A DNA stretch of 64,000 nt, from assembly GCF_000970305.1 (NCBI RefSeq), contig NZ_CP009517.1, forward strand, positions 2,542,001 through 2,606,000. Direction: 5' to 3'. This DNA comes from Methanosarcina barkeri 3 (GTDB lineage: Archaea > Halobacteriota > Methanosarcinia > Methanosarcinales > Methanosarcinaceae). The stretch's first letter is position 1. Each line of letters begins with the position of its first letter. Below are positions 1 to 64,000 of the stretch, piece after piece. The notes under the pieces are model-generated. The model was given only the letters and a program-made list of their open reading frames with translations, had not been told where the DNA came from and made no database searches. The translations under genes were made by a program, and so were the position numbers.

Positions 1-201
1 GCAGGAATGCCTGATCTTGCTGTGGCAATTGGAGAAGCTAGAGTTAAGGACGCTCTTGAAACCGATGCAGATATCCTCTCGAGTGCATGTCCCTTCTGTA
101 AGAGGAACCTCTCGGATGGTCGTGATTCTCTTAAAGCCGATATTGTTGTAGAGGACGTCATCGAGCTTGTTGCAGAGGCTCTGGGCCTTAGCACTACATA
201 A
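1..201 (+). CDS. C-terminal end of a CCG-domain Fe-S protein (HdrB/HdrD/GlpC-like), partial
   Basis: The frame is open from the first base, so the gene starts outside the window. The visible 66 codons end with CPFCKRNL, which matches the final CxxC of the cysteine-rich CCG domain of heterodisulfide-reductase-type subunits (HdrB, HdrD, GlpC). These domains bind a non-cubane Fe-S cluster or pass electrons to a disulfide or quinone-like acceptor. The partner subunit and substrate cannot be told from this fragment. It ends 107 bp before a DUF116 gene on the same strand, and geranylgeranyl-reductase-like flavoproteins follow further on. A redox link to those is possible but is only inferred. Confidence 0.65.
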
Positions 202-307
202 GCGTGAAAATGAAGGCTGGATTTCCAGCTTTCTTATTCTTTTTTCTTTCTTTCTTTTTATTGTTATATAGCAAAACTTAAATATCGATACTTACCTCCC
301 CTTGAAC

Positions 308-943
308 ATGTATATTCCTTACGAATTTCTAGGAAAAATATTCACATATCTGGTTCTTTTTGCTCTTGCAGGAACAGGGATCGCTCTGCTCTTAGGGGCA
401 TATTCCTTTAAAAAACGCAGGATAATCTTTCCGGGGTTCGTGCTGTTTACTCTTTATCTTTTCTATTCTCCTTCAAAATTATTGTGCAGATTTTTTAGAA
501 TCAGGGAAAATCTTGTGGATGATATTCTTATAGATTTAAGAAATGCCTTAATGTTGGATCGCTTTGTTCACACAAAAAAGAACAGGGTTGTGTTCCTTCC
601 TCAGTGTATGAGACACCCGGAATGCAGGGCAAGGTGTGACCCCATTCATGGTTATGAATGCAAACGTTGTGGGAAATGTGATATTTCAAAGATATATGAG
701 GCTGCAGATAGGTACAATTTCAAGGTTTTTATAATTCCTGGAAGTAGCTTTGTAAAAAAAATCTTTAAAGAATACAGGCCTCAATCTTGCCTGGGTGTAG
801 CCTGTTACAATGAGCTTGCAGAAGATATGCAGGAAGTATCTTTTATCCCTGTTCAGGGCGTTCTTCTCCTTCGGGATGGTTGTTTCAATACCAAAGCTGA
901 TGTAGAAGAAATTATCCGAAAAATGGAGATGTGTAATGTATAG
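308..943 (+). CDS. DUF116 family membrane protein, first copy
   Basis: A protein of about 211 residues. Two hydrophobic segments occupy roughly residues 14-34 and 38-58, and a cytosolic domain follows. That domain has a dense cysteine cluster (CMRHPEC, CDP, CKRCGKC, about residues 100-128) and later cysteines in SCLGVAC and DGCFNT. This is the DUF116 (PF01976) layout; the family's biochemical role is unknown to me. The cysteines suggest metal or Fe-S binding. I prefer ATG at 308, but an in-frame TTG at 302 is possible; neither has a clear Shine-Dalgarno site. A TATA-like sequence near 262-270 suggests a short leader. The stop overlaps the start of the next DUF116 gene by 8 bp, so the two are probably translated together. 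Confidence 0.8.
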   Translation: MYIPYEFLGKIFTYLVLFALAGTGIALLLGAYSFKKRRIIFPGFVLFTLYLFYSPSKLLCRFFRIRENLVDDILIDLRNALMLDRFVHTKKNRVVFLPQCMRHPECRARCDPIHGYECKRCGKCDISKIYEAADRYNFKVFIIPGSSFVKKIFKEYRPQSCLGVACYNELAEDMQEVSFIPVQGVLLLRDGCFNTKADVEEIIRKMEMCNV

Positions 944-1565
944 TTTTATAGGAAAAGCTCTGCTTTTTACCATAACTTTTTCGATTTTAATCTCGATGTT
1001 TGCTCTCATAGTGAGTCGAATTAGCCTGAAAAAGAATGTATGGCTTGCAGGTTTCTTTTCAAATGTACTTGATTTTTTTTATTTGCCCATAAAATACTTT
1101 TTCTGTAAACTATCAGATCCACGAATCCTGGATAAGTGGATAGTATCTTTGAAGAACATAGCTAATGCCTCAGATTTCTCAAAAACTAAAAATCGCATAA
1201 TTATTGTTCCGCATTGTGTGCGTGCGTTAGATTGCCCTGCGTCGTCAACAGTCTTAGGAATTCAATGCCGGGACTGCGGGAAGTGCATTGTATCTCAATT
1301 AAGAAAAGATGCCAAAAAATATGGATACGACTTATATATAACTACCGGCTCTTCAGCTATTGCTAATATCCTTAAACATAAACCTGCAGATGGTATACTT
1401 GGAATAGCATGTGATTACGAAATAAACAAAGGAATGTGCGCTTTAAATGGGAAAAAAGTTGTGACTTATGGTGTCCCTCTGTTGAACGATGGTTGTTATA
1501 ATACGAAAGTGGACTATGAGAAAGTAATTGAAATGCTCGAATACTTTGACAAGAAGAAGATATAA
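936..1565 (+). CDS. DUF116 family membrane protein, second copy
   Basis: A protein of 209 residues, paralogous to the gene just upstream. It has an N-terminal hydrophobic segment (about residues 8-28), a cysteine cluster (CVRALDCPAS, CRDCGKC, about residues 92-117), and the same later motifs LGIACD and NDGCYNTK. Its ATG lies inside the last codons of the upstream gene (8-bp overlap), which points to translational coupling. Adjacent diverged duplicates suggest the two may act as a pair. Function unknown. Confidence 0.8.
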   Translation: MYSFIGKALLFTITFSILISMFALIVSRISLKKNVWLAGFFSNVLDFFYLPIKYFFCKLSDPRILDKWIVSLKNIANASDFSKTKNRIIIVPHCVRALDCPASSTVLGIQCRDCGKCIVSQLRKDAKKYGYDLYITTGSSAIANILKHKPADGILGIACDYEINKGMCALNGKKVVTYGVPLLNDGCYNTKVDYEKVIEMLEYFDKKKI

Positions 1566-2014
1566 CTAAAAACTTCTCTTATCGTTATGCAAGACTGTAA
1601 CCTTTTCAATTATTGGGATTTACTTACTTCTTTTTTATTAGTGGAATTTACTTACTTCTTTTTTATTAGTGGAATTTACTTACTTCTTTTTTATTATTGG
1701 GACTTACGCACTGATGTACAAAATCAACTTCAATAGCCATAATTGTTCAGTACTTGGTATAAGTGATGTAAGGATGAGTTTTCGATCAGAAGTACAGCTT
1801 CATTAGTTTACCGTATCTTGAATAATGGTTTTCTTTTTATATTTTTATATATAATGAAATTATCTACCAGGACCTGAGCATCTATCATGGCATGGTCACT
1901 CTTCTTTATTTAAAGATATTCCGAAAATGTTATCAATAAAAACATTGATTTTTCAAAAACAATGCAGACAATCGTTTATAATCATTTAGTCTGTTTATTT
2001 TTCCTTAACTTGGG
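1566..2014. repeat. Intergenic region with a three-copy 28-bp direct repeat
   Basis: About 450 bp between the DUF116 pair and the reductase genes. Three direct copies of a roughly 28-bp unit (core ACTTACTTCTTTTTTATTAG) occupy about 1617-1704. The rest is AT-rich with no convincing reading frame. A TATA-like TTTATAAT at about 1975-1982 may be the promoter of the next gene. Confidence 0.6.
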
Positions 2015-3145
2015 ATGCCTATGTATGACGTAATTATTGTCGGTGGTGGCCCTTCCGGTACTTCGGCCGGAAGAAGGGCAGGAAGACTTGGACTAAAAAC
2101 ACTGCTGCTTGAGAAAGAAAATTTTCCCAGATATAAGCCCTGCGGAGGTGGGCTTTCAGAGCATGCGATGTCTTATCTTGACTTCGAGCTTCCTCAAGAT
2201 ATTATTGAGTGGGAAGTTACAGGGGCAAAGGTTGTTTTCAAAGATCAATCAGTCAACGTACACAAGGATCATCGAGTATCTACGCTCGTATCCAGAGACG
2301 AATTTGACAATTTCCTTCTTGAAAAAGCAAAAGAAACAGAGATTGAGATTCATACCGGAGAAAAAGTTCTATGCTGCAGCGAAATGTCCGATTCTGTTAA
2401 AGTGGATACTAGTCAGGGGACATACCAGGCAAAGTTTGCAATAATCGCAGAAGGTGCCCAGGGATTTGTTAAGACCTGTGTGCGGCCCGTGGATAATAAA
2501 GAAGAATATGGAATTTGCCTTGTTACTGAAGTTCCTGCAGACGAAAGAGAAATTGAAAAACGCCTGGGAAAAACCGTTGAACTGCATTTTGGGGTTGTTG
2601 GTGGTGGATATGGCTGGATTTTCCCTCATAAAACCTATTATTCCGTTGGAATCGGCGGAGTTGTCAAGGACTTCCCTCATCCTAAAGAGTCAATGCTTAA
2701 CTTTCTTAAGGAAAATGGTTTTTTCGGAGAGTATAGACTTCACGGTCACAAAATTCCCTGGGGAGGAATTAAACGAAAAGTGATGGGTTCAAGGATTCTC
2801 CTAAGTGGAGATGCTGCCGGATTTGTAGACGCTTTTTCAGGTGAGGGACTTGCCTATGCGGTTCGTTCAGGGCAGATTGCGGCTGAGGTAATTGCAGGAA
2901 TTTGTCTGCAAGGCAAAAACCCTGCAGACCTGAACGAATATAAGGCTCTTTGTCAGGCAGAGTTTGGAACTCATCTTAAGTATTCCCTTATTTTTTCCAG
3001 ATTAATCCATAGTTTCCCGGAAAGGTCTTTCAAATTGCTTACAGGTAATAGAGAAATATTAGACAAATATCTTGAGGTTATGGATTTCAAGATTGATTAT
3101 AAGGATTACTTGCGCTGGGCCCTTTTGAACTTCAAACTCAGGTAA
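2015..3145 (+). CDS. Geranylgeranyl reductase family FAD-dependent oxidoreductase, copy 1
   Basis: A 376-residue flavoprotein of the geranylgeranyl reductase family. Visible landmarks are an N-terminal FAD Rossmann motif (VGGGPSGTSAG), the family's cysteine motif (YKPCGGGLS), GYGWIFP in the middle, and the second FAD motif GDAAGFVDAFSGEG near residue 267. Archaeal members reduce double bonds in the isoprenoid chains of membrane ether lipids or of menaquinone or methanophenazine, using reduced ferredoxin or a similar donor. The substrate of this copy cannot be read from sequence. ATG 2015 and ATG 2021 are both possible starts; homologues begin close to the MYD sequence. It is the first of three tandem paralogues, 17 bp upstream of the ATG of copy 2. 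Confidence 0.87.
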   Translation: MPMYDVIIVGGGPSGTSAGRRAGRLGLKTLLLEKENFPRYKPCGGGLSEHAMSYLDFELPQDIIEWEVTGAKVVFKDQSVNVHKDHRVSTLVSRDEFDNFLLEKAKETEIEIHTGEKVLCCSEMSDSVKVDTSQGTYQAKFAIIAEGAQGFVKTCVRPVDNKEEYGICLVTEVPADEREIEKRLGKTVELHFGVVGGGYGWIFPHKTYYSVGIGGVVKDFPHPKESMLNFLKENGFFGEYRLHGHKIPWGGIKRKVMGSRILLSGDAAGFVDAFSGEGLAYAVRSGQIAAEVIAGICLQGKNPADLNEYKALCQAEFGTHLKYSLIFSRLIHSFPERSFKLLTGNREILDKYLEVMDFKIDYKDYLRWALLNFKLR

Positions 3146-3148
3146 TCT

Positions 3149-3155
3149 CGAGGTG
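3149..3155 (+). promoter_or_regulatory. Shine-Dalgarno site deciding the start of reductase copy 2
   Basis: CGAGGTG lies about 8 bases before ATG 3163. It sits too close to the alternative TTG at 3157 to serve it, so 3163 is the preferred start. Confidence 0.5.
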
Positions 3156-3162
3156 TTTGGAT

Positions 3163-4287
3163 ATGTATGATTTAATAATAATTGGAGGAGGGCCTTCGGG
3201 AGCATCGGCTGGAAGAAGAGCAGGAAAGCTTGGCTTAAACACATTATTGCTTGAGAAAGACAAGTTTCCCAGATACAAACCCTGCGGAGGAGGACTTTCA
3301 ACACATGCTATTTCTTATCTTGACTTCGAGCTTCCTCAGGATATTATAGAGTGGAAAGTCACGGGCATAAGGGGTGTTTTCAAAAATAAAATGATTGAGG
3401 TAAACAAGGATCATAATATCTCTTTGCTGTTATCTCGAGCTGTTTTTGATGACTTCTTGCTCAAAAAGGCGGAAGAAACCGGAATTGAAATTCATACGGG
3501 AGAAAAGGTTCTGAGCTGTACGGAAAAACCTGAATTTGTGGAAGTAATTACAAAAGAACAAACTTATCAGGCAAAATTTGCTATTGTTGCGGAAGGGGCA
3601 CATGGACTCCTTAAAACCTGTGTTAGGCCTGCAGATACCAGGGAAGAGTACGGGATATCCGTAGTTACTGAAATTCCTGCTGAAGAAAGAGAAATTGAAG
3701 ATCGCCTGGGAAAAAACGTTGAACTGCAGTTAGGGGTTGCAAATGGCGGATACGGCTGGATTTTCCCTCATAAAACTTATTATTCCGTCGGAGTCTTCGG
3801 GACTGTCAAAGATTTTCCTCATCCTAAGGCTACAATGATTAAATTCCTGAAGAATAATGATTTTACCGGGAATTACAAATTGTCCGGGCATAAAATCCCT
3901 CTAGGTGGTATTAAAAGAAGAATTGTCGGTTCCAGAGTTCTCCTCGTTGGAGATGCTGCCGGATTTGTAGACGCTTTTTCAGGTGAAGGGTTAGCCTATG
4001 CCATTAGCTCAGGGCAGTTTGCTGCCAACGTGCTTGCTGAGATTTGTCAGCAGAGAGGAAAGCTAAAAGACCTTCATAAGTATAAATCTATTTGTCAGGC
4101 AGAGTTCGGAACTCATCTTAAGTATTCCCTTATTTTTTCCAGATTAATCCATAGTTTCCCGGAAAGGTCTTTTAAAATGTTTATAGATAATAAAGAGATT
4201 CTGGATAAGTATCTTGAGGTTGTGGATTTCGCAATTGATTATAAAGATTACCTTAGTTGGTCCCTCTTTAATTTCAAGCTCAGGTAA
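3163..4287 (+). CDS. Geranylgeranyl reductase family FAD-dependent oxidoreductase, copy 2
   Basis: A close paralogue of the preceding gene, about 374 residues, with the same landmarks: IGGGPSGASAG, YKPCGGGLS, GYGWIFP and GDAAGFVDAFSGEG. The sequence from about residue 325 to the end is almost identical to copy 1, including the stretch around HLKYSLIFSRLIHSFPERSF, so the duplication is fairly recent or has been homogenised by gene conversion. It probably shares a transcript with copy 1. Expected role is reduction of an isoprenoid double bond. Which lipid or quinone it acts on is unknown. Confidence 0.87.
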   Translation: MYDLIIIGGGPSGASAGRRAGKLGLNTLLLEKDKFPRYKPCGGGLSTHAISYLDFELPQDIIEWKVTGIRGVFKNKMIEVNKDHNISLLLSRAVFDDFLLKKAEETGIEIHTGEKVLSCTEKPEFVEVITKEQTYQAKFAIVAEGAHGLLKTCVRPADTREEYGISVVTEIPAEEREIEDRLGKNVELQLGVANGGYGWIFPHKTYYSVGVFGTVKDFPHPKATMIKFLKNNDFTGNYKLSGHKIPLGGIKRRIVGSRVLLVGDAAGFVDAFSGEGLAYAISSGQFAANVLAEICQQRGKLKDLHKYKSICQAEFGTHLKYSLIFSRLIHSFPERSFKMFIDNKEILDKYLEVVDFAIDYKDYLSWSLFNFKLR

Positions 4288-4421
4288 GCTAACTGAATTG
4301 ATTTTTTTGGACTCATTGCTATTTCCCCTATCTTTTTATCGCTCCAGCCTTAATATATTTTAAGGATAGATTACTCCTGTCTATATACAATTGCACTTAT
4401 TCCGTAAGCGGGTGTCTTAAC

Positions 4422-5597
4422 ATGTACGATTTGATCATAGTAGGAGGAGGACCTTCAGGAGCGTCGGCAGGAAGGACAGCTGGGAAAAGGGGACTTTTAA
4501 CCCTTTTAATCGAGAAAGAAAGTTTCCCAAGGTATAAACCCTGTGGAGGGGCTCTTTCTTCCTATGGTTTATCTTGTCTGGACTTCAAATTGCCTGAGTC
4601 CATAATCGAGAGAAACATTCCAAAGGTAAGGGCTTATTTCAGGGACCGGTTTGTAGAAGGAATGAACGACAATAACTTAGCCGTACTGGTTTCCAGAAAA
4701 GTCTTTGATAACTTTTTGCTTGAAAAAGCCAGAAAAACCGGAATTGAAGTTCATACCGGAGAAGAGGTTCTTGACTTAACTGAAAAAGAAGATTGCGTTG
4801 AAGTCCGAACTACGGATAATACCTATCTGGGGAGGTTCGTTCTTATTTCCGAAGGTTCAGGTGGGGCCCTTAAATACAAAGTAAGGCCGAGAGATAAAAA
4901 AACAGAACATAGGCTGGGACTGGTATCGGAAATTCCTGATGACGATAACGTAATAAGTAACCGGTTTCCAGGCACCATAGATATTCATTTCGGAGTTACA
5001 CAGGGAGGGTATGGCTGGATCTTTCCCCATGCTGGATATTATTCTGCAGGAATTGTAGGGACAGCTCAACATCTTGAGCACCCAAAAAAAGTACTGATGG
5101 ATTTTCTGAAGGAAAACGGGTTATCAGGGGAATTTCCGGTTCATTCCCATATTATCCCCAAAGGCGGGATTAAGAGAAAAATCCTCAATTCAAGGCTGCT
5201 TCTTAGCGGTGATGCTGCCGGATTTGTAGATGCTTTCACAGGAGAAGGCATTTCATATGCAATTCGATCAGGGCAGCTTGCTGCGGAGAGCGTTGCTGAC
5301 CTTGTAATGTACAGCCTGAAATTAAGCAGCCTTAAAGCCTACGAGTCCGGTTGCAGGCAGGAATTCGGAAATTATCTTGCCAGTTCTCTTAAGCTGGAGA
5401 AAATAATGTATCGTTTTCCTGAGACCTCTTTTAAACTGGCTGTTAACAACAGGGAGATTCTGGATAAGTACCTTGATGAGGTGGTAACCAACAGGAATTA
5501 TAAAGACTATGTCCGCTGGTTACTATTGAATTTCTGCCTGGCTGAACCTGTCTCCAGAATAAAATCTCTTACACTGGAAGGAAACGATAAGGACTGA
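4422..5597 (+). CDS. Geranylgeranyl reductase family FAD-dependent oxidoreductase, copy 3
   Basis: A third, more diverged paralogue of 391 residues. It keeps the FAD motif VGGGPSGASAG, the motif YKPCGGALS (third Gly replaced by Ala), GYGWIFP, and GDAAGFVDAFTGEG. The C-terminus is about 15 residues longer than in copies 1 and 2. A 134-bp gap separates it from copy 2 and contains a TATA-like element (AATATATTTT near 4350), so it may have its own promoter. Divergence from copies 1 and 2 suggests a different isoprenoid substrate; this is inference. Confidence 0.86.
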   Translation: MYDLIIVGGGPSGASAGRTAGKRGLLTLLIEKESFPRYKPCGGALSSYGLSCLDFKLPESIIERNIPKVRAYFRDRFVEGMNDNNLAVLVSRKVFDNFLLEKARKTGIEVHTGEEVLDLTEKEDCVEVRTTDNTYLGRFVLISEGSGGALKYKVRPRDKKTEHRLGLVSEIPDDDNVISNRFPGTIDIHFGVTQGGYGWIFPHAGYYSAGIVGTAQHLEHPKKVLMDFLKENGLSGEFPVHSHIIPKGGIKRKILNSRLLLSGDAAGFVDAFTGEGISYAIRSGQLAAESVADLVMYSLKLSSLKAYESGCRQEFGNYLASSLKLEKIMYRFPETSFKLAVNNREILDKYLDEVVTNRNYKDYVRWLLLNFCLAEPVSRIKSLTLEGNDKD

Positions 5598-5861
5598 CTT
5601 AGAAATAAAGGAAAAAATAGAGGCAAGTAAAGGAAAAAGAAGTAACAGGGAATCAAACACAGGAAAACGAAATAACGGAGATGCAAATAAACGAAAAAGA
5701 AATAACAAGAATCAAATACGGGAAAACGAAATAACAGGGAAGAAAATAAAGGAACGAAAATAACTGAAAAATAAATAAGTAAATGACAATCATAAATAAA
5801 GAACAAAGAAATCGAGATAAAAAAATAACAGGTAGAAAGAGGAAAAAAGAAAAGTAAGTTT
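5598..5861. repeat. Purine-rich degenerate repeat downstream of rnpB and the reductases
   Basis: About 260 bp of A-rich sequence with repeated variants of GAAATAACAGG and GGAAAACGAAATAAC. On the minus strand it is pyrimidine-rich, which suits transcription termination of the RNase P RNA gene. Open frames seen on the minus strand here are low-complexity and not credible genes. Confidence 0.5.
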
Positions 5862-6227
5862 ATGCGAGTGAGGCACGTAAGCTCCCTTCTGTTCCTGCAA
5901 AGATTTTCTGCCACTCATCAGTGGAGAAAATGGTCCAGAGGACTCTTGCAGTGACGGCATTCGGCTATGCGTTTCCAAAAACAACCGGGAGATTCCGGAA
6001 TTATCTTTTTCCCGATTTCCAACTTGCACCCACGAGGATTCGCCGTTTCATCCATTTGTCCTGAGACCTCAGCTTCCGCATCATCGCATTTTCAGGAAAT
6101 GGTTCTCGTTTCTGTGCCAGGGCCCGGGCTCTCGCCCGACATCCTTTACAGATGTTCGTGTATCCGGAGCGGTGGGGAGACTTTCCTCAGACCTGAAGGC
6201 CCGTCAGCCGTCCAGCCTCTCTCGCAT
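5862..6227 (-). ncRNA. rnpB: RNase P RNA, archaeal type
   Basis: Catalytic RNA of RNase P, which trims 5' leaders from precursor tRNAs. Read on the minus strand, the order of conserved regions matches archaeal type A RNase P RNA. GAGGAAAGTC (CR-I, 6188-6179) comes first, then CACAGAAACGAGAACC, then a segment containing GATGAAACGGCG and GGGTGCAAG (CR-II/III), and near the 3' end ACAGAAGGGAGCTTA (CR-IV/V, 5892-5878). The ends pair to form P1: GCGAGAGAGGC (6225-6215) with GCCTCACTCGC (5874-5864). Length of about 366 nt fits the class. The segment is visibly more GC-rich than its flanks. End points are set from P1 and are approximate by a few bases. Confidence 0.9.
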
Positions 6228-6245
6228 ATTACCTTCTGTGACCAC

Positions 6246-6256
6246 CATATATTTTT
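6246..6256 (-). promoter_or_regulatory. Probable TATA box of rnpB
   Basis: AAAATATATGG on the minus strand lies about 25 bases upstream of the inferred 5' end of RNase P RNA, the usual archaeal box A distance. Confidence 0.5.
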
Positions 6257-6292
6257 CTAATTATATATGTTTTTGGGGGTGCCTTACTGCAA

Positions 6293-6466
6293 GAGATTGA
6301 GAAGAGTTTTGAGATTGAGAAGAGTTTTGAGATTGAGAAGAGTTTTGAGATTGAGAAGAGTTTTGAGTTAAGAAGAGTTTTGAGTTAAGAAGAGTTTTGA
6401 GTTAAGAAGAGTTTTGAGTTAAGAAGAGTTTTGAGTTAAGAAGAGTTTTGAGTTAAGAAGAGTTTT
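6293..6466. repeat. Tandem repeat, four 18-bp units then six 17-bp units
   Basis: Four copies of GAGATTGAGAAGAGTTTT (6293-6364) pass directly into six copies of the shortened unit GAGTTAAGAAGAGTTTT (6365-6466). The array is noncoding and lies between the rnpB promoter and the MMP9 gene. The abrupt switch in unit length suggests that a variant unit was itself amplified. Confidence 0.9.
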
Positions 6467-6587
6467 GAGATTGAAATGGATTTTACTATGAAGAAAAGTT
6501 TTTCTACTGGAACGATATAATACTTTTATAATATTACCATGTTTTATTTTCCTTTCCGGGCAATTAAAGATATGCCCTTTCCTTATA

Positions 6588-6597
6588 GTTTATATAA
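6588..6597 (+). promoter_or_regulatory. Possible promoter of the MMP9-DmrX cluster
   Basis: TTTATATAAA is a good archaeal box A sequence. A second AT element (TTAATATATATG) lies near 6627-6638. Either could direct a transcript with a leader of over 100 nt before ATG 6773. Confidence 0.35.
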
Positions 6598-6772
6598 ATT
6601 TTATGTGTTTAGGTTGCGTCCAAATATTAATATATATGCATTATAATTCGTAAGTTATGGATGGACTTTTTCCATCTTCAAGGCTTGTCCGAAAAAAGCT
6701 TATTGATACTTTAATCTCGGGCAGCGGCTATAATTTGTGTCGATTTGCAGTCTTATTTTCAAGAGGTTAAAC

Positions 6773-7912
6773 ATGAGTGATTGTCTGTTCGATTTGCATA
6801 TTGGATATGTTCGTTTTAAAAACCCGATTGCATTGGCGCCTATGGCAGGAATTGTCGATAGTGCTTTTGCCAACCAGTATGCAAGCAATGCCGGGCTGGT
6901 AGTTCTTGGAGCCTTCAATCTGGATAAGGCTTCAATAGCTGTTGCTTCAGCCCTCGTAGCCCGGGGTAGAAAAGAGTTCATTTCCGATGAACCTATGGAG
7001 CTTATAAAAAAGGAAATCAAGGCAGTAACATCCGGAAGTGCCGTAGCTGTAAATGTCAGGAGTACTACGCTTGACCCCCTTATTGAAGCTGCAAAAATTG
7101 TCAAAGAAGAAGGAGCAATCCTTGAGTTAAACGCTCACTGCAGGCAGCCCGAAATGCTCGAAGCCGGGCTGGGAGAAGCTCTTCTCCATGATCTTCCAAG
7201 GCTTTCGGCGTGGATCAGAGCGATAAAGGAAACCGGAGTTGTGCTTTCAGTAAAAGTAAGAGCAAATGTGGTTGATGATATCGAACTTGCAAGGCTTATC
7301 GATAAGGCAGGTGCGGATATTATACATGTTGATGCCGGAACTGAAGGCTTCGGTACCGATCTTGATGCAATCCTTAGTTACAGGGACGCTACAAGGCTCT
7401 TCCTTATCGGAAATAATTCGGTCAAAGACTTTGAGACCGCAAAAGAGATGTTTACCCGAGGAGCCGATATGGTCTCTGCTGCCAGAGGAGTCCTTGAAAA
7501 TTCCGGGCTTATACAGGAACTGGTAGAAAACGTTACTTCTTACCAGCAGTCAATAGGCTGGTACAATGCTCCCAAGCACGTTTGCAGCGACGGGGACTTC
7601 AGGGGGTTAGCTTTCTGCTGCCTGCCTGTAAAACCCTGTCCTGTACATGAAAAGTTCCGAAAACTGGGATATACGGCAGAAGAGTTCGCCAGGACAAAAC
7701 TTGACTTTGCTAAAGGTACAATGCTGGAGTATGGAGAAGACACATGCTTCGGAAGTCTTGTCTGGTGTTGTAAAATCACCAAGCCCTGCTGGATCAGAGA
7801 TGGAGTGTTAAACACAATTGAGCTCTCTGATGCGGAATACATGAAGCTTAAAAAGCAACTGGCAAATTACGTACTGGATCATGCCAGAATTCCGGTAAAT
7901 GAATCCCATTAA
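6773..7912 (+). CDS. Methanogenesis marker protein 9 (TIM-barrel, Cys-rich C-terminus)
   Basis: A protein of about 379 residues. The first 250 residues resemble the FMN-binding TIM barrels of dihydroorotate dehydrogenase and dihydrouridine synthase (NPIALAPMAGIVDSAF; VKVRANVVDDIELARLI; LIGNNSVKD; GADMVSAARG). The C-terminal 120 residues carry cysteine clusters (FCCLPVKPC and CFGSLVWCCKITKPC), a combination typical of the methanogenesis marker 9 family found in methanogens. The reaction is not known to me; a redox role with flavin and a metal or Fe-S centre is inferred. ATG 6773 is preferred because AGAGG sits 6 bases upstream; a GTG at 6737 would add 12 residues. The stop overlaps the next gene by 14 bp, so this is an operon. 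Confidence 0.8.
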   Translation: MSDCLFDLHIGYVRFKNPIALAPMAGIVDSAFANQYASNAGLVVLGAFNLDKASIAVASALVARGRKEFISDEPMELIKKEIKAVTSGSAVAVNVRSTTLDPLIEAAKIVKEEGAILELNAHCRQPEMLEAGLGEALLHDLPRLSAWIRAIKETGVVLSVKVRANVVDDIELARLIDKAGADIIHVDAGTEGFGTDLDAILSYRDATRLFLIGNNSVKDFETAKEMFTRGADMVSAARGVLENSGLIQELVENVTSYQQSIGWYNAPKHVCSDGDFRGLAFCCLPVKPCPVHEKFRKLGYTAEEFARTKLDFAKGTMLEYGEDTCFGSLVWCCKITKPCWIRDGVLNTIELSDAEYMKLKKQLANYVLDHARIPVNESH

Positions 7913-8945
7913 TACTGGTTTTACCTGCCCGCCTCCTGAACTGGCAGAAAACCTACAGATTTCAAGTCTTATTGCCCGTTGTGCACAGCTTGCTATGCTA
8001 CTTGAGGTTTCGGCCTCTCCAAAGCCAGGAAACGTCGATAGGGAACATAACTATCCTGACACCTATTTTGAGCATTTTATAGCGTCTTCAGTAAGCGTTT
8101 ACCCTGTCATTGAGCTGGCTGCAAGAAGCAGAAACGGGATAGGTGCACTTATCCGAAGTGCAGTTTGTGAGAGTTCTGCCTGGCAGAAAGGAGGAAACAC
8201 TCATTTCGGTGCCTTTCTGCTACTTATTCCTCTTTCAATGGCTGCAGGGGAACTCTTCAATTCACGCGGAAAAACCCAGTATAAACTCTTACCTGACGAA
8301 TTCGAAACCCTTGCTGTGCATGCACACGCTTTTGTTCAGGCAACGGACTGTGAGGATGCTGTCGAATTCTACAGGGCTTTCGAAGTGGCAGGGGTGAGGG
8401 TTAACAGTGTGGATGAATTCAACCTTGGAGACCCAGAGTCAACATCTGAGTTAAGGGCAAAAGAAGTCACCCTTTATGAGCTCATGGATATTGCCAGAGG
8501 GTATGACCTGATAGCAAATGAGTGGGTAACAGGCTTCAGACGCTGTCTTGAGGGAGCAAATTGTATAATTGAGTTCATGCAGGCTCAAAGTCCTGGAGCT
8601 GAGAACTCGGTTTCGAACTGCTCAGGTACAGGTATTAACGAAGCTGTTGTGTATACCTTCCTGAAATTGCTGTCCCGGCACAGGGATACTTTCATCGAGA
8701 CCAAATTCGATAAAGACACTGCAGATTACGTTTCGGCAAGGGCGGGTGAGATTCTTTCTGCCTGGGAGGAGGCTTCAGGTAATACTGAATCTTCCGATAG
8801 TACCACTAGAGACTTTGAAGATCTGCTTCCTGCTGTACAGGAATTTGACTCCGAACTTCTTAAGAAAAGAATAAACCCGGGTTCAACAGCCGATATCATC
8901 ATAGCCAGTCTTTTCATTGCTCTTCTGGGGGGATTGCGCTTTTGA
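7899..8945 (+). CDS. CitG/MdcB-like triphosphoribosyl-dephospho-CoA synthase family protein
   Basis: A 348-residue protein with the CitG-family signature SASPKPGNVDREHNY (about residue 37) and GGNTHFGAFLLLIPLS (about residue 97). CitG makes the prosthetic-group precursor of citrate or malonate decarboxylase from dephospho-CoA and ATP. Those decarboxylases are not expected in this organism and none is seen here. Because it is embedded between MMP9, DUF447 and DmrX, a role in synthesis of a methanogenic cofactor such as tetrahydromethanopterin is more likely; this is inference from context. It starts within the MMP9 gene (14-bp overlap) and its stop overlaps the following TTG start. Confidence 0.72.
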   Translation: MNPINTGFTCPPPELAENLQISSLIARCAQLAMLLEVSASPKPGNVDREHNYPDTYFEHFIASSVSVYPVIELAARSRNGIGALIRSAVCESSAWQKGGNTHFGAFLLLIPLSMAAGELFNSRGKTQYKLLPDEFETLAVHAHAFVQATDCEDAVEFYRAFEVAGVRVNSVDEFNLGDPESTSELRAKEVTLYELMDIARGYDLIANEWVTGFRRCLEGANCIIEFMQAQSPGAENSVSNCSGTGINEAVVYTFLKLLSRHRDTFIETKFDKDTADYVSARAGEILSAWEEASGNTESSDSTTRDFEDLLPAVQEFDSELLKKRINPGSTADIIIASLFIALLGGLRF

Positions 8946-9586
8946 TCGAATTCCTTCCGAAATGCCGAAAAAACGGGAACGAATTCGAGTTCTCCAAGGA
9001 TGATCTGTCTTCATTTGGGATCAAAGAAGGCATTTCCGAAACAATTATTAGCACCGGTCTGGAATCCCCTAATGCTGCCCCTATTGGAATAGTCGTAAAA
9101 AACAAAAGGACTTTTGTCCGGCTTTTCAAAGGTACCCACACCTGGGAAAATGTCTCTAAAGAAAAGTATCTTGCCGCAAACATAGTGTATGATCCCCTGC
9201 TTTTCGTGCGTTCAACTTTTTTCGATCTTGAACCCTCTGAATTTGATTATGTGCCTGTTCATGGACTCAGCTTTCCGATACTGAAATTAGCTTCTGCCTG
9301 GATCGTTTTCGAATGTACTGATCTTAAGAATACGGATCACGCTCTTGTGGCCGACCTTATTCCTGTAAAAGCAGGTTTCAACGAAGCTAACTGGAAAAGC
9401 CTGTCTGTACCCAACAGAGGATTCAACGCAGTGCTTGAGGCGACTGTCCATGCGACCCGCTACCAGTTTACAGGAGACGAAAAATATCTCGAACTGATCC
9501 GCCACTATGAGTCACTGGCTTCCAAATGTGGGGGAGAAAACGAAAAAAAAGCTATGAAGTTGCTTTATGAGGTTCTGGGGCTGTGA
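8942..9586 (+). CDS. DUF447 family protein (flavin-reductase-like split barrel)
   Basis: A 214-residue protein recognised as the DUF447 family by GLESPNAAPIGI near residue 40 and the pattern FVRLFKGTHTWENV. The N-terminal half looks like the FMN-binding split barrel of flavin reductases; the C-terminal part is helical (residues about 145-214). The start is TTG, overlapping the TGA of the CitG-like gene (TTGA), so translation is coupled. DUF447 homologues are, to my recollection, also present in H4MPT-using methylotrophic bacteria, which supports a role in the same cofactor pathway as neighbouring DmrX. Function otherwise unknown. Confidence 0.75.
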   Translation: MIEFLPKCRKNGNEFEFSKDDLSSFGIKEGISETIISTGLESPNAAPIGIVVKNKRTFVRLFKGTHTWENVSKEKYLAANIVYDPLLFVRSTFFDLEPSEFDYVPVHGLSFPILKLASAWIVFECTDLKNTDHALVADLIPVKAGFNEANWKSLSVPNRGFNAVLEATVHATRYQFTGDEKYLELIRHYESLASKCGGENEKKAMKLLYEVLGL

Positions 9587-9590
9587 ATTT

Positions 9591-9645
9591 TGTTTAGTTG
9601 TGATTGTTTAGTTGTGATGTTTAGTTGTGATGTTTAGTTGTGATA
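9591..9645. repeat. Short tandem repeat between DUF447 gene and dmrX
   Basis: About four copies of TGTTTAGTTGTGA with a 13-14 bp period. No reading frame. It separates the three-gene overlap group from dmrX. Confidence 0.75.
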
Positions 9646-9762
9646 ACTTCCCAAACAAAGTTTAACTTCTCGGCCTCAGTTAAAGTTTGTAACTTCTCTT
9701 TTTCATTGTCCTGAGTCTTTTTTAGAAAATTATATTATCCCCCTCTGGCATGACTTCTTTCC

Positions 9763-10482
9763 ATGAGTTTTCAGAGAATCGCGTGGGGCATTACAGGTGC
9801 CGGGCACTTCCTGGACCGCAGTTATCAGGTCTTTAAGGAAATCAAGCTCAGAAATCCTGAAGTTTCCGTAAACACATTTATTTCCAGGGCTGGAGAGGAG
9901 GTGTTGCGCATGTACGGGCTTGAGCAAAAACTTGTTCAAATCTCAGGCGGAGACTACCTCGAAGAAATCTTTCGGGAAAGCGAACAGGGTTCGAGTTCTC
10001 CTAAAGTCGGGCGCTTCGGTCTTGACCGATATGATGTTTTATTTGTCACGCCTGCAACCTCAAACACGGTTTCGAAAATCGCTTATGGGATTGCGGATTC
10101 CCTTGTTACCAACGCTGTTGCCCAGGCTGTAAAAGGAAGAGTACCTGTTTACGTCGTTCCCGTAGATATTGAAGGTTCAATCGTATCCGAGATGCCCTAT
10201 AATATTGACCGAAAACAGTGTAAGCATTGCGAGGACTGCTCTCCTAGAGAAAGCTGCCCTCAGGAAGCAATCACTACGAAAAACGGTTTCACAGACCAGA
10301 TAGACCTTCTGAAGTGCAAAGGCTGTGGAATCTGTAAAGAACTCTGTCCCTATAAAGCAATTAAAGGAGGGCCTGTCGAAGTCCTGGTAAGGGATGTGGA
10401 TATGCGCAATGTTGAAACCATAAAAAACTTGCAGGGAATTACAGTACTTGAAAGTCCTGAAAAGATTCTGGATCTCTTTTGA
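9763..10482 (+). CDS. dmrX: Dihydromethanopterin reductase (acceptor) DmrX-type flavoprotein with two 4Fe-4S clusters
   Basis: A 239-residue protein that should reduce dihydromethanopterin to tetrahydromethanopterin (tetrahydrosarcinapterin precursor), the last reduction in making the C1 carrier. Residues 1-150 form the archaeoflavoprotein/UbiX-like flavin fold (WGITGAGHFLDRS at the start, FVTPATSNTVSKIAYGIAD in the middle). A ferredoxin-like domain follows with two full cluster motifs: CKHCEDCSPRESCP, and CKGCGICKELCP near residue 186. This fusion matches the Methanosarcina DmrX protein described with a cubic flavin assembly. It lies 176 bp after the DUF447 gene and is transcribed the same way. 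ATG 9763 follows no strong Shine-Dalgarno sequence. Confidence 0.87.
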   Translation: MSFQRIAWGITGAGHFLDRSYQVFKEIKLRNPEVSVNTFISRAGEEVLRMYGLEQKLVQISGGDYLEEIFRESEQGSSSPKVGRFGLDRYDVLFVTPATSNTVSKIAYGIADSLVTNAVAQAVKGRVPVYVVPVDIEGSIVSEMPYNIDRKQCKHCEDCSPRESCPQEAITTKNGFTDQIDLLKCKGCGICKELCPYKAIKGGPVEVLVRDVDMRNVETIKNLQGITVLESPEKILDLF

Positions 10483-10564
10483 ATCGTTAGTTTTCAGTAC
10501 TTTTGGGGCTTGTAAGGAAGTTTGTACTGATAGTTATGAGAAATAATTCAGATTTTGAAATATT

Positions 10565-11263
10565 TCACTCAATTATTCTCAACTGCCCGCTCTCAAGCAG
10601 TCCGCAGGTGTCTGACATAAAACGGATTACAGCTTGATCATGTGAGATAAGGATATAACCTATATTCTTCTCGGTCTGAACATTTTTAAGCATATGCAGG
10701 ACCTGGGCCTGGACCGAGACGTCAAGAGCTGAAGTTGGCTCGTCAAGTATGATATACTCGGGTTCGAGCAGAAGGATTCGGCCGATGGCAAGGCGCTGGA
10801 GCTGGCCTCCTGAGAGCTGTGAAGGGTAGCGGGAGAGCACTTCTTCTGAAAGACCTATGGTTATAAGCATCTCTTTTGTTTTTGAAGCATGATCTATGAT
10901 AGGAATTTTTAGAAGTTTCAGAACATCGAAAACCGAGCTTCCTATCTTTTTCCGAGGGTTAAAAGCGCCAGTAGGGTCTTGAAACATTATCTGGACCTTG
11001 CGGCGAAAAGCCATATATTTGGTTTTTTTCATTTCGGAAAGCGAAGACCCCTCATAGTACACAGTACCGTATGTGGGCTTCTCAACCCCTGCAATAACTC
11101 TCCCCAGTGTGCTTTTTCCTTCTCCGGAAGGCCCCGTCAATCCAAAGGTTTCTCCTGGCCTGATTTCAAACGAAACATTCTGAAAAATACATCTCCCTTT
11201 GCTTAACAGGCCTGCTCCGTATATCTTTGATATGCTGTCTGCTCTCAGGGATATAGAAAACAC
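10565..11263 (-). CDS. ABC transporter ATP-binding protein, OppF/NikE type
   Basis: A 232-residue ATPase of a peptide/nickel-type ABC importer. Walker A is GPSGEGKST (about residue 42), the signature is LSGGQLQRLAIGR, Walker B is YIILDEPTSALD, and the switch histidine is in ISHDQ. It is short for OppF because it lacks the C-terminal oligopeptide extension, which is closer to NikE. The start is GTG. It is the last gene of a five-gene minus-strand operon and overlaps the upstream ATPase gene by 19 bp. Confidence 0.88.
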   Translation of the reverse strand: MFSISLRADSISKIYGAGLLSKGRCIFQNVSFEIRPGETFGLTGPSGEGKSTLGRVIAGVEKPTYGTVYYEGSSLSEMKKTKYMAFRRKVQIMFQDPTGAFNPRKKIGSSVFDVLKLLKIPIIDHASKTKEMLITIGLSEEVLSRYPSQLSGGQLQRLAIGRILLLEPEYIILDEPTSALDVSVQAQVLHMLKNVQTEKNIGYILISHDQAVIRFMSDTCGLLESGQLRIIE

Positions 11264-12288
11264 CTCACAGCCCTTTCACCGGTTTCTTTAATTTCGGGAT
11301 GAACCCGAATGCAGCGCTTTTCCCTTAAAGGGCATCTTGGGTGGAACCTGCAGCCCGAAGGAAGGCTATTAAGAGGCGGAGAAAATCCGGGTATGGGAAT
11401 AAAGCCCTTTTCAGGTAAGCTGTTGAGGAGACCTCTTGTGTAGGGATGTAGGGGATTCTCAAATAGACTTGAAGAATTAGCGAGTTCAATAATTTCCCCT
11501 GCATACATAACGGCAATTCTGTCTGCAAGCCTCTGCACAAAACCGAGGTCGTGGCTTATTAGAAGTAGGGCACTCTTCCTTTCCATTTTCAGATTCTTAA
11601 GTTCAGCTTCCAGTTCAGTTATGCATTTTTTGTCAAGTCCTTTGCTGGGTTCGTCTGCTATAAGGAGTGCAGGGTTAAGTATTGTTGAAGCAGCAATCAA
11701 AAAGCGCTGGTTCATTCCTCCTGAACACCATGAAGGATAGTAGTTCATGCATTCAGAGAAGTTTACAAAACCCATACGTTTCAGAGCTAATGCGGCTCTA
11801 AAAAGGGCAGTCTTTTTCTTTTCTTTCTGGTGCACATACAGAGGTTCTACAAGCTGGTGCCCTATGGGATATACAGGATTTAAGGCAAGAGACGGGTTCT
11901 GAAAAATAATGGCAATTTCTCTTCCTCTTATCTTTGCCATTTCTTTTTCGTTCATCCCTGACAGACTTTTCCCCCTGAATTCTATGTTCCCTTTCACCCT
12001 TGATTCAGGAGGCAGGAGGTTCATGATTGCATGTGCAACGATAGATTTCCCACATCCGGTCTCTCCTACAAGGGCCAGAGTTTCACTTTCTTTTATCGAG
12101 AACGAAATTCCCGAAAGTACGGTTACGGTTTCTATTCCCTGAAATGAGATCTCAAGGTCTCTTACTTCTAGCAATGTATTCCTTTCAAGTAATGTATTCT
12201 TTTCAAGTAATGTGTTCCTTTCAGGTAATATGTTCCTTTCAGGTAATGTATTCTTTTCAAGTAATGTGTTTCTGGGAAGGGTTTTCAT
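11245..12288 (-). CDS. ABC transporter ATP-binding protein, OppD/NikD type, with repeat-encoded N-terminus
   Basis: A 347-residue ATPase. The conserved core starts near residue 40 (LEVRDLEISFQG). It has Walker A (GETGCGKS), a signature region modified to YPSWCSGGMNQR, Walker B (LLIADEPSKGLD), HDLGF, and the C-terminal oligopeptide/dipeptide transporter motif with Cys (SGCRFHPRCPLREKRC). The first 38 residues are unusual: six near-identical hexapeptides of the type NTLLEK/NTLPER, encoded by an 18-bp tandem repeat (12173-12280). ATG 12288 overlaps the stop of the permease gene as ATGA, so the repeat is inside the coupled reading frame. A later start without the repeat cannot be excluded, but no ATG was seen close to the core. 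Confidence 0.87.
   Translation of the reverse strand: MKTLPRNTLLEKNTLPERNILPERNTLLEKNTLLERNTLLEVRDLEISFQGIETVTVLSGISFSIKESETLALVGETGCGKSIVAHAIMNLLPPESRVKGNIEFRGKSLSGMNEKEMAKIRGREIAIIFQNPSLALNPVYPIGHQLVEPLYVHQKEKKKTALFRAALALKRMGFVNFSECMNYYPSWCSGGMNQRFLIAASTILNPALLIADEPSKGLDKKCITELEAELKNLKMERKSALLLISHDLGFVQRLADRIAVMYAGEIIELANSSSLFENPLHPYTRGLLNSLPEKGFIPIPGFSPPLNSLPSGCRFHPRCPLREKRCIRVHPEIKETGERAVRCFLYP
12173..12280. repeat. Six-copy 18-bp tandem repeat inside a coding region
   Basis: Plus-strand units AATGTATTCCTTTCAAGT with variants (AATATGTTCCTTTCAGGT and others) occur six times end to end; the last copy is degenerate. On the coding strand each unit encodes six residues such as TLLEKN. The unit closely resembles the noncoding array at 42347-42526. 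Confidence 0.92.
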
Positions 12289-13244
12289 AGTGTATTTGCA
12301 CCTTCTCTAAAGGGTTCTCCTTCCTTTGCTTCAAGCCCGAATCCTATTAGTGCAATAGACAGTACGCATAAGGTAATACAGATCCCCGGAGGCATATACC
12401 ACCACCACATGTCTCGAATAAAACCGCCTTGAGAAAAAGCAAAAGAAAGCATCATTCCCCAGCTTTTCATGCTTACATCACCAAGTCCCAGGAAAGAAAG
12501 AGATGCTTCAGAAATCATTGCCGAAGCAGTTGCCAGCATGAACTTTGGAAACAGGATGTGGATGATGTTTGGGAATATATCCGATTTCATGATGTGGTAA
12601 GAGGAAAAACCCATGCACTGGGCACTTTTTACGTAACCTGCTTCCCTTAGCTGTAAGGTCTTTGAACGGGTGACTCTGGCAGTGGATTCCCAGGAAAGAA
12701 GCCCTAGAATAGAGATCAGGATCCAGATGCTCGGCCGTAGAAACGCTCCCAGGACTATGATAAGGGGGATTTTGGGGATAACAAGGACAACATCAGTAAA
12801 GCCCATTAACAGCTCATCAAGGGCTCCCCTGAAATAACCTGCACAGAGACCTAACGCAGTCCCGATGAGAGTTGAGATCAGGGCTGCCATAAAACCTACT
12901 GTCATTGAGATCCGTGCCCCAAAAGCCAGTTCTGAAAGGATATCATTTCCTATGTCGTTTGTCCCTAACAGGTGTTCTTCCGAAGGGGTTTCATAGGGTA
13001 TGAAACGTTCTTCCGGGGCATAAGGAGCAAAAACGGATGGGAAAAGTGCCATAAAAACAAAAAGTATAAAGAGGAAAACGCCTATCCGGCTGAACAGTCC
13101 CTGGAAACCTTTATGTTTTTGAAAAATCCAGTACGAAGTTTCTTCAGGAAATTCGGAGTTCGAGCCTTCGGATTTTTTTTCAGAAAAACCTTCAATACCC
13201 GCTTCTTTAATGCAGGAACCATCAGTACAATCAAACTGATTCAT
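12285..13244 (-). CDS. ABC transporter permease, OppC/NikC type
   Basis: A 319-residue inner-membrane subunit. A 60-residue polar N-terminus is followed by six predicted membrane segments, starting with GVFLFILFVFMALFPSVFA. The OppC N-terminal signature (LLGTNDIGNDILSELAFGAR) and the coupling-loop region (SWESTARVTRSKTLQLREAGYV) are clear. It forms the translocation pore with the NikB-like permease just upstream, whose gene it overlaps by 14 bp, and shares an ATGA overlap with the downstream ATPase gene. Confidence 0.88.
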   Translation of the reverse strand: MNQFDCTDGSCIKEAGIEGFSEKKSEGSNSEFPEETSYWIFQKHKGFQGLFSRIGVFLFILFVFMALFPSVFAPYAPEERFIPYETPSEEHLLGTNDIGNDILSELAFGARISMTVGFMAALISTLIGTALGLCAGYFRGALDELLMGFTDVVLVIPKIPLIIVLGAFLRPSIWILISILGLLSWESTARVTRSKTLQLREAGYVKSAQCMGFSSYHIMKSDIFPNIIHILFPKFMLATASAMISEASLSFLGLGDVSMKSWGMMLSFAFSQGGFIRDMWWWYMPPGICITLCVLSIALIGFGLEAKEGEPFREGANTL

Positions 13245-14193
13245 CCATGCCTCCTCCTCTTACTCTGGGGTCAATTAAGATATAGAGCAGGTCAGCAAAC
13301 ATATTTGCTAGCAGGGCAGTAAAGGCAATTACCAGAAATGCTCCTTGAAGCAGAGGGTAATCTTTTCCCATTATTGCATTGTATATCATGACCCCCATCC
13401 CGTTTAAGGAAAAAATGATTTCTATGAACAGTGCTCCGCTGAAGAGAAAACCGAAATCCAGGGCAAGCAGGGTAATTATCGGAAGAGAGGCATTTTTTAT
13501 GATATGTCTGAAAAGTATATCGGTATTGTACAGGCCTTTTGCTCTGGCATACAGTGCGTAGAGCTGCTCCTTTTCCTGAATTACGCTTCCTCGCATGACC
13601 AGAAAGTTTCTGGATGCTGAAAACACAGACATTACACAGACAGGTAAGAAAAGGTGATGCAGCACACTTCCTATTTCAGGGGTATCATAAAAGCCTTTGG
13701 AGGGAAAGAGCCCCAGTTTAAAAGAAAAGATATAAAGGGTCAGGAGGGCAAGAAAGTAAGGTGGGATGCAGGAGAGCACTACAAAAGTAAAACTGGTGAA
13801 TTGGCTCGCTTTTCTTTCCGGTTTCCATCCTGCAAGGGCACCGAGAAAACATCCGAGCAAGATTCCAATAACCACTGACACTCCCACGAAAATCAGCGTC
13901 CAGCTCATCTTGTTTAGAAGGATCTCTGCTACAGGAGCATGGAGGTGATAGGAATATCCCAGGTCAAAGTGCAGGAGGTTTGAAATATAGGAAATGAACT
14001 GCTCGGAAAGGGGCAGATTAAGCCCTAATTCCGCCCTCAGTTCTTCCGTTACTTCTTCTGAAACATAAGCGTCTTCACCAATCAGGTTCTTTACCGGGTC
14101 TCCAGGCATGAGCCTTGGGAGGGTAAAGTTGATGATGATTATCAGCACCAGTGAAGCAAAATACCTGGTTACTTTTTTTGCTATCTCTGACAT
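13231..14193 (-). CDS. ABC transporter permease, OppB/NikB type
   Basis: A 320-residue membrane protein with the family's N-terminal helix, the PRLMPGDPVKNLIGED region, about six membrane segments, and the coupling loop near FLVMRGSVIQEKEQLYALYARAKG. The C-terminus has the typical LLYILIDPRVR. It sits between the substrate-binding protein (55-bp gap) and the second permease (14-bp overlap). Confidence 0.88.
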   Translation of the reverse strand: MSEIAKKVTRYFASLVLIIIINFTLPRLMPGDPVKNLIGEDAYVSEEVTEELRAELGLNLPLSEQFISYISNLLHFDLGYSYHLHAPVAEILLNKMSWTLIFVGVSVVIGILLGCFLGALAGWKPERKASQFTSFTFVVLSCIPPYFLALLTLYIFSFKLGLFPSKGFYDTPEIGSVLHHLFLPVCVMSVFSASRNFLVMRGSVIQEKEQLYALYARAKGLYNTDILFRHIIKNASLPIITLLALDFGFLFSGALFIEIIFSLNGMGVMIYNAIMGKDYPLLQGAFLVIAFTALLANMFADLLYILIDPRVRGGGMDESV

Positions 14194-14248
14194 CGTTCTT
14201 ATTTTTCCTACCTTATTCTTCTATCTGACGTTCTTCAGAGACTAGTTT

Positions 14249-16036
14249 TTACGCCTCCACCTTCGTTACATTTGTAAAAGTATCCAGGTTATATGTCCCG
14301 TAAAGGGGATCCGCGTACCAGCCTTCAAAATGCCTGTTAAAAGGAGTAACCGACTTGCTCCAGTAGAGGGGAATTGCAGGCAGATTATCTGCATAGTAGT
14401 TCTGTAACTCATATGCATACTTCTGAAGTTCGGCAGAATCAGTAGTAGCAAGGATATTATCGCAGAGCTGCAGGAACGCAGGATCTTCCAGATTATGCAT
14501 AACTCCCTGGCCTGTCCGCCTGGAATCAAAATAGCCGCTTCCCCAACTTGAGTGCATAAGCATACCCCAGGGAGTGGAACGTGTTACTGTCAGGTCATAA
14601 TTGTAACTGTCTTTAAGAGTAATCCAGGTATCCGAGTCCACAGTTTTGAGGTCTGCAGAAAACCCAATCTGCTCAAAATATTCATCGAGAAGTTCGCCTG
14701 TTCGGGCGTAATCAGGTCGGATGAGGATTTCAAGCTTTATATCTTTTCCATCTTTTCCTTCAAGTATTCCATTCCCGTTGCTGTCCGAGTATCCGGCTTT
14801 CTTCAGGGTCTCTCTAGCTTTTTCGGGACTGTACTCCAGCTTTTCGGTTTCCTTGAAATTTTCCATAGCCGGTGGCACAAAACCACGGTTTGGCACTTCT
14901 CCATACCCTAGAGTTTCAAGCCTTGCAAGCTCTTCATAATTTATGGCATCTGCCAGCGCTTCCCTGAACTCAGGGTCCGAAAATGGGGCTTTTTTCAAAT
15001 TAGGGGCAAGGAAGACAAGCCCGACACTAGTTTTTTCCAGAAAGTCGAAATTTTCGGTTTTTTCAAGCTGCTCAATACCGGAGTAAGGGTATGAGCCTGC
15101 GTACTTGTAATAAGTGTCAGCTTCCCCGTTTTTAAGAGCCAGAGTAGCAACGTCAACATTTGAGTAAAAGTGGATTTCTACAGTTTCGAACTCAGGCATC
15201 TTTCCTTTCCAATAAGGGTTCTTTTCGAAAACGAGTTTTCCGGCATTGAGGTCTATCAACTTGAGATAATAGGGTCCGCAGCCAACATAAGGACCGTTAT
15301 TTGTGTATTCTACCGGTTTCTCGATTTTTTTCCACACATGAGCAGGAAGGATATCATAGGTTGCAAACTCCATATTGACTCGAGTGTAAGGCTTGTTAAA
15401 CTTGAATGTCACGGAATTGTCGGCTTCCGAAACCGTTGAATTTTCCAGGGTATCGTTGATCCAGCTTGCCCAGGGGGTTTTTTCTCCGTAGTAGCGAATT
15501 GAGAACTCAACATCTTCTGGTGTTACTTTTTCTCCATCGCTCCAGTAGAGGTCGTCTCTAATGTAGAAGGTCCATCGCGTGTTGTTTTCCGACACGCTAT
15601 AGTTCTCTGCTAGCTGCCCTACAATATGCCCTTCCGCATCCATTTTCATGAGTGGTGGGTTTGAAAGATGAGCAAAAATTCCCAGACTTGTATCTCCAAC
15701 CAGGGATGCAGACTTTATTACATCCGGAGTTGCAATTTTCAGGACTGCTTGTTCAGACTCTGCTGACTGTTGCATGTCTGCAGCGCCTGTTTTAGGAATT
15801 TCTCCTGAGCTCTGCACTTTTCCTTCTTCCCCTGAGAAAAGGTTTTTTACGTATGTGATAAATCGGTCAAAAAATCCGTCGTCTGAGACTGGTTGATTGT
15901 TTTCGGTATCTTCCTGCCCTGCTGCTCCTGAAGAAAATATGGTTAAGCAAAAAGTAAGAACAAGTATTGCAAGGATAATCGTTCGCTTTAGTCTTGCTTT
16001 TAATTCCAGCCCCATTAAGTGTCTTATTTGTTTCAT
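14249..16036 (-). CDS. ABC transporter substrate-binding protein, family 5 (Opp/Dpp/Nik)
   Basis: A 595-residue exported protein. A signal sequence or anchor occupies about residues 18-40. A polar, acidic spacer follows (about residues 42-100). From about residue 100 the family 5 solute-binding fold begins, with LAENYSVSENNTRWTFYIRD, DGEKVTPEDVEFSIRYY, GCGPYYL, and the C-terminal region ending in NVTKVEA. No lipobox Cys is seen near the signal cleavage region. Family members bind peptides, nickel chelates or sugars; the ligand here is not determinable by eye. It is the first gene of the importer operon. Confidence 0.86.
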   Translation of the reverse strand: MKQIRHLMGLELKARLKRTIILAILVLTFCLTIFSSGAAGQEDTENNQPVSDDGFFDRFITYVKNLFSGEEGKVQSSGEIPKTGAADMQQSAESEQAVLKIATPDVIKSASLVGDTSLGIFAHLSNPPLMKMDAEGHIVGQLAENYSVSENNTRWTFYIRDDLYWSDGEKVTPEDVEFSIRYYGEKTPWASWINDTLENSTVSEADNSVTFKFNKPYTRVNMEFATYDILPAHVWKKIEKPVEYTNNGPYVGCGPYYLKLIDLNAGKLVFEKNPYWKGKMPEFETVEIHFYSNVDVATLALKNGEADTYYKYAGSYPYSGIEQLEKTENFDFLEKTSVGLVFLAPNLKKAPFSDPEFREALADAINYEELARLETLGYGEVPNRGFVPPAMENFKETEKLEYSPEKARETLKKAGYSDSNGNGILEGKDGKDIKLEILIRPDYARTGELLDEYFEQIGFSADLKTVDSDTWITLKDSYNYDLTVTRSTPWGMLMHSSWGSGYFDSRRTGQGVMHNLEDPAFLQLCDNILATTDSAELQKYAYELQNYYADNLPAIPLYWSKSVTPFNRHFEGWYADPLYGTYNLDTFTNVTKVEA

Positions 16037-16419
16037 CTACTTCTTTCCCCTGTTTTGAGCTCTCATCATCCGGATTAAAACATATTTTGCAGATCCAAAA
16101 TATTTTACAGGTCCAAAAATATTCTTACATATCTAATATTCTACAAATCAATAATATTCCTACAGATCCAGTTATCTATAGAATAACACATTCGTATCTA
16201 ATCAGACTCTTTTTTCATCGTAGTAAATTGTTAGCAGTAATGCCCAAGACTGTAATTAAAAATAATACGAATTCAGAGTTTTTTATGCTACATAATTTAA
16301 ACAATTTCATAATATAAACTTTTTGATATTTTCTTATCCGAAAAAATAGACTGGGGAAAACCCTTTTTATGGAGGCTAATTCGAGCCATTATAAAAAACT
16401 GAAAAAAATGCTTTTACCT
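16037..16419. repeat. Intergenic region with degenerate roughly 18-bp repeats upstream of the ABC operon
   Basis: About five degenerate copies of a unit like AAATATTTTACAGGTCCA occupy about 16080-16170. The region must also hold the operon promoter. It is otherwise AT-rich with no plausible gene. Confidence 0.5.
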
Positions 16420-17424
16420 TCACTTCTCAATTTCAATCTGTCTTTCAATTTCCCTTGCCAGATTTTCTGCAGAATGAATGTAAAATGATGCAGGAAGCCC
16501 TGTGTTTGAGATCATATAGAACAGGTTCATGGTTGTCCTGTTAAGACCAGGGAAACAGCTCAATAGGGTGCTTCTTGAGATTTTGACCATTGTATCCAGA
16601 GATTTTATTCCGGTAAGGTAATTTTCTGCGTTTCTGCTTTTCTGGCTTTTTTCAAAAATCAGATCTATCCAGGTATTCATTTCGTCGATCAGAAGCTCTC
16701 TGGTAAGGTCTTCAGGAACTATGTAACTTTTTCCTTTTGCTATATTTCTGAAAAACTCTTTGAAATTCTCTCCTTTCGCGAGAGTATATACCTTTCCCAG
16801 GTTCCCTGTATGGGTGTCGGTTGTTGCGGCAATACCTTTGCCAAAGCTCTCAGCAAGAGCAATTGTAAGTTCGTTTTTCTGTTTGAGTTCGTGCATATTG
16901 TACTCAAGTACAGGGAAAAGTTTTGCTAGCCTTGGGACTGAAGACGGATTCGGGTCACTATGGAACTCAAACCAGAAAGGATGGTTGTAAATAAAAGGAA
17001 GTTTATTCCGCTTGAGGTATCTGATAAAGCTTCTCAGGTCATGTTCGATTTCTGCAATTTCCATAAGTTCAAAGAACTGTTCTCTGTCGAACTCGAAGAT
17101 GTTAATATGCAATGAATGCCCTACAAATTCCGGATCATAGATACTTATTTCAACCCCAGGGACAAGTTTTTCACGGTTCCACCCGAGAATTTCATATGCC
17201 TCAATGGTATCGTGATCTGTAAATGTCACGTAATCCATTCCCATCTTTAGAGCCTTCTCATAAAGACTTTCAGGGTGCAGGTCTCTTACGGGAAGCACGT
17301 CAAAGGAACAGCTTGTATGAACGTGCAGGTCTGCCCGCCTCCAGCCTTCTTCCATAAGCTCAACTGCTTGTTCCGGAGTTATCAGTTTCTCCTCGTAGTT
17401 TCTCGGCCTTCTCCCCATAGGCAT
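16420..17424 (-). CDS. PHP domain metal-dependent phosphoesterase
   Basis: A 334-residue protein. The PHP motif HVHTSCSFD lies near residue 34, followed by TFTDHDT (about residue 68), an HPFWFE motif near residue 150, and a late TDTHTG motif (about residue 204); together these histidines and aspartates form the trinuclear metal site. PHP enzymes hydrolyse phosphoesters of nucleotides, histidinol phosphate or DNA ends. The C-terminal 100 residues do not match a domain I know. It lies 384 bp upstream of the ABC operon on the same strand. Confidence 0.78.
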   Translation of the reverse strand: MPMGRRPRNYEEKLITPEQAVELMEEGWRRADLHVHTSCSFDVLPVRDLHPESLYEKALKMGMDYVTFTDHDTIEAYEILGWNREKLVPGVEISIYDPEFVGHSLHINIFEFDREQFFELMEIAEIEHDLRSFIRYLKRNKLPFIYNHPFWFEFHSDPNPSSVPRLAKLFPVLEYNMHELKQKNELTIALAESFGKGIAATTDTHTGNLGKVYTLAKGENFKEFFRNIAKGKSYIVPEDLTRELLIDEMNTWIDLIFEKSQKSRNAENYLTGIKSLDTMVKISRSTLLSCFPGLNRTTMNLFYMISNTGLPASFYIHSAENLAREIERQIEIEK

Positions 17425-17840
17425 AAAACCTTGCAGTTTAATCTCATTTCAATTATTTTTATTAACTTTTTAATTTATCCCCAATATAGTATATCCTTTT
17501 TTTAGATTAAGGTTTTCCGAAAGAATTCCTGGAAAACCTTTATGAAAAATATTTATAAAAATGTTTTCATAATTATTTGTAGGAGAATTGTAGTAATAAT
17601 TGTGGTAATAATTGTGGAAAATCATAAGAAAATTTGAGTATAGGTCTCCGGTGGTAAAACCAGAAATTGAAAAAAAATGTTCTGTATTTCCTTTAAAGAG
17701 ATAAGGTTTCATTTACATTCTATTAGAGATATTTGAGAAATTTCTACATAGCTCAAAAAAATTTCTGGATAAATATATGTCGAAATAATTTTAATTGATA
17801 ACAACAGTCGATATATTTTAAACTAATTAAAGGGCAAGGT
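17425..17840. other. AT-rich intergenic region upstream of the PHP gene
   Basis: About 400 bp with short direct repeats of the kind AATAATTGTGGT near 17590-17615 and no credible gene. It should hold the promoter of the PHP gene (minus strand). Confidence 0.35.
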
Positions 17841-17842
17841 GA

Positions 17843-18004
17843 ACTACGGAGTTTTCAAGTTTTATTGAGTATGGGCTTGAGGCAAAAATCTACTCAGGAG
17901 ACCTGGATAAGACTGAAAGGCTGAAAAAAATAAAATCCGGGTAGGTATTCTATCAACAGAATGATCAAATCCAATTCAGGGCTGCTTATTGGCTGGATAA
18001 ATAA
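17843..18004 (+). pseudogene. Gene fragment with in-frame TAG (unknown family)
   Basis: A protein-like frame bounded by TGA at 17840 and TAA at 18002. It reads EFSSFIEYGLEAKIYSGD, then LDKTERLKKIKSG, then TAG (17942-17944), then VFYQQNDQIQFRAAYWLDK. No start codon is found upstream. The residue pattern is that of a real protein interior and continues past the TAG in the same frame, so the TAG may be a recent mutation or, in Methanosarcina, an amber codon read as pyrrolysine. A decayed remnant is the simpler reading. Confidence 0.35.
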
Positions 18005-18143
18005 ATCCGGAGTGGGACGAGAACTTTCACATTATAGGCTCAGTGAGTTTGTGAATATAAAACTGTTGTTAATAGATAAACAGAGGCTTTAAGGTACGTA
18101 TTGCTAATTATATTATACTAAATTTAAGGTAAGGGGGAATATA

Positions 18144-18521
18144 TTGTCCGAGTTAGCTGAGCAGGATGTAATGTCCAGGTTAATCAGGCTGGAACAGAAA
18201 ATGAATGACCTGGATAGGAGTGTGGATGCCCTGATAGACGAATTAGAGAGTCTGGAGGCTGTAGCTAGAGAACTAAAGTTGACAGAATCGGTAGACAAAT
18301 TCGACAAATATATCGAGGAGGTAGGGCAAATCAAAGAAGACTTAAGCTGCAAATTATCAGATGAAATCGAAAATGAACAAATGAGGGAACTAATAGAGTC
18401 AAGGATGAAAACTGTACCAGCAGATATCGAAACTCTAAGAAATGAATATAGTTCTGCTCGAGGTAAACTGGCAGAAATCCGGGAAGAGTTAAGAAAAAGA
18501 AGACTAAGTAAGCCGGATTGA
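18144..18521 (+). CDS. Small coiled-coil protein of unknown function
   Basis: A 125-residue, highly charged protein with no cysteines and no membrane segment. Nearly the whole length has heptad-like spacing of hydrophobic residues (RLIRLEQKMNDLDRSVDALI; LAEIREELRKRR at the end), so it should form a long helical coiled coil. The start is TTG, chosen because a purine-rich GGGGG tract lies about 10 bases upstream. It stands alone, with gene fragments on both sides. No family recognised. Confidence 0.6.
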   Translation: MSELAEQDVMSRLIRLEQKMNDLDRSVDALIDELESLEAVARELKLTESVDKFDKYIEEVGQIKEDLSCKLSDEIENEQMRELIESRMKTVPADIETLRNEYSSARGKLAEIREELRKRRLSKPD

Positions 18522-18760
18522 GCATTCAGAAATTTCATCAATTGAAGAAATTTTTTCTGTAATAAAGGCTGAATGAAAGTACCGGTGACTGAACTCAATT
18601 CTTCATACCGGGACACAATTGACAATGGTTTTTTCCAATAAAGATATAAAACGGAAAAGCCTTTATGCACTGATTTTTGCTTGGTGCCAGGCCATGCCTG
18701 GAGGTTGCAAGACACAACTTTCAGGGTAAAAAAGAAAGAAAAATGAAATTATTTTTCTAA
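18522..18760. other. Intergenic stretch downstream of the coiled-coil gene
   Basis: No credible gene. The frames are short on both strands. Confidence 0.3.
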
Positions 18761-18898
18761 TCAAGGTGATTTCTTTCGTTTTAACACTAAAAACGTAAGG
18801 GCTACAGTCACAGATGCAAATATCCAAAATATAATGGTAAATGGATTTATTGCTTTTTTGAGCACGTTTATCTTATTTTTTAGCCATAGCAGGTTCAC
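18761..18898 (-). CDS. Possible 45-residue single-pass membrane protein
   Basis: A short frame starting at GTG (18898) with GGAG nine bases upstream and ending at TGA (18761-18763). It has a basic N-terminus (LKNKINVLKKAINP), one strongly hydrophobic segment (FTIIFWIFASVTVALTFLVL), and a basic tail KRKKSP. It may be a genuine small membrane protein or the preserved C-terminal anchor of a larger lost gene. No homologue recognised. Confidence 0.35.
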   Translation of the reverse strand: MNLLWLKNKINVLKKAINPFTIIFWIFASVTVALTFLVLKRKKSP

Positions 18899-18997
18899 TT
18901 AGTCCAGCTCCATGAATATTTGGCTACGTAATCATAAATCTTTGGCTACGTAATTATATGTCTTATATTGAATACTAGTATCATTAGCAAAGGTAAA

Positions 18998-19069
18998 GAT
19001 ATTGATTCAGATCTTTCCGATGATATTGATTTAGATCTTTCCGATGATATTGACTTAGATCTTTCCGAT
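18998..19069. repeat. Three-copy 24-bp tandem repeat
   Basis: Three copies of GATATTGATTTAGATCTTTC plus CGAT, with one or two changes each. If translated on the plus strand they give an acidic DIDLDLSD octapeptide. The surrounding frame (TTG 18968 to about 19099) is 43 residues and not convincing as a gene. Confidence 0.8.
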
Positions 19070-19177
19070 AATAGAGCTGTCCGAAAAGTCAATAATTGAA
19101 TGGTGTAAGATTATAATCGGTCTAAATATTCGTATATACGTTCCGGTTTCGCGTCTTACACATTTTCAAAGTAATAC

Positions 19178-19430
19178 TAAATAACCACTTTTCGCACAGG
19201 ATCTAAGTTGCAGGGTAATCTTTTTCATGAAATTTTCGAACTTTGCTTAAACTTCTACCAATATTTATCTCTATTTATTTTGTCATCTGCTAATCTAACA
19301 ACGCATATATCTTTCTATCGAAAGTTACTCAGATCTAAGGGTAATTCAATAATAAATGAGCAATTTAATATAAGTATCATATCATTTAAAACTACAATGC
19401 TCAACGTAATTCTAAAAAATGATAAATTAT
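19178..19430 (+). repeat. Diverged direct repeat, left copy
   Basis: This segment aligns by eye with 20573-20815. Shared blocks include ATAACCA followed by TTTTCG, CTTTTTCATGA, TTTATCT, GGTAATTCAA, and GATTTAATATAA-like sequence, in the same order and spacing. The pair brackets the Mrr-like nuclease gene. Neither copy encodes a convincing protein. They may be decayed ends of a mobile element. Confidence 0.45.
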
Positions 19431-19576
19431 GACAAAGTTCTGACAATAGGTATCCAGTTGATAGCTCCCTTACTTTTTGAGTATTTTTTTTTATCTATAC
19501 TTTTCCAAATTCGATTTTTCGATAGCAAGTAAGGAACTGAAGGTATTATAAAACAGATAAACTTAATTGGAAATTA

Positions 19577-19633
19577 GTTAAGCTGGAAGGATAACAAGTT
19601 AAGCCAGCTTAACGAGCTTGCTTTTATGCAAGC
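19577..19633. terminator. Two consecutive inverted repeats downstream of the Mrr-like gene
   Basis: GTTAAGCTGG (19577-19586) pairs with CCAGCTTAAC (19604-19613), and GCTTGC (19616-19621) pairs with GCAAGC (19628-19633). They lie just beyond the 3' end of the minus-strand nuclease gene, so an RNA-structure or termination role is plausible. Confidence 0.35.
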
Positions 19634-19667
19634 ACTTAACATTCAAAGTCTGCCCTACTTTCAAATC

Positions 19668-20333
19668 TTAATTATGGATAGTATTAATCAGCTTTTCAAG
19701 TTCATTTCTATCAACTAAATCAATAAAATTCGCTTCAGCTAGTTGTTTGGCAGAATCGGTAAAGTAACTATTTGTAACTACTATGCCCTCAGTGCACTTG
19801 TAAAAACCTTTTGCAGCTACGACTTCCTGTACTGCGCTATTTGAGACTTTACCCGAATATCGTTTGACCTGAACAGCGATTTTTGTTTTTCCTTTTGATG
19901 TTAGAATAAGATCCGCGCCCTGATCACCTGAGAATGGAGTATGATAAACTGAATATCCTAAGTCTTCGTAAACGCATTTCATAAATTCTTCAAATTTGTA
20001 TCCATCCATTTCATCAATTTCGGCTAATGTAGGTAGTACTGGCTTTGATGAATTGTTTGGAAGCCGTTTTACAATTCTATAAGGTAAGTGAATTAAAAAA
20101 CTAAAAAATAGACATAGTGATTTCAGTGAACGCATTACGAAACTAAACAGCTGCCACATTAATTTCAGTAAGTGAATCAAGAAACTAAACAATAGCCTCA
20201 TTGCTTTCAGTAAGTAAATTGGAAAACTAAACAGCAGCTTTATTGATTTTAGAAAAAGACATAACACAATCTTAAATATTCCAGTAACAAAACTGTGTTG
20301 TTTTCTTCGTTTTCCTCTCTTTGACATTTTCAT
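19668..20333 (-). CDS. Membrane-anchored Mrr-like restriction endonuclease
   Basis: About 221 residues from ATG 20333, chosen because GGAAG lies six bases upstream; an upstream ATG at 20429 would add 32 residues. After a basic start (MKMSKRGKRRK) come about four or five hydrophobic repeats of 14 residues (LLFSFPIYLLK, LLFSFLIHLLK, QLFSFVMRSLK, LFFSFLIHL). The last 110 residues are an Mrr catalytic domain: MDGYKFEEF, then GDQGADLIL and IAVQVKRYSGKVSNSAVQEV, which supply the D...QxK nuclease core. Mrr enzymes cut methylated or foreign DNA; here the domain appears tethered to the membrane. A stand-alone gene with no methylase beside it. Confidence 0.75.
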   Translation of the reverse strand: MKMSKRGKRRKQHSFVTGIFKIVLCLFLKSIKLLFSFPIYLLKAMRLLFSFLIHLLKLMWQLFSFVMRSLKSLCLFFSFLIHLPYRIVKRLPNNSSKPVLPTLAEIDEMDGYKFEEFMKCVYEDLGYSVYHTPFSGDQGADLILTSKGKTKIAVQVKRYSGKVSNSAVQEVVAAKGFYKCTEGIVVTNSYFTDSAKQLAEANFIDLVDRNELEKLINTIHN

Positions 20334-21058
20334 ACTGTACTTCCTTCTGTTTTTAAGAACCCGCCGACAAGTCTGTGAGGTATGTTGAAAAATTACAATA
20401 AATCTATAGAGGACTTCGATAAACCTCACTTTTTGGCTACCTGCTTATAAAGGATATATAAATGATTTGTTGAAATCAGAGGTTTATCGAAATTCTCTAT
20501 AATATCAGGGTATTCATTCATATCAGGGTATAATCTGTTTTTTCATCCTGCTATTATAAAAGTTGCAGTGGATAACCATTTTTCGGATAGGTCCTAATGA
20601 GGGGATACTTTTTCATGATGTTCTCAAAATTCATTTAAATTCCAGCCAAGATTTATCTTTGTTTTGTATGACATTTGCATGATATGAAATTCTACAGATA
20701 CCTATTTAGAGAAAGGTAATTCAAATCTGAAAGCAGTTTCTCAATTAAAAGAATGATTTAATATAAATATACTGTCGTTTGAAATGAAAGTACTCTACTT
20801 CATCTATTTTGATTATCTTTACCTATTTTGACTGTCTATCTTTTTTATGTACATTTTTTGGTTATGCTCTAGTTATGTTTTAGTTATGCTTTTCTAAACT
20901 AATAATTCCAATATATTTCTGAAGATGTTAGAATAACTTAATTCCTTCCCTGAAAACCTAATCGAGAGCCAGAATATAATCCGATGAACATTACATGCCA
21001 ACATACTAACATTTAAAATCAATAAATTACTATAAAATGTAATAAAAAATAGGGAGGA
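20334..21058. other. AT-rich intergenic region containing the right copy of the diverged repeat
   Basis: About 725 bp with no convincing gene. The segment 20573-20815 aligns with 19178-19430. An inverted pair of CGATAAACCTC-like and GAGGTTTATCG-like sequence occurs near 20410 and 20490. Confidence 0.4.
20573..20815 (+). repeat. Diverged direct repeat, right copy
   Basis: Counterpart of 19178-19430 with many substitutions and small gaps. See the left copy for shared blocks. Confidence 0.45.
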
Positions 21059-21095
21059 ATGAAAAATAAAAATAATTAGGAGGACAGCAATTGCA

Positions 21096-22166
21096 TTGAG
21101 TCTTTCCCTGGCAATTCTTTTTTTAATTGCAGGAACAGCCACTGCAAGTTGTGTTTGTCCTGAGCCCCCGATGACAGATATCGGGTTAAAGCAAGTACCA
21201 TATAATATCAACGGTGTTTTTACAACCGTATCAGGCATCTCCTACGACTCCGCATCCGGCGGATTTGTCACAAACAACTCAGGAGAAGTTTACAACGTCA
21301 CTCAGTATGACAGGCTGTTCAAGATCGTGGAGGATAACTCCTGCTCTCCTTTGTCCTTTGCCATTGACGATAAACACGGTGCGCATTTCTTCAGCCATAT
21401 AAAGAATGGAAATGCAACATTGTTCCGAAGCGGTGTCATCGAGTCAAAAAACGTTTTTTCAACGGGTACTATCTCCAGTTCAGGTGGAGTTGTCACAGTG
21501 CAGACGGCTCTCGCAGTTCGTAACAGAACGACAGTTCCCAATGACAGTATGGATAACCCTAATCTCACCGGCAACTGGACAACTGCTCAGAATAGTGTTT
21601 ACCAGATAAACAGCCAGGAAGGAAACGTGTTTTCCGGTAGAATTTTCGCAAACGGAAAAACAACATTCACACCATTTGCCGGATATATCGACGAGGTTGA
21701 TGAGGACGGTACAGCCGATATTGTTATGCTCTGTGTGAAAGGCAACTTCATCTTAGGCGATGCCAACATAAGCACGCATAATATAACCATTCCCTATGTC
21801 CTCTATGCTGATGGCAGAATCGCATCCTCGCCTCACGAGATTGAGTGGCCGGAAACTAACATGTCGTACAACGTTACCCAGAAATATGCCACAGTTCTGA
21901 ATAGTGACGGGATTACCAAAAATACCTCAAAACAGACCCGGTTGCTGTCGGTTACTGATGAAAGTAAAGGCCAGTATAATCTGACCTCTGCTTCCGACAA
22001 CATAACAGTCATAGGCATTGCCCAGGAAGACAATTCATTTATCGAGTATTCTCCAGATACCGGACTCATCCGCGGTTTTGTTAAATGTAATAAAAAATAT
22101 GATTTCCGTGGAGAATCTGACTTGGCAGAAGTTTCGGTTCATAATTTGAAGCAGAAGAAAGGATAA
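21096..22166 (+). CDS. Secreted protein of unknown function; start unclear
   Basis: At least 356 residues. The N-terminus is a signal peptide (SLSLAILFLIAGTATA) followed by SCVCPEPP, so it is exported and could be lipid-anchored at Cys. The mature part has many N-x-S/T sites and beta-rich spacing, which is typical of archaeal surface proteins; no domain recognised. The start is problematic. The frame is open back to TGA 21060 and encodes a natural signal-peptide N-region (KIKIIRRTAIA) with no ATG, GTG or TTG before TTG 21096. An ATG at 21059 lies in another frame. A strong AGGAGG at 21078-21083 suggests a start near 21090 (ATT) or 21096, or a one-base error or mutation in the A-rich segment. 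Confidence 0.65.
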   Translation: MSLSLAILFLIAGTATASCVCPEPPMTDIGLKQVPYNINGVFTTVSGISYDSASGGFVTNNSGEVYNVTQYDRLFKIVEDNSCSPLSFAIDDKHGAHFFSHIKNGNATLFRSGVIESKNVFSTGTISSSGGVVTVQTALAVRNRTTVPNDSMDNPNLTGNWTTAQNSVYQINSQEGNVFSGRIFANGKTTFTPFAGYIDEVDEDGTADIVMLCVKGNFILGDANISTHNITIPYVLYADGRIASSPHEIEWPETNMSYNVTQKYATVLNSDGITKNTSKQTRLLSVTDESKGQYNLTSASDNITVIGIAQEDNSFIEYSPDTGLIRGFVKCNKKYDFRGESDLAEVSVHNLKQKKG

Positions 22167-22217
22167 GAATCAGAGGAACTCCTGGTAAAGCACCAGATCT
22201 GAAAAATTGATTTTAAG

Positions 22218-22244
22218 AAATTCCCTTGAAAAAGGGAATTTTTT
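22218..22244 (+). terminator. Hairpin followed by T-run
   Basis: AAATTCCCTT (22218-22227), loop GAAA, AAGGGAATTT (22232-22241) and then more T residues. It lies 52 bp after the secreted-protein gene. Confidence 0.7.
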
Positions 22245-22810
22245 AGATTTTATTCTTTGAAGCCAGAAGAAGAAAAATTGTTTAAGGACTAAACGCATAT
22301 GAAACTCTTTGAATAACAGGCACAAAGAAGTGGGAGTACTTTTCACCTTACCCTTTTTGACTATTGATTTTCTTCATTATCCTGAAAAGTAGGGTTGTCT
22401 TGATTTTGGTTTTTCAAAACCGTCGCTAAATTAATCAGTAATTGTCATCAAAGGCTTAAACGTGATTAGGAGTAGAAAATAAAAAGATGCATTGGAAAGC
22501 AGTTTTTTTCCGTATTTCACTCTAACTTAATCGTTCTTAGGTAAGTAAGTATCGAATAACTAAAAAAGCAGATCGATCTGACTAGTGACTAAATAAGCCG
22601 GAAGGATAACTGGGGAAACAGCTTCACGAAGTAATACAAAACAAGCTATACATCAGAGGTTGATACAGAAAAACGGTAGTTTAAATACTAAACTTTTACC
22701 CTAAATCGTGGAAAGCAAACCATGATGAAGTTGTGTCAAAGTGTTTTCATATAAACTTCATCGCGAAAATTTCATAAGTTTTATTTATATCAAAACATTT
22801 AATAAGATAC
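22245..22810. other. AT-rich intergenic region
   Basis: About 560 bp with no convincing frame or long repeat. A stretch near 22595-22625 (GCCGGAAGGATAAC) resembles sequence near 19580 (GCTGGAAGGATAAC), possibly another trace of the repeat family around the Mrr gene. Confidence 0.3.
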
Positions 22811-23836
22811 GTGCTAAAACCTAATGATTTCGAGGGGTTAATACAATTTATTGTAACTGGAAGTTTACTTCCCATTTTAAATTATCTAATCAAGTCCCTT
22901 TTATCGAGGTTATTTAATATAAATTATTTACCTACACCAGGTAAAAGTGAATATAAAAATTTTTTAATTTCCAATTCGCAACCAATATCTGATCTTTTCT
23001 ATAAATTAGAACTATACAAACAAGACACGTCAATGAAATATTTTTGGGGCATTGAGGGCGGGGCGATAGGAGCTCTTTTCTCCATAGCACTATCTTTCCT
23101 CTTTTTTATAATTTCTGCAATAAAGGGATTTAATAAGTTTACATTATTCGAACCGTATTATAATTATTGTTATTGTGTACAAAAAGATATTGATTTACTT
23201 TCTATAGTTATGTCTTTTAATCTTTTTAGTTTAATTGCGATAACGATTATAGCTTTATTTCTATATCTTTTATACTCAAAAGGATACAATGAGCCAAAGC
23301 TTACAGAAGAATTGTCATTAAAAAGATGGTCAAAATATATTTATTATATCCATTGGTTTTCAATGGGAATATTAATTGGAACTAATGGAGTTGTTTTATA
23401 TCTTACTCTGTGGTTTCATGACATCTTTATAAGATTTATAGGTCAATCTACGATCGGACTTATAAATTACGTGATGTCTATTGTTATTATATGTATATAT
23501 TTAATTAATTTTATGACAAGTATAATTTTTGTTATTTATTTACACAATGCCACTAATTTATTTTCGCGTCTCTTTAAGCAAAAGATAAATAATTTTTATA
23601 TAGATGATTTGCCCCGTGTAAGAATTAAAACCGATGGAGGTGATGCCTCAGGTAAAATTAATGATATCCAAAATGAATCATTGATAATTTTAAACGATGG
23701 CAGCGTATTGAAAGCGATACGTTGGGATCAAATAAAGATAATGGAGCTTGAAAAAACTGACGTAAATAACAAAATGATCATGAAATTTTTACCTCAGACT
23801 ACTGAAAATAATAAATCTTGGTGGAAATTTTGGTAA
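22811..23836 (+). CDS. Multi-pass membrane protein of unknown function
   Basis: A 341-residue protein starting at GTG. About five hydrophobic segments are visible: residues about 10-34, 78-100, 125-153, 180-206 and 216-248. A soluble C-terminal domain follows with a beta-rich stretch (RVRIKTDGG, NESLIILNDGSVLKAI) that could be a small SH3-like or Sm-like barrel. Codon use is markedly AT-rich relative to the nurA-herA genes downstream, suggesting horizontal acquisition. No family recognised. Confidence 0.65.
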   Translation: MLKPNDFEGLIQFIVTGSLLPILNYLIKSLLSRLFNINYLPTPGKSEYKNFLISNSQPISDLFYKLELYKQDTSMKYFWGIEGGAIGALFSIALSFLFFIISAIKGFNKFTLFEPYYNYCYCVQKDIDLLSIVMSFNLFSLIAITIIALFLYLLYSKGYNEPKLTEELSLKRWSKYIYYIHWFSMGILIGTNGVVLYLTLWFHDIFIRFIGQSTIGLINYVMSIVIICIYLINFMTSIIFVIYLHNATNLFSRLFKQKINNFYIDDLPRVRIKTDGGDASGKINDIQNESLIILNDGSVLKAIRWDQIKIMELEKTDVNNKMIMKFLPQTTENNKSWWKFW

Positions 23837-24059
23837 ATAAGTGAGATTTGCGTGTTAATTTGAAAAGTATATTCATCTTACTTTCCACAGCAAATTTTCA
23901 GATTTCATAATTTTTTGCTATTGATTTTTAATCTAACAAGGATTTATTGAACTTTTGTGCAGGAATTAAAAGCAACTATATGATGTATTTGGAGACCAAA
24001 AACGAATATCATCCTTTCTTTTCTAATAAAGTACCTGCATTTTTCCTTTCCACTCAACA

Positions 24060-24068
24060 AATATATAA
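24060..24068 (+). promoter_or_regulatory. TATA box of nurA-herA, probably giving a leaderless transcript
   Basis: AATATATAA lies about 25-30 bases before ATG 24092, so transcription should begin at or next to the start codon. This fits the absence of a Shine-Dalgarno site. Confidence 0.45.
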
Positions 24069-24091
24069 ACTCCCCAAAGTATCTTTTATCC

Positions 24092-25426
24092 ATGACCCTT
24101 GAGCCCGTGCATATGCATAAAATCTCGGAGCTTGCAAAAAAGATTGACCGTTCGTTTGAGTCTGAGGAGGTAAAAACGGCTTCGGACATCTATTCTTTGC
24201 TTGAGGAGTTAAGGCTCGATGGGAGGGTCATTCTTAAAGCCATAGACAGGCTCTTTCGTGGGATTGTAAGGACTCAACTGATGGCACAGGGAGATGACCC
24301 GTATCCGCTTACTTACGCCTGCGACAGCGGAAGTACAAACCCAAGGACTTATGACAGCGGGCTTTTCGTGGATTTTTGCCACTGCGGGCTGGCTGCAACG
24401 CCTACTAACCTTGATATTCAGAGATTCAGAACAATCGTATGCGCTGCTTATTCTTCTTCCCATAGGATATCCATGCAGGCTACTCAAGGCTGGGAAACCT
24501 TCGATGAAGGATTTGGAAGGGCAAAACTGGTTACAATTGCTCCTGACGAGTTAAAAAGAAAAGTTTCTGACATGGTCCACAGTTTTGCAATGTACCTGGC
24601 AGAATCCGAGCATATTCTTTTCATGAAAGACAGGTTTGAACCTGAGAGTTTTTTCATAATGGACGGGCCGGTTTATCCAAAACAGTTAATGTACTGGATG
24701 GTGCTGGACGACGAGGACGTAAGGGTCCGGCAGAACAACGACGCCCGAAAAATTCTCCAGAACTACATCGATATCATGGATCATTTCCTGAAAAACCGGC
24801 AGCCTGTAATTGGTTTTGTGAAAAACCCCACTGATGTGCAGATTATGGAAAGCGTCCGGAAAAAAAGGGAAGCTTTCGACCTGCCCTGGATGCTGGATTC
24901 TCAGTTTTTCAGGAATCTGCTCTCCCTGGAAAAAGTTGACAATGCTTCAGAGCACAATGGAAAAAATTCTAAAAATAATGGGAAGAACGGCAAGCACAAC
25001 GGCTCCAAAAATGATTATATTACTTACACTAACTGGTTTTTGCAGCCCAACAGGTTTTACGAAAAATTGCTTAACGGGACTTCGCCCCTTGCAGCCGCAG
25101 ATCCGCTTCAGAAGGAACTCAGGCACAATTTCCCGTCTGAAGATTATGCTCTTTGTTTTTTCATGCTTTATGTACCCTACAAAGATGTGGTTTTCAAGGT
25201 TGAGGCCCCGTATGGGCTTGTTAAAGACGACTCTCTCCGTATGCAAATTACCAAAAAAGTGCTCTTTGACCTTTCTTTGTATGGTTTTCCTCTTACCCTC
25301 ACAAAAGCAGACCATCTGGCAAAAATCAGGAAAGTAGAGAGGGAAGAGATTGATAAATTCTTTGAAAATATGAGTCCCGATACTACTTATAATGACACCA
25401 GGTGGAATAAGATTAATGAAATATGA
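24092..25426 (+). CDS. nurA: NurA domain nuclease
   Basis: A 444-residue nuclease that with HerA resects DNA double-strand breaks before homologous recombination. NurA motifs are visible: YACDSGSTNPR near residue 78 (first catalytic Asp), FFIMDGPVYPKQL near residue 190 (second Asp), and VIGFVKNP near residue 250. A low-complexity insert rich in Asn, Lys and Gly (HNGKNSKNNGKNGKHNG) lies around residues 288-305 and is probably a flexible loop. The 3' end overlaps herA, confirming the usual NurA-HerA pairing. Mre11 and Rad50, often adjacent, are not in this window. Confidence 0.85.
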   Translation: MTLEPVHMHKISELAKKIDRSFESEEVKTASDIYSLLEELRLDGRVILKAIDRLFRGIVRTQLMAQGDDPYPLTYACDSGSTNPRTYDSGLFVDFCHCGLAATPTNLDIQRFRTIVCAAYSSSHRISMQATQGWETFDEGFGRAKLVTIAPDELKRKVSDMVHSFAMYLAESEHILFMKDRFEPESFFIMDGPVYPKQLMYWMVLDDEDVRVRQNNDARKILQNYIDIMDHFLKNRQPVIGFVKNPTDVQIMESVRKKREAFDLPWMLDSQFFRNLLSLEKVDNASEHNGKNSKNNGKNGKHNGSKNDYITYTNWFLQPNRFYEKLLNGTSPLAAADPLQKELRHNFPSEDYALCFFMLYVPYKDVVFKVEAPYGLVKDDSLRMQITKKVLFDLSLYGFPLTLTKADHLAKIRKVEREEIDKFFENMSPDTTYNDTRWNKINEI

Positions 25427-27704
25427 AAATGTCGACATTTTTACTTTTAATTCTTGCAAACCGAAAAAGGAGCAATCTCCTGTGGGTTCAGGAACTGAAG
25501 AAAATGCAGGTTCAAAGGAAAGTCCTGCTGAGGTAATAAAGGAAAATCTTGCTGAGCTTGGAAATGACAGTCCTGATGAGATAAGTCCTGAAAACAGAAA
25601 TATGAGCAAGATAGCAAATTCCATCGAAGGTGCTCCCGATCCGGTCACATCTGATCTAATCACCTCTATACTCACATCTGATACTGAGGAAATACTGCAA
25701 CCCCCATTGTTCGAGGATATGAGGAAAGATTGTCTTGAGAATGTACCCGATTTAACCCCAACTAAATCTAGCATTGAATCTGATATCAAATCTGATATTG
25801 AATCTGATATTGAATCTGATCTCGAATTTGACATTCTTTCAGGTCATGCCGAAGCAATTTTTAAATCTTCATCTCTATCTACGACCGCTCATGTGTCTAA
25901 GACTGCTTCTCTGCCCCTTTCAGACCTCTCTTTTGAATCCGAAGTTCTTGGGAGTTCCGTAAAGGAAGCTTTTCCCTTTGAAGGCTTTGCCGGATGTGAT
26001 GATAATGTATTGAAGGCTGCTCCGGTTTCAGAAGCTTTCGGGATTGTCACTACAGGCATAGAACCTCTTGAATTAACTCCTTCAGGAGCTGTAATTACCG
26101 GTTATATTACATCAGCTCGTCGGAGTGAGATAAGGCTAGGTACATACGTTGTTGTGCCTTACGAAAACAGAGAAAAACTCTTTGCCAGGGTAGGAAAACT
26201 TCAGTACAGGCAGGAGTTTGTGGTAGACGACGCAACTGAAATTCACTCAAGGCGCATGCTCAGTGCTGGTGGAAATCCTGTAAATGAAGACGATTACAAG
26301 TTCCTTGCCTGTCTTGATCCGCTCTGTATTCTGTACCGAAAGGCCGACGGCAAACTCACGCGGCGGATGGCAGACCGGATTCCTCATCCTAACACTCCTA
26401 TTCTGCCTGTTACTGACAGGCTTGAAGTCCAGACAGGACTTAATATTCCTGAAGAAGGAATCTTTCTCGGCCACTTGAGTGTAGGGGGTGAGCTTTTAAA
26501 AACTAATTCCGAACCAGAAACGGTTGCATATTATCTCAGAAATGACTATTCTATGGGCGATCCCCTTATTTTCAGACATATGCTTATTTGCGGGAGCACA
26601 GGTACAGGAAAAACATTCCTCTCAAAAAATATTCTTCGTCAGTTCCTGAGAGAAGACAACAGGTACAGGCTGCGGAGTTCTCCTGACAAGGCACGGAAAA
26701 ACCCTTGCCTGGTAATTATGGATCCTCAGGATGAATATTCTCAACTTTTCGAGGACAACGAAACCCTAACTGATGGCGATAAGTTCCGGTTTGAATCCGA
26801 AAATGTAACTTATGGCCGGGTTCTCTCTACAAGGGCTTTCGTAGCGAAAGTTGACGGTCAAAGATACCCCGGGGATAAATCCAGAGCCGAGCAGATTGAA
26901 TTTACAATTCCTTTTTCGCTTGTAGAACATAATTCCTGGCTTATTGCAGCAGCCGGAATGTCAGAACTCCAGTATATCGGACTTGAAGTGCTTCTTGGAG
27001 ATTTCTTCAAATCAAGCGTACCCCATACTTACCAGAATTTCGTCAACCATATTGATAATGAAGGTACACGTTCCTACTATGTTGACAGCGGAAAGCTGCA
27101 TGAGTCTTCATATGACGGAATTGTAAGAAGAGTAAGAAACCCCTTCTTTTCAAAAGTCTTTGATCGGGATGCGACTTCAATTATTGACCTTGTGGATAAG
27201 ATCTTCAAGCCAGGGCAGATTTCAGTCTTCCCGACTGAATATATAAGTGCTCCGAGAATCCGCGATCTCATAGTGCTCACAATCATGAGCTTGATCGTGG
27301 ACAATAAACTAAATACAACGGGAAAGGAAGCCATTAAAGAAACTCCAATAATTCTCGCCCTGGACGAAGCTCACCGATACCTTTCAAATGCAAACGGGGA
27401 ACATTCCCGCCTTATTATCTCACGATTTGCGGATGCAGCTCGCCAGGGCCGAAAAGAAGGACTGGGCCTTTTCTTAATCACCCAGGACCCTCAGGATATC
27501 GATGATACGGTTTTTAAGCAGATAAATACGAAACTGATCCTTAATCTCAACAATGACGCAGCTATTACGTCTCTAAAAGTTCCGAAGGAATATGAACGGA
27601 GAATTCCTTATCTCAAGAAAGGACAGATGATAATTCACTCCCCGGACAACAGTGATATCGTGGAGATAATCGGGCTTTCAAATTGTGTAGTCCGGCACCG
27701 ATGA
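25416..27704 (+). CDS. herA: HerA-like hexameric ATPase/translocase
   Basis: About 762 residues. The ATPase core has Walker A CGSTGTGKTF near residue 393, Walker B ILALDEAHRYL near residue 645, and the late FLITQDPQDID motif with an arginine-rich segment. A HerA N-terminal beta-barrel (HAS) domain precedes it (about residues 225-330). The first 200 residues are unusual: low-complexity, Ser/Glu-rich, with an acidic (SDIE) repeat around residues 115-140. I start at ATG 25416 (MKYENVDIF), eight codons after another in-frame ATG at 25392; it overlaps nurA by 11 bp. It drives DNA through the NurA nuclease during end resection. Confidence 0.85.
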   Translation: MKYENVDIFTFNSCKPKKEQSPVGSGTEENAGSKESPAEVIKENLAELGNDSPDEISPENRNMSKIANSIEGAPDPVTSDLITSILTSDTEEILQPPLFEDMRKDCLENVPDLTPTKSSIESDIKSDIESDIESDLEFDILSGHAEAIFKSSSLSTTAHVSKTASLPLSDLSFESEVLGSSVKEAFPFEGFAGCDDNVLKAAPVSEAFGIVTTGIEPLELTPSGAVITGYITSARRSEIRLGTYVVVPYENREKLFARVGKLQYRQEFVVDDATEIHSRRMLSAGGNPVNEDDYKFLACLDPLCILYRKADGKLTRRMADRIPHPNTPILPVTDRLEVQTGLNIPEEGIFLGHLSVGGELLKTNSEPETVAYYLRNDYSMGDPLIFRHMLICGSTGTGKTFLSKNILRQFLREDNRYRLRSSPDKARKNPCLVIMDPQDEYSQLFEDNETLTDGDKFRFESENVTYGRVLSTRAFVAKVDGQRYPGDKSRAEQIEFTIPFSLVEHNSWLIAAAGMSELQYIGLEVLLGDFFKSSVPHTYQNFVNHIDNEGTRSYYVDSGKLHESSYDGIVRRVRNPFFSKVFDRDATSIIDLVDKIFKPGQISVFPTEYISAPRIRDLIVLTIMSLIVDNKLNTTGKEAIKETPIILALDEAHRYLSNANGEHSRLIISRFADAARQGRKEGLGLFLITQDPQDIDDTVFKQINTKLILNLNNDAAITSLKVPKEYERRIPYLKKGQMIIHSPDNSDIVEIIGLSNCVVRHR

Positions 27705-28142
27705 TCTTTATCGGTTTGATGACCAACAAGTTTACTGAGAAAGTTCTTCGGTTGTGCAGACAGAGTTCAGGTACGGTGAGAGTCACCAACCCGAAAACCT
27801 GAAACTTCCTAACTTAACATGAATTATTGCGAGGACGAGTTGTTGAAAAACGTAAGTGAATAATCTGTATTATAAAGTTTAAAATATAAGGGTTAATCTA
27901 CTTTTTTCCATGAATAAAAAGTATGCCTGTGCTCAAACCTAGTACTGTGATTCTAAAGTAGGTTCATAAAACTTAACTTTTGAAAAGACTAGAAGATCAC
28001 GGATTTTTCCAAAAATTAAGGAATTGATTTTGGATTCAAAGCACTAGTAAGACAAGGTAAAGGTAATCTTGTTGTCATATTGATAAATAATTTCCCCACT
28101 ACCCTTTAATCTTGATTTTTTTTATTTTTTCAATTTAAGAGC
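27705..28142. other. Intergenic region containing a dispersed repeat
   Basis: The segment about 27945-28056 matches 57112-57226 closely, including GGAATTGATTTTGGA and CAAAGCACTAGTA. No gene is visible. The T-rich stretch at 28113-28137 precedes the 3' end of the protease gene. Confidence 0.5.
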
Positions 28143-30335
28143 TTACTTACTTTCAGCGTATATACCAGGTCTTGTATTTGTTGTCACTGTTATGTAATTT
28201 GTCTTCGTTATAGTACTGCTGCCTGCCGCATTGCTTACTGTAAATGTAATCTTATATTTTCCTGCCTGTAAATACTGATGTTTTGGATTCTTTTCTCTTG
28301 AAATTGACCCGTCTCCAAAACTCCATTTGTATGCAGTCGGATTTCCTGAGCTCTTGTCAGTAAATGCAACAGTTAACGGGGATTTTCCTGAAGTTGGATA
28401 TGCAGAAAATGCAGCAGCAGGTTTTGATACTACAACTATATAATTTGTCTTTGTTACCGTGTTACTGCCGACAGCATTTACTGCTGTAAGAGCCACAGTA
28501 TAATTTCCTGCTTTAGAATACTTATGCTTGGGGTTCTGCTGGACTGAGGTTGTTCCGTCTCCAAAACTCCATTTCCACTTTGTCGGTGTTCCTGTGCTTG
28601 TATCAGTAAAGGCAACTGTTAATGGTGCTTTTCCTGAAGTAGGAGTAGCTGAAAACGAAGCAGCAGGTTTTGATACTACTACTATATAATTTGTCTTTGT
28701 TACCGTACTACTGCCGGCAGCATTTGCTGCTGTAAGAACCACAGTATAACTTCCTGCTTTGGAGTACTTATGCTTCGGGTTCTGCTGGACTGAAGTTGTT
28801 CCGTCTCCAAAACTCCATTTCCACTTCGTCGGTGTTCCTGTGCTTGTGTCAGTAAAGGCAACTGTTAATGGCACCTTTCCTGAGGTAGGAGATGCAGAAA
28901 AGTTTGCTACTGGAGAGCTTGAAGTGCTGCCAAACACCGCTTTATACGCATTGATCAGTCCTGATCCATAGTCATTATCCTTTCCTGTAGATCCAAGATC
29001 CTTAGCTGTACTTTCTAATTTCTGTTTTACCTCAGATGGCTTCATTGTAGGGTTCTTTTGAAGTATTAATGCTGCAGTTCCGGAAACATGTGGTGTTGCC
29101 ATGGAAGTTCCGGACCCAGATGCGTATCCACTACCCGGATATGTTGAAGGAACAGACACTCCAGGCGCAGAAACATCAGGTTTAATATATGTCTGATCAT
29201 TTAAAGTGACAGGACCCCGGCTGCTAAAGTATGCTATTGAATTGGAGGAATCTGTTGCACCGACGGTAACTGAATTGAGTTCATCACCTGGGCAGTTGAT
29301 TGTGCCAGATCCATACAAACCATCATTGCCAGCCGCTATAACAGGAACTATACCTGCTGCCACAACATTGTTTATTGTAGTTGTAAATAACGAGCTATGT
29401 TCTGAAGATCCCCCGCTATAACTTATAATACGGGCATTATTATTAACCGCCCACTCAAAGCCAAGAATACTGTCAGATAAATACCCAGAACCTTCTGAAT
29501 CAAACACCTTTGCAACAATCAGCTTTGTGCCTGGTGCAACTCCGGTTTGTATGCCATTAGCCCCGGTCCCTGAAATTGTTCCGGATATATGAGTGCCGTG
29601 CCCTTCATCATCATATGCAGACGATTTTGAGTTTACATAGTCTATCCAGCCGACAACTTTCGGGTCGTTTGTACCGGAACTGTCATCAAGATCGTCAAGA
29701 TCGGGGTGTGTCGCATCAATTCCTGTGTCCACGACAGCAACAGTTATTCCTTTCCCAGTTATACCCCGCTGCCATACTGCAGGCGCATCAATTTTATCAA
29801 CGCCCCATGCATCTGTGGATGCTGCATTAGACTGGGTAGTTGATGTCTTCATCTTTTCCAAAGAAGTTTCGGATTGCTCTGGTATAGAGACAATTTGATC
29901 AGGTTCGATTCTCGCGACATCAGATCTTTTGGCAAGAGAAGCTGCAACTCCAGGGGTTACCTTTACAGCAATAGCATTAATTAGTTTAATAGATTTTATT
30001 TCCTGTGCGTTGCTTTTTGATTTTTCACTCTCAAGAAACTTTACGAGATTTTTCTGTTCACTCTCTATTTGAGATTTTCCAGCAGCAGTATTAAATTTAA
30101 TACTCTGGTTTGGTAACTCTATAATTACCGGAATTTTCTCAGTTTCTGAGATTTCTCCAAGTTTAGAAGATAAACTCGTTGAGATCTTATCATTTGAATT
30201 TAGACTGGAAGACGAGTTTGTATCTTCAGCCAGGGCGGTAAACGAAAATAAAGATACTAATAACGATGATATACATATGAAACATAACAGTTCAAAAATA
30301 GTTTTTCTTAAAGGCTTCCGGACTTTTTTTTCCAC
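28143..30335 (-). CDS. Secreted subtilisin-like protease (S8) with three PKD domains
   Basis: A 730-residue exported serine protease. Signal peptide about residues 12-36; an I9-type propeptide about 60-150; and a catalytic domain with the full triad Asp203 (VVDTGIDATHPD), His246 (DEGHGTHISG) and Ser411 (SGTSMATPHVSG), plus oxyanion Asn337 (AAGND). Three PKD domains (about residues 475-557, 560-643, 645-722) follow, each with the WSFGDG motif. The C-terminus has no obvious membrane anchor. It probably degrades extracellular or surface protein. The last 500 bp are almost identical to the 3' end of the TolB-like gene at 31540. Confidence 0.9.
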   Translation of the reverse strand: MEKKVRKPLRKTIFELLCFICISSLLVSLFSFTALAEDTNSSSSLNSNDKISTSLSSKLGEISETEKIPVIIELPNQSIKFNTAAGKSQIESEQKNLVKFLESEKSKSNAQEIKSIKLINAIAVKVTPGVAASLAKRSDVARIEPDQIVSIPEQSETSLEKMKTSTTQSNAASTDAWGVDKIDAPAVWQRGITGKGITVAVVDTGIDATHPDLDDLDDSSGTNDPKVVGWIDYVNSKSSAYDDEGHGTHISGTISGTGANGIQTGVAPGTKLIVAKVFDSEGSGYLSDSILGFEWAVNNNARIISYSGGSSEHSSLFTTTINNVVAAGIVPVIAAGNDGLYGSGTINCPGDELNSVTVGATDSSNSIAYFSSRGPVTLNDQTYIKPDVSAPGVSVPSTYPGSGYASGSGTSMATPHVSGTAALILQKNPTMKPSEVKQKLESTAKDLGSTGKDNDYGSGLINAYKAVFGSTSSSPVANFSASPTSGKVPLTVAFTDTSTGTPTKWKWSFGDGTTSVQQNPKHKYSKAGSYTVVLTAANAAGSSTVTKTNYIVVVSKPAASFSATPTSGKAPLTVAFTDTSTGTPTKWKWSFGDGTTSVQQNPKHKYSKAGNYTVALTAVNAVGSNTVTKTNYIVVVSKPAAAFSAYPTSGKSPLTVAFTDKSSGNPTAYKWSFGDGSISREKNPKHQYLQAGKYKITFTVSNAAGSSTITKTNYITVTTNTRPGIYAESK

Positions 30336-30687
30336 TTATTCACACTCCGTTCAAAGTTATTTTATTATTAAGGGGCACGTTTTTCTGTAACCAAAATATT
30401 TGTGTTTTCCAGACCCTGCATTCAAAAATATTGCAATAGACAATTATCAAGTACTAAATTTTTTGTAACTAATATGCAGGCGTTCAACTCTATTAAGGGG
30501 TGCAAAACCCTATAGAGATCTGGTTCTAAATATAAAATACTTATGAGGTTCAGAGGCCTAATATTTAATTTAATCTCGAGATATGCTTAAAAAAGGAATT
30601 GCTATGAATATTAGTTGTACAAACTTCTTCAATAAACAGCAAATATAACTAACATTCAAAAGTTCATAAAATAGGGAGAAAGTGAGA

Positions 30688-30816
30688 TTGCAACTATCAA
30701 GACTCCATGAGAAACTAAAAATTAGAGTTTTGCATGTTATAGGAACCAATAAGACTAATTATAGTAGTTTTGTCGGAGAGTTAGAATCCAAAGCTAAACA
30801 GGAAATTACCCTGTGA
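30688..30816 (+). CDS. Possible small ORF or gene fragment, 42 residues
   Basis: It starts at TTG with GGGAG about nine bases upstream and ends at TGA. It reads MQLSRLHEKLKIRVLHVIG then TNKTNYSSFVGELESKAKQE. Balanced composition suggests a real or once-real protein, but no family is recognised and nothing supports it beyond the ribosome-site match. Confidence 0.22.
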   Translation: MQLSRLHEKLKIRVLHVIGTNKTNYSSFVGELESKAKQEITL

Positions 30817-31238
30817 ATAGGACAGTTTTGAATTTTCTTTTAAACTTTTAAGGACCTAAAAAATCTTATGAAACAATAAGTGTTAAATTTTTTATTCTAT
30901 CAAATAACTTGAATCTTGTTTTCTCTTAAAAATATATCTTATTTTTGTCTAAATTAGATATTACTTCATTATAAATTGTAAAATTTATTGAGAGGGTTCT
31001 GGAATTCTCCCCTGGTATTTGTTTATGAAACCTCTACTTCTCCCGATAAACTTTAGCTGTATTTTTGACAGAGGCAATTACTGCTTTTTCTATTAGTGAT
31101 AAAGAGGGATACAGCACCTGACTGAGAGTTAAGAAAAAAGCACTATAATTTATAGTGTTTTCGGATACTAAAACTCTAGTTTGACCCTTGGTGTTAGAGA
31201 ACGGGAATGCCATGACTGCAAAATAAAGTATTAGAGAG

Positions 31239-31297
31239 ATATCAGTACTGTAATATAGAGGTATCAGTACTGTAATATAGAGGTATCAGTACTGTAA
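31239..31297. repeat. Three-copy 22-bp tandem repeat
   Basis: GTATCAGTACTGTAATATAG plus AG, repeated at 31239-31260 and 31261-31282, with a partial third copy to 31297. Noncoding. Confidence 0.85.
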
Positions 31298-31539
31298 CCA
31301 ATATCAACAATTTTACTTTAAAATCGAAGTTTTACAGTATATAACACCTATAAAACGTGGAGAAGAGCTTTAGACTTGTTCTTAAAAAAGAGAAGGATGA
31401 ACCAAGAAGCTTCTCCCTCTAAATTGAGTCACTATAACTTGTTTTATCCAGGCTGAATAATTACACTTAATGAATAATTCCTCTACTGTCCTTAATAAAT
31501 AATTTCCCTATGCCCTTTTGTTTTTTTCAATTTAAGGTT

Positions 31540-33393
31540 TTATTTGATCTCAGCGTATATACCAGGTCTTGTATTTGTTGTCACTGTTATGTAATTTGTC
31601 TTCGTTATAGTACTGCTGCCTGCCGCATTGCTTACTGTAAATGTAATCTTATATTTTCCTGCCTGTAAATACTGATGTTTTGGATTCTTTTCCCTTGAAA
31701 CTGTCCCGTCTCCAAAACTCCATTTGTATGCAGTCGGATTTCCTGAGCTCTTGTCAGTAAATGCAACAGTTAACGGGGCTTTCCCTGAAGTTGGATATGC
31801 AGAAAATGAAGCAGCAGGTTTTGATACTATAACTATATAATTTGTCTTTGTTACCGTGTTACTGCCGACAGCATTTACTGCTGTAAGAGCAACAGTATAA
31901 TTTCCTGCTTTGGAATACTTATGCTTTGGGTTCTGCTGGACTGAGGTTGTTCCGTCTCCAAAACTCCATTTCCACTTTGTCGGTATTCCTGTACTTGTAT
32001 CCGTAAAGGCAATTGTTAATGGCGCTTTTCCTGAGGTCGGAGTAGCTGAAAACACGGTGATCGGTTTTTGTGCAGGTGTTTTCACAATTATATAGTTCTT
32101 TATTGTTTTCGTACTTGTTCCGACTGCACTTTTTACTGTTAAACTGACAGTGTAATTTCCGGCTTTACTGTATGTGTACACAGGATTCTTTGATGTTGAA
32201 GTTTTTCCATCTCCAAAGCTCCATTTCCATGATGTTGGGGTGCCTGTACTTTTATCCATAAAATTAACTTTCAGCGGAATGTTTCCTGAAGTTCGGGATA
32301 CAGAGAAATCAGCCGTCGGCGATTTTTCATTTTCGAGAGTCAGAAGGTATATACCACGTTCTCCTGCTCTATCAGACCAAAAAGCAATTTTTTTACCATC
32401 TGGACTCCATATCGGAAATGAGTCCGTTGCTGAACCTGAGGTTAACTGAACTTTATTTTTTCCATCGGCATCCATAATCCATATATCTTCACTTCCACTT
32501 TTGTCAGACATATATACAATTTTTTTGCCATCAGGTGAATACATAGGGTAGTTATCTTTTGCTGAATCTGAAGTGAGTTGACTTTTACCGGTTCCGTCAG
32601 CTTTTATAGTATATATTTCCGTTTTTTCGTCTTCATATGACTCACCTTTTCCGGCATAATATACTATTTTTGAACCGTCCGGAGACCATATCTGTGACTG
32701 TCTGGACTGAGTTTGAGGAGCAATTAATCCTGGCCGAAAACTGGTCAGATCTTTACCGACCTTTCCTATGTCAATATAGTAGTCAGTGTCAGCTGGTCCG
32801 TGCGCACAAACTGCTATTTTTGACCCATCGGGTGACATGGCAATACTGTTAGCTATACCCATGTTTCCGAGATTATGTTTATTCGACCCATCTGAGTTCA
32901 TTTCCCAGTAGGAACCCCCAATTTCTTCATATATCTCAGCGTAAAGTATTTTTGAGCCTGTAGGAAACCAGGTGTATATATAATGGTACCTGTACCAGAC
33001 GGTATCAAGCAATTGTTTTTTTCCGGTCCCGTCTGCATTCATTACCCATAAATCGCTTCTGGGCCCTGCAGCGTCATCATACAGGTTTTCGATATATGAA
33101 ATTTTGTTTCCGTCGGGAGACCATGCGTAGCTGGATGTAAAATTCTTTCCGTTTGTGGAGGTAAGTTTCTTTTCTCCTGTACCATCTGAAAACACCTTAT
33201 ACAGCCCATTTTCCCTTGAGAAAAGGATTTCTCTTCCATCCGGAGACCAAACTGGATAATCAGATGCAGCATTGGATGCCACTTTTGTTAACTTCTCAGC
33301 TTCCAGAGCATCAGCTACTAGGATATTTGATGCCATAAATAATAATACAGTATAAATTATTGACAGATATAAAACTCTTGGATTTATTTTCAT
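31540..33393 (-). CDS. Secreted TolB-like beta-propeller protein with three PKD domains
   Basis: A 617-residue exported protein. Signal peptide about residues 9-30. About six to seven PD40/TolB-type propeller repeats follow (residues about 38-350), each of the form YPVWSPDGREILF or YPMYSPDGKKIVY ending in Asp-rich turns. Three PKD domains come next (about 355-437, 442-526, 530-610) with WSFGDG motifs. Such proteins are part of the Methanosarcina surface and probably mediate adhesion or matrix binding. PKD domains 2 and 3 are nearly identical in DNA sequence to those of the protease downstream. Confidence 0.85.
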   Translation of the reverse strand: MKINPRVLYLSIIYTVLLFMASNILVADALEAEKLTKVASNAASDYPVWSPDGREILFSRENGLYKVFSDGTGEKKLTSTNGKNFTSSYAWSPDGNKISYIENLYDDAAGPRSDLWVMNADGTGKKQLLDTVWYRYHYIYTWFPTGSKILYAEIYEEIGGSYWEMNSDGSNKHNLGNMGIANSIAMSPDGSKIAVCAHGPADTDYYIDIGKVGKDLTSFRPGLIAPQTQSRQSQIWSPDGSKIVYYAGKGESYEDEKTEIYTIKADGTGKSQLTSDSAKDNYPMYSPDGKKIVYMSDKSGSEDIWIMDADGKNKVQLTSGSATDSFPIWSPDGKKIAFWSDRAGERGIYLLTLENEKSPTADFSVSRTSGNIPLKVNFMDKSTGTPTSWKWSFGDGKTSTSKNPVYTYSKAGNYTVSLTVKSAVGTSTKTIKNYIIVKTPAQKPITVFSATPTSGKAPLTIAFTDTSTGIPTKWKWSFGDGTTSVQQNPKHKYSKAGNYTVALTAVNAVGSNTVTKTNYIVIVSKPAASFSAYPTSGKAPLTVAFTDKSSGNPTAYKWSFGDGTVSREKNPKHQYLQAGKYKITFTVSNAAGSSTITKTNYITVTTNTRPGIYAEIK

Positions 33394-34155
33394 TGTATTC
33401 CCCTCAATTCAACCCGTATAATTACTCTTATTTTCCTTAGTCTCAGTATTACTTTTTTGTTTCAATTGTAAAATTAAACACGGTTTTGAGACAGTCTGTT
33501 AATTACTCTTTTTCCATCAATTTCGCGAAAATTAATATTATCGGGCACACTCACTTATATATATTTAAATCTTGCTATATTATTTGTATAACCCTGTTAA
33601 AAAAATAATAATTGAGAATTTGATTACAAAATTTAAAAAATAATACAAAAAAATAAAAATAAATAGTAATTTTTGATAAAATATACGCTATAAATGGAAA
33701 AATACAATCCTATTTCTGTAATTTTCCTTTTAATATTTTATTACGCGCTCCTTTTTTCTGAAAAATATCCCTAACTACTCAAAAGTGTAATTTGAATCTT
33801 TTCCTACTTATTCGGTTTTTTGCCTTAACTTGGAACTTCCGACAGCCATTTCCACAAGCTCCAGTTGAGATAATAATTGCAAATTTTCAAATAATTCTCC
33901 TAAAACAACGATAGAAAAATTGTTATTTTTTGAAGGTACCTGCAAAAATCAGTTCAATCTAACAGACACAAGTTAAGTGATGTAGCTCAATCTAATAGGC
34001 ACAAATTAAATGATGTGAGTTCAGTTATTTGAACACAAATAAACGTAACTCTTAGGTCTGGAAAAGCAAAGCAAGTTTAGCATTTTGACATGTCTGAAAA
34101 ATAATCTCCCCATACCCTCTAGCTTTGACCTTTTATATCTTTTAATTCAAAATGT
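33394..34155. other. AT-rich intergenic region upstream of the TolB-PKD gene
   Basis: About 760 bp. The part near 33470-33500 (CACGGTTTTGAGAC, CTGTTAAT) matches sequence near 34693-34716 upstream of the truncated paralogue, so the two genes share ancestral promoter regions. No gene seen. Confidence 0.4.
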
Positions 34156-34638
34156 TCATTTTTTGGAAACCGTAACATATCCAGATATAGTTTTTGTGCT
34201 ACTTCCTTTCGCATTCTTCACTGTTAAGCTAACAGTATATTTTCCTGCTTTACTGTAGGTATATGCAGGACTCTTCAATGTTGAAGTTTTTCCATTTCCA
34301 AAGCTCCATTTCCAGCTAATAGGGACATTTGAGCTTTTATCCGTGAATTTGACTTTCAGTGGCATATTTTCTGAAGTTGGGGATGCAGAGAAATCAGCAA
34401 CAGGTTTGTTTCCGTTTTCTAAAGTAAGAGTGTATATACCCCGATCTCCTCCCCTCTCAGAGTAAAAAGCAATTTTTTTGCCATCAGTACTCCATACCGG
34501 AAATGAGTCCCTTGCTGAATCCGTTGTTAACTGCACTTTGTTTTTCCCATCGGCATCCATGACCCATATATCTTCATTTCCACTTTTATCAGACATATAT
34601 ACAATTTTTTGTCTCAGTGAAAAGACCATTTTTAACAT
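34156..34638 (-). pseudogene. Internally deleted TolB-propeller/PKD gene
   Basis: A 160-residue frame that begins abruptly (MLKMVFSLRQ) and at once joins the propeller repeat sequence KIVYMSDKSGNEDIWVMDADG. It then has one further repeat and a single PKD domain. It is equivalent to about residues 290-440 of the neighbouring 617-residue paralogue. There is no signal peptide. Sequence just upstream resembles the promoter region of the intact gene. The simplest reading is loss of most of the coding region by internal deletion. The PKD domain also has WSFGNG in place of WSFGDG. Confidence 0.7.
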
Positions 34639-35150
34639 TTGATATCTAACTTACACGAATTTCGGCACTACTTTTTATCATAAATATAATTAAATACGGT
34701 TTTGAAACCGCCTGTTAAACTGCATTTTCCATTATTTTATTTTATCATAAAATAAAATTAATGAGTAGGGATCAGAATAAACATTTAAACATTTACATTT
34801 AGTTCAAAATTTTTATAAAAGTTTTCTATTTGGTATAGTATTGGTAGTAAACTGGCTTAATAATGCAATTTACGTAGGAATTTCAACTACTAAGGGCATG
34901 AAAAATAACACATAACTTTAAAATCTCAAATCAGTGCACCTAAAATAAAAAACTAAAATATAATTCGTTACTGAAAATTGCAAACTTAACAATTATATTT
35001 AAATTTACCCAAAAAGTAGATTCTCTATTTTGCGAAATTGGTCAATGACACATTCAACTATATAAAATGGTATGGGAGATACATATATAAGGAAAGCAGC
35101 ACAAACTCAAAAAATAGCTCTAATAAAAAACGATTTAAAAAATATATAAA
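34639..35150. other. AT-rich intergenic region before tRNA-Pro
   Basis: About 500 bp. Its first 100 bp resemble the upstream region of the intact TolB-PKD gene. No gene seen. Confidence 0.35.
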
Positions 35151-35225
35151 TGGGATAGCGCGGATTTGAACCGCGGTCCAAGCGTCCCAAACGCTCGAGG
35201 ATGGACCAAGCTACCCTACTATCCC
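35151..35225 (-). tRNA. tRNA-Pro, anticodon UGG
   Basis: A 75-nt cloverleaf. Acceptor GGGATAG pairs with CTATCCC, discriminator A. The anticodon stem GAGCG/CGCTT encloses loop TTTGGGA with anticodon TGG. The T-arm CGCGG-TTCAAAT-CCGCG is perfect. CCA is not encoded. It reads codon CCA (and by wobble other CCN). Confidence 0.93.
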
Positions 35226-35254
35226 AAGGGTACTTCCCTTCAAACGATATTATC

Positions 35255-35264
35255 CTTTATATAG
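35255..35264 (-). promoter_or_regulatory. TATA box of tRNA-Pro
   Basis: CTATATAAAG on the minus strand, about 30-39 bases upstream of the tRNA 5' end. Confidence 0.5.
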
Positions 35265-35396
35265 CTTTCGTTAGAACATGGATCTGTCATGCTATCTCTA
35301 ATAACTTTTTATGGAAAAATCAAAACTCCTTTTGTCTGAAAACTCTTTCGGTCTGATCTTTCCTGAATAAATTTTGAATTTTTTCTGAGACTGTTT

Positions 35397-35948
35397 TTAC
35401 TTCCAGCGTCGATAAATCTCGTTTTCTATCCCGAGCAGGTCAAGTGTCCTTCCTACCATGGTATCTATCAGGTCTTCAAGGGTTCTGGGCCGTGAATAAA
35501 AGCCAGGGCAGGCTGGAAGGATGCTTGCTCCTGCTTTTTTAGCCCTGAGCATATTTTCGATGTGTATAAGGTTAAGCGGGGTTTCTCGGGTCATCAGGAT
35601 AAGTTTTCTTTCCTCTTTGAGGCAGACGTCTGCAGCTCTTGTAAGAAGAGTATCGGATACCCCATTTGCCACGGCTGCAAGAGTTTTCATGCTGCACGGA
35701 GCAATAACCATTCCTCCTGTCCTGTATGAACCACTAGCGATTGGTGCTGAAAAATCTTTCTGGGCATAGCTCCAGGTTGCAAGTTTTTCTACTGCTTCGG
35801 GGGTGTAATCAGTCTCAATCCTTATTATCTGGCTTGCGGCATCCGTCAAAACCAGATGGGTTTTAATTCCTTTTTCCTCCAGTACTTCAAGGAGGCGAAT
35901 TCCATACTGGACCCCTGAGGCTCCACTGATTCCTACTGCTATCTCCAT
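35397..35948 (-). CDS. ubiX: Flavin prenyltransferase UbiX/Pad1
   Basis: A 183-residue enzyme that attaches a dimethylallyl group to FMN to make prenylated FMN, the cofactor of UbiD-type decarboxylases. The N-terminal flavin motif GISGASGVQYG, the SGSYRTGGMVIAPCSMKTLA segment and LMTRETPLNLIHIENM are all characteristic. A UbiD partner is not in the window. It lies 45 bp downstream of an LpdD-like gene on the same strand, consistent with one transcript devoted to prenylated flavin. Confidence 0.9.
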   Translation of the reverse strand: MEIAVGISGASGVQYGIRLLEVLEEKGIKTHLVLTDAASQIIRIETDYTPEAVEKLATWSYAQKDFSAPIASGSYRTGGMVIAPCSMKTLAAVANGVSDTLLTRAADVCLKEERKLILMTRETPLNLIHIENMLRAKKAGASILPACPGFYSRPRTLEDLIDTMVGRTLDLLGIENEIYRRWK

Positions 35949-35993
35949 TTTATCCTGCCGTTAGTGTTCCTGCTGGTAACTCACTATTCATCT

Positions 35994-36389
35994 CTATGCA
36001 TTATTCAAATCGTTATTTTGCCTTCCCAGTTCATCTTCTTTTTTGTAAAAAGCAATGAAACTTTCTATCATTTCACCAGCAACTGAGACTACATCTTTTA
36101 TTTCTTCAGGGCTAATATTATCCTTGTGTATTCCGACAACAAATACCGAGGTCTTCCTTGTGGCCCTGCTCACCTGCCTTGCCCCATCCAGAGCAAGATA
36201 TTCCTCCCGGTGCCCAGGCATTGTTATCACCGATGAACTTGCTCTCTGGCTTTTCTCATCAAAAAGTCCTACGGCAACAGCTCCCACATGTTCTTCTCCA
36301 CCTGTGAGAGTCAGCATGTAGTCTTCCCCTACCTTTTTTGCATCAAGTATAACCTCAATTTTCCCCACTTTCCGTTTAATCTGAAACAA
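35994..36389 (-). CDS. LpdD-like prenylated-flavin chaperone domain protein
   Basis: A 131-residue protein. The pattern TLTGGEEHVGAVAVGLFD, then ITMPGHREEYLA and VVGIHKDNISPEEI, matches the small LpdD family found next to UbiD/UbiX genes (gallate decarboxylase subunit D; prenylated-flavin chaperone-like). It probably binds or hands over prenylated FMN. Immediately upstream of ubiX, which strongly supports the assignment. Recognition is from motif memory and not a search. Confidence 0.65.
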   Translation of the reverse strand: MFQIKRKVGKIEVILDAKKVGEDYMLTLTGGEEHVGAVAVGLFDEKSQRASSSVITMPGHREEYLALDGARQVSRATRKTSVFVVGIHKDNISPEEIKDVVSVAGEMIESFIAFYKKEDELGRQNNDLNNA

Positions 36390-36503
36390 ATTCCTACCTC
36401 GGTCCTTAAAATTTCAAGGAAATCCATTTTTCCTTTAAGCTTCCATAAATTTTCTTCTTTATATTCTTTTTTTAAATTTACTTTTATTTTATTCCACTAT
36501 ACT

Positions 36504-37700
36504 TTAGAGATCACTCAATTTAAACTGTTTAAGAAGTTTTTTGATGTCAAAATAGTCTCTGGCGGCTTTTCCCACGACTTCGCAGTACTCTTTCGGGCTA
36601 TATACTCCCATTCTCCAGTTATCCATTTGTGCTTCCTGCAAGATGGATACAAAATGGGAAGCTTCGTTAAGAGGAATCATTTTATGGTCAGTTTTTATCA
36701 TGGCCTGCATTTCCAGCATTTCGGGTGTCTTAGGAATGTCAACAAGCACATACTTAGAATCAACACCAGCTAGTTCTGCAATTTCTTTTTCAACTCTCCT
36801 GATACGGTCCCGGTGCCTCAGTACAGCTTTTCCTACATCTGCCAGGCCTACATATAAGGCGCGTTTATAGAGTTTACGGGCATCCAGCATCCTTGCAAGT
36901 TCTCCTGCATATCCGGTTGCGTTTCTCATGGATGCAACAAGGTCTATATCGTCCATATACCTCAGCCTGAAAGGATCAAGTTCGTTATTCTCAATCATAT
37001 ACTCCACTGATCTGGAACACATAGCTTCCGAAATCCTGGTTACGTGATGATAGTAAACCGATGTGTTCATCCATAAACGTGATACAAGAAGCGACTCGGC
37101 AGCCTTTAACCCACCGTACTCTACAACGAGCCTATCCTCATAAAAATTCATCTGTTGTATCAAACGATTGTAATCTACAACACCAAAGGCTACACCTGTG
37201 TAATGAGCATCCCGAACAAGATAGTCCATTCGGTCCACGTCAATCTCACTGCTAAGGATCTGCCCTAGAGAAGTTTCCCCTTTTATGTGTTTTACGAGGT
37301 TTCCAGGAGAAATTCCATATTTATTCAGGATTTCTCTAATCTCTTCTTTTCCCAGGATTCCCTTTACATCCTCATGCCTGCGCCGCGTATATTTGTCAAT
37401 TACATTTTCAGTAACGTGAGAAAAAGGTCCATGCCCTACATCGTGTAGAAGAGCAGCAGCTTTTATTTCGGTTTTCTTATCCTCTTCAATCGAGTCCAGA
37501 CTTCTGGTTAGCATGGAGGCAAGATGCATTGTTCCAAGCGAGTGTTCAAAACGCGAATGATTTGCTCCGGGGTAGACAAGGTTTGAGAACCCAAGCTGTC
37601 TTACCCTTCTCAGGCGCTGCATCTGGGGGGTAGAAAGAAGATCCTGAACTAAATCATCCAGCTCGATGTAACCATGTACGGGATCAAGGACAACCTTCAT
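36504..37700 (-). CDS. HD domain phosphohydrolase (SAMHD1/dGTPase-like)
   Basis: A 398-residue metal-dependent hydrolase. The His and His-Asp metal ligands are in SRFEHSLGTMHLA (about residue 52), LLHDVGHGPFSH (about 85) and EIDVDRMDYLVRDAHYTG (about 178). The start MKVVLDPVHGYIELDD is the usual N-terminus of the archaeal HD family annotated as dNTP triphosphohydrolase-like. Exact substrate unknown. It lies 114 bp upstream of the LpdD-like gene on the same strand and 114 bp from divergent cofD. Confidence 0.82.
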   Translation of the reverse strand: MKVVLDPVHGYIELDDLVQDLLSTPQMQRLRRVRQLGFSNLVYPGANHSRFEHSLGTMHLASMLTRSLDSIEEDKKTEIKAAALLHDVGHGPFSHVTENVIDKYTRRRHEDVKGILGKEEIREILNKYGISPGNLVKHIKGETSLGQILSSEIDVDRMDYLVRDAHYTGVAFGVVDYNRLIQQMNFYEDRLVVEYGGLKAAESLLVSRLWMNTSVYYHHVTRISEAMCSRSVEYMIENNELDPFRLRYMDDIDLVASMRNATGYAGELARMLDARKLYKRALYVGLADVGKAVLRHRDRIRRVEKEIAELAGVDSKYVLVDIPKTPEMLEMQAMIKTDHKMIPLNEASHFVSILQEAQMDNWRMGVYSPKEYCEVVGKAARDYFDIKKLLKQFKLSDL

Positions 37701-37784
37701 TATTCTTTAGACAGATTTCATTATATATTGTTGTTACTACTACTCTGATACTGTATATTTTGCAGAAACCCCTGCTACCCGAAA

Positions 37785-37794
37785 GTTTAAAAGA
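37785..37794 (+). promoter_or_regulatory. Possible TATA box of cofD (leaderless)
   Basis: AGTTTAAAAG lies 21-30 bases before ATG 37815, so the transcript would start near the initiation codon. Confidence 0.35.
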
Positions 37795-37814
37795 AAGCCG
37801 GATATGGTATTATC

Positions 37815-38744
37815 ATGATTATATTTTCAGGCGGTACCGGAACTCCAAAGCTCCTTGACGGACTCAAGGAAATCCTCCCAGCAGAGGAAATGACTGTTGT
37901 TGTAAACACTGCCGAAGACCTATGGGTTTCGGGGAATCTGATTTGTCCTGACCTGGACACAGTAATCTACCTGTTCTCAGACCAGATCGACCGAAAAAGA
38001 TGGTGGGGCATAAAAGACGACACTTTTCTGACTTATGAACGCATGCAGGAACTGGGCATCACCGAAAGCATGAAGCTTGGGGACTGTGACAGAGCAACCC
38101 ATATAATTCGCTCGAACTTTATCCGGAATGGAATCTCTCTTACAGATGCGACCTTAGAGCTTGCGTCCATTTTCGGAATTGATGCAAAGATTTTACCTAT
38201 GTCTGACGATCCAGTTTCCACTTATATAGAAACTCCTGAGACCATCCTTCATTTCCAGGATTTCTGGATAGAGAAACACGGAGAACCTGAGGTGCTGGGT
38301 GTTGACATAACTGGGGTTTCCGAAGCTTCAATCTCTCCAAAGGTGCTAGAAGCCCTTGAAAACGACGACAAGGTGCTTATAGGGCCAAGTAACCCGATTA
38401 CGAGTATAGGACCTATCATTTCCCTACCGGGCATGAAAGGTTTGCTACAAAAGAAAAAGGTCGTTGCAGTCAGTCCGATAATTGGCAATGCTCCTGTAAG
38501 CGGTCCTGCCGGGAAACTCATGCAGGCCTGCGGGCTTGAAGTCTCTTCAATGGGAGTTGCGGAATATTATCAGGACTTCCTTGACGTTTTTGTCTTCGAT
38601 GAGCGGGATCAAGCGGACGAATTCGCGTTTGAGAAGCTTGGATGTCATGCTTCCCGTGCTGACACCCTCATGACCTCAACTGAAAAAAGCAAGGAACTGG
38701 CAGAGTTAGTAGTAGGGCTATTTGATACTATTGTCTGTCCTTAA
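37815..38744 (+). CDS. cofD: 2-phospho-L-lactate transferase CofD
   Basis: A 309-residue enzyme of coenzyme F420 biosynthesis that joins the activated phospholactyl (or phosphoenolpyruvyl) moiety to the deazaflavin Fo. The CofD signature is clear: FSGGTGTPKLLDGLK at the start, NTAEDLWVSGNLICPDLDTV near residue 35, LGDCDRATHI near 95, and IGPSNPITSIGPI near 195. Length is standard. F420 serves several methanogenic dehydrogenases. Monocistronic, divergent from the HD gene. Confidence 0.93.
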   Translation: MIIFSGGTGTPKLLDGLKEILPAEEMTVVVNTAEDLWVSGNLICPDLDTVIYLFSDQIDRKRWWGIKDDTFLTYERMQELGITESMKLGDCDRATHIIRSNFIRNGISLTDATLELASIFGIDAKILPMSDDPVSTYIETPETILHFQDFWIEKHGEPEVLGVDITGVSEASISPKVLEALENDDKVLIGPSNPITSIGPIISLPGMKGLLQKKKVVAVSPIIGNAPVSGPAGKLMQACGLEVSSMGVAEYYQDFLDVFVFDERDQADEFAFEKLGCHASRADTLMTSTEKSKELAELVVGLFDTIVCP

Positions 38745-39287
38745 TTTTTCTGTTTTAGCACATTTGCTAGTTTTTCATTATTTATTATTTTTACCAAAAT
38801 ATACTAATTTTTGATAATTGTGTCTATTACTTCGTCATTTTCTTTGAACTTATTTTCAATGTTGCACCCCTCTTGTTTACTTTATCTTGTTTACTTTATC
38901 TTGCTATTTTATCTTGCTATTTTATCTTGCTATTTTATCTTGCTATTTTATCTTGTTTATTTTATCTTGCTATTTTATCTTGCTTACTATTCATCTTGTT
39001 TATCTTACCTACTATCTATTTTGTTTACTATTTTATCGCTTACTATTATATCCTGTTTATTTCTCAAATAATATTCTATTTTATATATTTCCAGATTTAT
39101 CTTCAGTGTTAACCAAATCCGAAAGTTTTATGTAACACTTTTCATGTCTTTTGTAATACTTAAAGTTACTATGAATAAGCTCAATCTTACTTATTAAAAA
39201 ACATTTTCTGGTGAGTATTATTATTCTGGCCAGACTATGAGGCATGATTTAATTAATTATGGAAAAATCATGATAGGAGAAGGTGTA
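38745..39287. repeat. Intergenic region with a 13-bp tandem repeat
   Basis: Between about 38880 and 38997 the unit TTTATCTTGCTAT repeats with period 13, with some copies reading TTTATCTTGTTTA. The plus-strand frames through it (LLFYLAILSCYF and so on) are repeat artefacts. The remaining sequence holds a T-rich tract just after cofD. Confidence 0.75.
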
Positions 39288-40370
39288 ATGAATACAAAGA
39301 TAATAAAAAATAAGTTCATTTATCTCATTTTCCTTACTGCCCTTATTTTTTCTCTTGGAGCTGTTCCAGGTATGGCAGCTGAAGGTTGCAACTCAAATTT
39401 GATGGCTCAGGTCTTTTCTGCAGCTGAAGCAGATCTTGGAGCTGTTGGGCCGCAAAACACACTTATTATTACGGATATAGGCTCTCCTGCAGAGTCCTAC
39501 GTTTTCCTGGACGATTTCTACTCAGAGTTTTATAGCAGGGATCTTCTGTACACAAAAAATCTCCTCACGGTCCAGAACTCAAGGAACAATCCTCTATGGT
39601 TTGCATTCTTCAATAAATGCAGTGGGAAGTGCACTTATATCGAAGTCTCCTATGAAAACGAAAGTAAAATTAGCTACAAGATAACGGAAAACATAAATTT
39701 TGGCAAACTTTCGAAAACCAATGAATCGAGAGCTGCGTGGAATGAAAAGGTAAACAATTCGGTATTTAACGGACGCGAGTTTGCTATTCTTACCATTTCA
39801 AACGCCTGGGCTACCGGAAAGCTTGATTATGAACTAATGCAGTGCCTTGAAGTGCACAACCATTTCTGTCCCGGAGTTTCCAGCGGTTATGTGCTTGCAA
39901 ACTGGATGGAAGAAAATTACCCGCTTAAGGAAGGTGTAAGTTACACGGTTTTCTCCTGCCCTAACTGGTGCAAAGACGATGTTTTCGTAAAGCGCTGGGA
40001 CACAACCCCAGGCAAAGGAGGGATCTGGGTCTCTACGTTAACCGATAACGAAACCGAAGCTCTAGGAGGTTCTCCTGCAGGTATTTTCGTGGTCACGGAC
40101 AAGAATGCCGGAACTATGAAAGCAGTAGTACTTGGGTTTGACTTTGATATTGTCAATGCGAACTCCGGTGTAAAAGCCGATGATCCTGGATGGGTCTCGA
40201 AATATCTAGCTGATCTCTGGCTTATGAATAAGAAAAATTGGGACACACAGGGACTTGTCTCTGTAATTTCAGTGAAGGATATTGATGCCGATACCCTGAA
40301 CAAAATGAAACAAGCAGACAACAATCCTTATGTGATTCTCGGGCTGCTTAATTCGACAGAGAATAATTAA
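39288..40370 (+). CDS. Exported FmdE-domain protein
   Basis: About 360 residues from ATG 39288, preferred over ATG 39237 because GGAG lies nine to ten bases upstream and because the signal peptide (KFIYLIFLTALIFSLGAVPGMAA) then starts naturally. The C-terminal half holds an FmdE-like domain: LEVHNHFCPGVSSGYVLANW near residue 195, with Cys and His typical of the metal site, followed by CPNWCKDD. FmdE occurs with molybdenum formylmethanofuran dehydrogenase, but this version is outside the cell and stands alone. It may bind a metal or tungstate/molybdate-linked ligand; unproven. Confidence 0.75.
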   Translation: MNTKIIKNKFIYLIFLTALIFSLGAVPGMAAEGCNSNLMAQVFSAAEADLGAVGPQNTLIITDIGSPAESYVFLDDFYSEFYSRDLLYTKNLLTVQNSRNNPLWFAFFNKCSGKCTYIEVSYENESKISYKITENINFGKLSKTNESRAAWNEKVNNSVFNGREFAILTISNAWATGKLDYELMQCLEVHNHFCPGVSSGYVLANWMEENYPLKEGVSYTVFSCPNWCKDDVFVKRWDTTPGKGGIWVSTLTDNETEALGGSPAGIFVVTDKNAGTMKAVVLGFDFDIVNANSGVKADDPGWVSKYLADLWLMNKKNWDTQGLVSVISVKDIDADTLNKMKQADNNPYVILGLLNSTENN

Positions 40371-40757
40371 TCCCTTGAAAAATTGAGCTAGCAGAACAGG
40401 CAATTAAACTAAATAATTTACACCTACACAAAAAGTTTAATCAGGTATGTTTGAGGATTCCAGTAATCCTCATATCTGCCTCTTTCTCTTCCTTTTTTAT
40501 TTTTCTTTTCCGATACTTTCCTGAAATTCATCTACTCTTTTCCTGGCTGCTCGAATCTTAGGTTTTTTGACTATTAAGTGGATCTAGATTTAGGACAAGA
40601 TTATAGAATTCTTTATTACCTAAGTACAATTCCTTATTAATAGCACAGGATTCTTTATTACTAGAGCAGGATTCCTTATTACCAGAGCAGGATTCCTTAT
40701 TAATAACATGATTATTACTTAGAGAGATATCGCAACAGCCAAAAAAGAGTTAATACT
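40371..40757. repeat. Intergenic region with a 21-bp tandem repeat
   Basis: About four units resembling GATTCCTTATTACCAGAGCA plus G occupy about 40605-40712, becoming more exact toward the 3' end. No gene. It precedes hpt. Confidence 0.75.
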
Positions 40758-41330
40758 ATGCTTGAAAAACTGAAAACCTCACTCATTAATTCTCCTGTGA
40801 TCAAGCGAGGAGAATATAATTACTTTATCCATCCGATTTCTGATGGTGTACCATCCATAGATCCTCATATGGTTGAAGAGATCGCTGAATATATTCTCCA
40901 GATTACCGACATCAAAAAAGTTGACACTATTCTTACAATAGAGGCCATGGGTATTCCTGTAGCAAATGCCCTTTCTCTCAAAACGGGAATTCCTTTGACA
41001 ATTGTTCGAAAGCGTCCTTATTTCCTTGAAGGAGAAGTGGAACTGTCTCAGAGTACAGGGTATTCGAAAGGGGCTCTCTACATAAACGGGCTCAAGAAAG
41101 GGGACAGAGTAATTATTGTGGACGACGTGATCAGCACTGGCGGAACGTTGATAGCACTCGTAAAAGCCCTGAAAATTATGGGTGTGGAGATTCTGGACGT
41201 AATTTCCGTCATCGGTCGAGGGACTGGCTATTTGCAATTAAATGAGCTAGGGGTTGAGCCCAAAATCCTCGTTACAATTGACGTGAGTGAGAAAGGCGTG
41301 GAGATCAAGAATGTCTTTGGGAACGAGTGA
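40758..41330 (+). CDS. hpt: Hypoxanthine/guanine phosphoribosyltransferase
   Basis: A 190-residue purine-salvage enzyme of the archaeal type, converting hypoxanthine or guanine and PRPP to nucleotide. The PRPP motif [13 protein letters not shown] lies near residue 117. [18 protein letters not shown] and the [10 protein letters not shown] loop are diagnostic of the archaeal HGPRT group (close to plant-type adenine/xanthine PRTs). Its last 20 bp overlap dph2. Confidence 0.88.
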
Positions 41331-42318
41331 CGCTTTTGACTTAAGGCCTGACTATATTATCAGTGTGATAAATAAACTGGGCGCAAAAATCGTAGGTTTC
41401 CAGTTCCCTGAAGGGCTCAAAAGAAAAGGTCCCGAGCTTGCAAAAAAAGTTGAAGAAGCCACCGGAGTTAAGATTATCATCTCAGGAGACCCATGTTTTG
41501 GGGCATGCGACCTGGATAAAACTTTACTTGATCAGGTTGATATTCTTTTCCACTTCGGGCATGCTGAGCTTGAGGATACGAAATTTTCAGAAAAAGTCTA
41601 TTTCATAGAAACGCGTTCCGCAGTTGACATCCGGCCGGTTGTTGAAAAGGTTGTCCCTGAACTTAAGGGGCAGGTTATAGGGCTGATTACTACTGTCCAG
41701 CATGTCCATAAACTTCCTGAAGCCTGTGCTGTCCTGGAGGCAAATGGAAAGACCTGTGTAATAGGGCATGGAGATTCCAGGCTTGCATATCCTGGCCAGG
41801 TGCTTGGCTGCAATTTTTCGACAGCAAGGAATGAGGTCTGTGATGAATATCTTTATATCGGAAGCGGAGACTTCCATCCTCTAGGTGTAGCTCTTTCCAC
41901 AAAAAAACGAGTTCTTGCAGCCGATCCTTTTTCCGGGGAAGTTCGTGAAGTAGACCCTTCAAGAATCCTCCGCCAGCGAAGTGCGGTAATTGCAAAGTCT
42001 CTGGATGCGAAGGTTTTCGGGATAATCATCTCGAGCAAAAATGGACAGGAAAGAATGGAGCTAGCCTTCTCTTTAAAAGCGCTTGCGAAAAAGCACGGAA
42101 AAGAGGCACACCTTATCCTGATTGACCTTGTCACTCCGGATCAGCTTCTTCAATTCAAAGTAGATGCTTTCGTTAATACCGCCTGCCCAAGGCTCGCAAT
42201 CGATGAGGTTGGCCGTTTTCCCTCTCCTATGCTTACACCCCAGGAATTTGAAATAGTACTTGGAGAACGGGAATGGGAAAGCCTTGTGCTCGATGAGATT
42301 ACTGAGGAGTCAGTATAA
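41311..42318 (+). CDS. dph2: Diphthamide biosynthesis radical enzyme Dph2
   Basis: About 335 residues. It transfers the 3-amino-3-carboxypropyl group of S-adenosylmethionine to a histidine of elongation factor 2, using a 4Fe-4S cluster held by three dispersed cysteines. These are visible in [11 protein letters not shown], in VLGCNFS and in [11 protein letters not shown]. The start [20 protein letters not shown] is typical. I choose ATG 41311 because GGAG lies seven bases upstream; a GTG at 41287 is possible. It overlaps hpt by 20 bp. Confidence 0.9.
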
Positions 42319-42346
42319 CTTTCTACTGTTGGTTATGTTCAGGGAT

Positions 42347-42526
42347 ATGTTAATTTCAGGGAATATGTTAATTTCAGGGAATATGTTAATTTCAGGGAAT
42401 ATGTTAATTTCAGGGAATATGTTAATTTCAGGGAATATGTTAATTTCAGGGAATATGTTAATTTCAGGGAATATGTTAATTTCAGGGAATATGTTAATTT
42501 CAGGGAATATGTTAATTTCAGGGAAT
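42347..42526. repeat. Ten-copy 18-bp tandem repeat
   Basis: Exactly ten identical copies of ATGTTAATTTCAGGGAAT directly after dph2. Read in one frame they give (MLISGN)10, and in the opposite strand (NIFPEI)n, both artefacts. Perfect identity of all copies indicates recent expansion or ongoing slippage. Confidence 0.95.
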
Positions 42527-42622
42527 AAGTTCAGGTTTAGATAAAGTAAAAGTCTAAACATTAAGTCAAAATATATAAATAAAAAATTAAAATTATATAA
42601 ATAGAAAACTTCAGTCGATGAA

Positions 42623-43216
42623 ATGAAACAGAGAAAACTTGAGATGCTCCTTGAAGAACTGGAAGACTTTTCCAGTCCTGAACTTGAGCTGGAGCAGTAC
42701 CAGACACCTCCTCTTTTAGCTGCGGAAATTCTTCATTTTGCTTATATGCAGGGAGATCTTGATGACTCGGTGCAGGATCTGGGATGTGGTACCGGAATTC
42801 TTGCAATCGGGGCGAAGCTTCTGGGAGCCAGAAAGGTTGTGGGGTATGATACGGATTCAAAAGCACTTGATACCGCAAAAGAAAATGCCCGAAAACTTGG
42901 AGTAGAGGTCGAGTTCTTATTATCAGACATTAATGATATTAAAGAGCGCGTAAAAACCACGGTTATGAACCCTCCTTTCGGAGCAAGAGTGAAAGGTAGA
43001 GATAGGCCTTTCCTTTCGTCAGCATTAAGAACAAGTGAAGTAATATATTCAATTCACAACCGCGGAAGCCTTGCTTTTATCCAAAAGTTCATTAAGCCTG
43101 CAGTCATTACACATTCCTACGTTGCAAAATTCCCTATAAAACGAACCTTTGATTTCCATAAAAAAGAACGAGAGGTTATTGAGGTTGAGATCTATAGAAT
43201 TAAGGTCTCCGGATAA
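42623..43216 (+). CDS. METTL5-like RNA N6-adenine methyltransferase
   Basis: A 197-residue SAM-dependent methyltransferase. The SAM site is QDLGCGTGILAIGAKLLGA near residue 52, an acidic loop is VGYDTDSKAL, and the catalytic motif is NPPFGA near residue 114. The N-terminal MLLEELEDFSSPELELEQY and TPPLLAAEIL are typical of the archaeal METTL5 group, which methylates adenine in small-subunit rRNA. Stand-alone gene, 97 bp after the 18-bp array. Confidence 0.83.
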   Translation: MKQRKLEMLLEELEDFSSPELELEQYQTPPLLAAEILHFAYMQGDLDDSVQDLGCGTGILAIGAKLLGARKVVGYDTDSKALDTAKENARKLGVEVEFLLSDINDIKERVKTTVMNPPFGARVKGRDRPFLSSALRTSEVIYSIHNRGSLAFIQKFIKPAVITHSYVAKFPIKRTFDFHKKEREVIEVEIYRIKVSG

Positions 43217-43522
43217 TTCAGGACGCAAATACCGTTTAAAGCATCAGATTTTATAGCATCAGTGCAGGACTTTATTTCAAAAGGCGAGCTATAACACTGC
43301 TTATAATAAGTATGCCTGTGTACTACCAAATTATACGATGCGTCAATAGGGCAAAAGTGGCAGATAATAGAAACAAGATAATCTATCTCCTCTATTGAGG
43401 CTGGTTATCTGCCAACTGAATGTGCCAGTATCTAATTGAATGGTTACCAGCATCTCATATTATTGATAGTTATTGTGATTACGATTTATATCGACTACTA
43501 ACGATAGTCCAAATGAGGGATC
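43217..43522. other. Intergenic region with an inverted repeat
   Basis: About 300 bp. GGCAGATAA (43359-43367) and TTATCTGCC (43405-43413) are an exact inverted pair enclosing about 37 bases, with a further short AGATAATCTATCT symmetry inside. This could form a structured leader upstream of csl4. No gene seen. Confidence 0.4.
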
Positions 43523-44482
43523 ATGATTAGAATTAGAAAAAGTAAAACTACGAGAAAAAAATTGACTGGCCCGAATGAAGGAAAGCCGGTTGCTGAAAAT
43601 GTAACTCAAATTACTTCCGAAAGCAGGGATCAACTCAAAGGTCAGTCGAGAGATCAGTTTAAGACCCAACCCAGGGAACAGGTTAAAAATCAACCAAGGG
43701 AGCAGTCCAGAGATCAACATAAGATCCAACCAAGAGATCACTTCAGGGGACATCCCAGAGACCAGTTTAAAGGTCAGTCCAGGGATCAATCAAAGGACCA
43801 GTTCAGGGGAGACCAGGGCAAGAAGCGAAGGTTCCCGTACCAGAAAAAAGGTTCCAGGGAAAGACCGGATGCGTCTGAACCCAGAGCTCCCTACGAAGCT
43901 GAAACTCCGGAAGAAGAACTTGAAAAAGGAGGTTTTGTGCTTCCTGGAGAGCTTGTTGGAACTACTGAAGAGTTCAAATCCGGGGAAGGAACAACAGTGT
44001 CTGCCGGAGATATTTACTCTACAGCTACCGGAAACGTAATTATCGACAGGAAAGCAAGAGTAGTCTCAGTCAGGCCACGCACGCTCACTCCGAATATTCT
44101 TAAAGTAGGGGATATTATCTATGGAAAGATAACTGATGTGCGCGAATCGGGGGCAATGGTGGAAGTTGCAGGAATTGAAGGCAAAGAAGACAGGGAAATT
44201 GTCAATGTGCGTTCGGGAGACATCCACGTATCGAATGTGCGGGACTCTTACGTTAAGAGGCTTTCAGATGAGTTCAGACCTTCTGATATCATTCGGGCCA
44301 GAGTTCTCGACACTGAGAGAATGCGCCTGACAACAGCTGAAGATTCCCTTGGAGTTGTAAAAGCTTACTGTTCAAATTGCAAAGGAGAACTTGTGCTCGA
44401 AGGGAAAAAGCTTAAATGCCCAGTCTGCAATATGACCGAAACTCGCAAAATCTCAACCGAGTATGGGAAAGGGGTAAAGTAA
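43523..44482 (+). CDS. csl4: Exosome subunit Csl4 with repetitive charged N-terminal extension
   Basis: A 319-residue protein. The C-terminal 185 residues are Csl4, the RNA-binding cap of the archaeal exosome: GFVLPGELVGTTEEF (N-terminal L14e-like part), an S1 domain (LKVGDIIYGKITDVRESGAMVEV), and a zinc ribbon with CSNC and CPVC near the end. The first 130 residues are an unusual extension with about 12 short units of the form SRDQFKGQ/PREQVKNQ, strongly charged and presumably disordered. This could bind RNA or other proteins. GAGG precedes ATG 43523. rpoL follows by 93 bp. Confidence 0.88.
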   Translation: MIRIRKSKTTRKKLTGPNEGKPVAENVTQITSESRDQLKGQSRDQFKTQPREQVKNQPREQSRDQHKIQPRDHFRGHPRDQFKGQSRDQSKDQFRGDQGKKRRFPYQKKGSRERPDASEPRAPYEAETPEEELEKGGFVLPGELVGTTEEFKSGEGTTVSAGDIYSTATGNVIIDRKARVVSVRPRTLTPNILKVGDIIYGKITDVRESGAMVEVAGIEGKEDREIVNVRSGDIHVSNVRDSYVKRLSDEFRPSDIIRARVLDTERMRLTTAEDSLGVVKAYCSNCKGELVLEGKKLKCPVCNMTETRKISTEYGKGVK

Positions 44483-44575
44483 TTCTTTCTCCTGCAGGTA
44501 TGGGTTTCTGCACAATAAATTATCAATAATAAATTATCAATAAGTTATATTACTCACAATTACAGGTGGTCACCA

Positions 44576-44854
44576 ATGGAACTGAACATTCTCTCCAAAA
44601 CAGACAATGAGCTTGAAGTTGAGCTCAAAGGCGAGACGCATACCCTTCTAAATATACTTAAGGATCTTCTTATTAAAGACCAGAGGGTTGAGATTGCCTA
44701 TTATGATATGAAGTACGTAAGTATCAGTGACCCGATCCTTTATATCAAAACCGATGGTACAAACCCGATTGAGGTACTAAAGGATGCTGCTTCAAAAATC
44801 ATTGCTCAGTGCGACGAATTTACTGATGTCTTTGGCAAGGCAGTAAACGCCTGA
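44576..44854 (+). CDS. rpoL: RNA polymerase subunit Rpo11 (RpoL)
   Basis: A 92-residue subunit, homologue of eukaryotic RPB11 and part of the assembly platform with Rpo3. The DELEVELKGETHTLLNILKD segment is the family signature. A GGTGG site lies eight bases before ATG. It probably shares a transcript with csl4. Confidence 0.92.
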   Translation: MELNILSKTDNELEVELKGETHTLLNILKDLLIKDQRVEIAYYDMKYVSISDPILYIKTDGTNPIEVLKDAASKIIAQCDEFTDVFGKAVNA

Positions 44855-46459
<1,605 letters not shown>

Positions 46460-47068
46460 GGCTGTTTAAGCCTGTTGATATTTTACTTTACGTCCTGGAG
46501 AACTTAACCAAGGGATTAATATCCTGGTTCTGATCTCCTTCTCGTTTCTCCTTCTCATTTCTCCCTCTCATTTTTCCTTCTCATTTTTCCTTCTCATTTC
46601 TCCTTATCATTTCTCCTTATCATTTCTCCTTATCATTTCTCCTTATCATTTCTCCTTATCATTTCTCCTTCTCATTTCTCCTTCTCATTTCTCCTTCTCA
46701 TTTCTCCTTCTCATTTCTCCTTCTCATTTCTCCTTCTCATTTCTCCTTCTCATTTCTCCTTCTTCTCCTTCTCATTTCTCCTTCTTCTCCTTCTCATTTC
46801 TCCTTCTTCTCCTTCTCATTTCTTCTTCTCATTTCTCCTTCTCTTTTGAGTAAATGAGTTCAAGTATTCAAGATTCCGGAGAAAAGTACGAAAAAAGTAT
46901 GCAAAAGTGTGTATTTTCGGAATCTCTGCCAAGTTTATTCGCTGAGTCCAGGTACTCTTTGACGAATCCTGGTGCCTAGTCCAGGTGCTTTTTAACGGTC
47001 CAAGTGGCCAAGTCCAGGCACTTTTTACCGAGTCCTGGTGAGTCCTGGTTTTACTGAGCTCAGCACCC
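46460..47068. repeat. Large 13-bp pyrimidine tandem repeat, then degenerate 30-35 bp repeats
   Basis: About 46535-46850 is a pyrimidine array of TCTCCTTCTCATT with period 13 and a run of TCTCCTTATCATT variants inside. It is followed from about 46940 to 47050 by four degenerate units containing AGTCCAGG or GTCCTGG and CTTTTTA. No gene. The spacing is too short and no spacers exist, so it is not CRISPR. Confidence 0.9.
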
Positions 47069-47407
47069 TTACTTTTTCAGTTCCACATTTTCCATGTATC
47101 CTTCTCCTCTGGGAGTCAGGACATAATATATAGTTCCTTCACTTTCCTCTTTTTCAATACAGAGAGTACTTTCCAGCATATTCAGGTTATAACTTGCCTG
47201 AGAATCCGTGAGCTTGAGTTCGTCTTTAATTTCTTCCAGCGATTTTTTATGTTCTACCAGAACTTTGAGGATGTTTCTCCGTACAGGGTTTTGCAAGGCA
47301 TTAAGGCAGGCCTTGTGGTCTTCTGTCATATCCTCTTTCATTTTGCCTTCGCTCTTCATTTTCGAAACCCATTCTTGTTTTCTTTTCGCAGCTTCCTCGG
47401 GAGTCAT
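47069..47407 (-). CDS. ArsR-like winged-helix transcriptional regulator
   Basis: A 112-residue DNA-binding protein. The helix-turn-helix lies in about residues 35-95 (LQNPVRRNILKVLVEHKKSL; LTDSQASYNLNMLESTLCIE), followed by a short wing (EGTIYYVLTPRGEGYMENV). The single Cys in the domain and one near residue 29 do not give an obvious metal site, so the effector is unknown. Divergent from the downstream hypothetical gene at 47545. Confidence 0.75.
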   Translation of the reverse strand: MTPEEAAKRKQEWVSKMKSEGKMKEDMTEDHKACLNALQNPVRRNILKVLVEHKKSLEEIKDELKLTDSQASYNLNMLESTLCIEKEESEGTIYYVLTPRGEGYMENVELKK

Positions 47408-47544
47408 ATTTGATCATTAATATATTGGCCGCCGTATCTAAATAATCTTGGGGAAGAGAAATTCGCAGTATAACACCTATGATGAGTTAAATAGCATGAG
47501 TTCTCTAGTTATTGTGAGAATTTGATCATCATGGAGGGGTATGT

Positions 47545-47910
47545 TTGGAAGATGATAGTGGAGATATGTTTAAGTATAAACTTGGTAAGTGGGTTCTGAG
47601 CATAGATGAATGTGCTTTTATGAATCTTATGGATATTGGAAGGAACAAATCCATACGTCAATATCTTATCGAGTCAATTGATAACTGGATAAACAAAGAT
47701 GAACCACTTATAACAGACGAGTTTATCTCGGAAATGTGCGATTTTATTAAAAACGAAAATGAGGTACTTTACGACCGTTTAGTGAAGAAATGCGCTTTGA
47801 AAGGAATAAGTGTAGGTGAAGGCATATTTGAATCGCTGAGCCTTTTGAACTGTGGAATGATAAGTGCGCAGGAGTGCAGAGAGTATGAAGATGACTTCTC
47901 TAACATGTGA
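47545..47910 (+). CDS. Small acidic protein of unknown function
   Basis: A 121-residue protein from TTG 47545, chosen because GGAGG lies seven bases upstream. It is helical in appearance, acidic, with three cysteines (CAFMN, MCDF, KKCALK), and no recognised domain. It is divergent from the ArsR-like gene, so it may be that regulator's target; this is positional inference only. Confidence 0.6.
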   Translation: MEDDSGDMFKYKLGKWVLSIDECAFMNLMDIGRNKSIRQYLIESIDNWINKDEPLITDEFISEMCDFIKNENEVLYDRLVKKCALKGISVGEGIFESLSLLNCGMISAQECREYEDDFSNM

Positions 47911-48115
47911 TGTTTCTGTCTTATATTCTCACTCTCTTGAGTAAGCTTAATTTCATACTTCAAACGCATAAATCCTGAGTAAGTTTCGTGTAAAAGAAAG
48001 GTATTTAGGTGCAGCAGTAAGATTTCGCAATGAAACTTCTCTGCTATTCACCTGTCTTTGGTTTTTCAGTAAATTTTCTTTTGGGATATTTTTGCAATTT
48101 TGCTGAAGACTTCTT

Positions 48116-49378
48116 TCACTTGAAATCTTTCAGGGCTTCGAAATCCAGGGTTGCAAAATAATCCTCAATGGTCTCGGCTCTCCTTATCTGCACAACACTT
48201 CCGTCTTTTCTGAGAAGAAGTTCGGCAGAACGGAGTTTTCCATTGTAATTGAAGCCCATAGCATGTCCGTGAGCTCCTGTGTCATGGATTGCAAGGATGT
48301 CTCCGATTTCAATTTCTGGAAGCAGCCTATCAATTGCGAACTTGTCATTGTTTTCGCAGAGAGAGCCTGTTACGTCGTACTTATGGACAGGAGCCTCTTT
48401 TTCCTTTCCGAGCACGGTTATATGGTGATAGGCTCCGTAAATACCAGGTCGCATGAGATTGGCCATACAGGAGTCCATCCCTACATAGTCTTTATAGGTA
48501 TATTTGAGATGCCGAACCTGAGTAATCAGGTAGCCATAGGGACCTGTAATTACACGGCCGCATTCCAGGAAGACTTTAAGCGGATGAAGTCCATTAGCTG
48601 TGATTGTGGCTTCGTAAGCTTCTTTGACACCTTTTGCCACAGCTTCGAAGGAAACAGGTTCTTCTTCAGGCCTGTATGGGATGCCTATGCCTCCACCGAG
48701 GTTCACAAATTCAAACTTTATATTGAGTTCCTTTGAGATTTCAACTATAAGTTCGAAAAGAATTTTTGCGGTTTCCACAAAGTAGTCAGCGTTTAATTCG
48801 TTAGAAGCAACCATCGTATGCATTCCGAACCGCTTTACTCCCCTGTCTCTGAGTATGCGGTAGCCTTCAAAAAGCTGGTCTCTCGTAAAACCGTATTTTG
48901 CTTCTTCAGGCTTTCCTATAATCGCATTTCCTTCTTTAAGAGGGCCAGGATTATACCTGAAACAGACAATATCAGGAAGCCCAACATACTTTTCAAGGTA
49001 GTCAATATGGCTTATGTCATCAAGGTTTATGTATGCTCCAAGCTCTTTTGCCTTCAGGAACTCTTCAGAAGGAGTATCGTTTGAGCTAAACATTATGTCT
49101 TCCCCAGTAATTCCCGCTTTTTCGGCAAGAATTAGCTCCGGTAAAGAACTGCAGTCCGCACCAAATCCTTCTTCTTTGAGAATCTTAAGAATAAAGGGAT
49201 TTGGAAGGGCTTTTACCGCAAAAAACTCTTTAAAGCCCGGAACTTCCCTGAAGGCTGCTTTTATTCTCTGCGCATTTTCCAGAATAGCTTTCTCATCGTA
49301 AATATGAAATGGGGTGGGATGTTTTTTGATTATTTCCACAATTTTTTCTTTAGTGAAGGGAAGATCCTTTGAAACCAT
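48116..49378 (-). CDS. lysA: Diaminopimelate decarboxylase (group IV PLP decarboxylase)
   Basis: About 420 residues. The PLP lysine is in FFAVKALPNP, the glycine loop in NLGGGIGIPY, the phosphate-binding arginine region in LECGRVITGPYGYL, and the catalytic cysteine in GSLCENNDKFA. The family also includes ornithine and arginine decarboxylases and carboxynorspermidine decarboxylase; I favour LysA, the last step of lysine synthesis, by overall pattern. The start at ATG 49378 (MVSKDLPFTKEKI) is preferred over the upstream ATG 49423. Confidence 0.8.
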   Translation of the reverse strand: MVSKDLPFTKEKIVEIIKKHPTPFHIYDEKAILENAQRIKAAFREVPGFKEFFAVKALPNPFILKILKEEGFGADCSSLPELILAEKAGITGEDIMFSSNDTPSEEFLKAKELGAYINLDDISHIDYLEKYVGLPDIVCFRYNPGPLKEGNAIIGKPEEAKYGFTRDQLFEGYRILRDRGVKRFGMHTMVASNELNADYFVETAKILFELIVEISKELNIKFEFVNLGGGIGIPYRPEEEPVSFEAVAKGVKEAYEATITANGLHPLKVFLECGRVITGPYGYLITQVRHLKYTYKDYVGMDSCMANLMRPGIYGAYHHITVLGKEKEAPVHKYDVTGSLCENNDKFAIDRLLPEIEIGDILAIHDTGAHGHAMGFNYNGKLRSAELLLRKDGSVVQIRRAETIEDYFATLDFEALKDFK

Positions 49379-49821
49379 ATTATTACCTTTTACTGATTTT
49401 TGTTTAATGGAGTTTTGTATCAATTTGAACTTTTACTCCTTTATTAGTCTTTCTGCCCCGAGTTCCGTCACCCGAGTTCCGTCACCCGAGTTCCGCCACC
49501 CGAGTTCCGTCTCGGGAGGACGGGGCCCTTTTCGCTCACTTCGTTCACTCAAGAGGGCTGAATTATGGGCAAGAAAAGCTATTTTCTTAACGCACTCAGG
49601 AGAGGTGATTTATTCAAATTTTGTTTTGGGCTATGCGATGGGAGTGGTTATAGTCTTTTTAATAAAAGGCTTGAGCAAAAACTCCAGTAATGTTTGGATT
49701 TGAAAACCTTATCCCCTGGCCCTATCGGCGTGATAAACCGGCGCAACGGTTTCGGGTCAACGGTTTCGGGTCAACGGTTTCGGGTCAACGGTTTCGGGTC
49801 AACGGTTGCGACACAATATGG
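49379..49821. repeat. Intergenic region with two 14-bp tandem repeats
   Basis: Four copies of CCCGAGTTCCGTCA (49457-49512) and four copies of AACGGTTTCGGGTC (49745-49800), each with period 14 and GC-rich relative to the flanks. Between them is a possible frameshifted small gene, listed separately. Confidence 0.85.
49566..49703 (+). pseudogene. Possible frameshifted small membrane protein
   Basis: ATG 49566 opens MGKKSYFLNALRRGDLFKF. After the AAATTTTGTTTTGGG tract (about 49618-49632) the protein-like sequence continues one base out of frame as VLGYAMGVVIVFLIKGLSK and ends at TGA 49701-49703. Joining the frames by removing one T gives a 45-residue single-pass protein. Either a recent frameshift or a sequencing indel; no homologue recognised. 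Confidence 0.3.
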
Positions 49822-51576
49822 TCATATATTCATTTTTTTGAAAACTTGTTTAAGCCTGGAGTATGGATAGGTGTTTACAACGTCTTCTTTTTCCAACCAG
49901 CCTCGACGCGCCTGTCCTAGGCCGTATCGCATGTAGGTTAGGTCGGAAACGGCATGGCTGTCTGTAGATATACAGAACTTCAGGCCAAAGGTCTTTGCAC
50001 GCAGGATAAGCTCGTCATTAAGGTCAAGCCTTGAAGGCTGGCTGTTGATCTCCATTATTTTTCCATTTTCAGCGGCAACTTCAAAAACCTTTTCAAAATT
50101 AACGGCATAAGCCTCTCTTTTCCCAAGCAGTCTTCCTGAGGGATGTGCAAGGATATCGAGATATTCGTTTTCCAGAGCTGTGACAATCCTTTCGGTCATT
50201 CTCTTTTCAGGAAATGCAAAACCGGAATGCACAGCTCCTACCACAACATCAAGTTTTTTGAGAATTTCATCCGGATAATCAAGGCTTCCATCTTTCAGGA
50301 TATCTACCTCAGATCCTTTGAGAATCTTTATCTTGAAATTTTTTGAGAGCTTATCAATTTCTTTCCATTGAACTTTCAATTCTTCAACTTCCATACCATT
50401 TGCAACTTTCTGAGAACGGGAGTGATCGGTTACTGCGATATACTCATAACCAAGAGCTTCTGCTTTTTCAATCATGGTTTTAAGGGTGTCTTTTCCTTCA
50501 CTGTATTCCGTATGCATATGGAGATCTCCTCTGAGATCACCTGCTTCTACCAGTTTGGGCAGGGTATTTCTTGCAGCGGCTTTAATTTCTCCCCGGTTTT
50601 CTCGAAGTTCGGGTGGGATATAGGCAAGACCAAGTCTTTCATAAATCTCTTCTTCGCTGCTTCCTGCAATCTGTTTATCGGATCCTTTTAAGTACAGCCC
50701 GTATTCCGAAAGTTTGTAACCGTTTTTGATGGCAACATTTCTAAGTTCTATGTTGTGCTCCTTTGAACCTGTAAAGTACTGAAGAGCTGCTCCGTAACTT
50801 TCAGGTGGGACTACTCTCAGGTCAATAACTGTTCCTTCTCGCAGAATTACGCTGCTTTTTGTGCTGCCTTTTAAGATAACCTGTTCGACGTCCGGAAGGG
50901 AAACAAAACAATCCATTACCTTCAAAGCCTCTTCTTTTTCAGCTTCTGCCAGGATGTCTATGTCCCCAATTGTTTCCTTCAACCGTCGGAGTGAGCCTGT
51001 GTATATTATTTTCGAGAGGTCGACTTTAGAGGTTCTGCTTTCACACCGGGATTTTAACGCAGATATAATTTCATCTGCTAGTGGAAGTGCTTTTCCTAAA
51101 GCTATCCTGGCATGGCTTTTCTCATACTGCTCAATTGCCTTTGCAAGATTCTCTTCGCTTTTTTCTCCGAATCCTTCGAGCCTCCTGAGCCTGTGGGCAC
51201 GAATAGCGTCTTTAAGATCTGAAAGCGTTTTTACATCAAGGGTATCGGAAAGCTTTTTTATTTTCTTTGACCCAAGTCCTCGAATTTCCATAAGTTCTGG
51301 AGTACCTGAAGGTGCTTTTTCTTTAAGCTTTTCAAATTTTTCCACCTTGCCTGTTTCCAGATACTCAGCAATATGGTCAGCAATTGACTCCCCAATGCCT
51401 GGGATTTCGGTCAGTCCGGCTTTTCCTTCTCTGGAATAGATTTTTTCGATGTCTTCACCATGGTTTTCTATCATTTGAGCAGCTTTACGATAAGCTCGTG
51501 GTTTCCACTCAACCTGCTGGTATTCCAGAATGTCAGCAGCCTCATAAAATAGCTCGGCAATCTCTCGATTTCTCAA
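49822..51576 (-). CDS. polX: Family X DNA polymerase with PHP domain (PolX)
   Basis: A 584-residue repair polymerase. Residues 1-160 hold helix-hairpin-helix repeats (TEIPGIGESIADHIAEYL; EIRGLGSKKIKKLS). A nucleotidyltransferase domain follows, with YTGSLRRLKETIGDIDIL near residue 192 and the third Asp near VIDLRVV. The C-terminal 240 residues are a PHP exonuclease domain: DLHMHTEYSEGKDT, AVTDHSRSQ, VVGAVHSGF, LAHPSGR and STDSHAV. The full set of metal ligands seems present, so gap-filling synthesis and 3'-5' exonuclease are both expected. DNA ligase lies just upstream on the same strand, consistent with base-excision repair. Confidence 0.9.
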   Translation of the reverse strand: MRNREIAELFYEAADILEYQQVEWKPRAYRKAAQMIENHGEDIEKIYSREGKAGLTEIPGIGESIADHIAEYLETGKVEKFEKLKEKAPSGTPELMEIRGLGSKKIKKLSDTLDVKTLSDLKDAIRAHRLRRLEGFGEKSEENLAKAIEQYEKSHARIALGKALPLADEIISALKSRCESRTSKVDLSKIIYTGSLRRLKETIGDIDILAEAEKEEALKVMDCFVSLPDVEQVILKGSTKSSVILREGTVIDLRVVPPESYGAALQYFTGSKEHNIELRNVAIKNGYKLSEYGLYLKGSDKQIAGSSEEEIYERLGLAYIPPELRENRGEIKAAARNTLPKLVEAGDLRGDLHMHTEYSEGKDTLKTMIEKAEALGYEYIAVTDHSRSQKVANGMEVEELKVQWKEIDKLSKNFKIKILKGSEVDILKDGSLDYPDEILKKLDVVVGAVHSGFAFPEKRMTERIVTALENEYLDILAHPSGRLLGKREAYAVNFEKVFEVAAENGKIMEINSQPSRLDLNDELILRAKTFGLKFCISTDSHAVSDLTYMRYGLGQARRGWLEKEDVVNTYPYSRLKQVFKKMNI

Positions 51577-51654
51577 TTGTTACCCCTACCCCTTGTGTTT
51601 TCTTTTTCCAGTTTCTTTTTTTTATTTCCCTCTCTTCCCTTCCTTCAATCGTTT

Positions 51655-51790
51655 TCAATACCTTTCTTTTCTTCAATAAGCTTTTAAATACCTTTTTTCT
51701 TCAATAAATCTTCAAATATTTTTTTCTTCACTAAATCTTCAAACATTTTTTTCTTCAATAAATCTTTAAATATCTTCCTTTACTAAGTCT
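51655..51790. repeat. Degenerate repeat between polX and lig
   Basis: About five units resembling TTCAATAAATCTTCAAATAT with poly-T tracts and a period of about 26-30 bp. Noncoding; on the minus strand it lies after lig and before polX. Confidence 0.65.
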
Positions 51791-53539
51791 TCAAATGCCT
51801 TTGTCTTCCTTAAAATTCCAGACTTCTTTAACTGTGGTGATCTCATAAGGTCCTTTGTCGTATCTTATGCGTAAAAAACGAGGAAAACGAAGAGCAAGTC
51901 CGGTATCTCCTTCTCCCTGTCCGGCAGTATGGCCTATACTTTCCGTAATTTCCGAACCAAGAACTTCAATAACCAGAGCAGGCTCTACAAAAATATCAGG
52001 AAGCATTCTACTTTTTATGAATACATTTTTAGGGACTTCGGCAATAACATGCTCTGAAAGCAAGTTGTCTATTTCTTTTGCATCCGCTTCTGTGAAGCCT
52101 GTCCCTACTTTTGTAAAAGTTTCAAAACGGTGTCTCTTTTCATTTAGAACTGCACAGAGGAGGGCTCCAAATGAACCTTTTCTTTTTCCTCGTCCATAAT
52201 ATTTCCCTACAATCACAAGGTCAAAGGTTTCTCTCATCCCGCTGGCATACTCTTCTTTCCATTTAAGCCAGAGCCAGCTCCTTTTTCCGGCTTCGTAAAT
52301 CGAATTTCCATCCATGGATTTAATTATAACTCCTTCAAGCCTTTTTTCCAGAGCCTTGTTGAAAAAGTCCTCGATTTCTTCAAGATTATTCGTAACAGTT
52401 CTTTTAGCCAGGCGAAGCGTTCTTGACTCCCTTAAATGTTCCTCAAGGAGAGTTCTTCTTTCCGGGTATGATTTATTCAGGAGTGAATTTCCTTCCAGAT
52501 AGAGAATATCGAAAAAGAATACAGCAACAGGGTAGATTTCAGTGTATTTTTGGACCTCATACTTTCTGCGTCTCTTCATCAGTTTCTGAAATGAATAAAA
52601 TTCTTCTGAAGAGTCATCTGCTTTCCTGTTTTCAACGTATGCGATAATTTCCCCATCAAGCACGATCTTCTCCGCAAGAATGCCTTTCCTGACCGCTTCC
52701 ACAATATCGGGATATTGCGCAGTTATATCTTCAAGCCTCCGAGAAAAAGCTGTAATCTCTTTTCCGTTTTTATGAATCTGAACTCTTTCTCCATCGTATT
52801 TTTCTTCGGCTGCTTTTTTTCCGGGTATTCTTTCTTCAAGCTCTTCAAAAGTTTTCACACGCTGCGCAAGCATTGACCTGACAGGCCGTCCGAGTTTTAT
52901 GGAGAAACGCCCAAGAGCTTTCGGACCATATTCCGCAAGGGATTCTGCAAGCTCTCCTATATCGGTACAGACGCTATAGCTTTCTTTGATCCTGGAAGCA
53001 TATTTTTTATCCCCTGTAAAAGCAATAGAAAATGCTTCAAGCAAAAATTGGTCCCCAAACCCAAGCCTGAGTTTTCCCAGTACAATCCTGACTATGTATT
53101 TTCCTTCTTTGGGGCTAGCTCGCTGCAGGATACTGGAAAGCAGCTCGGTCTTTTCCTCCTGACTTCCTTTTCCTGTGGCTTTTTTTATCTCTTTTAGCCT
53201 TCCGAACACTTCATCAATTGCCAGTAACTTCCCTTCTCCCATGTTTAATTCAAACGCTACATCGCCAAGGTCTCCTATCCTTGAATATCTTCTTTTAACA
53301 TCTTCTTCGGAAACTCCGTATGCCCAGGCAATAGCTTTTAAAGCGAGTTTATCCCCTATCCCCAGCGCTGTATTTTCAAAGGCAGGTCCTATACTCCCCA
53401 GAAAAAGGTATGCACTATCCTTTACTTCCTTTCCTTCCAATCCCTAAAAAAAATTAGCAATTTTCTGGATGATTTCCTTATGGGATGTTGTTTTTTCAAG
53501 TTCCTCAAAAAGCTCCGCAAGCTCCATGAATCGAGCCAT
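51791..53539 (-). CDS. lig: ATP-dependent DNA ligase, frame interrupted by an in-frame TAG at codon 32
   Basis: Archaeal ATP-dependent DNA ligase that seals nicks in replication and repair. The core frame from 53440 has motif I EEKYDGERV with the AMP-accepting lysine, motif III FFDILYLEG, motif IV LEGVIIKS, and motif V LWLKWK. Homologues start earlier. Upstream, ATG 53539 with GGGGAGAGG just before it opens MARFMELAELFEELEKTTSH then KEIIQKIANFF, then TAG (53446-53444), then G and the rest of the ligase in the same frame. This restores the usual N-terminal helical domain and moves the AMP lysine to residue 247, close to other archaeal ligases. In Methanosarcina, TAG can be read as pyrrolysine. 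Otherwise a truncated start at TTG 53440 or a recent nonsense mutation. Confidence 0.8.
53444..53446 (-). other. In-frame amber codon in the ligase gene (candidate pyrrolysine site)
   Basis: TAG follows a run of T residues (TTTTTTTT on the coding strand). The frame is unbroken on both sides, so a one-base indel is not needed to explain it. Homologues are expected to have a charged residue, often Lys, at this position; AAG to TAG would be a single change. Confidence 0.6.
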
Positions 53540-53708
53540 TATCCTCTCCCCGAAAAAAACGCTTTGAAATTTTGAAATTTTTCTCTTTACTATAATTCAA
53601 TTATTCAATTTGCAGGTCTTTATCGCTTTGCATCCTCAAATTTCAGAAATAGAGTTTTTCCTCTTTTTTCCATAAAACAACTATCTCTGCCGTTCCTTCT
53701 TCATTACC

Positions 53709-53722
53709 GAAACCTTTAATAT
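53709..53722 (+). promoter_or_regulatory. Possible TATA box of tRNA-Gly
   Basis: CCTTTAATATCTAA lies about 50-60 bases upstream of the mature tRNA, allowing a leader of about 25 nt for RNase P removal. Confidence 0.35.
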
Positions 53723-53769
53723 CTAAAAGATGCATGAGAGGAATACACATCACTTCTGCACATCTTCAT

Positions 53770-53841
53770 GCGACTGTGGTTTAGTGGCTATGACCTGAGC
53801 TTCCCAAGCTTAGAACCCGGGTTCGAATCCCGGCAGTCGCA
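53770..53841 (+). tRNA. tRNA-Gly, anticodon CCC
   Basis: A 72-nt cloverleaf. Acceptor GCGACTG pairs with CAGTCGC, discriminator A. Anticodon stem TGAGC/GCTTA with loop TTCCCAA, anticodon CCC. T-arm CCGGG-TTCGAAT-CCCGG is perfect. CCA is not encoded. Confidence 0.93.
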
Positions 53842-54663
53842 TTGAAAAATCATTGAGACTAAGTCGTTTTTAAATTAAGCTTTTTAAATTAAATTTTTTT
53901 AAATTAAATTTTTTTAAATTTAAAATTATTATTTTGGTAAATAATTATAGATATATCATTAGATCCTATATTTTTTTATGAACTGCCCAAAATGTAATAG
54001 TTCCACTCACAATTGGAGAAGTGATGATAGATCACTGGAGGGCATATGCAGAAAAGGTACGCAATTCACTATATGGTTTAACGATATCGGAATATAAAGC
54101 CACTAGTTGACTTAACAAAGACGGTTATTTGATAGCCAGCAGTCTTTGCTTGTAGGCATGAGTACTCTTATTGTCTATTCGACTAAGTTTTAGGTTTCTT
54201 CAACTCTCTCCAGCCATCTTTTCTTCTATATATGTAACATACAAAATCAATGAGATATGCAGTTAATTAGGAGCCATCGTAGAACAAAATTATTAACAGG
54301 TTTCTACTGGATGCTTTAATTTTCAAGATCATTATTACCAATTAAAAATTAACTTTATGAAAAGTTTGCCTAATCTATTCTGTGACAATTATTTAGTATA
54401 ATATTCTGGGTTAACTATGATTCAGTACCCACATCTTGTTATATATCGTAGCTTTTTTTGAGTTTATTTGAGATCTTAGAAATTTTACCTCTGTATTCTT
54501 GCAGTAGAAACTCTTCAGTTTCCGAACTTTTCCGGTCGATAAAGCCAACTTTTCTCATAACTATAAATTAAATTTTATACATGTAAGAATTAAAAGGAAA
54601 GTCTTAACTATAATATATAATACTTGATAATTGAAGTTAAATTTATGATTTTAAAAAATTGAG
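53842..54663. other. AT-rich intergenic region after tRNA-Gly
   Basis: About 820 bp. A short zinc-ribbon-like frame (53978-54097) is listed separately. The remaining sequence has no credible gene. The DNA next to a tRNA gene would be a typical integration site, but no integrase or duplicated tRNA-Gly 3' end was found. Confidence 0.35.
53978..54097 (+). CDS. 39-residue zinc-ribbon-like ORF, perhaps a transposase fragment
   Basis: MNCPKCNSSTHNWRSDD then RSLEGICRKGTQFTIWFND, ending in TAA. A CPKC pair is followed by a single Cys 23 residues later. The start resembles N-terminal zinc-binding domains of IS1-like and similar transposases, which suggests a fragment. No Shine-Dalgarno site is obvious. 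Confidence 0.3.
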   Translation: MNCPKCNSSTHNWRSDDRSLEGICRKGTQFTIWFNDIGI

Positions 54664-56232
54664 ATGGGAAATATGAATAGAAAAAAGACTATACTTAAGA
54701 TAGGTTTAATTTCAATAGGTCTAATCTTGCTTTTAGTTTCATCGATAGCATTGGCAGCTATTGAGAGTGATACAGGAAACGCCATTATAAAAGACGATTA
54801 TGCTTCATCTTCAGCGTTGGCAACTACTGAGGAAAGCGCTTCGTCCAAGGTCATTGAGACTAAAATAAGTAGTAGCGGATTAGCACACTCTCCTGACATC
54901 TATGGTAACAGAATAGTATGGACGGATTATCGCGGTGAAGAGTGCAACATTTACATGTACGATTTTTCTACTAAAAAAGAAAGTCAGATCTCCACCTCTG
55001 GAATGATACACGGCAGTCCTGCTATCTATGGTAACAAGATAGTATGGGGGGACTCAACCAACTATAGTAGTATTCACATATATGATATATCTACCCAGAA
55101 AGATACTGAGATTCCAGGAAATACTGAAAAACCTGCTATCTACGGTGATAAAGTAGTCTACGATGACTACTATAATATCTACATATACAATCTTTCTACT
55201 TCCCAGAAAACTCAGGTAACCCCCAGCGGACCAGTATACTATCCTGCTATTTATGGTAACATTATAGTATGGCAAGGCGATAGCGGTGCAGGAAACTGGA
55301 ATATCTACATGTATGATCTATCTACTAAAAAGGAAACGCAGATAACCACCAGTGGATCAGCAGAGGGCTCTACTATCTATGGTAACAGGATAGTATACGC
55401 CGATACTCGGAATGGAAACACTGATATCTACATGTATAATGTCTCCACTAAAAAGGAAACTCAGATAACCAGCAGTCCAGACGTTCAGGCATTTCCTGCT
55501 ATCTATGGTGACAGGATAGTGTGGGAGGATGATGGCGGGAAGGATGATGGTGGAACAAATCATGGTATCTACATGTATGATATTTCCACTAATCAGAAAA
55601 TGAAAATCAGCGCCAAAGGATCAGCCTACTCTCCTGCTATCTACGGTAACAGCATAGTATGGCAATATAATAATGAGAAATGGAAATCTGACATTTACAT
55701 GGCTACTGTTGGAGTACCACAACCAAAATCACCTGTTGCCGCATTCTCTGCGTCTCAAACTTCAGGATATGCTCCACTGAAAGTAAAATTTACTGACAAA
55801 AGTGCCAATAGTCCAACTTCATGGAAGTGGAGTTTTGGAGATGGAAAAACTTCAACAGTCAAGAGTCCTGCATATACCTACACTAAAGCCGGAAAATATA
55901 CTGTCAGCTTAACAGTAAAGAATGTGGCTGGAACAAGTACGAAAACAGTAAAGAATTATATTGTCGTAAACACGTTGAAATCCCCAGTTGCTGCATTTTC
56001 AGCTTCTCCACGTTCAGGAAAAGCTCCACTTAAAGTTCAGTTTACTGACAAGAGCTCCAACAACCCCACTTCCTGGAAATGGAGCTTTGGAGACAAAACG
56101 TATTCAACAGCCAAAAACCCTGTACATACATATAGTAAAGCCGGAAAATATACTGTCAGTTTAACAGTAAAGAATGCAAAAGGAAGTAACACTAAAACAA
56201 TATCTGGATATATTGTAATAGCCAAAAAATGA
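54664..56232 (+). CDS. Secreted beta-propeller surface protein with two PKD domains
   Basis: A 522-residue exported protein. Signal peptide about residues 10-33. About seven repeats of about 45 residues follow (about 60-345), each with IYGNRIVW or similar, then an INIYMYDLSTKKETQI-type strand, forming a propeller related to TolB/surface-layer repeats. Two PKD domains come next (about 355-435 and 442-520) with WSFGDG and WSFGDK. It resembles other Methanosarcina cell-surface proteins. An alternative ATG lies three codons downstream of 54664. Confidence 0.85.
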   Translation: MGNMNRKKTILKIGLISIGLILLLVSSIALAAIESDTGNAIIKDDYASSSALATTEESASSKVIETKISSSGLAHSPDIYGNRIVWTDYRGEECNIYMYDFSTKKESQISTSGMIHGSPAIYGNKIVWGDSTNYSSIHIYDISTQKDTEIPGNTEKPAIYGDKVVYDDYYNIYIYNLSTSQKTQVTPSGPVYYPAIYGNIIVWQGDSGAGNWNIYMYDLSTKKETQITTSGSAEGSTIYGNRIVYADTRNGNTDIYMYNVSTKKETQITSSPDVQAFPAIYGDRIVWEDDGGKDDGGTNHGIYMYDISTNQKMKISAKGSAYSPAIYGNSIVWQYNNEKWKSDIYMATVGVPQPKSPVAAFSASQTSGYAPLKVKFTDKSANSPTSWKWSFGDGKTSTVKSPAYTYTKAGKYTVSLTVKNVAGTSTKTVKNYIVVNTLKSPVAAFSASPRSGKAPLKVQFTDKSSNNPTSWKWSFGDKTYSTAKNPVHTYSKAGKYTVSLTVKNAKGSNTKTISGYIVIAKK

Positions 56233-56404
56233 GCAGTCTAAATAAGGGACATTAAAAGAGGTCAAACTTAAAGAGGAGTGGGGACTAAATTAAAAGTACT
56301 ACAGACTATATTCTGAGTAAAACACCACTAACCATATTTAGAGGAGTAAAAGATACTTTCCCGGAGCAGTAATGTTTATTTCAACGTAGAGCAGATTTAC
56401 TTTT

Positions 56405-57076
56405 ATGGGTATATCGGGGAAAACACACCTTAGGGGAGCCAATCTTATAGGAGCTGAACTTCAAGGAGCGGACTTTCAAGAGGCTGACCTTGTAAAAACT
56501 AACCTTGAAGGAGCTGACCTTCGAGGAGCTAACCTTAAAAAGGCTGATCTTCGAGGAGCCAACCTTTCAGATACTCATCTTCTTGAAGGTAAAGGAGCTA
56601 ATCTTCAGGAAGCTAACCTCCAAGAAGCTAATCTACAGGGAGCTAGCCTTGTAAAAACTAATCTTGAACAGGCTAACCTTGAAAGAGCTAACTTTCAACT
56701 GGCTAACCTTCATCTGGCGAACCTTAAAGGAGCTAACCTTAAAAAGGCTAACTTTCAGGTGGCTAATCTTGAGGGAGCTAATCTGCAGGGAACTAATCTT
56801 GAGGAGGCTGACCTGTATGGAGCTGGCCTTCAAGAGGCAAACCTTCAAGAAGCTAACCTTAGAGGCGCTAACCTCTATGGAGCAGACCTTCACAAAGCCC
56901 ATCTTCTGAAAACTGATCTTGAGGAAGCAAACCTTGAAAGAGCTAACCTTACAGGAGCTCGTGATTTATCTATTGAGCAAGCTTCTAAAGTGAAAACACT
57001 TTATAACGCAAAATTAGACGAGGAGATTCTGGTTCCATTAAAAGAGAAATATCCTTCCCTATTTGAAAAAACCTGA
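56405..57076 (+). CDS. Pentapeptide-repeat protein
   Basis: A 223-residue protein made almost entirely of A(D/N)LxxA pentapeptide repeats (about residues 8-190), predicted to fold as a right-handed quadrilateral beta-helix. The last 30 residues form a separate tail with SKVKTLYNAKLDEE and KYPSLFE. The same tail occurs in the pentapeptide protein at 61305. No signal peptide or membrane segment. Some pentapeptide proteins mimic DNA to protect gyrase; most have no known role. Confidence 0.8.
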   Translation: MGISGKTHLRGANLIGAELQGADFQEADLVKTNLEGADLRGANLKKADLRGANLSDTHLLEGKGANLQEANLQEANLQGASLVKTNLEQANLERANFQLANLHLANLKGANLKKANFQVANLEGANLQGTNLEEADLYGAGLQEANLQEANLRGANLYGADLHKAHLLKTDLEEANLERANLTGARDLSIEQASKVKTLYNAKLDEEILVPLKEKYPSLFEKT

Positions 57077-57111
57077 TGATTGACCGAATATTACCAGAAC
57101 TTCCATTATAA

Positions 57112-57226
57112 GTTTTTAGTATTACGGTTCCGAAGTTTTGCATAAAACTTGATTTTTTAATAGATCAGCAGATCACAGATATTTTCCAAGAAATAAGGAA
57201 TTGATTTTGGAATCAAAGCACTAGTA
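57112..57226 (+). repeat. Dispersed roughly 110-bp repeat, second copy
   Basis: Aligns with 27945-28056 in the same orientation: CATAAAACTT, AGATCAC, TTTTCCA, AAGGAATTGATTTTGGA and CAAAGCACTAGTA occur in the same order and spacing. Noncoding in both places. Confidence 0.6.
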
Positions 57227-57375
57227 TTACGATCTTCCAATAGAGTTTATATATATCCAGCCTAAGAATAATACTTTTTGACGTTTCAATCCTTTACAGA
57301 ATCTAAGTGAATTGTATTCAAATTGTTAGACAACTACAATATTTATAGTAAGATTATAAAAGAAAAGAATAAGTA

Positions 57376-57609
57376 TCATAATGCAACCTCAAATGGATAA
57401 ACCTCTTCCCATTTATCACCCATAATCGAACTAATGCTTCCTTCTTCTATTATCATCTGCATTGTATCTCCCTCTAATCTAATTGTTATGAGGTTTCCAC
57501 TTTCATAATAATCACATTTAACTGGAGACGAATCTCCATAGTGTAAAATGGCAGTACCACAGTCATACAAAACAAGATAACTTTCTCCTGATTTGAATTT
57601 TCGTTTCAC
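57376..57609 (-). CDS. Small protein of unknown function
   Basis: A 77-residue protein with alternating hydrophobic and polar residues (SYLVLYDCGTAILHYG; LITIRLEGDTMQMIIEEG), suggesting a small beta-barrel. Starts at ATG 57609. No family recognised. It lies alone between the pentapeptide-repeat gene and a repeat-rich gap. Confidence 0.45.
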   Translation of the reverse strand: MKRKFKSGESYLVLYDCGTAILHYGDSSPVKCDYYESGNLITIRLEGDTMQMIIEEGSISSIMGDKWEEVYPFEVAL

Positions 57610-58085
57610 GCGGAGATCTCCCGATAATTTCTTCTGGAATACTTTATGAACTTTTTTACAATTTAATACATTAATTCTTTATTAATTTTTTGGTTTAGTT
57701 GCTTTTAGTCCCTCCTTATTCGGGTATGAATTTTCACTGACGATTGAGCTTAATCTGATTATAAGCAACAGATTTTAGCAGGAATAACCTTACAAGTACT
57801 CAAAATGAATACAATGGTAATACGATAGTAATACATGATAATACAATATAGTACAATGATATTATAATGATAATATAATATAGTACAATGATATTACGAT
57901 GATAGTACAATGATAATATAATGGTAAATCTGTTTAAATCATCCTTGAAAAAGAGCTTAAATGTGGCTTTAAGTTGTACAATCAGAAGTAAAATCTGACC
58001 TTAAAGCAAGAATCGAAGTACTAAAAAAGGAAGTTTGTAAAGGCTCTAAATCCAAAAGTAGAGACAATAAAGTCAAAAAAGAAAA

Positions 58086-58125
58086 TAGGCCCTTTAAGAT
58101 TAAAACTCAGGTCCTCAACCGTGTA
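58086..58125 (-). other. Decayed 3' half of tRNA-Val (integration footprint)
   Basis: Forty bases on the minus strand starting with TACACGG and ending with GGGCCTA. They align without gaps to the remnant at 62501-62540, with about 31 of 40 identical. T-loop bases are mutated (TTTTAAT), so it is not functional. Confidence 0.55.
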
Positions 58126-58153
58126 AAGGCTTGAGCATAAACAACGAAAAAAC

Positions 58154-58176
58154 CGTTATTGGCTAGCCAAATAACG
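58154..58176. other. 23-bp palindrome
   Basis: CGTTATT-GGCTAGCC-AAATAACG, imperfect only by one base at the join. It lies 28 bp beyond the decayed tRNA-Val remnant. It could be a protein-binding site or a hairpin. Confidence 0.5.
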
Positions 58177-58261
58177 TAATCTTTTCTTACTCATTAAAAG
58201 GGGAACCAAGTCACTAGAAAATTGTTTCATAAAATGAAAAATTATAATAAGACATGGATAA

Positions 58262-60610
58262 TTAATGTGCCTTACGAGTTTTTGACAATATAAGTCCTGC
58301 AATAACCAGGATTAAAATACAGAGATAACTCATGTTAGACCCTACAGACGGTAAATTATTATTTGAAGATTTACTCGGGAATGATACATTAACAGCTTCA
58401 CATACGGAACCGTAAGTTTGAGACTGCGCAGTGATTCTCACAGTGTATGTTTTTCCAGAATAGTTAGTAACTATAAAAGAGTCAGTTACCACTCCTATAG
58501 GGTTACTTACGTTGTCATTAGTACCTGGAATTCCACATGGCACAAATGTTTTTCCACGACCCATAGTGCCCAATACAAAAGTCAGATTGCTGGACTGTGA
58601 TGAAGAATCATAATAACTTGCATTAATATACGCTGCAGTATTGTTTATCTGTTTAGAAGTACAGTTTGCACTGATCACAGTCTTCACAACAGGTATTGCA
58701 GATGTGGTATTTGCAGGCGTTACAGATGTGGTATTTGCAGGTGTTACAGATAGGGTACCTGCAGGTATTTTAATAGTGTACTGGTCCAGATCAGGCGTCA
58801 ATTTGTGAGTGTACTTTTGTCCATCTAAAGTTATTGTTACAATTTTATATGTGACACCTTGAGTCAAATGGAAATTTGCTCTACCTTCCTTATTCGTCCA
58901 GGCGCAAAAATTAGGTTTTTCATTAGCTGGGTCATTATTTGGTGTGTAAATCTGAACCTCACATCCATAAATCCTTTCATTTGAATTATTAGAAATATAT
59001 AATTGTACATAGTGTGGTGCACAATAATCAGGTGCTTCCACCATTTTCAAGTTTATTTCCGTGTTTATGCCTGTCATGTTTACTGGCAATTCCGGATCGT
59101 TAAGGTAGCCTGTTGCTGAAGCAGTTAAACAGTACTTACCTTTTTCACTGTTCACAGTGAACTGGTAAAGTCCATCAACATCAGTAATTTGAATAGAATT
59201 CCACGTATTATTTGATAATGTAACTACAGCATTCTGAACAGGTTGGCCTGTTTTTGCGTCTGTTAAATATCCAAATATGCCGGAAGAAACTGTAGCCGAT
59301 TTTTTGCCACTTACTGTGAACAAACTTACAGGACTGCTGTATACCCATGAATTATGAACGTCATCACGTGCACCGATTTTTATAGTAAATGCTCCATTGT
59401 GGTTTATTGGCACACTTGCAGATGTTTGAGAAGTGTTAAGGCTGTATATTAAGTGAGAAGAGTCGAACTTTGATGTACTGTTATATACGTTGATAGAATA
59501 CCTGGTTGCATTCAAATATGCCCAGCTTATGCTTACATACCCGTTAACAGTTGAAATCGTACTGCCATCCGCTGGAAAAGTAACAGAAGGTTCTACAGAA
59601 CCATTGTAAACAGGTAAATTTCTTGTACCGTTTTCTGCAACATACCCACAGTCTTTTGTACCCCTGGAGCATGAATAGGAGCTGGTTACAATATTATCAG
59701 TTGATTTAATATTCATGCCGTTAATTCCATTAAATTCGGGACTGTTATAGAATATATTGTTTGAAATAGTACCCCTGCCTGAACAAGCACCGTCAGCCTG
59801 GTCTTGATAAATTGTATTTAATTGAAGTGTTGAAAAGATATTATTATTAATCTTAAGGCCTGTTACATTACCTCCCATAACTTCTACGCCAGCATTACCG
59901 GAACCGGTATCGGTATAGAAAGTATTCTTGCAAATTTGAACGTTTTTCGTATTATGGATTTTAATGCAAGAATTTATAAAAGTACCCCAGCAATTATTAA
60001 ATATTAAAATTCCATCACCTGCAGACCATGCATCAAAACTATCATGGCCAGGTTTACATACGGTATTATAAACCTGAACGCTGCTGGTATTTTTTTTACA
60101 GAAAATAAAGTCCCCCATACTATATTGCATTTTTAAGTCGTGAATAACTGCATTTGAACAGCCGGATAAAAGAACTCCTTTTTCATACTCCCTATACTTG
60201 TTTTTTGCTGCATGCATTTTACTTAAAGATCCCCAACCACCATCAATTAAGAAATTTGAAATTTCAATATCAGAAATGCCTTCACAGTTAATAATATTTT
60301 GAGTTGCAAAATTAGATTCGGGATTGTCACAATAGATTACTGTAGCACCAATCCCATTTCCGTTAAGAGTTACTCCTGATTTCATGATTATGGGTGAACT
60401 TATGTGAAACGTGGTCGATGCAAGCTGTACAGTGTCACCTGAATTCGCTGATTGTATGGCAGCGTTGATAACTTTCTGGTCGTCTGAGCCTGTAGGGCTA
60501 AAAGAAGTCCCTGGGCCGACATCGATAATTTCAGCTGAACAACTTGCTGAAGAAAAACATATAAACAAAAGTAGAGAAATATAAAAATTAGTAGGTTTAA
60601 TACTTATCAT
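58262..60610 (-). CDS. Surface-anchored right-handed beta-helix (pectate-lyase-like) protein
   Basis: A 782-residue exported protein. Signal peptide about residues 10-27. A parallel beta-helix follows (about residues 30-330), with GVTLNGNGIGATVIYCDN and a run of short NN-rich turns. Next come a fibronectin-like domain (about 345-445), a carboxypeptidase-regulatory-like domain (GYLTDAKTGQPVQNAVVTLS, about 450-525), a further beta domain, and TPANTTS repeats. The C-terminal anchor is NMSYLCILILVIAGLIL followed by a basic tail. This is a cell-surface protein; polysaccharide binding or cleavage is possible but catalytic residues cannot be assigned. Confidence 0.8.
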   Translation of the reverse strand: MISIKPTNFYISLLLFICFSSASCSAEIIDVGPGTSFSPTGSDDQKVINAAIQSANSGDTVQLASTTFHISSPIIMKSGVTLNGNGIGATVIYCDNPESNFATQNIINCEGISDIEISNFLIDGGWGSLSKMHAAKNKYREYEKGVLLSGCSNAVIHDLKMQYSMGDFIFCKKNTSSVQVYNTVCKPGHDSFDAWSAGDGILIFNNCWGTFINSCIKIHNTKNVQICKNTFYTDTGSGNAGVEVMGGNVTGLKINNNIFSTLQLNTIYQDQADGACSGRGTISNNIFYNSPEFNGINGMNIKSTDNIVTSSYSCSRGTKDCGYVAENGTRNLPVYNGSVEPSVTFPADGSTISTVNGYVSISWAYLNATRYSINVYNSTSKFDSSHLIYSLNTSQTSASVPINHNGAFTIKIGARDDVHNSWVYSSPVSLFTVSGKKSATVSSGIFGYLTDAKTGQPVQNAVVTLSNNTWNSIQITDVDGLYQFTVNSEKGKYCLTASATGYLNDPELPVNMTGINTEINLKMVEAPDYCAPHYVQLYISNNSNERIYGCEVQIYTPNNDPANEKPNFCAWTNKEGRANFHLTQGVTYKIVTITLDGQKYTHKLTPDLDQYTIKIPAGTLSVTPANTTSVTPANTTSAIPVVKTVISANCTSKQINNTAAYINASYYDSSSQSSNLTFVLGTMGRGKTFVPCGIPGTNDNVSNPIGVVTDSFIVTNYSGKTYTVRITAQSQTYGSVCEAVNVSFPSKSSNNNLPSVGSNMSYLCILILVIAGLILSKTRKAH

Positions 60611-60806
60611 ATATCTTTCTATAGTATTACTCTTTTATATTTTTTACTTCCGCCGCCTTTTTATTATCAAAGTAAAAGGTAAATCACGAGTAACCAAAGA
60701 GATCATAATTTCCATTTTTGAATCATCTAACTTATTTTACAGTATTTACCGAATCTTCAACTAATGTGACTGTAAGATTTAATACTGTTTTTCTTTTTGT
60801 TTTTTA

Positions 60807-61142
60807 TTACAATCTAAAAACTAGTATCAATCCAACGAGAAATCCAAACCCGTAAACAGATAGTTTGTTAAGAGGTTCATCTTGTATTTCCGTATAAATA
60901 TCGTATATTCCAACCACAGAAATTATAATCCCAATTAGACCCAGTATAATTATGAGACGACTAATGAATGAATCTAGATCAAATAAAGAATTTGAATTAT
61001 TTGATACATTGGTTGTGGCATTAGAAATAGTTGTTAGTACAAGAGTTAGGTAGTAAATTGGATCTAATGAAACTCCATATTTGATAGGAATTGCTATTGT
61101 AAATCCTAAACAAAAACCTTCGATGAATAACTTACGATACAT
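60807..61142 (-). CDS. Small membrane protein of unknown function
   Basis: A 111-residue protein with about four hydrophobic segments (EGFCLGFTIAIPI, PIYYLTLVLTTI, LIIILGLIGIIISVVGIYDI, YGFGFLVGLILVF). No family recognised. It lies between the beta-helix gene (same strand) and a divergent pentapeptide-repeat gene. Confidence 0.5.
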   Translation of the reverse strand: MYRKLFIEGFCLGFTIAIPIKYGVSLDPIYYLTLVLTTISNATTNVSNNSNSLFDLDSFISRLIIILGLIGIIISVVGIYDIYTEIQDEPLNKLSVYGFGFLVGLILVFRL

Positions 61143-61304
61143 ACTAAAACTATGACATTAAACATATATTAAACATGATCAGTTCTTATACATATTTTCG
61201 TCTTATCTTTCGATCTACTCTTCCTTTGGATATAAATGATAATGTTTATTTGAGTTCACAGTCGATTAAGGATAATTTTATTTTTCAAGTAAAGGACATG
61301 GATT

Positions 61305-62333
61305 ATGGCACTAAAAAAGGAAGCATATGAGAATGTAAGAGAACACAAACTATTGATATGGATTCTTATTGTTTTTGCTGTTGCTCTTGTGTTTATTGCC
61401 TTACTTCTTGGTTATTTAGTATTCACATATCCTGTAAATCAAGTATCTCAATATGGAATAACTAACGCAACAGAAAAAGCTAATTTAATTAATCAATATC
61501 GTACGACTTCAATTCAATTAATCTCTATTTTTGCTCAAATATTCGGTGGTATTGCCGTTTTGATTGGTATTTATTTTGCTTGGGGAAATCTTACAACTGC
61601 TAGGGAAGGTCAGATTACTGAACGCTTTACTCGAGCTGTAAATCAATTAGGAGCTATTGATCAATCAGGAAATCCGGCAATAGAGATTAGATTGGGTGGA
61701 ATATATGCCCTTGAGAGAATTGCAGATAGATCTGGTAAGGACTACTGGCCAATTATGGAGATTTTAACAGCTTATATTAGGAAAAATTCACCCATAGAAA
61801 ATTACAATATAAAAACTGAGGACATTAAAAATCAAGATAAAGTTTCTTTTGATATTCAAGCAATTCTTACTGTCATTAAAAGACGCAGATACTTCTTTAA
61901 TTCTGGCGAGTCAGATTGTTTAGACCTGCATGAAACTTGTTTAAATGGGGCTAACCTTAAAGGGGCTCATCTTGAGAAGGTTAACCTTTACCGGGCTAAC
62001 CTCAAAAAGGCTGATCTTGAAGGTGCCTATCTTCAAGAAGCTGATTTTCTAGCAGCCAAACTAAGGTCAGCTAATCTTAAAAAGGCTAATCTTTGTGGAG
62101 CTGATCTTGAGGAGGCTAATCTTTGTGGAGCTGATCTTGAAGGAGCACACCTTAAAGATGTTAACTCTTCTCCAGAGTTTCCCGGTCTAGATGCAATCGT
62201 ATCAGTTGACCAGCTGTCTAAAGTAAAAACGCTTTATAACGCTGAATTAGATGATGAGCTAGAAAAAATATTAAGAGACAATCATCCTTATCTATTTTCT
62301 CCTACAGGAAAGCACCCTGAAGATTACTTCTGA
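61305..62333 (+). CDS. Membrane-anchored pentapeptide-repeat protein
   Basis: A 342-residue protein with three parts. Two membrane segments (about residues 17-41 and 64-92) come first. Then a conserved domain (QITERFTRAVNQLG; LGGIYALERIADRSGKDYWPIMEILTAYIR, about residues 100-165), well known in bacterial and archaeal pentapeptide proteins. Then pentapeptide repeats (about 205-283) and a tail with SKVKTLYNAELDDE. The tail matches the protein at 56405. Function unknown; some relatives lie near defence or stress genes. Confidence 0.8.
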   Translation: MALKKEAYENVREHKLLIWILIVFAVALVFIALLLGYLVFTYPVNQVSQYGITNATEKANLINQYRTTSIQLISIFAQIFGGIAVLIGIYFAWGNLTTAREGQITERFTRAVNQLGAIDQSGNPAIEIRLGGIYALERIADRSGKDYWPIMEILTAYIRKNSPIENYNIKTEDIKNQDKVSFDIQAILTVIKRRRYFFNSGESDCLDLHETCLNGANLKGAHLEKVNLYRANLKKADLEGAYLQEADFLAAKLRSANLKKANLCGADLEEANLCGADLEGAHLKDVNSSPEFPGLDAIVSVDQLSKVKTLYNAELDDELEKILRDNHPYLFSPTGKHPEDYF

Positions 62334-62773
62334 AATAAAAGAGCAACTCTTATAAAAAACTAAGCTAAAACTTAAATTTCGACAAAATCGAAAAAAATAA
62401 CAATCGTTAACCAGAAGTAAAATTTGATCTTGAAGCAAGAATTGAAGTATTGGGAAAAAGCTCAATACGCTTTTAGAATCCGAAATAAGACTCTAAAAAG
62501 TGGGCCCGCTGAGATTCGAACTCAGGACCTCCGCCGTGTACTGTTGCCTTATAAAAATATACCACATTTACTTACTTTTTCTCGACCAAATACCATCCTA
62601 TTCCTGTATGTTCTGTAATGTTAAGTAAACAAGCGAATTTCATAAAAAAGGATTGATAAAATTATTATTGTCAACCTTTCACTGATCTATGTGTCAAAAA
62701 CTAAATCGAAAAACAGATGTTACTATATCGAGTTATAATGTTAAATTTTATACTATTGTGGTTAGTGATAAAT
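62334..62773. other. Intergenic region with tRNA-Val remnant and duplicated flank
   Basis: 62415-62500 resembles 57985-58085 (EVKFDLEARIEVL-type frame, interrupted). The tRNA remnant follows. The 64-residue plus-strand frame at 62424-62618 contains the antisense of the tRNA T-arm and is an artefact. Confidence 0.5.
62501..62540 (-). other. 3' half of tRNA-Val (UAC), attachment-site footprint
   Basis: On the minus strand the 40 bases run from TACACGGCGGAGGTC (anticodon TAC at the first base) through a perfect T-arm CTGAG-TTCGAAT-CTCAG to CGGGCCC plus discriminator A. That is exactly tRNA positions 34-73. The 5' half is absent, so this is not a tRNA gene. Archaeal SSV-type integrases recombine within tRNA genes near the anticodon, leaving precisely such halves. 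Confidence 0.75.
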
Positions 62774-64000
62774 ATGGAAGAGATAAAATGTAGAGAACAG
62801 TTTGTTCCTTTATTTCCATTCAATGAACAGAACAAATCTGTAGTTATTGCAAAAGATCAAGTATTGATTAAAGATAGTAATAAGATTGATTTATTTACCC
62901 TCAATGCAGAAATTCATCTTGATTTCCTTCCAAAACCTCGGATTCATATACATATTACCAACATAGATGAATTAGATTATGTTCATAGGGTAGAATTATT
63001 CGCACTTATTTGCACACCAGAGCTCTATTCATTAGAGCTAAAAAGCCACAAAAAAAATATTGAAGCATGGATAACAACTTCAAATCCTAAGGAATACTCA
63101 TTGATTTTCTCCCCACCTTCTGAGCCAATAGTTGGACTTGGAGATGAGGATACCCAGATGCATTATGTTGTTTTTCATTTATTTAATTTCAAAAAAATAT
63201 GTGCAAATAAAGGAAAATATTGTGAAGATGTTCACTTAGAAGCAGATAACTGGATCATAGAACTCAAGCCTTCGGGAAAATCTGAAATGAACTTTGAAAA
63301 ATTAAAAAAAGAAGGTGGCTATTGTCTAACGCATATAGGTCATTTACGTAAAAAAGATAATACTCTCATTTCAGGTAAAGAAGCTGCACATATGCTTAGC
63401 ATGCTATATTATTTTTTCTCTTTTGCAAAAGGAAACTGGTGTAATCCCGTATGTGCAGTAGGTGTTAACTCCTCAGATAGAGTATGGGAATCATGGTCAT
63501 CTCCAAAAGAATCTTGTTCCTCTGCAAAAGGATCATGGTTTGATGAACATCATTCTGAGCAGTTAGAAAATATTTTTCCTGGTTTTATGAATCTTTGGGT
63601 TTCTGAAGACTGGAAGGAGACTTTTCAGAAGGTTATATACTGGTATATAATTTCTAACACTTCCAATATTGATGCTGGAGTAATCTTAACTCAGTCTGCA
63701 CTTGAAAGGTTATACTCTGAGCATTTTAAAGCAAATTCATCAAGGAACATTAATGCCGCAAAGAAGTTGGAAGATCTTTTTTGTGATTTGAATATTCCTA
63801 TAGACTTAACTGATAATACACCTAAGTTGAAAAAGCTAGCAGAAGATGTCAATGATCAAATAGATACAAAAAAACTAGACAAAAATACGAAATGGATTAA
63901 TGCACCTATTGCTTTGACTAAAATGCGCAATTATTTGGTACATCCTAGAAACATATATGAGCCTTTAAAATTTGGTTCAGCCATCCATGACTCATGGAAT
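62774..64000 (+). CDS. Large protein with C-terminal HEPN-like domain, partial (right end missing)
   Basis: The frame is open from ATG 62774 to the window edge, 409 codons so far. The middle carries a conserved-looking pattern: GGYCLTHIGHLRKKDN, FSFAKGNWCNP, VWESW, SWFDEH, and IFPGFMNLW. The final part is helical (VILTQSALERLYSEHF) with KMRNYLVHPRN near residue 390, an R-x4-H motif of HEPN RNases. I recall a widespread uncharacterised family of this type in bacteria, but no function. HEPN proteins commonly act in toxin-antitoxin or abortive-infection systems, so defence is possible. AT-rich codon use suggests transfer. It lies just beyond the tRNA-Val footprint. Confidence 0.65.
   Translation, partial: MEEIKCREQFVPLFPFNEQNKSVVIAKDQVLIKDSNKIDLFTLNAEIHLDFLPKPRIHIHITNIDELDYVHRVELFALICTPELYSLELKSHKKNIEAWITTSNPKEYSLIFSPPSEPIVGLGDEDTQMHYVVFHLFNFKKICANKGKYCEDVHLEADNWIIELKPSGKSEMNFEKLKKEGGYCLTHIGHLRKKDNTLISGKEAAHMLSMLYYFFSFAKGNWCNPVCAVGVNSSDRVWESWSSPKESCSSAKGSWFDEHHSEQLENIFPGFMNLWVSEDWKETFQKVIYWYIISNTSNIDAGVILTQSALERLYSEHFKANSSRNINAAKKLEDLFCDLNIPIDLTDNTPKLKKLAEDVNDQIDTKKLDKNTKWINAPIALTKMRNYLVHPRNIYEPLKFGSAIHDSWN

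Follow-up and report, generated by a model that had tools for sequence, protein, structure and literature searches.

The ligase-polX locus

The window analysed here, a stretch of 64,000 nucleotides from the genome of Methanosarcina barkeri 3, carries on its reverse strand a 582-codon gene (positions 51791–53539) for an accessory ATP-dependent DNA ligase. The frame begins with an ATG (53537–53539), ends with a TGA (51791–51793) and contains a single internal stop, a TAG at codon 32 (53444–53446, reverse strand), which is very probably read as pyrrolysine. A sequence resembling a ribosome-binding site, GGGGAGAGG (53543–53551, reverse strand), lies three bases upstream of the ATG, and a similar G/A-rich stretch precedes the start codon in 10/10 TAG-bearing orthologues. 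Codons 1–31 (53447–53539, reverse strand) correspond to the N-terminal part of the DNA-binding domain, and a TTG, considered below as an alternative start, occurs at codon 34 (53438–53440, reverse strand). The catalytic lysine K247 (AAA, 52799–52801, reverse strand) is invariant and is embedded in KYDGER, which we take to be nucleotidyltransferase motif I. The positions originally predicted for the ATG, GGGGAGAGG, the TAG, the TTG at 53440, the TGA and the AMP-binding lysine are all correct. The downstream neighbor of the ligase is polX (49822–51576, reverse strand), encoding a family X DNA polymerase with a PHP domain, while the upstream neighbor is a divergently oriented gene for tRNA-Gly(CCC) (53769–53842, forward strand).

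The domain analysis of the conceptual product identified PF04675, PF01068 and PF04679, i.e. the DNA-binding, nucleotidyltransferase and OB domains, all above the cut-off. Residues 3–575 match the archaeal ATP-dependent ligases, and the comparison of folds identified the Sulfolobus enzyme (2hiv in the PDB) as the best match; the same fold and the same range of residues are shared with the ligases of Pyrococcus (2cfm) and Archaeoglobus (3gde). Unlike these three proteins, the window ligase has a putative pyrrolysine codon at the end of its second helix and is an accessory paralogue encoded beside polX. If the TAG is read through, the match to DNA_ligase_A_N (PF04675) begins at profile position 2 instead of 44 and scores 147.4 rather than 116.7 bits. 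The 31 residues preceding the TAG are a genuine ligase N-terminus, as the original prediction had it. No other frame joined across a TAG in the whole window runs for more than 223 codons past it, and the TAG-interrupted ligase frame is no chance product, because it is unique in the window, because readthrough extends the N-terminal profile match and because the TAG recurs in 10 species. TAG terminates only one of the 40 long frames of the window (302–943, forward strand), and this frame stays open for 26 further codons afterwards.

Conservation of the TAG at codon 32

Alignment with related ligases, suggested earlier as a check, revealed a TAG at codon 32 in 10 of the 16 Methanosarcina species with a readable orthologue, and six different sense codons (TTA, GGG, GAG, AGG, AGC and AAG) in the others. 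The TAG-bearing orthologues, which include those of M. spelaei MC-15 and Methanosarcina sp. MSH10X1, group together in a single clade with a support of 100 (nucleotide tree) or 88 (protein tree). Every sampled species of this clade with a readable gene, ten in all, carries the TAG. Four decayed copies of the ligase from the same clade have it as well. In the sister lineage of the clade (G101) codon 32 is ambiguous due to a one-base gap in a run of T. The ligase, polX, the second ligase and Thg1 all look split in this assembly (L048, L067), and since genes other than the ligase are affected, the splits are likely to be indel errors of the assembly rather than true pseudogenes.

Another explanation of the in-frame stop, a nonsense mutation or a sequencing error in a young pseudogene, could draw on the fact that outright pseudogenes of the ligase occur often in Methanosarcina and that one of the ten TAG-bearing genes (L008) is frameshifted close to its C-terminus, in the vicinity of codon 527. 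However, the TAG is common to ten species represented by separate assemblies, which already contradicts this explanation, and internal TAA or TGA codons are never seen in the intact copies, where TAG alone precedes the true stop. Together with purifying selection on both sides of the TAG (dN/dS 0.11–0.16), these observations make the nonsense mutation, listed among the original alternatives, highly improbable.

Two further TAG codons were seen in ligase homologs. Codon 139, which is CAG or CAA (Gln) in all the other Methanosarcina, is a further TAG in the ligase of G076 (L004) and adds to the case for readthrough. A homolog from another genus of the family (L023, G056) reads ATG TAG TCA where its relatives read ATG GAG TCA; the frame of this homolog is disrupted close to the C-terminus.

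Translation through the TAG

The constraint on the coding sequence was compared along the ten TAG-bearing genes. The dN/dS ratio is 0.134 for codons 1–31, 0.156 for codons 33–95, 0.112 for codons 96–245 and 0.140 for codons 246–580, and the pattern of differences over the three codon positions is alike before and after the TAG. The first start codon conserved past the TAG is that of M223, just ahead of the catalytic K247. The shared constraint and the lack of a conserved start before M223 indicate that the parts before and after the TAG are selected as one product.

These results bear directly on the possibility that translation stops at the TAG and the active ligase is made by reinitiation downstream, at the TTG at 53440 or later. 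In M. barkeri 3 the TTG is located two codons past the TAG and the annotation-style frame 51791–53440 is open; initiation at this TTG had been listed as an alternative. This codon, however, is TTG in only six of the ten TAG-bearing genes and CTT or CTG in the remaining four, and the TTG start was rejected as not conserved; initiation at M223 would cost the protein its entire DNA-binding domain, and codons 1–31 are constrained as a part of the protein. Reinitiation is thus very unlikely. Even less credible is ribosomal slippage or bypass at the T-run, by which the TAG would be passed without tRNA-Pyl. M. barkeri 3 does have eight T before AGG, and the run had been pointed out at the outset as a feature to be checked, but it is broken in five loci (L005, L006, L007, L008, L032) that keep the TAG, and the frame after the TAG is the same as the frame before it. 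Slippage was rejected on the grounds that the run is not conserved, and we consider it extremely improbable.

The decoding machinery

The genome of M. barkeri 3 encodes tRNA-Pyl(CUA), PylS, PylB, PylC and PylD in one cluster, and, as a positive control, the search recovered its three mtmB genes with one TAG apiece. PylS was identified above the cut-off in 27 of the 31 genomes of the genus; one TAG-bearing genome (G104), which is 75% complete, has no such match, a point against decoding as pyrrolysine. The pylB gene itself (L057:9002-10117, G000) has a TAG at codon 351 followed by a TAA at codon 372; this TAG is situated at the very end of pylB.

Conservation of the TAG, coding constraint on both of its sides and the presence of the pyl genes, all read from the genomes themselves, argue that the TAG very probably encodes pyrrolysine rather than serving as a stop. 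The original prediction, according to which an essential enzyme may depend on pyrrolysine at position 32 or tolerate it, is therefore borne out as far as the very probable readthrough is concerned, but not in its assumption of an essential enzyme.

No PYLIS-like stem-loop was found past the ligase TAG, with fold z-scores ranging from -1.3 to +2.1 among seven TAG-bearing genes. A PYLIS-like structure at this site was rejected, as the downstream sequence has no stable or conserved RNA structure, which fits the reported finding that the PYLIS-like element is not essential (PMC2933860). A context-free UAG is read as pyrrolysine with an efficiency of about 20–30% in M. acetivorans (PMC2933860), so most initiations on the ligase may yield only a peptide of 31 residues.

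The ligase as an accessory enzyme

The genome of M. barkeri 3 contains a second ligase (G000:C1:1824029-1825702), about 37% identical to the first one and without internal stops, and this TAG-free paralogue is present across the Methanosarcina genomes searched. The polX gene adjoins the window ligase at every orthologous locus checked, including those in other genera of the family, and both genes are absent from several Methanosarcina. The genus-wide occurrence of the TAG-free paralogue and the frequent decay or absence of the window ligase mark the latter as an accessory, dispensable enzyme; its role in DNA repair is inferred from the pairing with polX. The claim that the ligase is essential, rejected in view of the second ligase, thus finds no support in the sampled Methanosarcina.

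In five genomes the ligase is truncated to its first 100–127 codons, and the remnant lies 28–113 bases before a full-length polX (G073, L043; G055, L047; G096, L045; G040, L046; G092, L044). Judging from these loci, polX was retained while the ligase was lost, apparently more than once. The polX of G055 has a TAG inside the match.

Tolerance of the TAG or selection for it

The best explanation of these data, to which we assign a probability of about 0.8, is that the window ligase is an accessory enzyme of a lig-polX pair with a clade-conserved, mostly neutral pyrrolysine at codon 32. The gene would encode a full-length accessory ATP-dependent ligase, with tRNA-Pyl(CUA) competing with the release factor at the UAG, so that termination would give the 31-residue peptide and decoding the 582-residue enzyme. 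A single origin is envisaged for the TAG, in the common ancestor of the TAG-bearing clade and at a helix end of the DNA-binding domain where the residue is free to vary. Its persistence would be due mainly to the tolerance of pyrrolysine at position 32 and to the dispensability of the ligase. As a likely by-product, decoding of the UAG would cap the level of the ligase and tie it to the supply of pyrrolysine.

The properties of position 32 are consistent with tolerance. The six TAG-free species have L, G, E, R, S and K at this position, and it is the only one among 578 columns with six residues among these species. In the predicted structural model (mean pLDDT 83, with an uncertain arrangement of the domains) residue 32 is placed in the last turn of helix 20–32 of the DNA-binding domain and is likely to be exposed.

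The alternative is that selection keeps the TAG, either because pyrrolysine aids the enzyme or because the UAG couples the synthesis of the ligase to the pyrrolysine supply. It is favored by the lack of a single reversion in ten readable and four decayed copies of a codon that varies elsewhere in the genus, across the 1.70 substitutions per fourfold site that the clade comprises. Under the fitted rates, the probability that a neutral TAG would remain unchanged is 0.03; it becomes 0.09 if Trp is taken to be unacceptable at this position and 0.21 if both Trp and Tyr are. Retention of the TAG is thus weakly unlikely under neutrality (P about 0.03–0.2) and some selection for it is possible, but the absence of reversions was dropped as a proof of selection. 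Moreover, the four decayed copies kept the TAG without selection, which suggests that chance readily preserves it; of 16 other columns of similar variability, 4 likewise do not vary within the TAG clade; no conserved RNA structure follows the TAG; and residue 32 lies a long way from the catalytic lysine along the sequence and, in the model, ends a helix. On the other hand, in Thg1, the known case, the TAG is reported for one species only (PMC2933860), in which respect the conserved ligase TAG speaks for selection. Taken together, the probability of retention, the decayed copies and the invariant columns make the evidence for selection weak, and tolerance of pyrrolysine is favored over a need for it; we infer near-neutrality from the same data and regard a selected TAG as unlikely. 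From the neutrality estimate there is no compelling ground for favoring regulation via the TAG, and the more specific proposal, that UAG 32 is a selected supply sensor by which repair capacity would track the pyrrolysine status in the whole clade, is more doubtful still. If it were true, the synthesis of a DNA-repair ligase would be tied to the availability of pyrrolysine.

Comparison with known pyrrolysine proteins

Few pyrrolysine proteins are found outside methylamine metabolism, and most of them are known from one species. The methyltransferases MtmB, MtbB and MttB resemble the ligase in that their in-frame TAG, decoded as pyrrolysine, is conserved between species. In these proteins, however, pyrrolysine takes part in catalysis and typifies the family, whereas position 32 of the ligase varies outside the clade and is remote in sequence from the catalytic residue. 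Other candidate amber-containing genes include those for a TetR regulator (PMC1914089), transposases (PMC2933860), the citrate synthase of Methanohalophilus mahii (PMC3017947) and 16 proteins of 'Ca. Methanomethylophilus alvus' (PMC4153887). Like the ligase, they have an in-frame TAG outside methylamine use and are mostly unproven; each of them is known from one to three species (PMC1914089, PMC2933860, PMC3017947, PMC4153887), while the ligase TAG is clade-wide. None of these four papers mentions an amber-containing DNA ligase in its main text.

No report of a pyrrolysine-containing ligase was found in the open literature. A paper from 2025 reportedly describes archaea in which every TAG is read as pyrrolysine and could list the gene of the window ligase. 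Earlier screens had few Methanosarcina genomes at their disposal, three of them complete at that time. With M. acetivorans presumably having GGG at codon 32 of the ligase and the M. mazei genomes presumably lacking the gene, a screen that demanded conservation in at least two species would have missed the ligase. This demand was made in one of the earlier screens (PMC1914089).

Standard gene calling removes 33 residues of the ligase, which is a fault of annotation. The species with the TAG, those with sense codons and the decayed copies together form a natural series in which neutral and selected pyrrolysine could be told apart.

The closest case, in our best reading, is Thg1, the tRNA-His guanylyltransferase of M. 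acetivorans, which is reported to be translated with pyrrolysine although the residue is unnecessary for its activity (PMC2933860). Both Thg1 and the ligase are ordinary enzymes of pyl-bearing Methanosarcina, with one in-frame TAG and homologs that have a sense codon instead. They differ in that the protein has been demonstrated for Thg1, while that of the ligase is predicted, and in that the Thg1 TAG has been reported for M. acetivorans only (PMC2933860), the ligase TAG being the more widespread with its ten species. We confirmed the Thg1 TAG in a genome of 5.75 Mb (G084), where it limits the frame to 144 codons; among the full-domain Thg1 matches of the genus, this is the only one cut short at that point.
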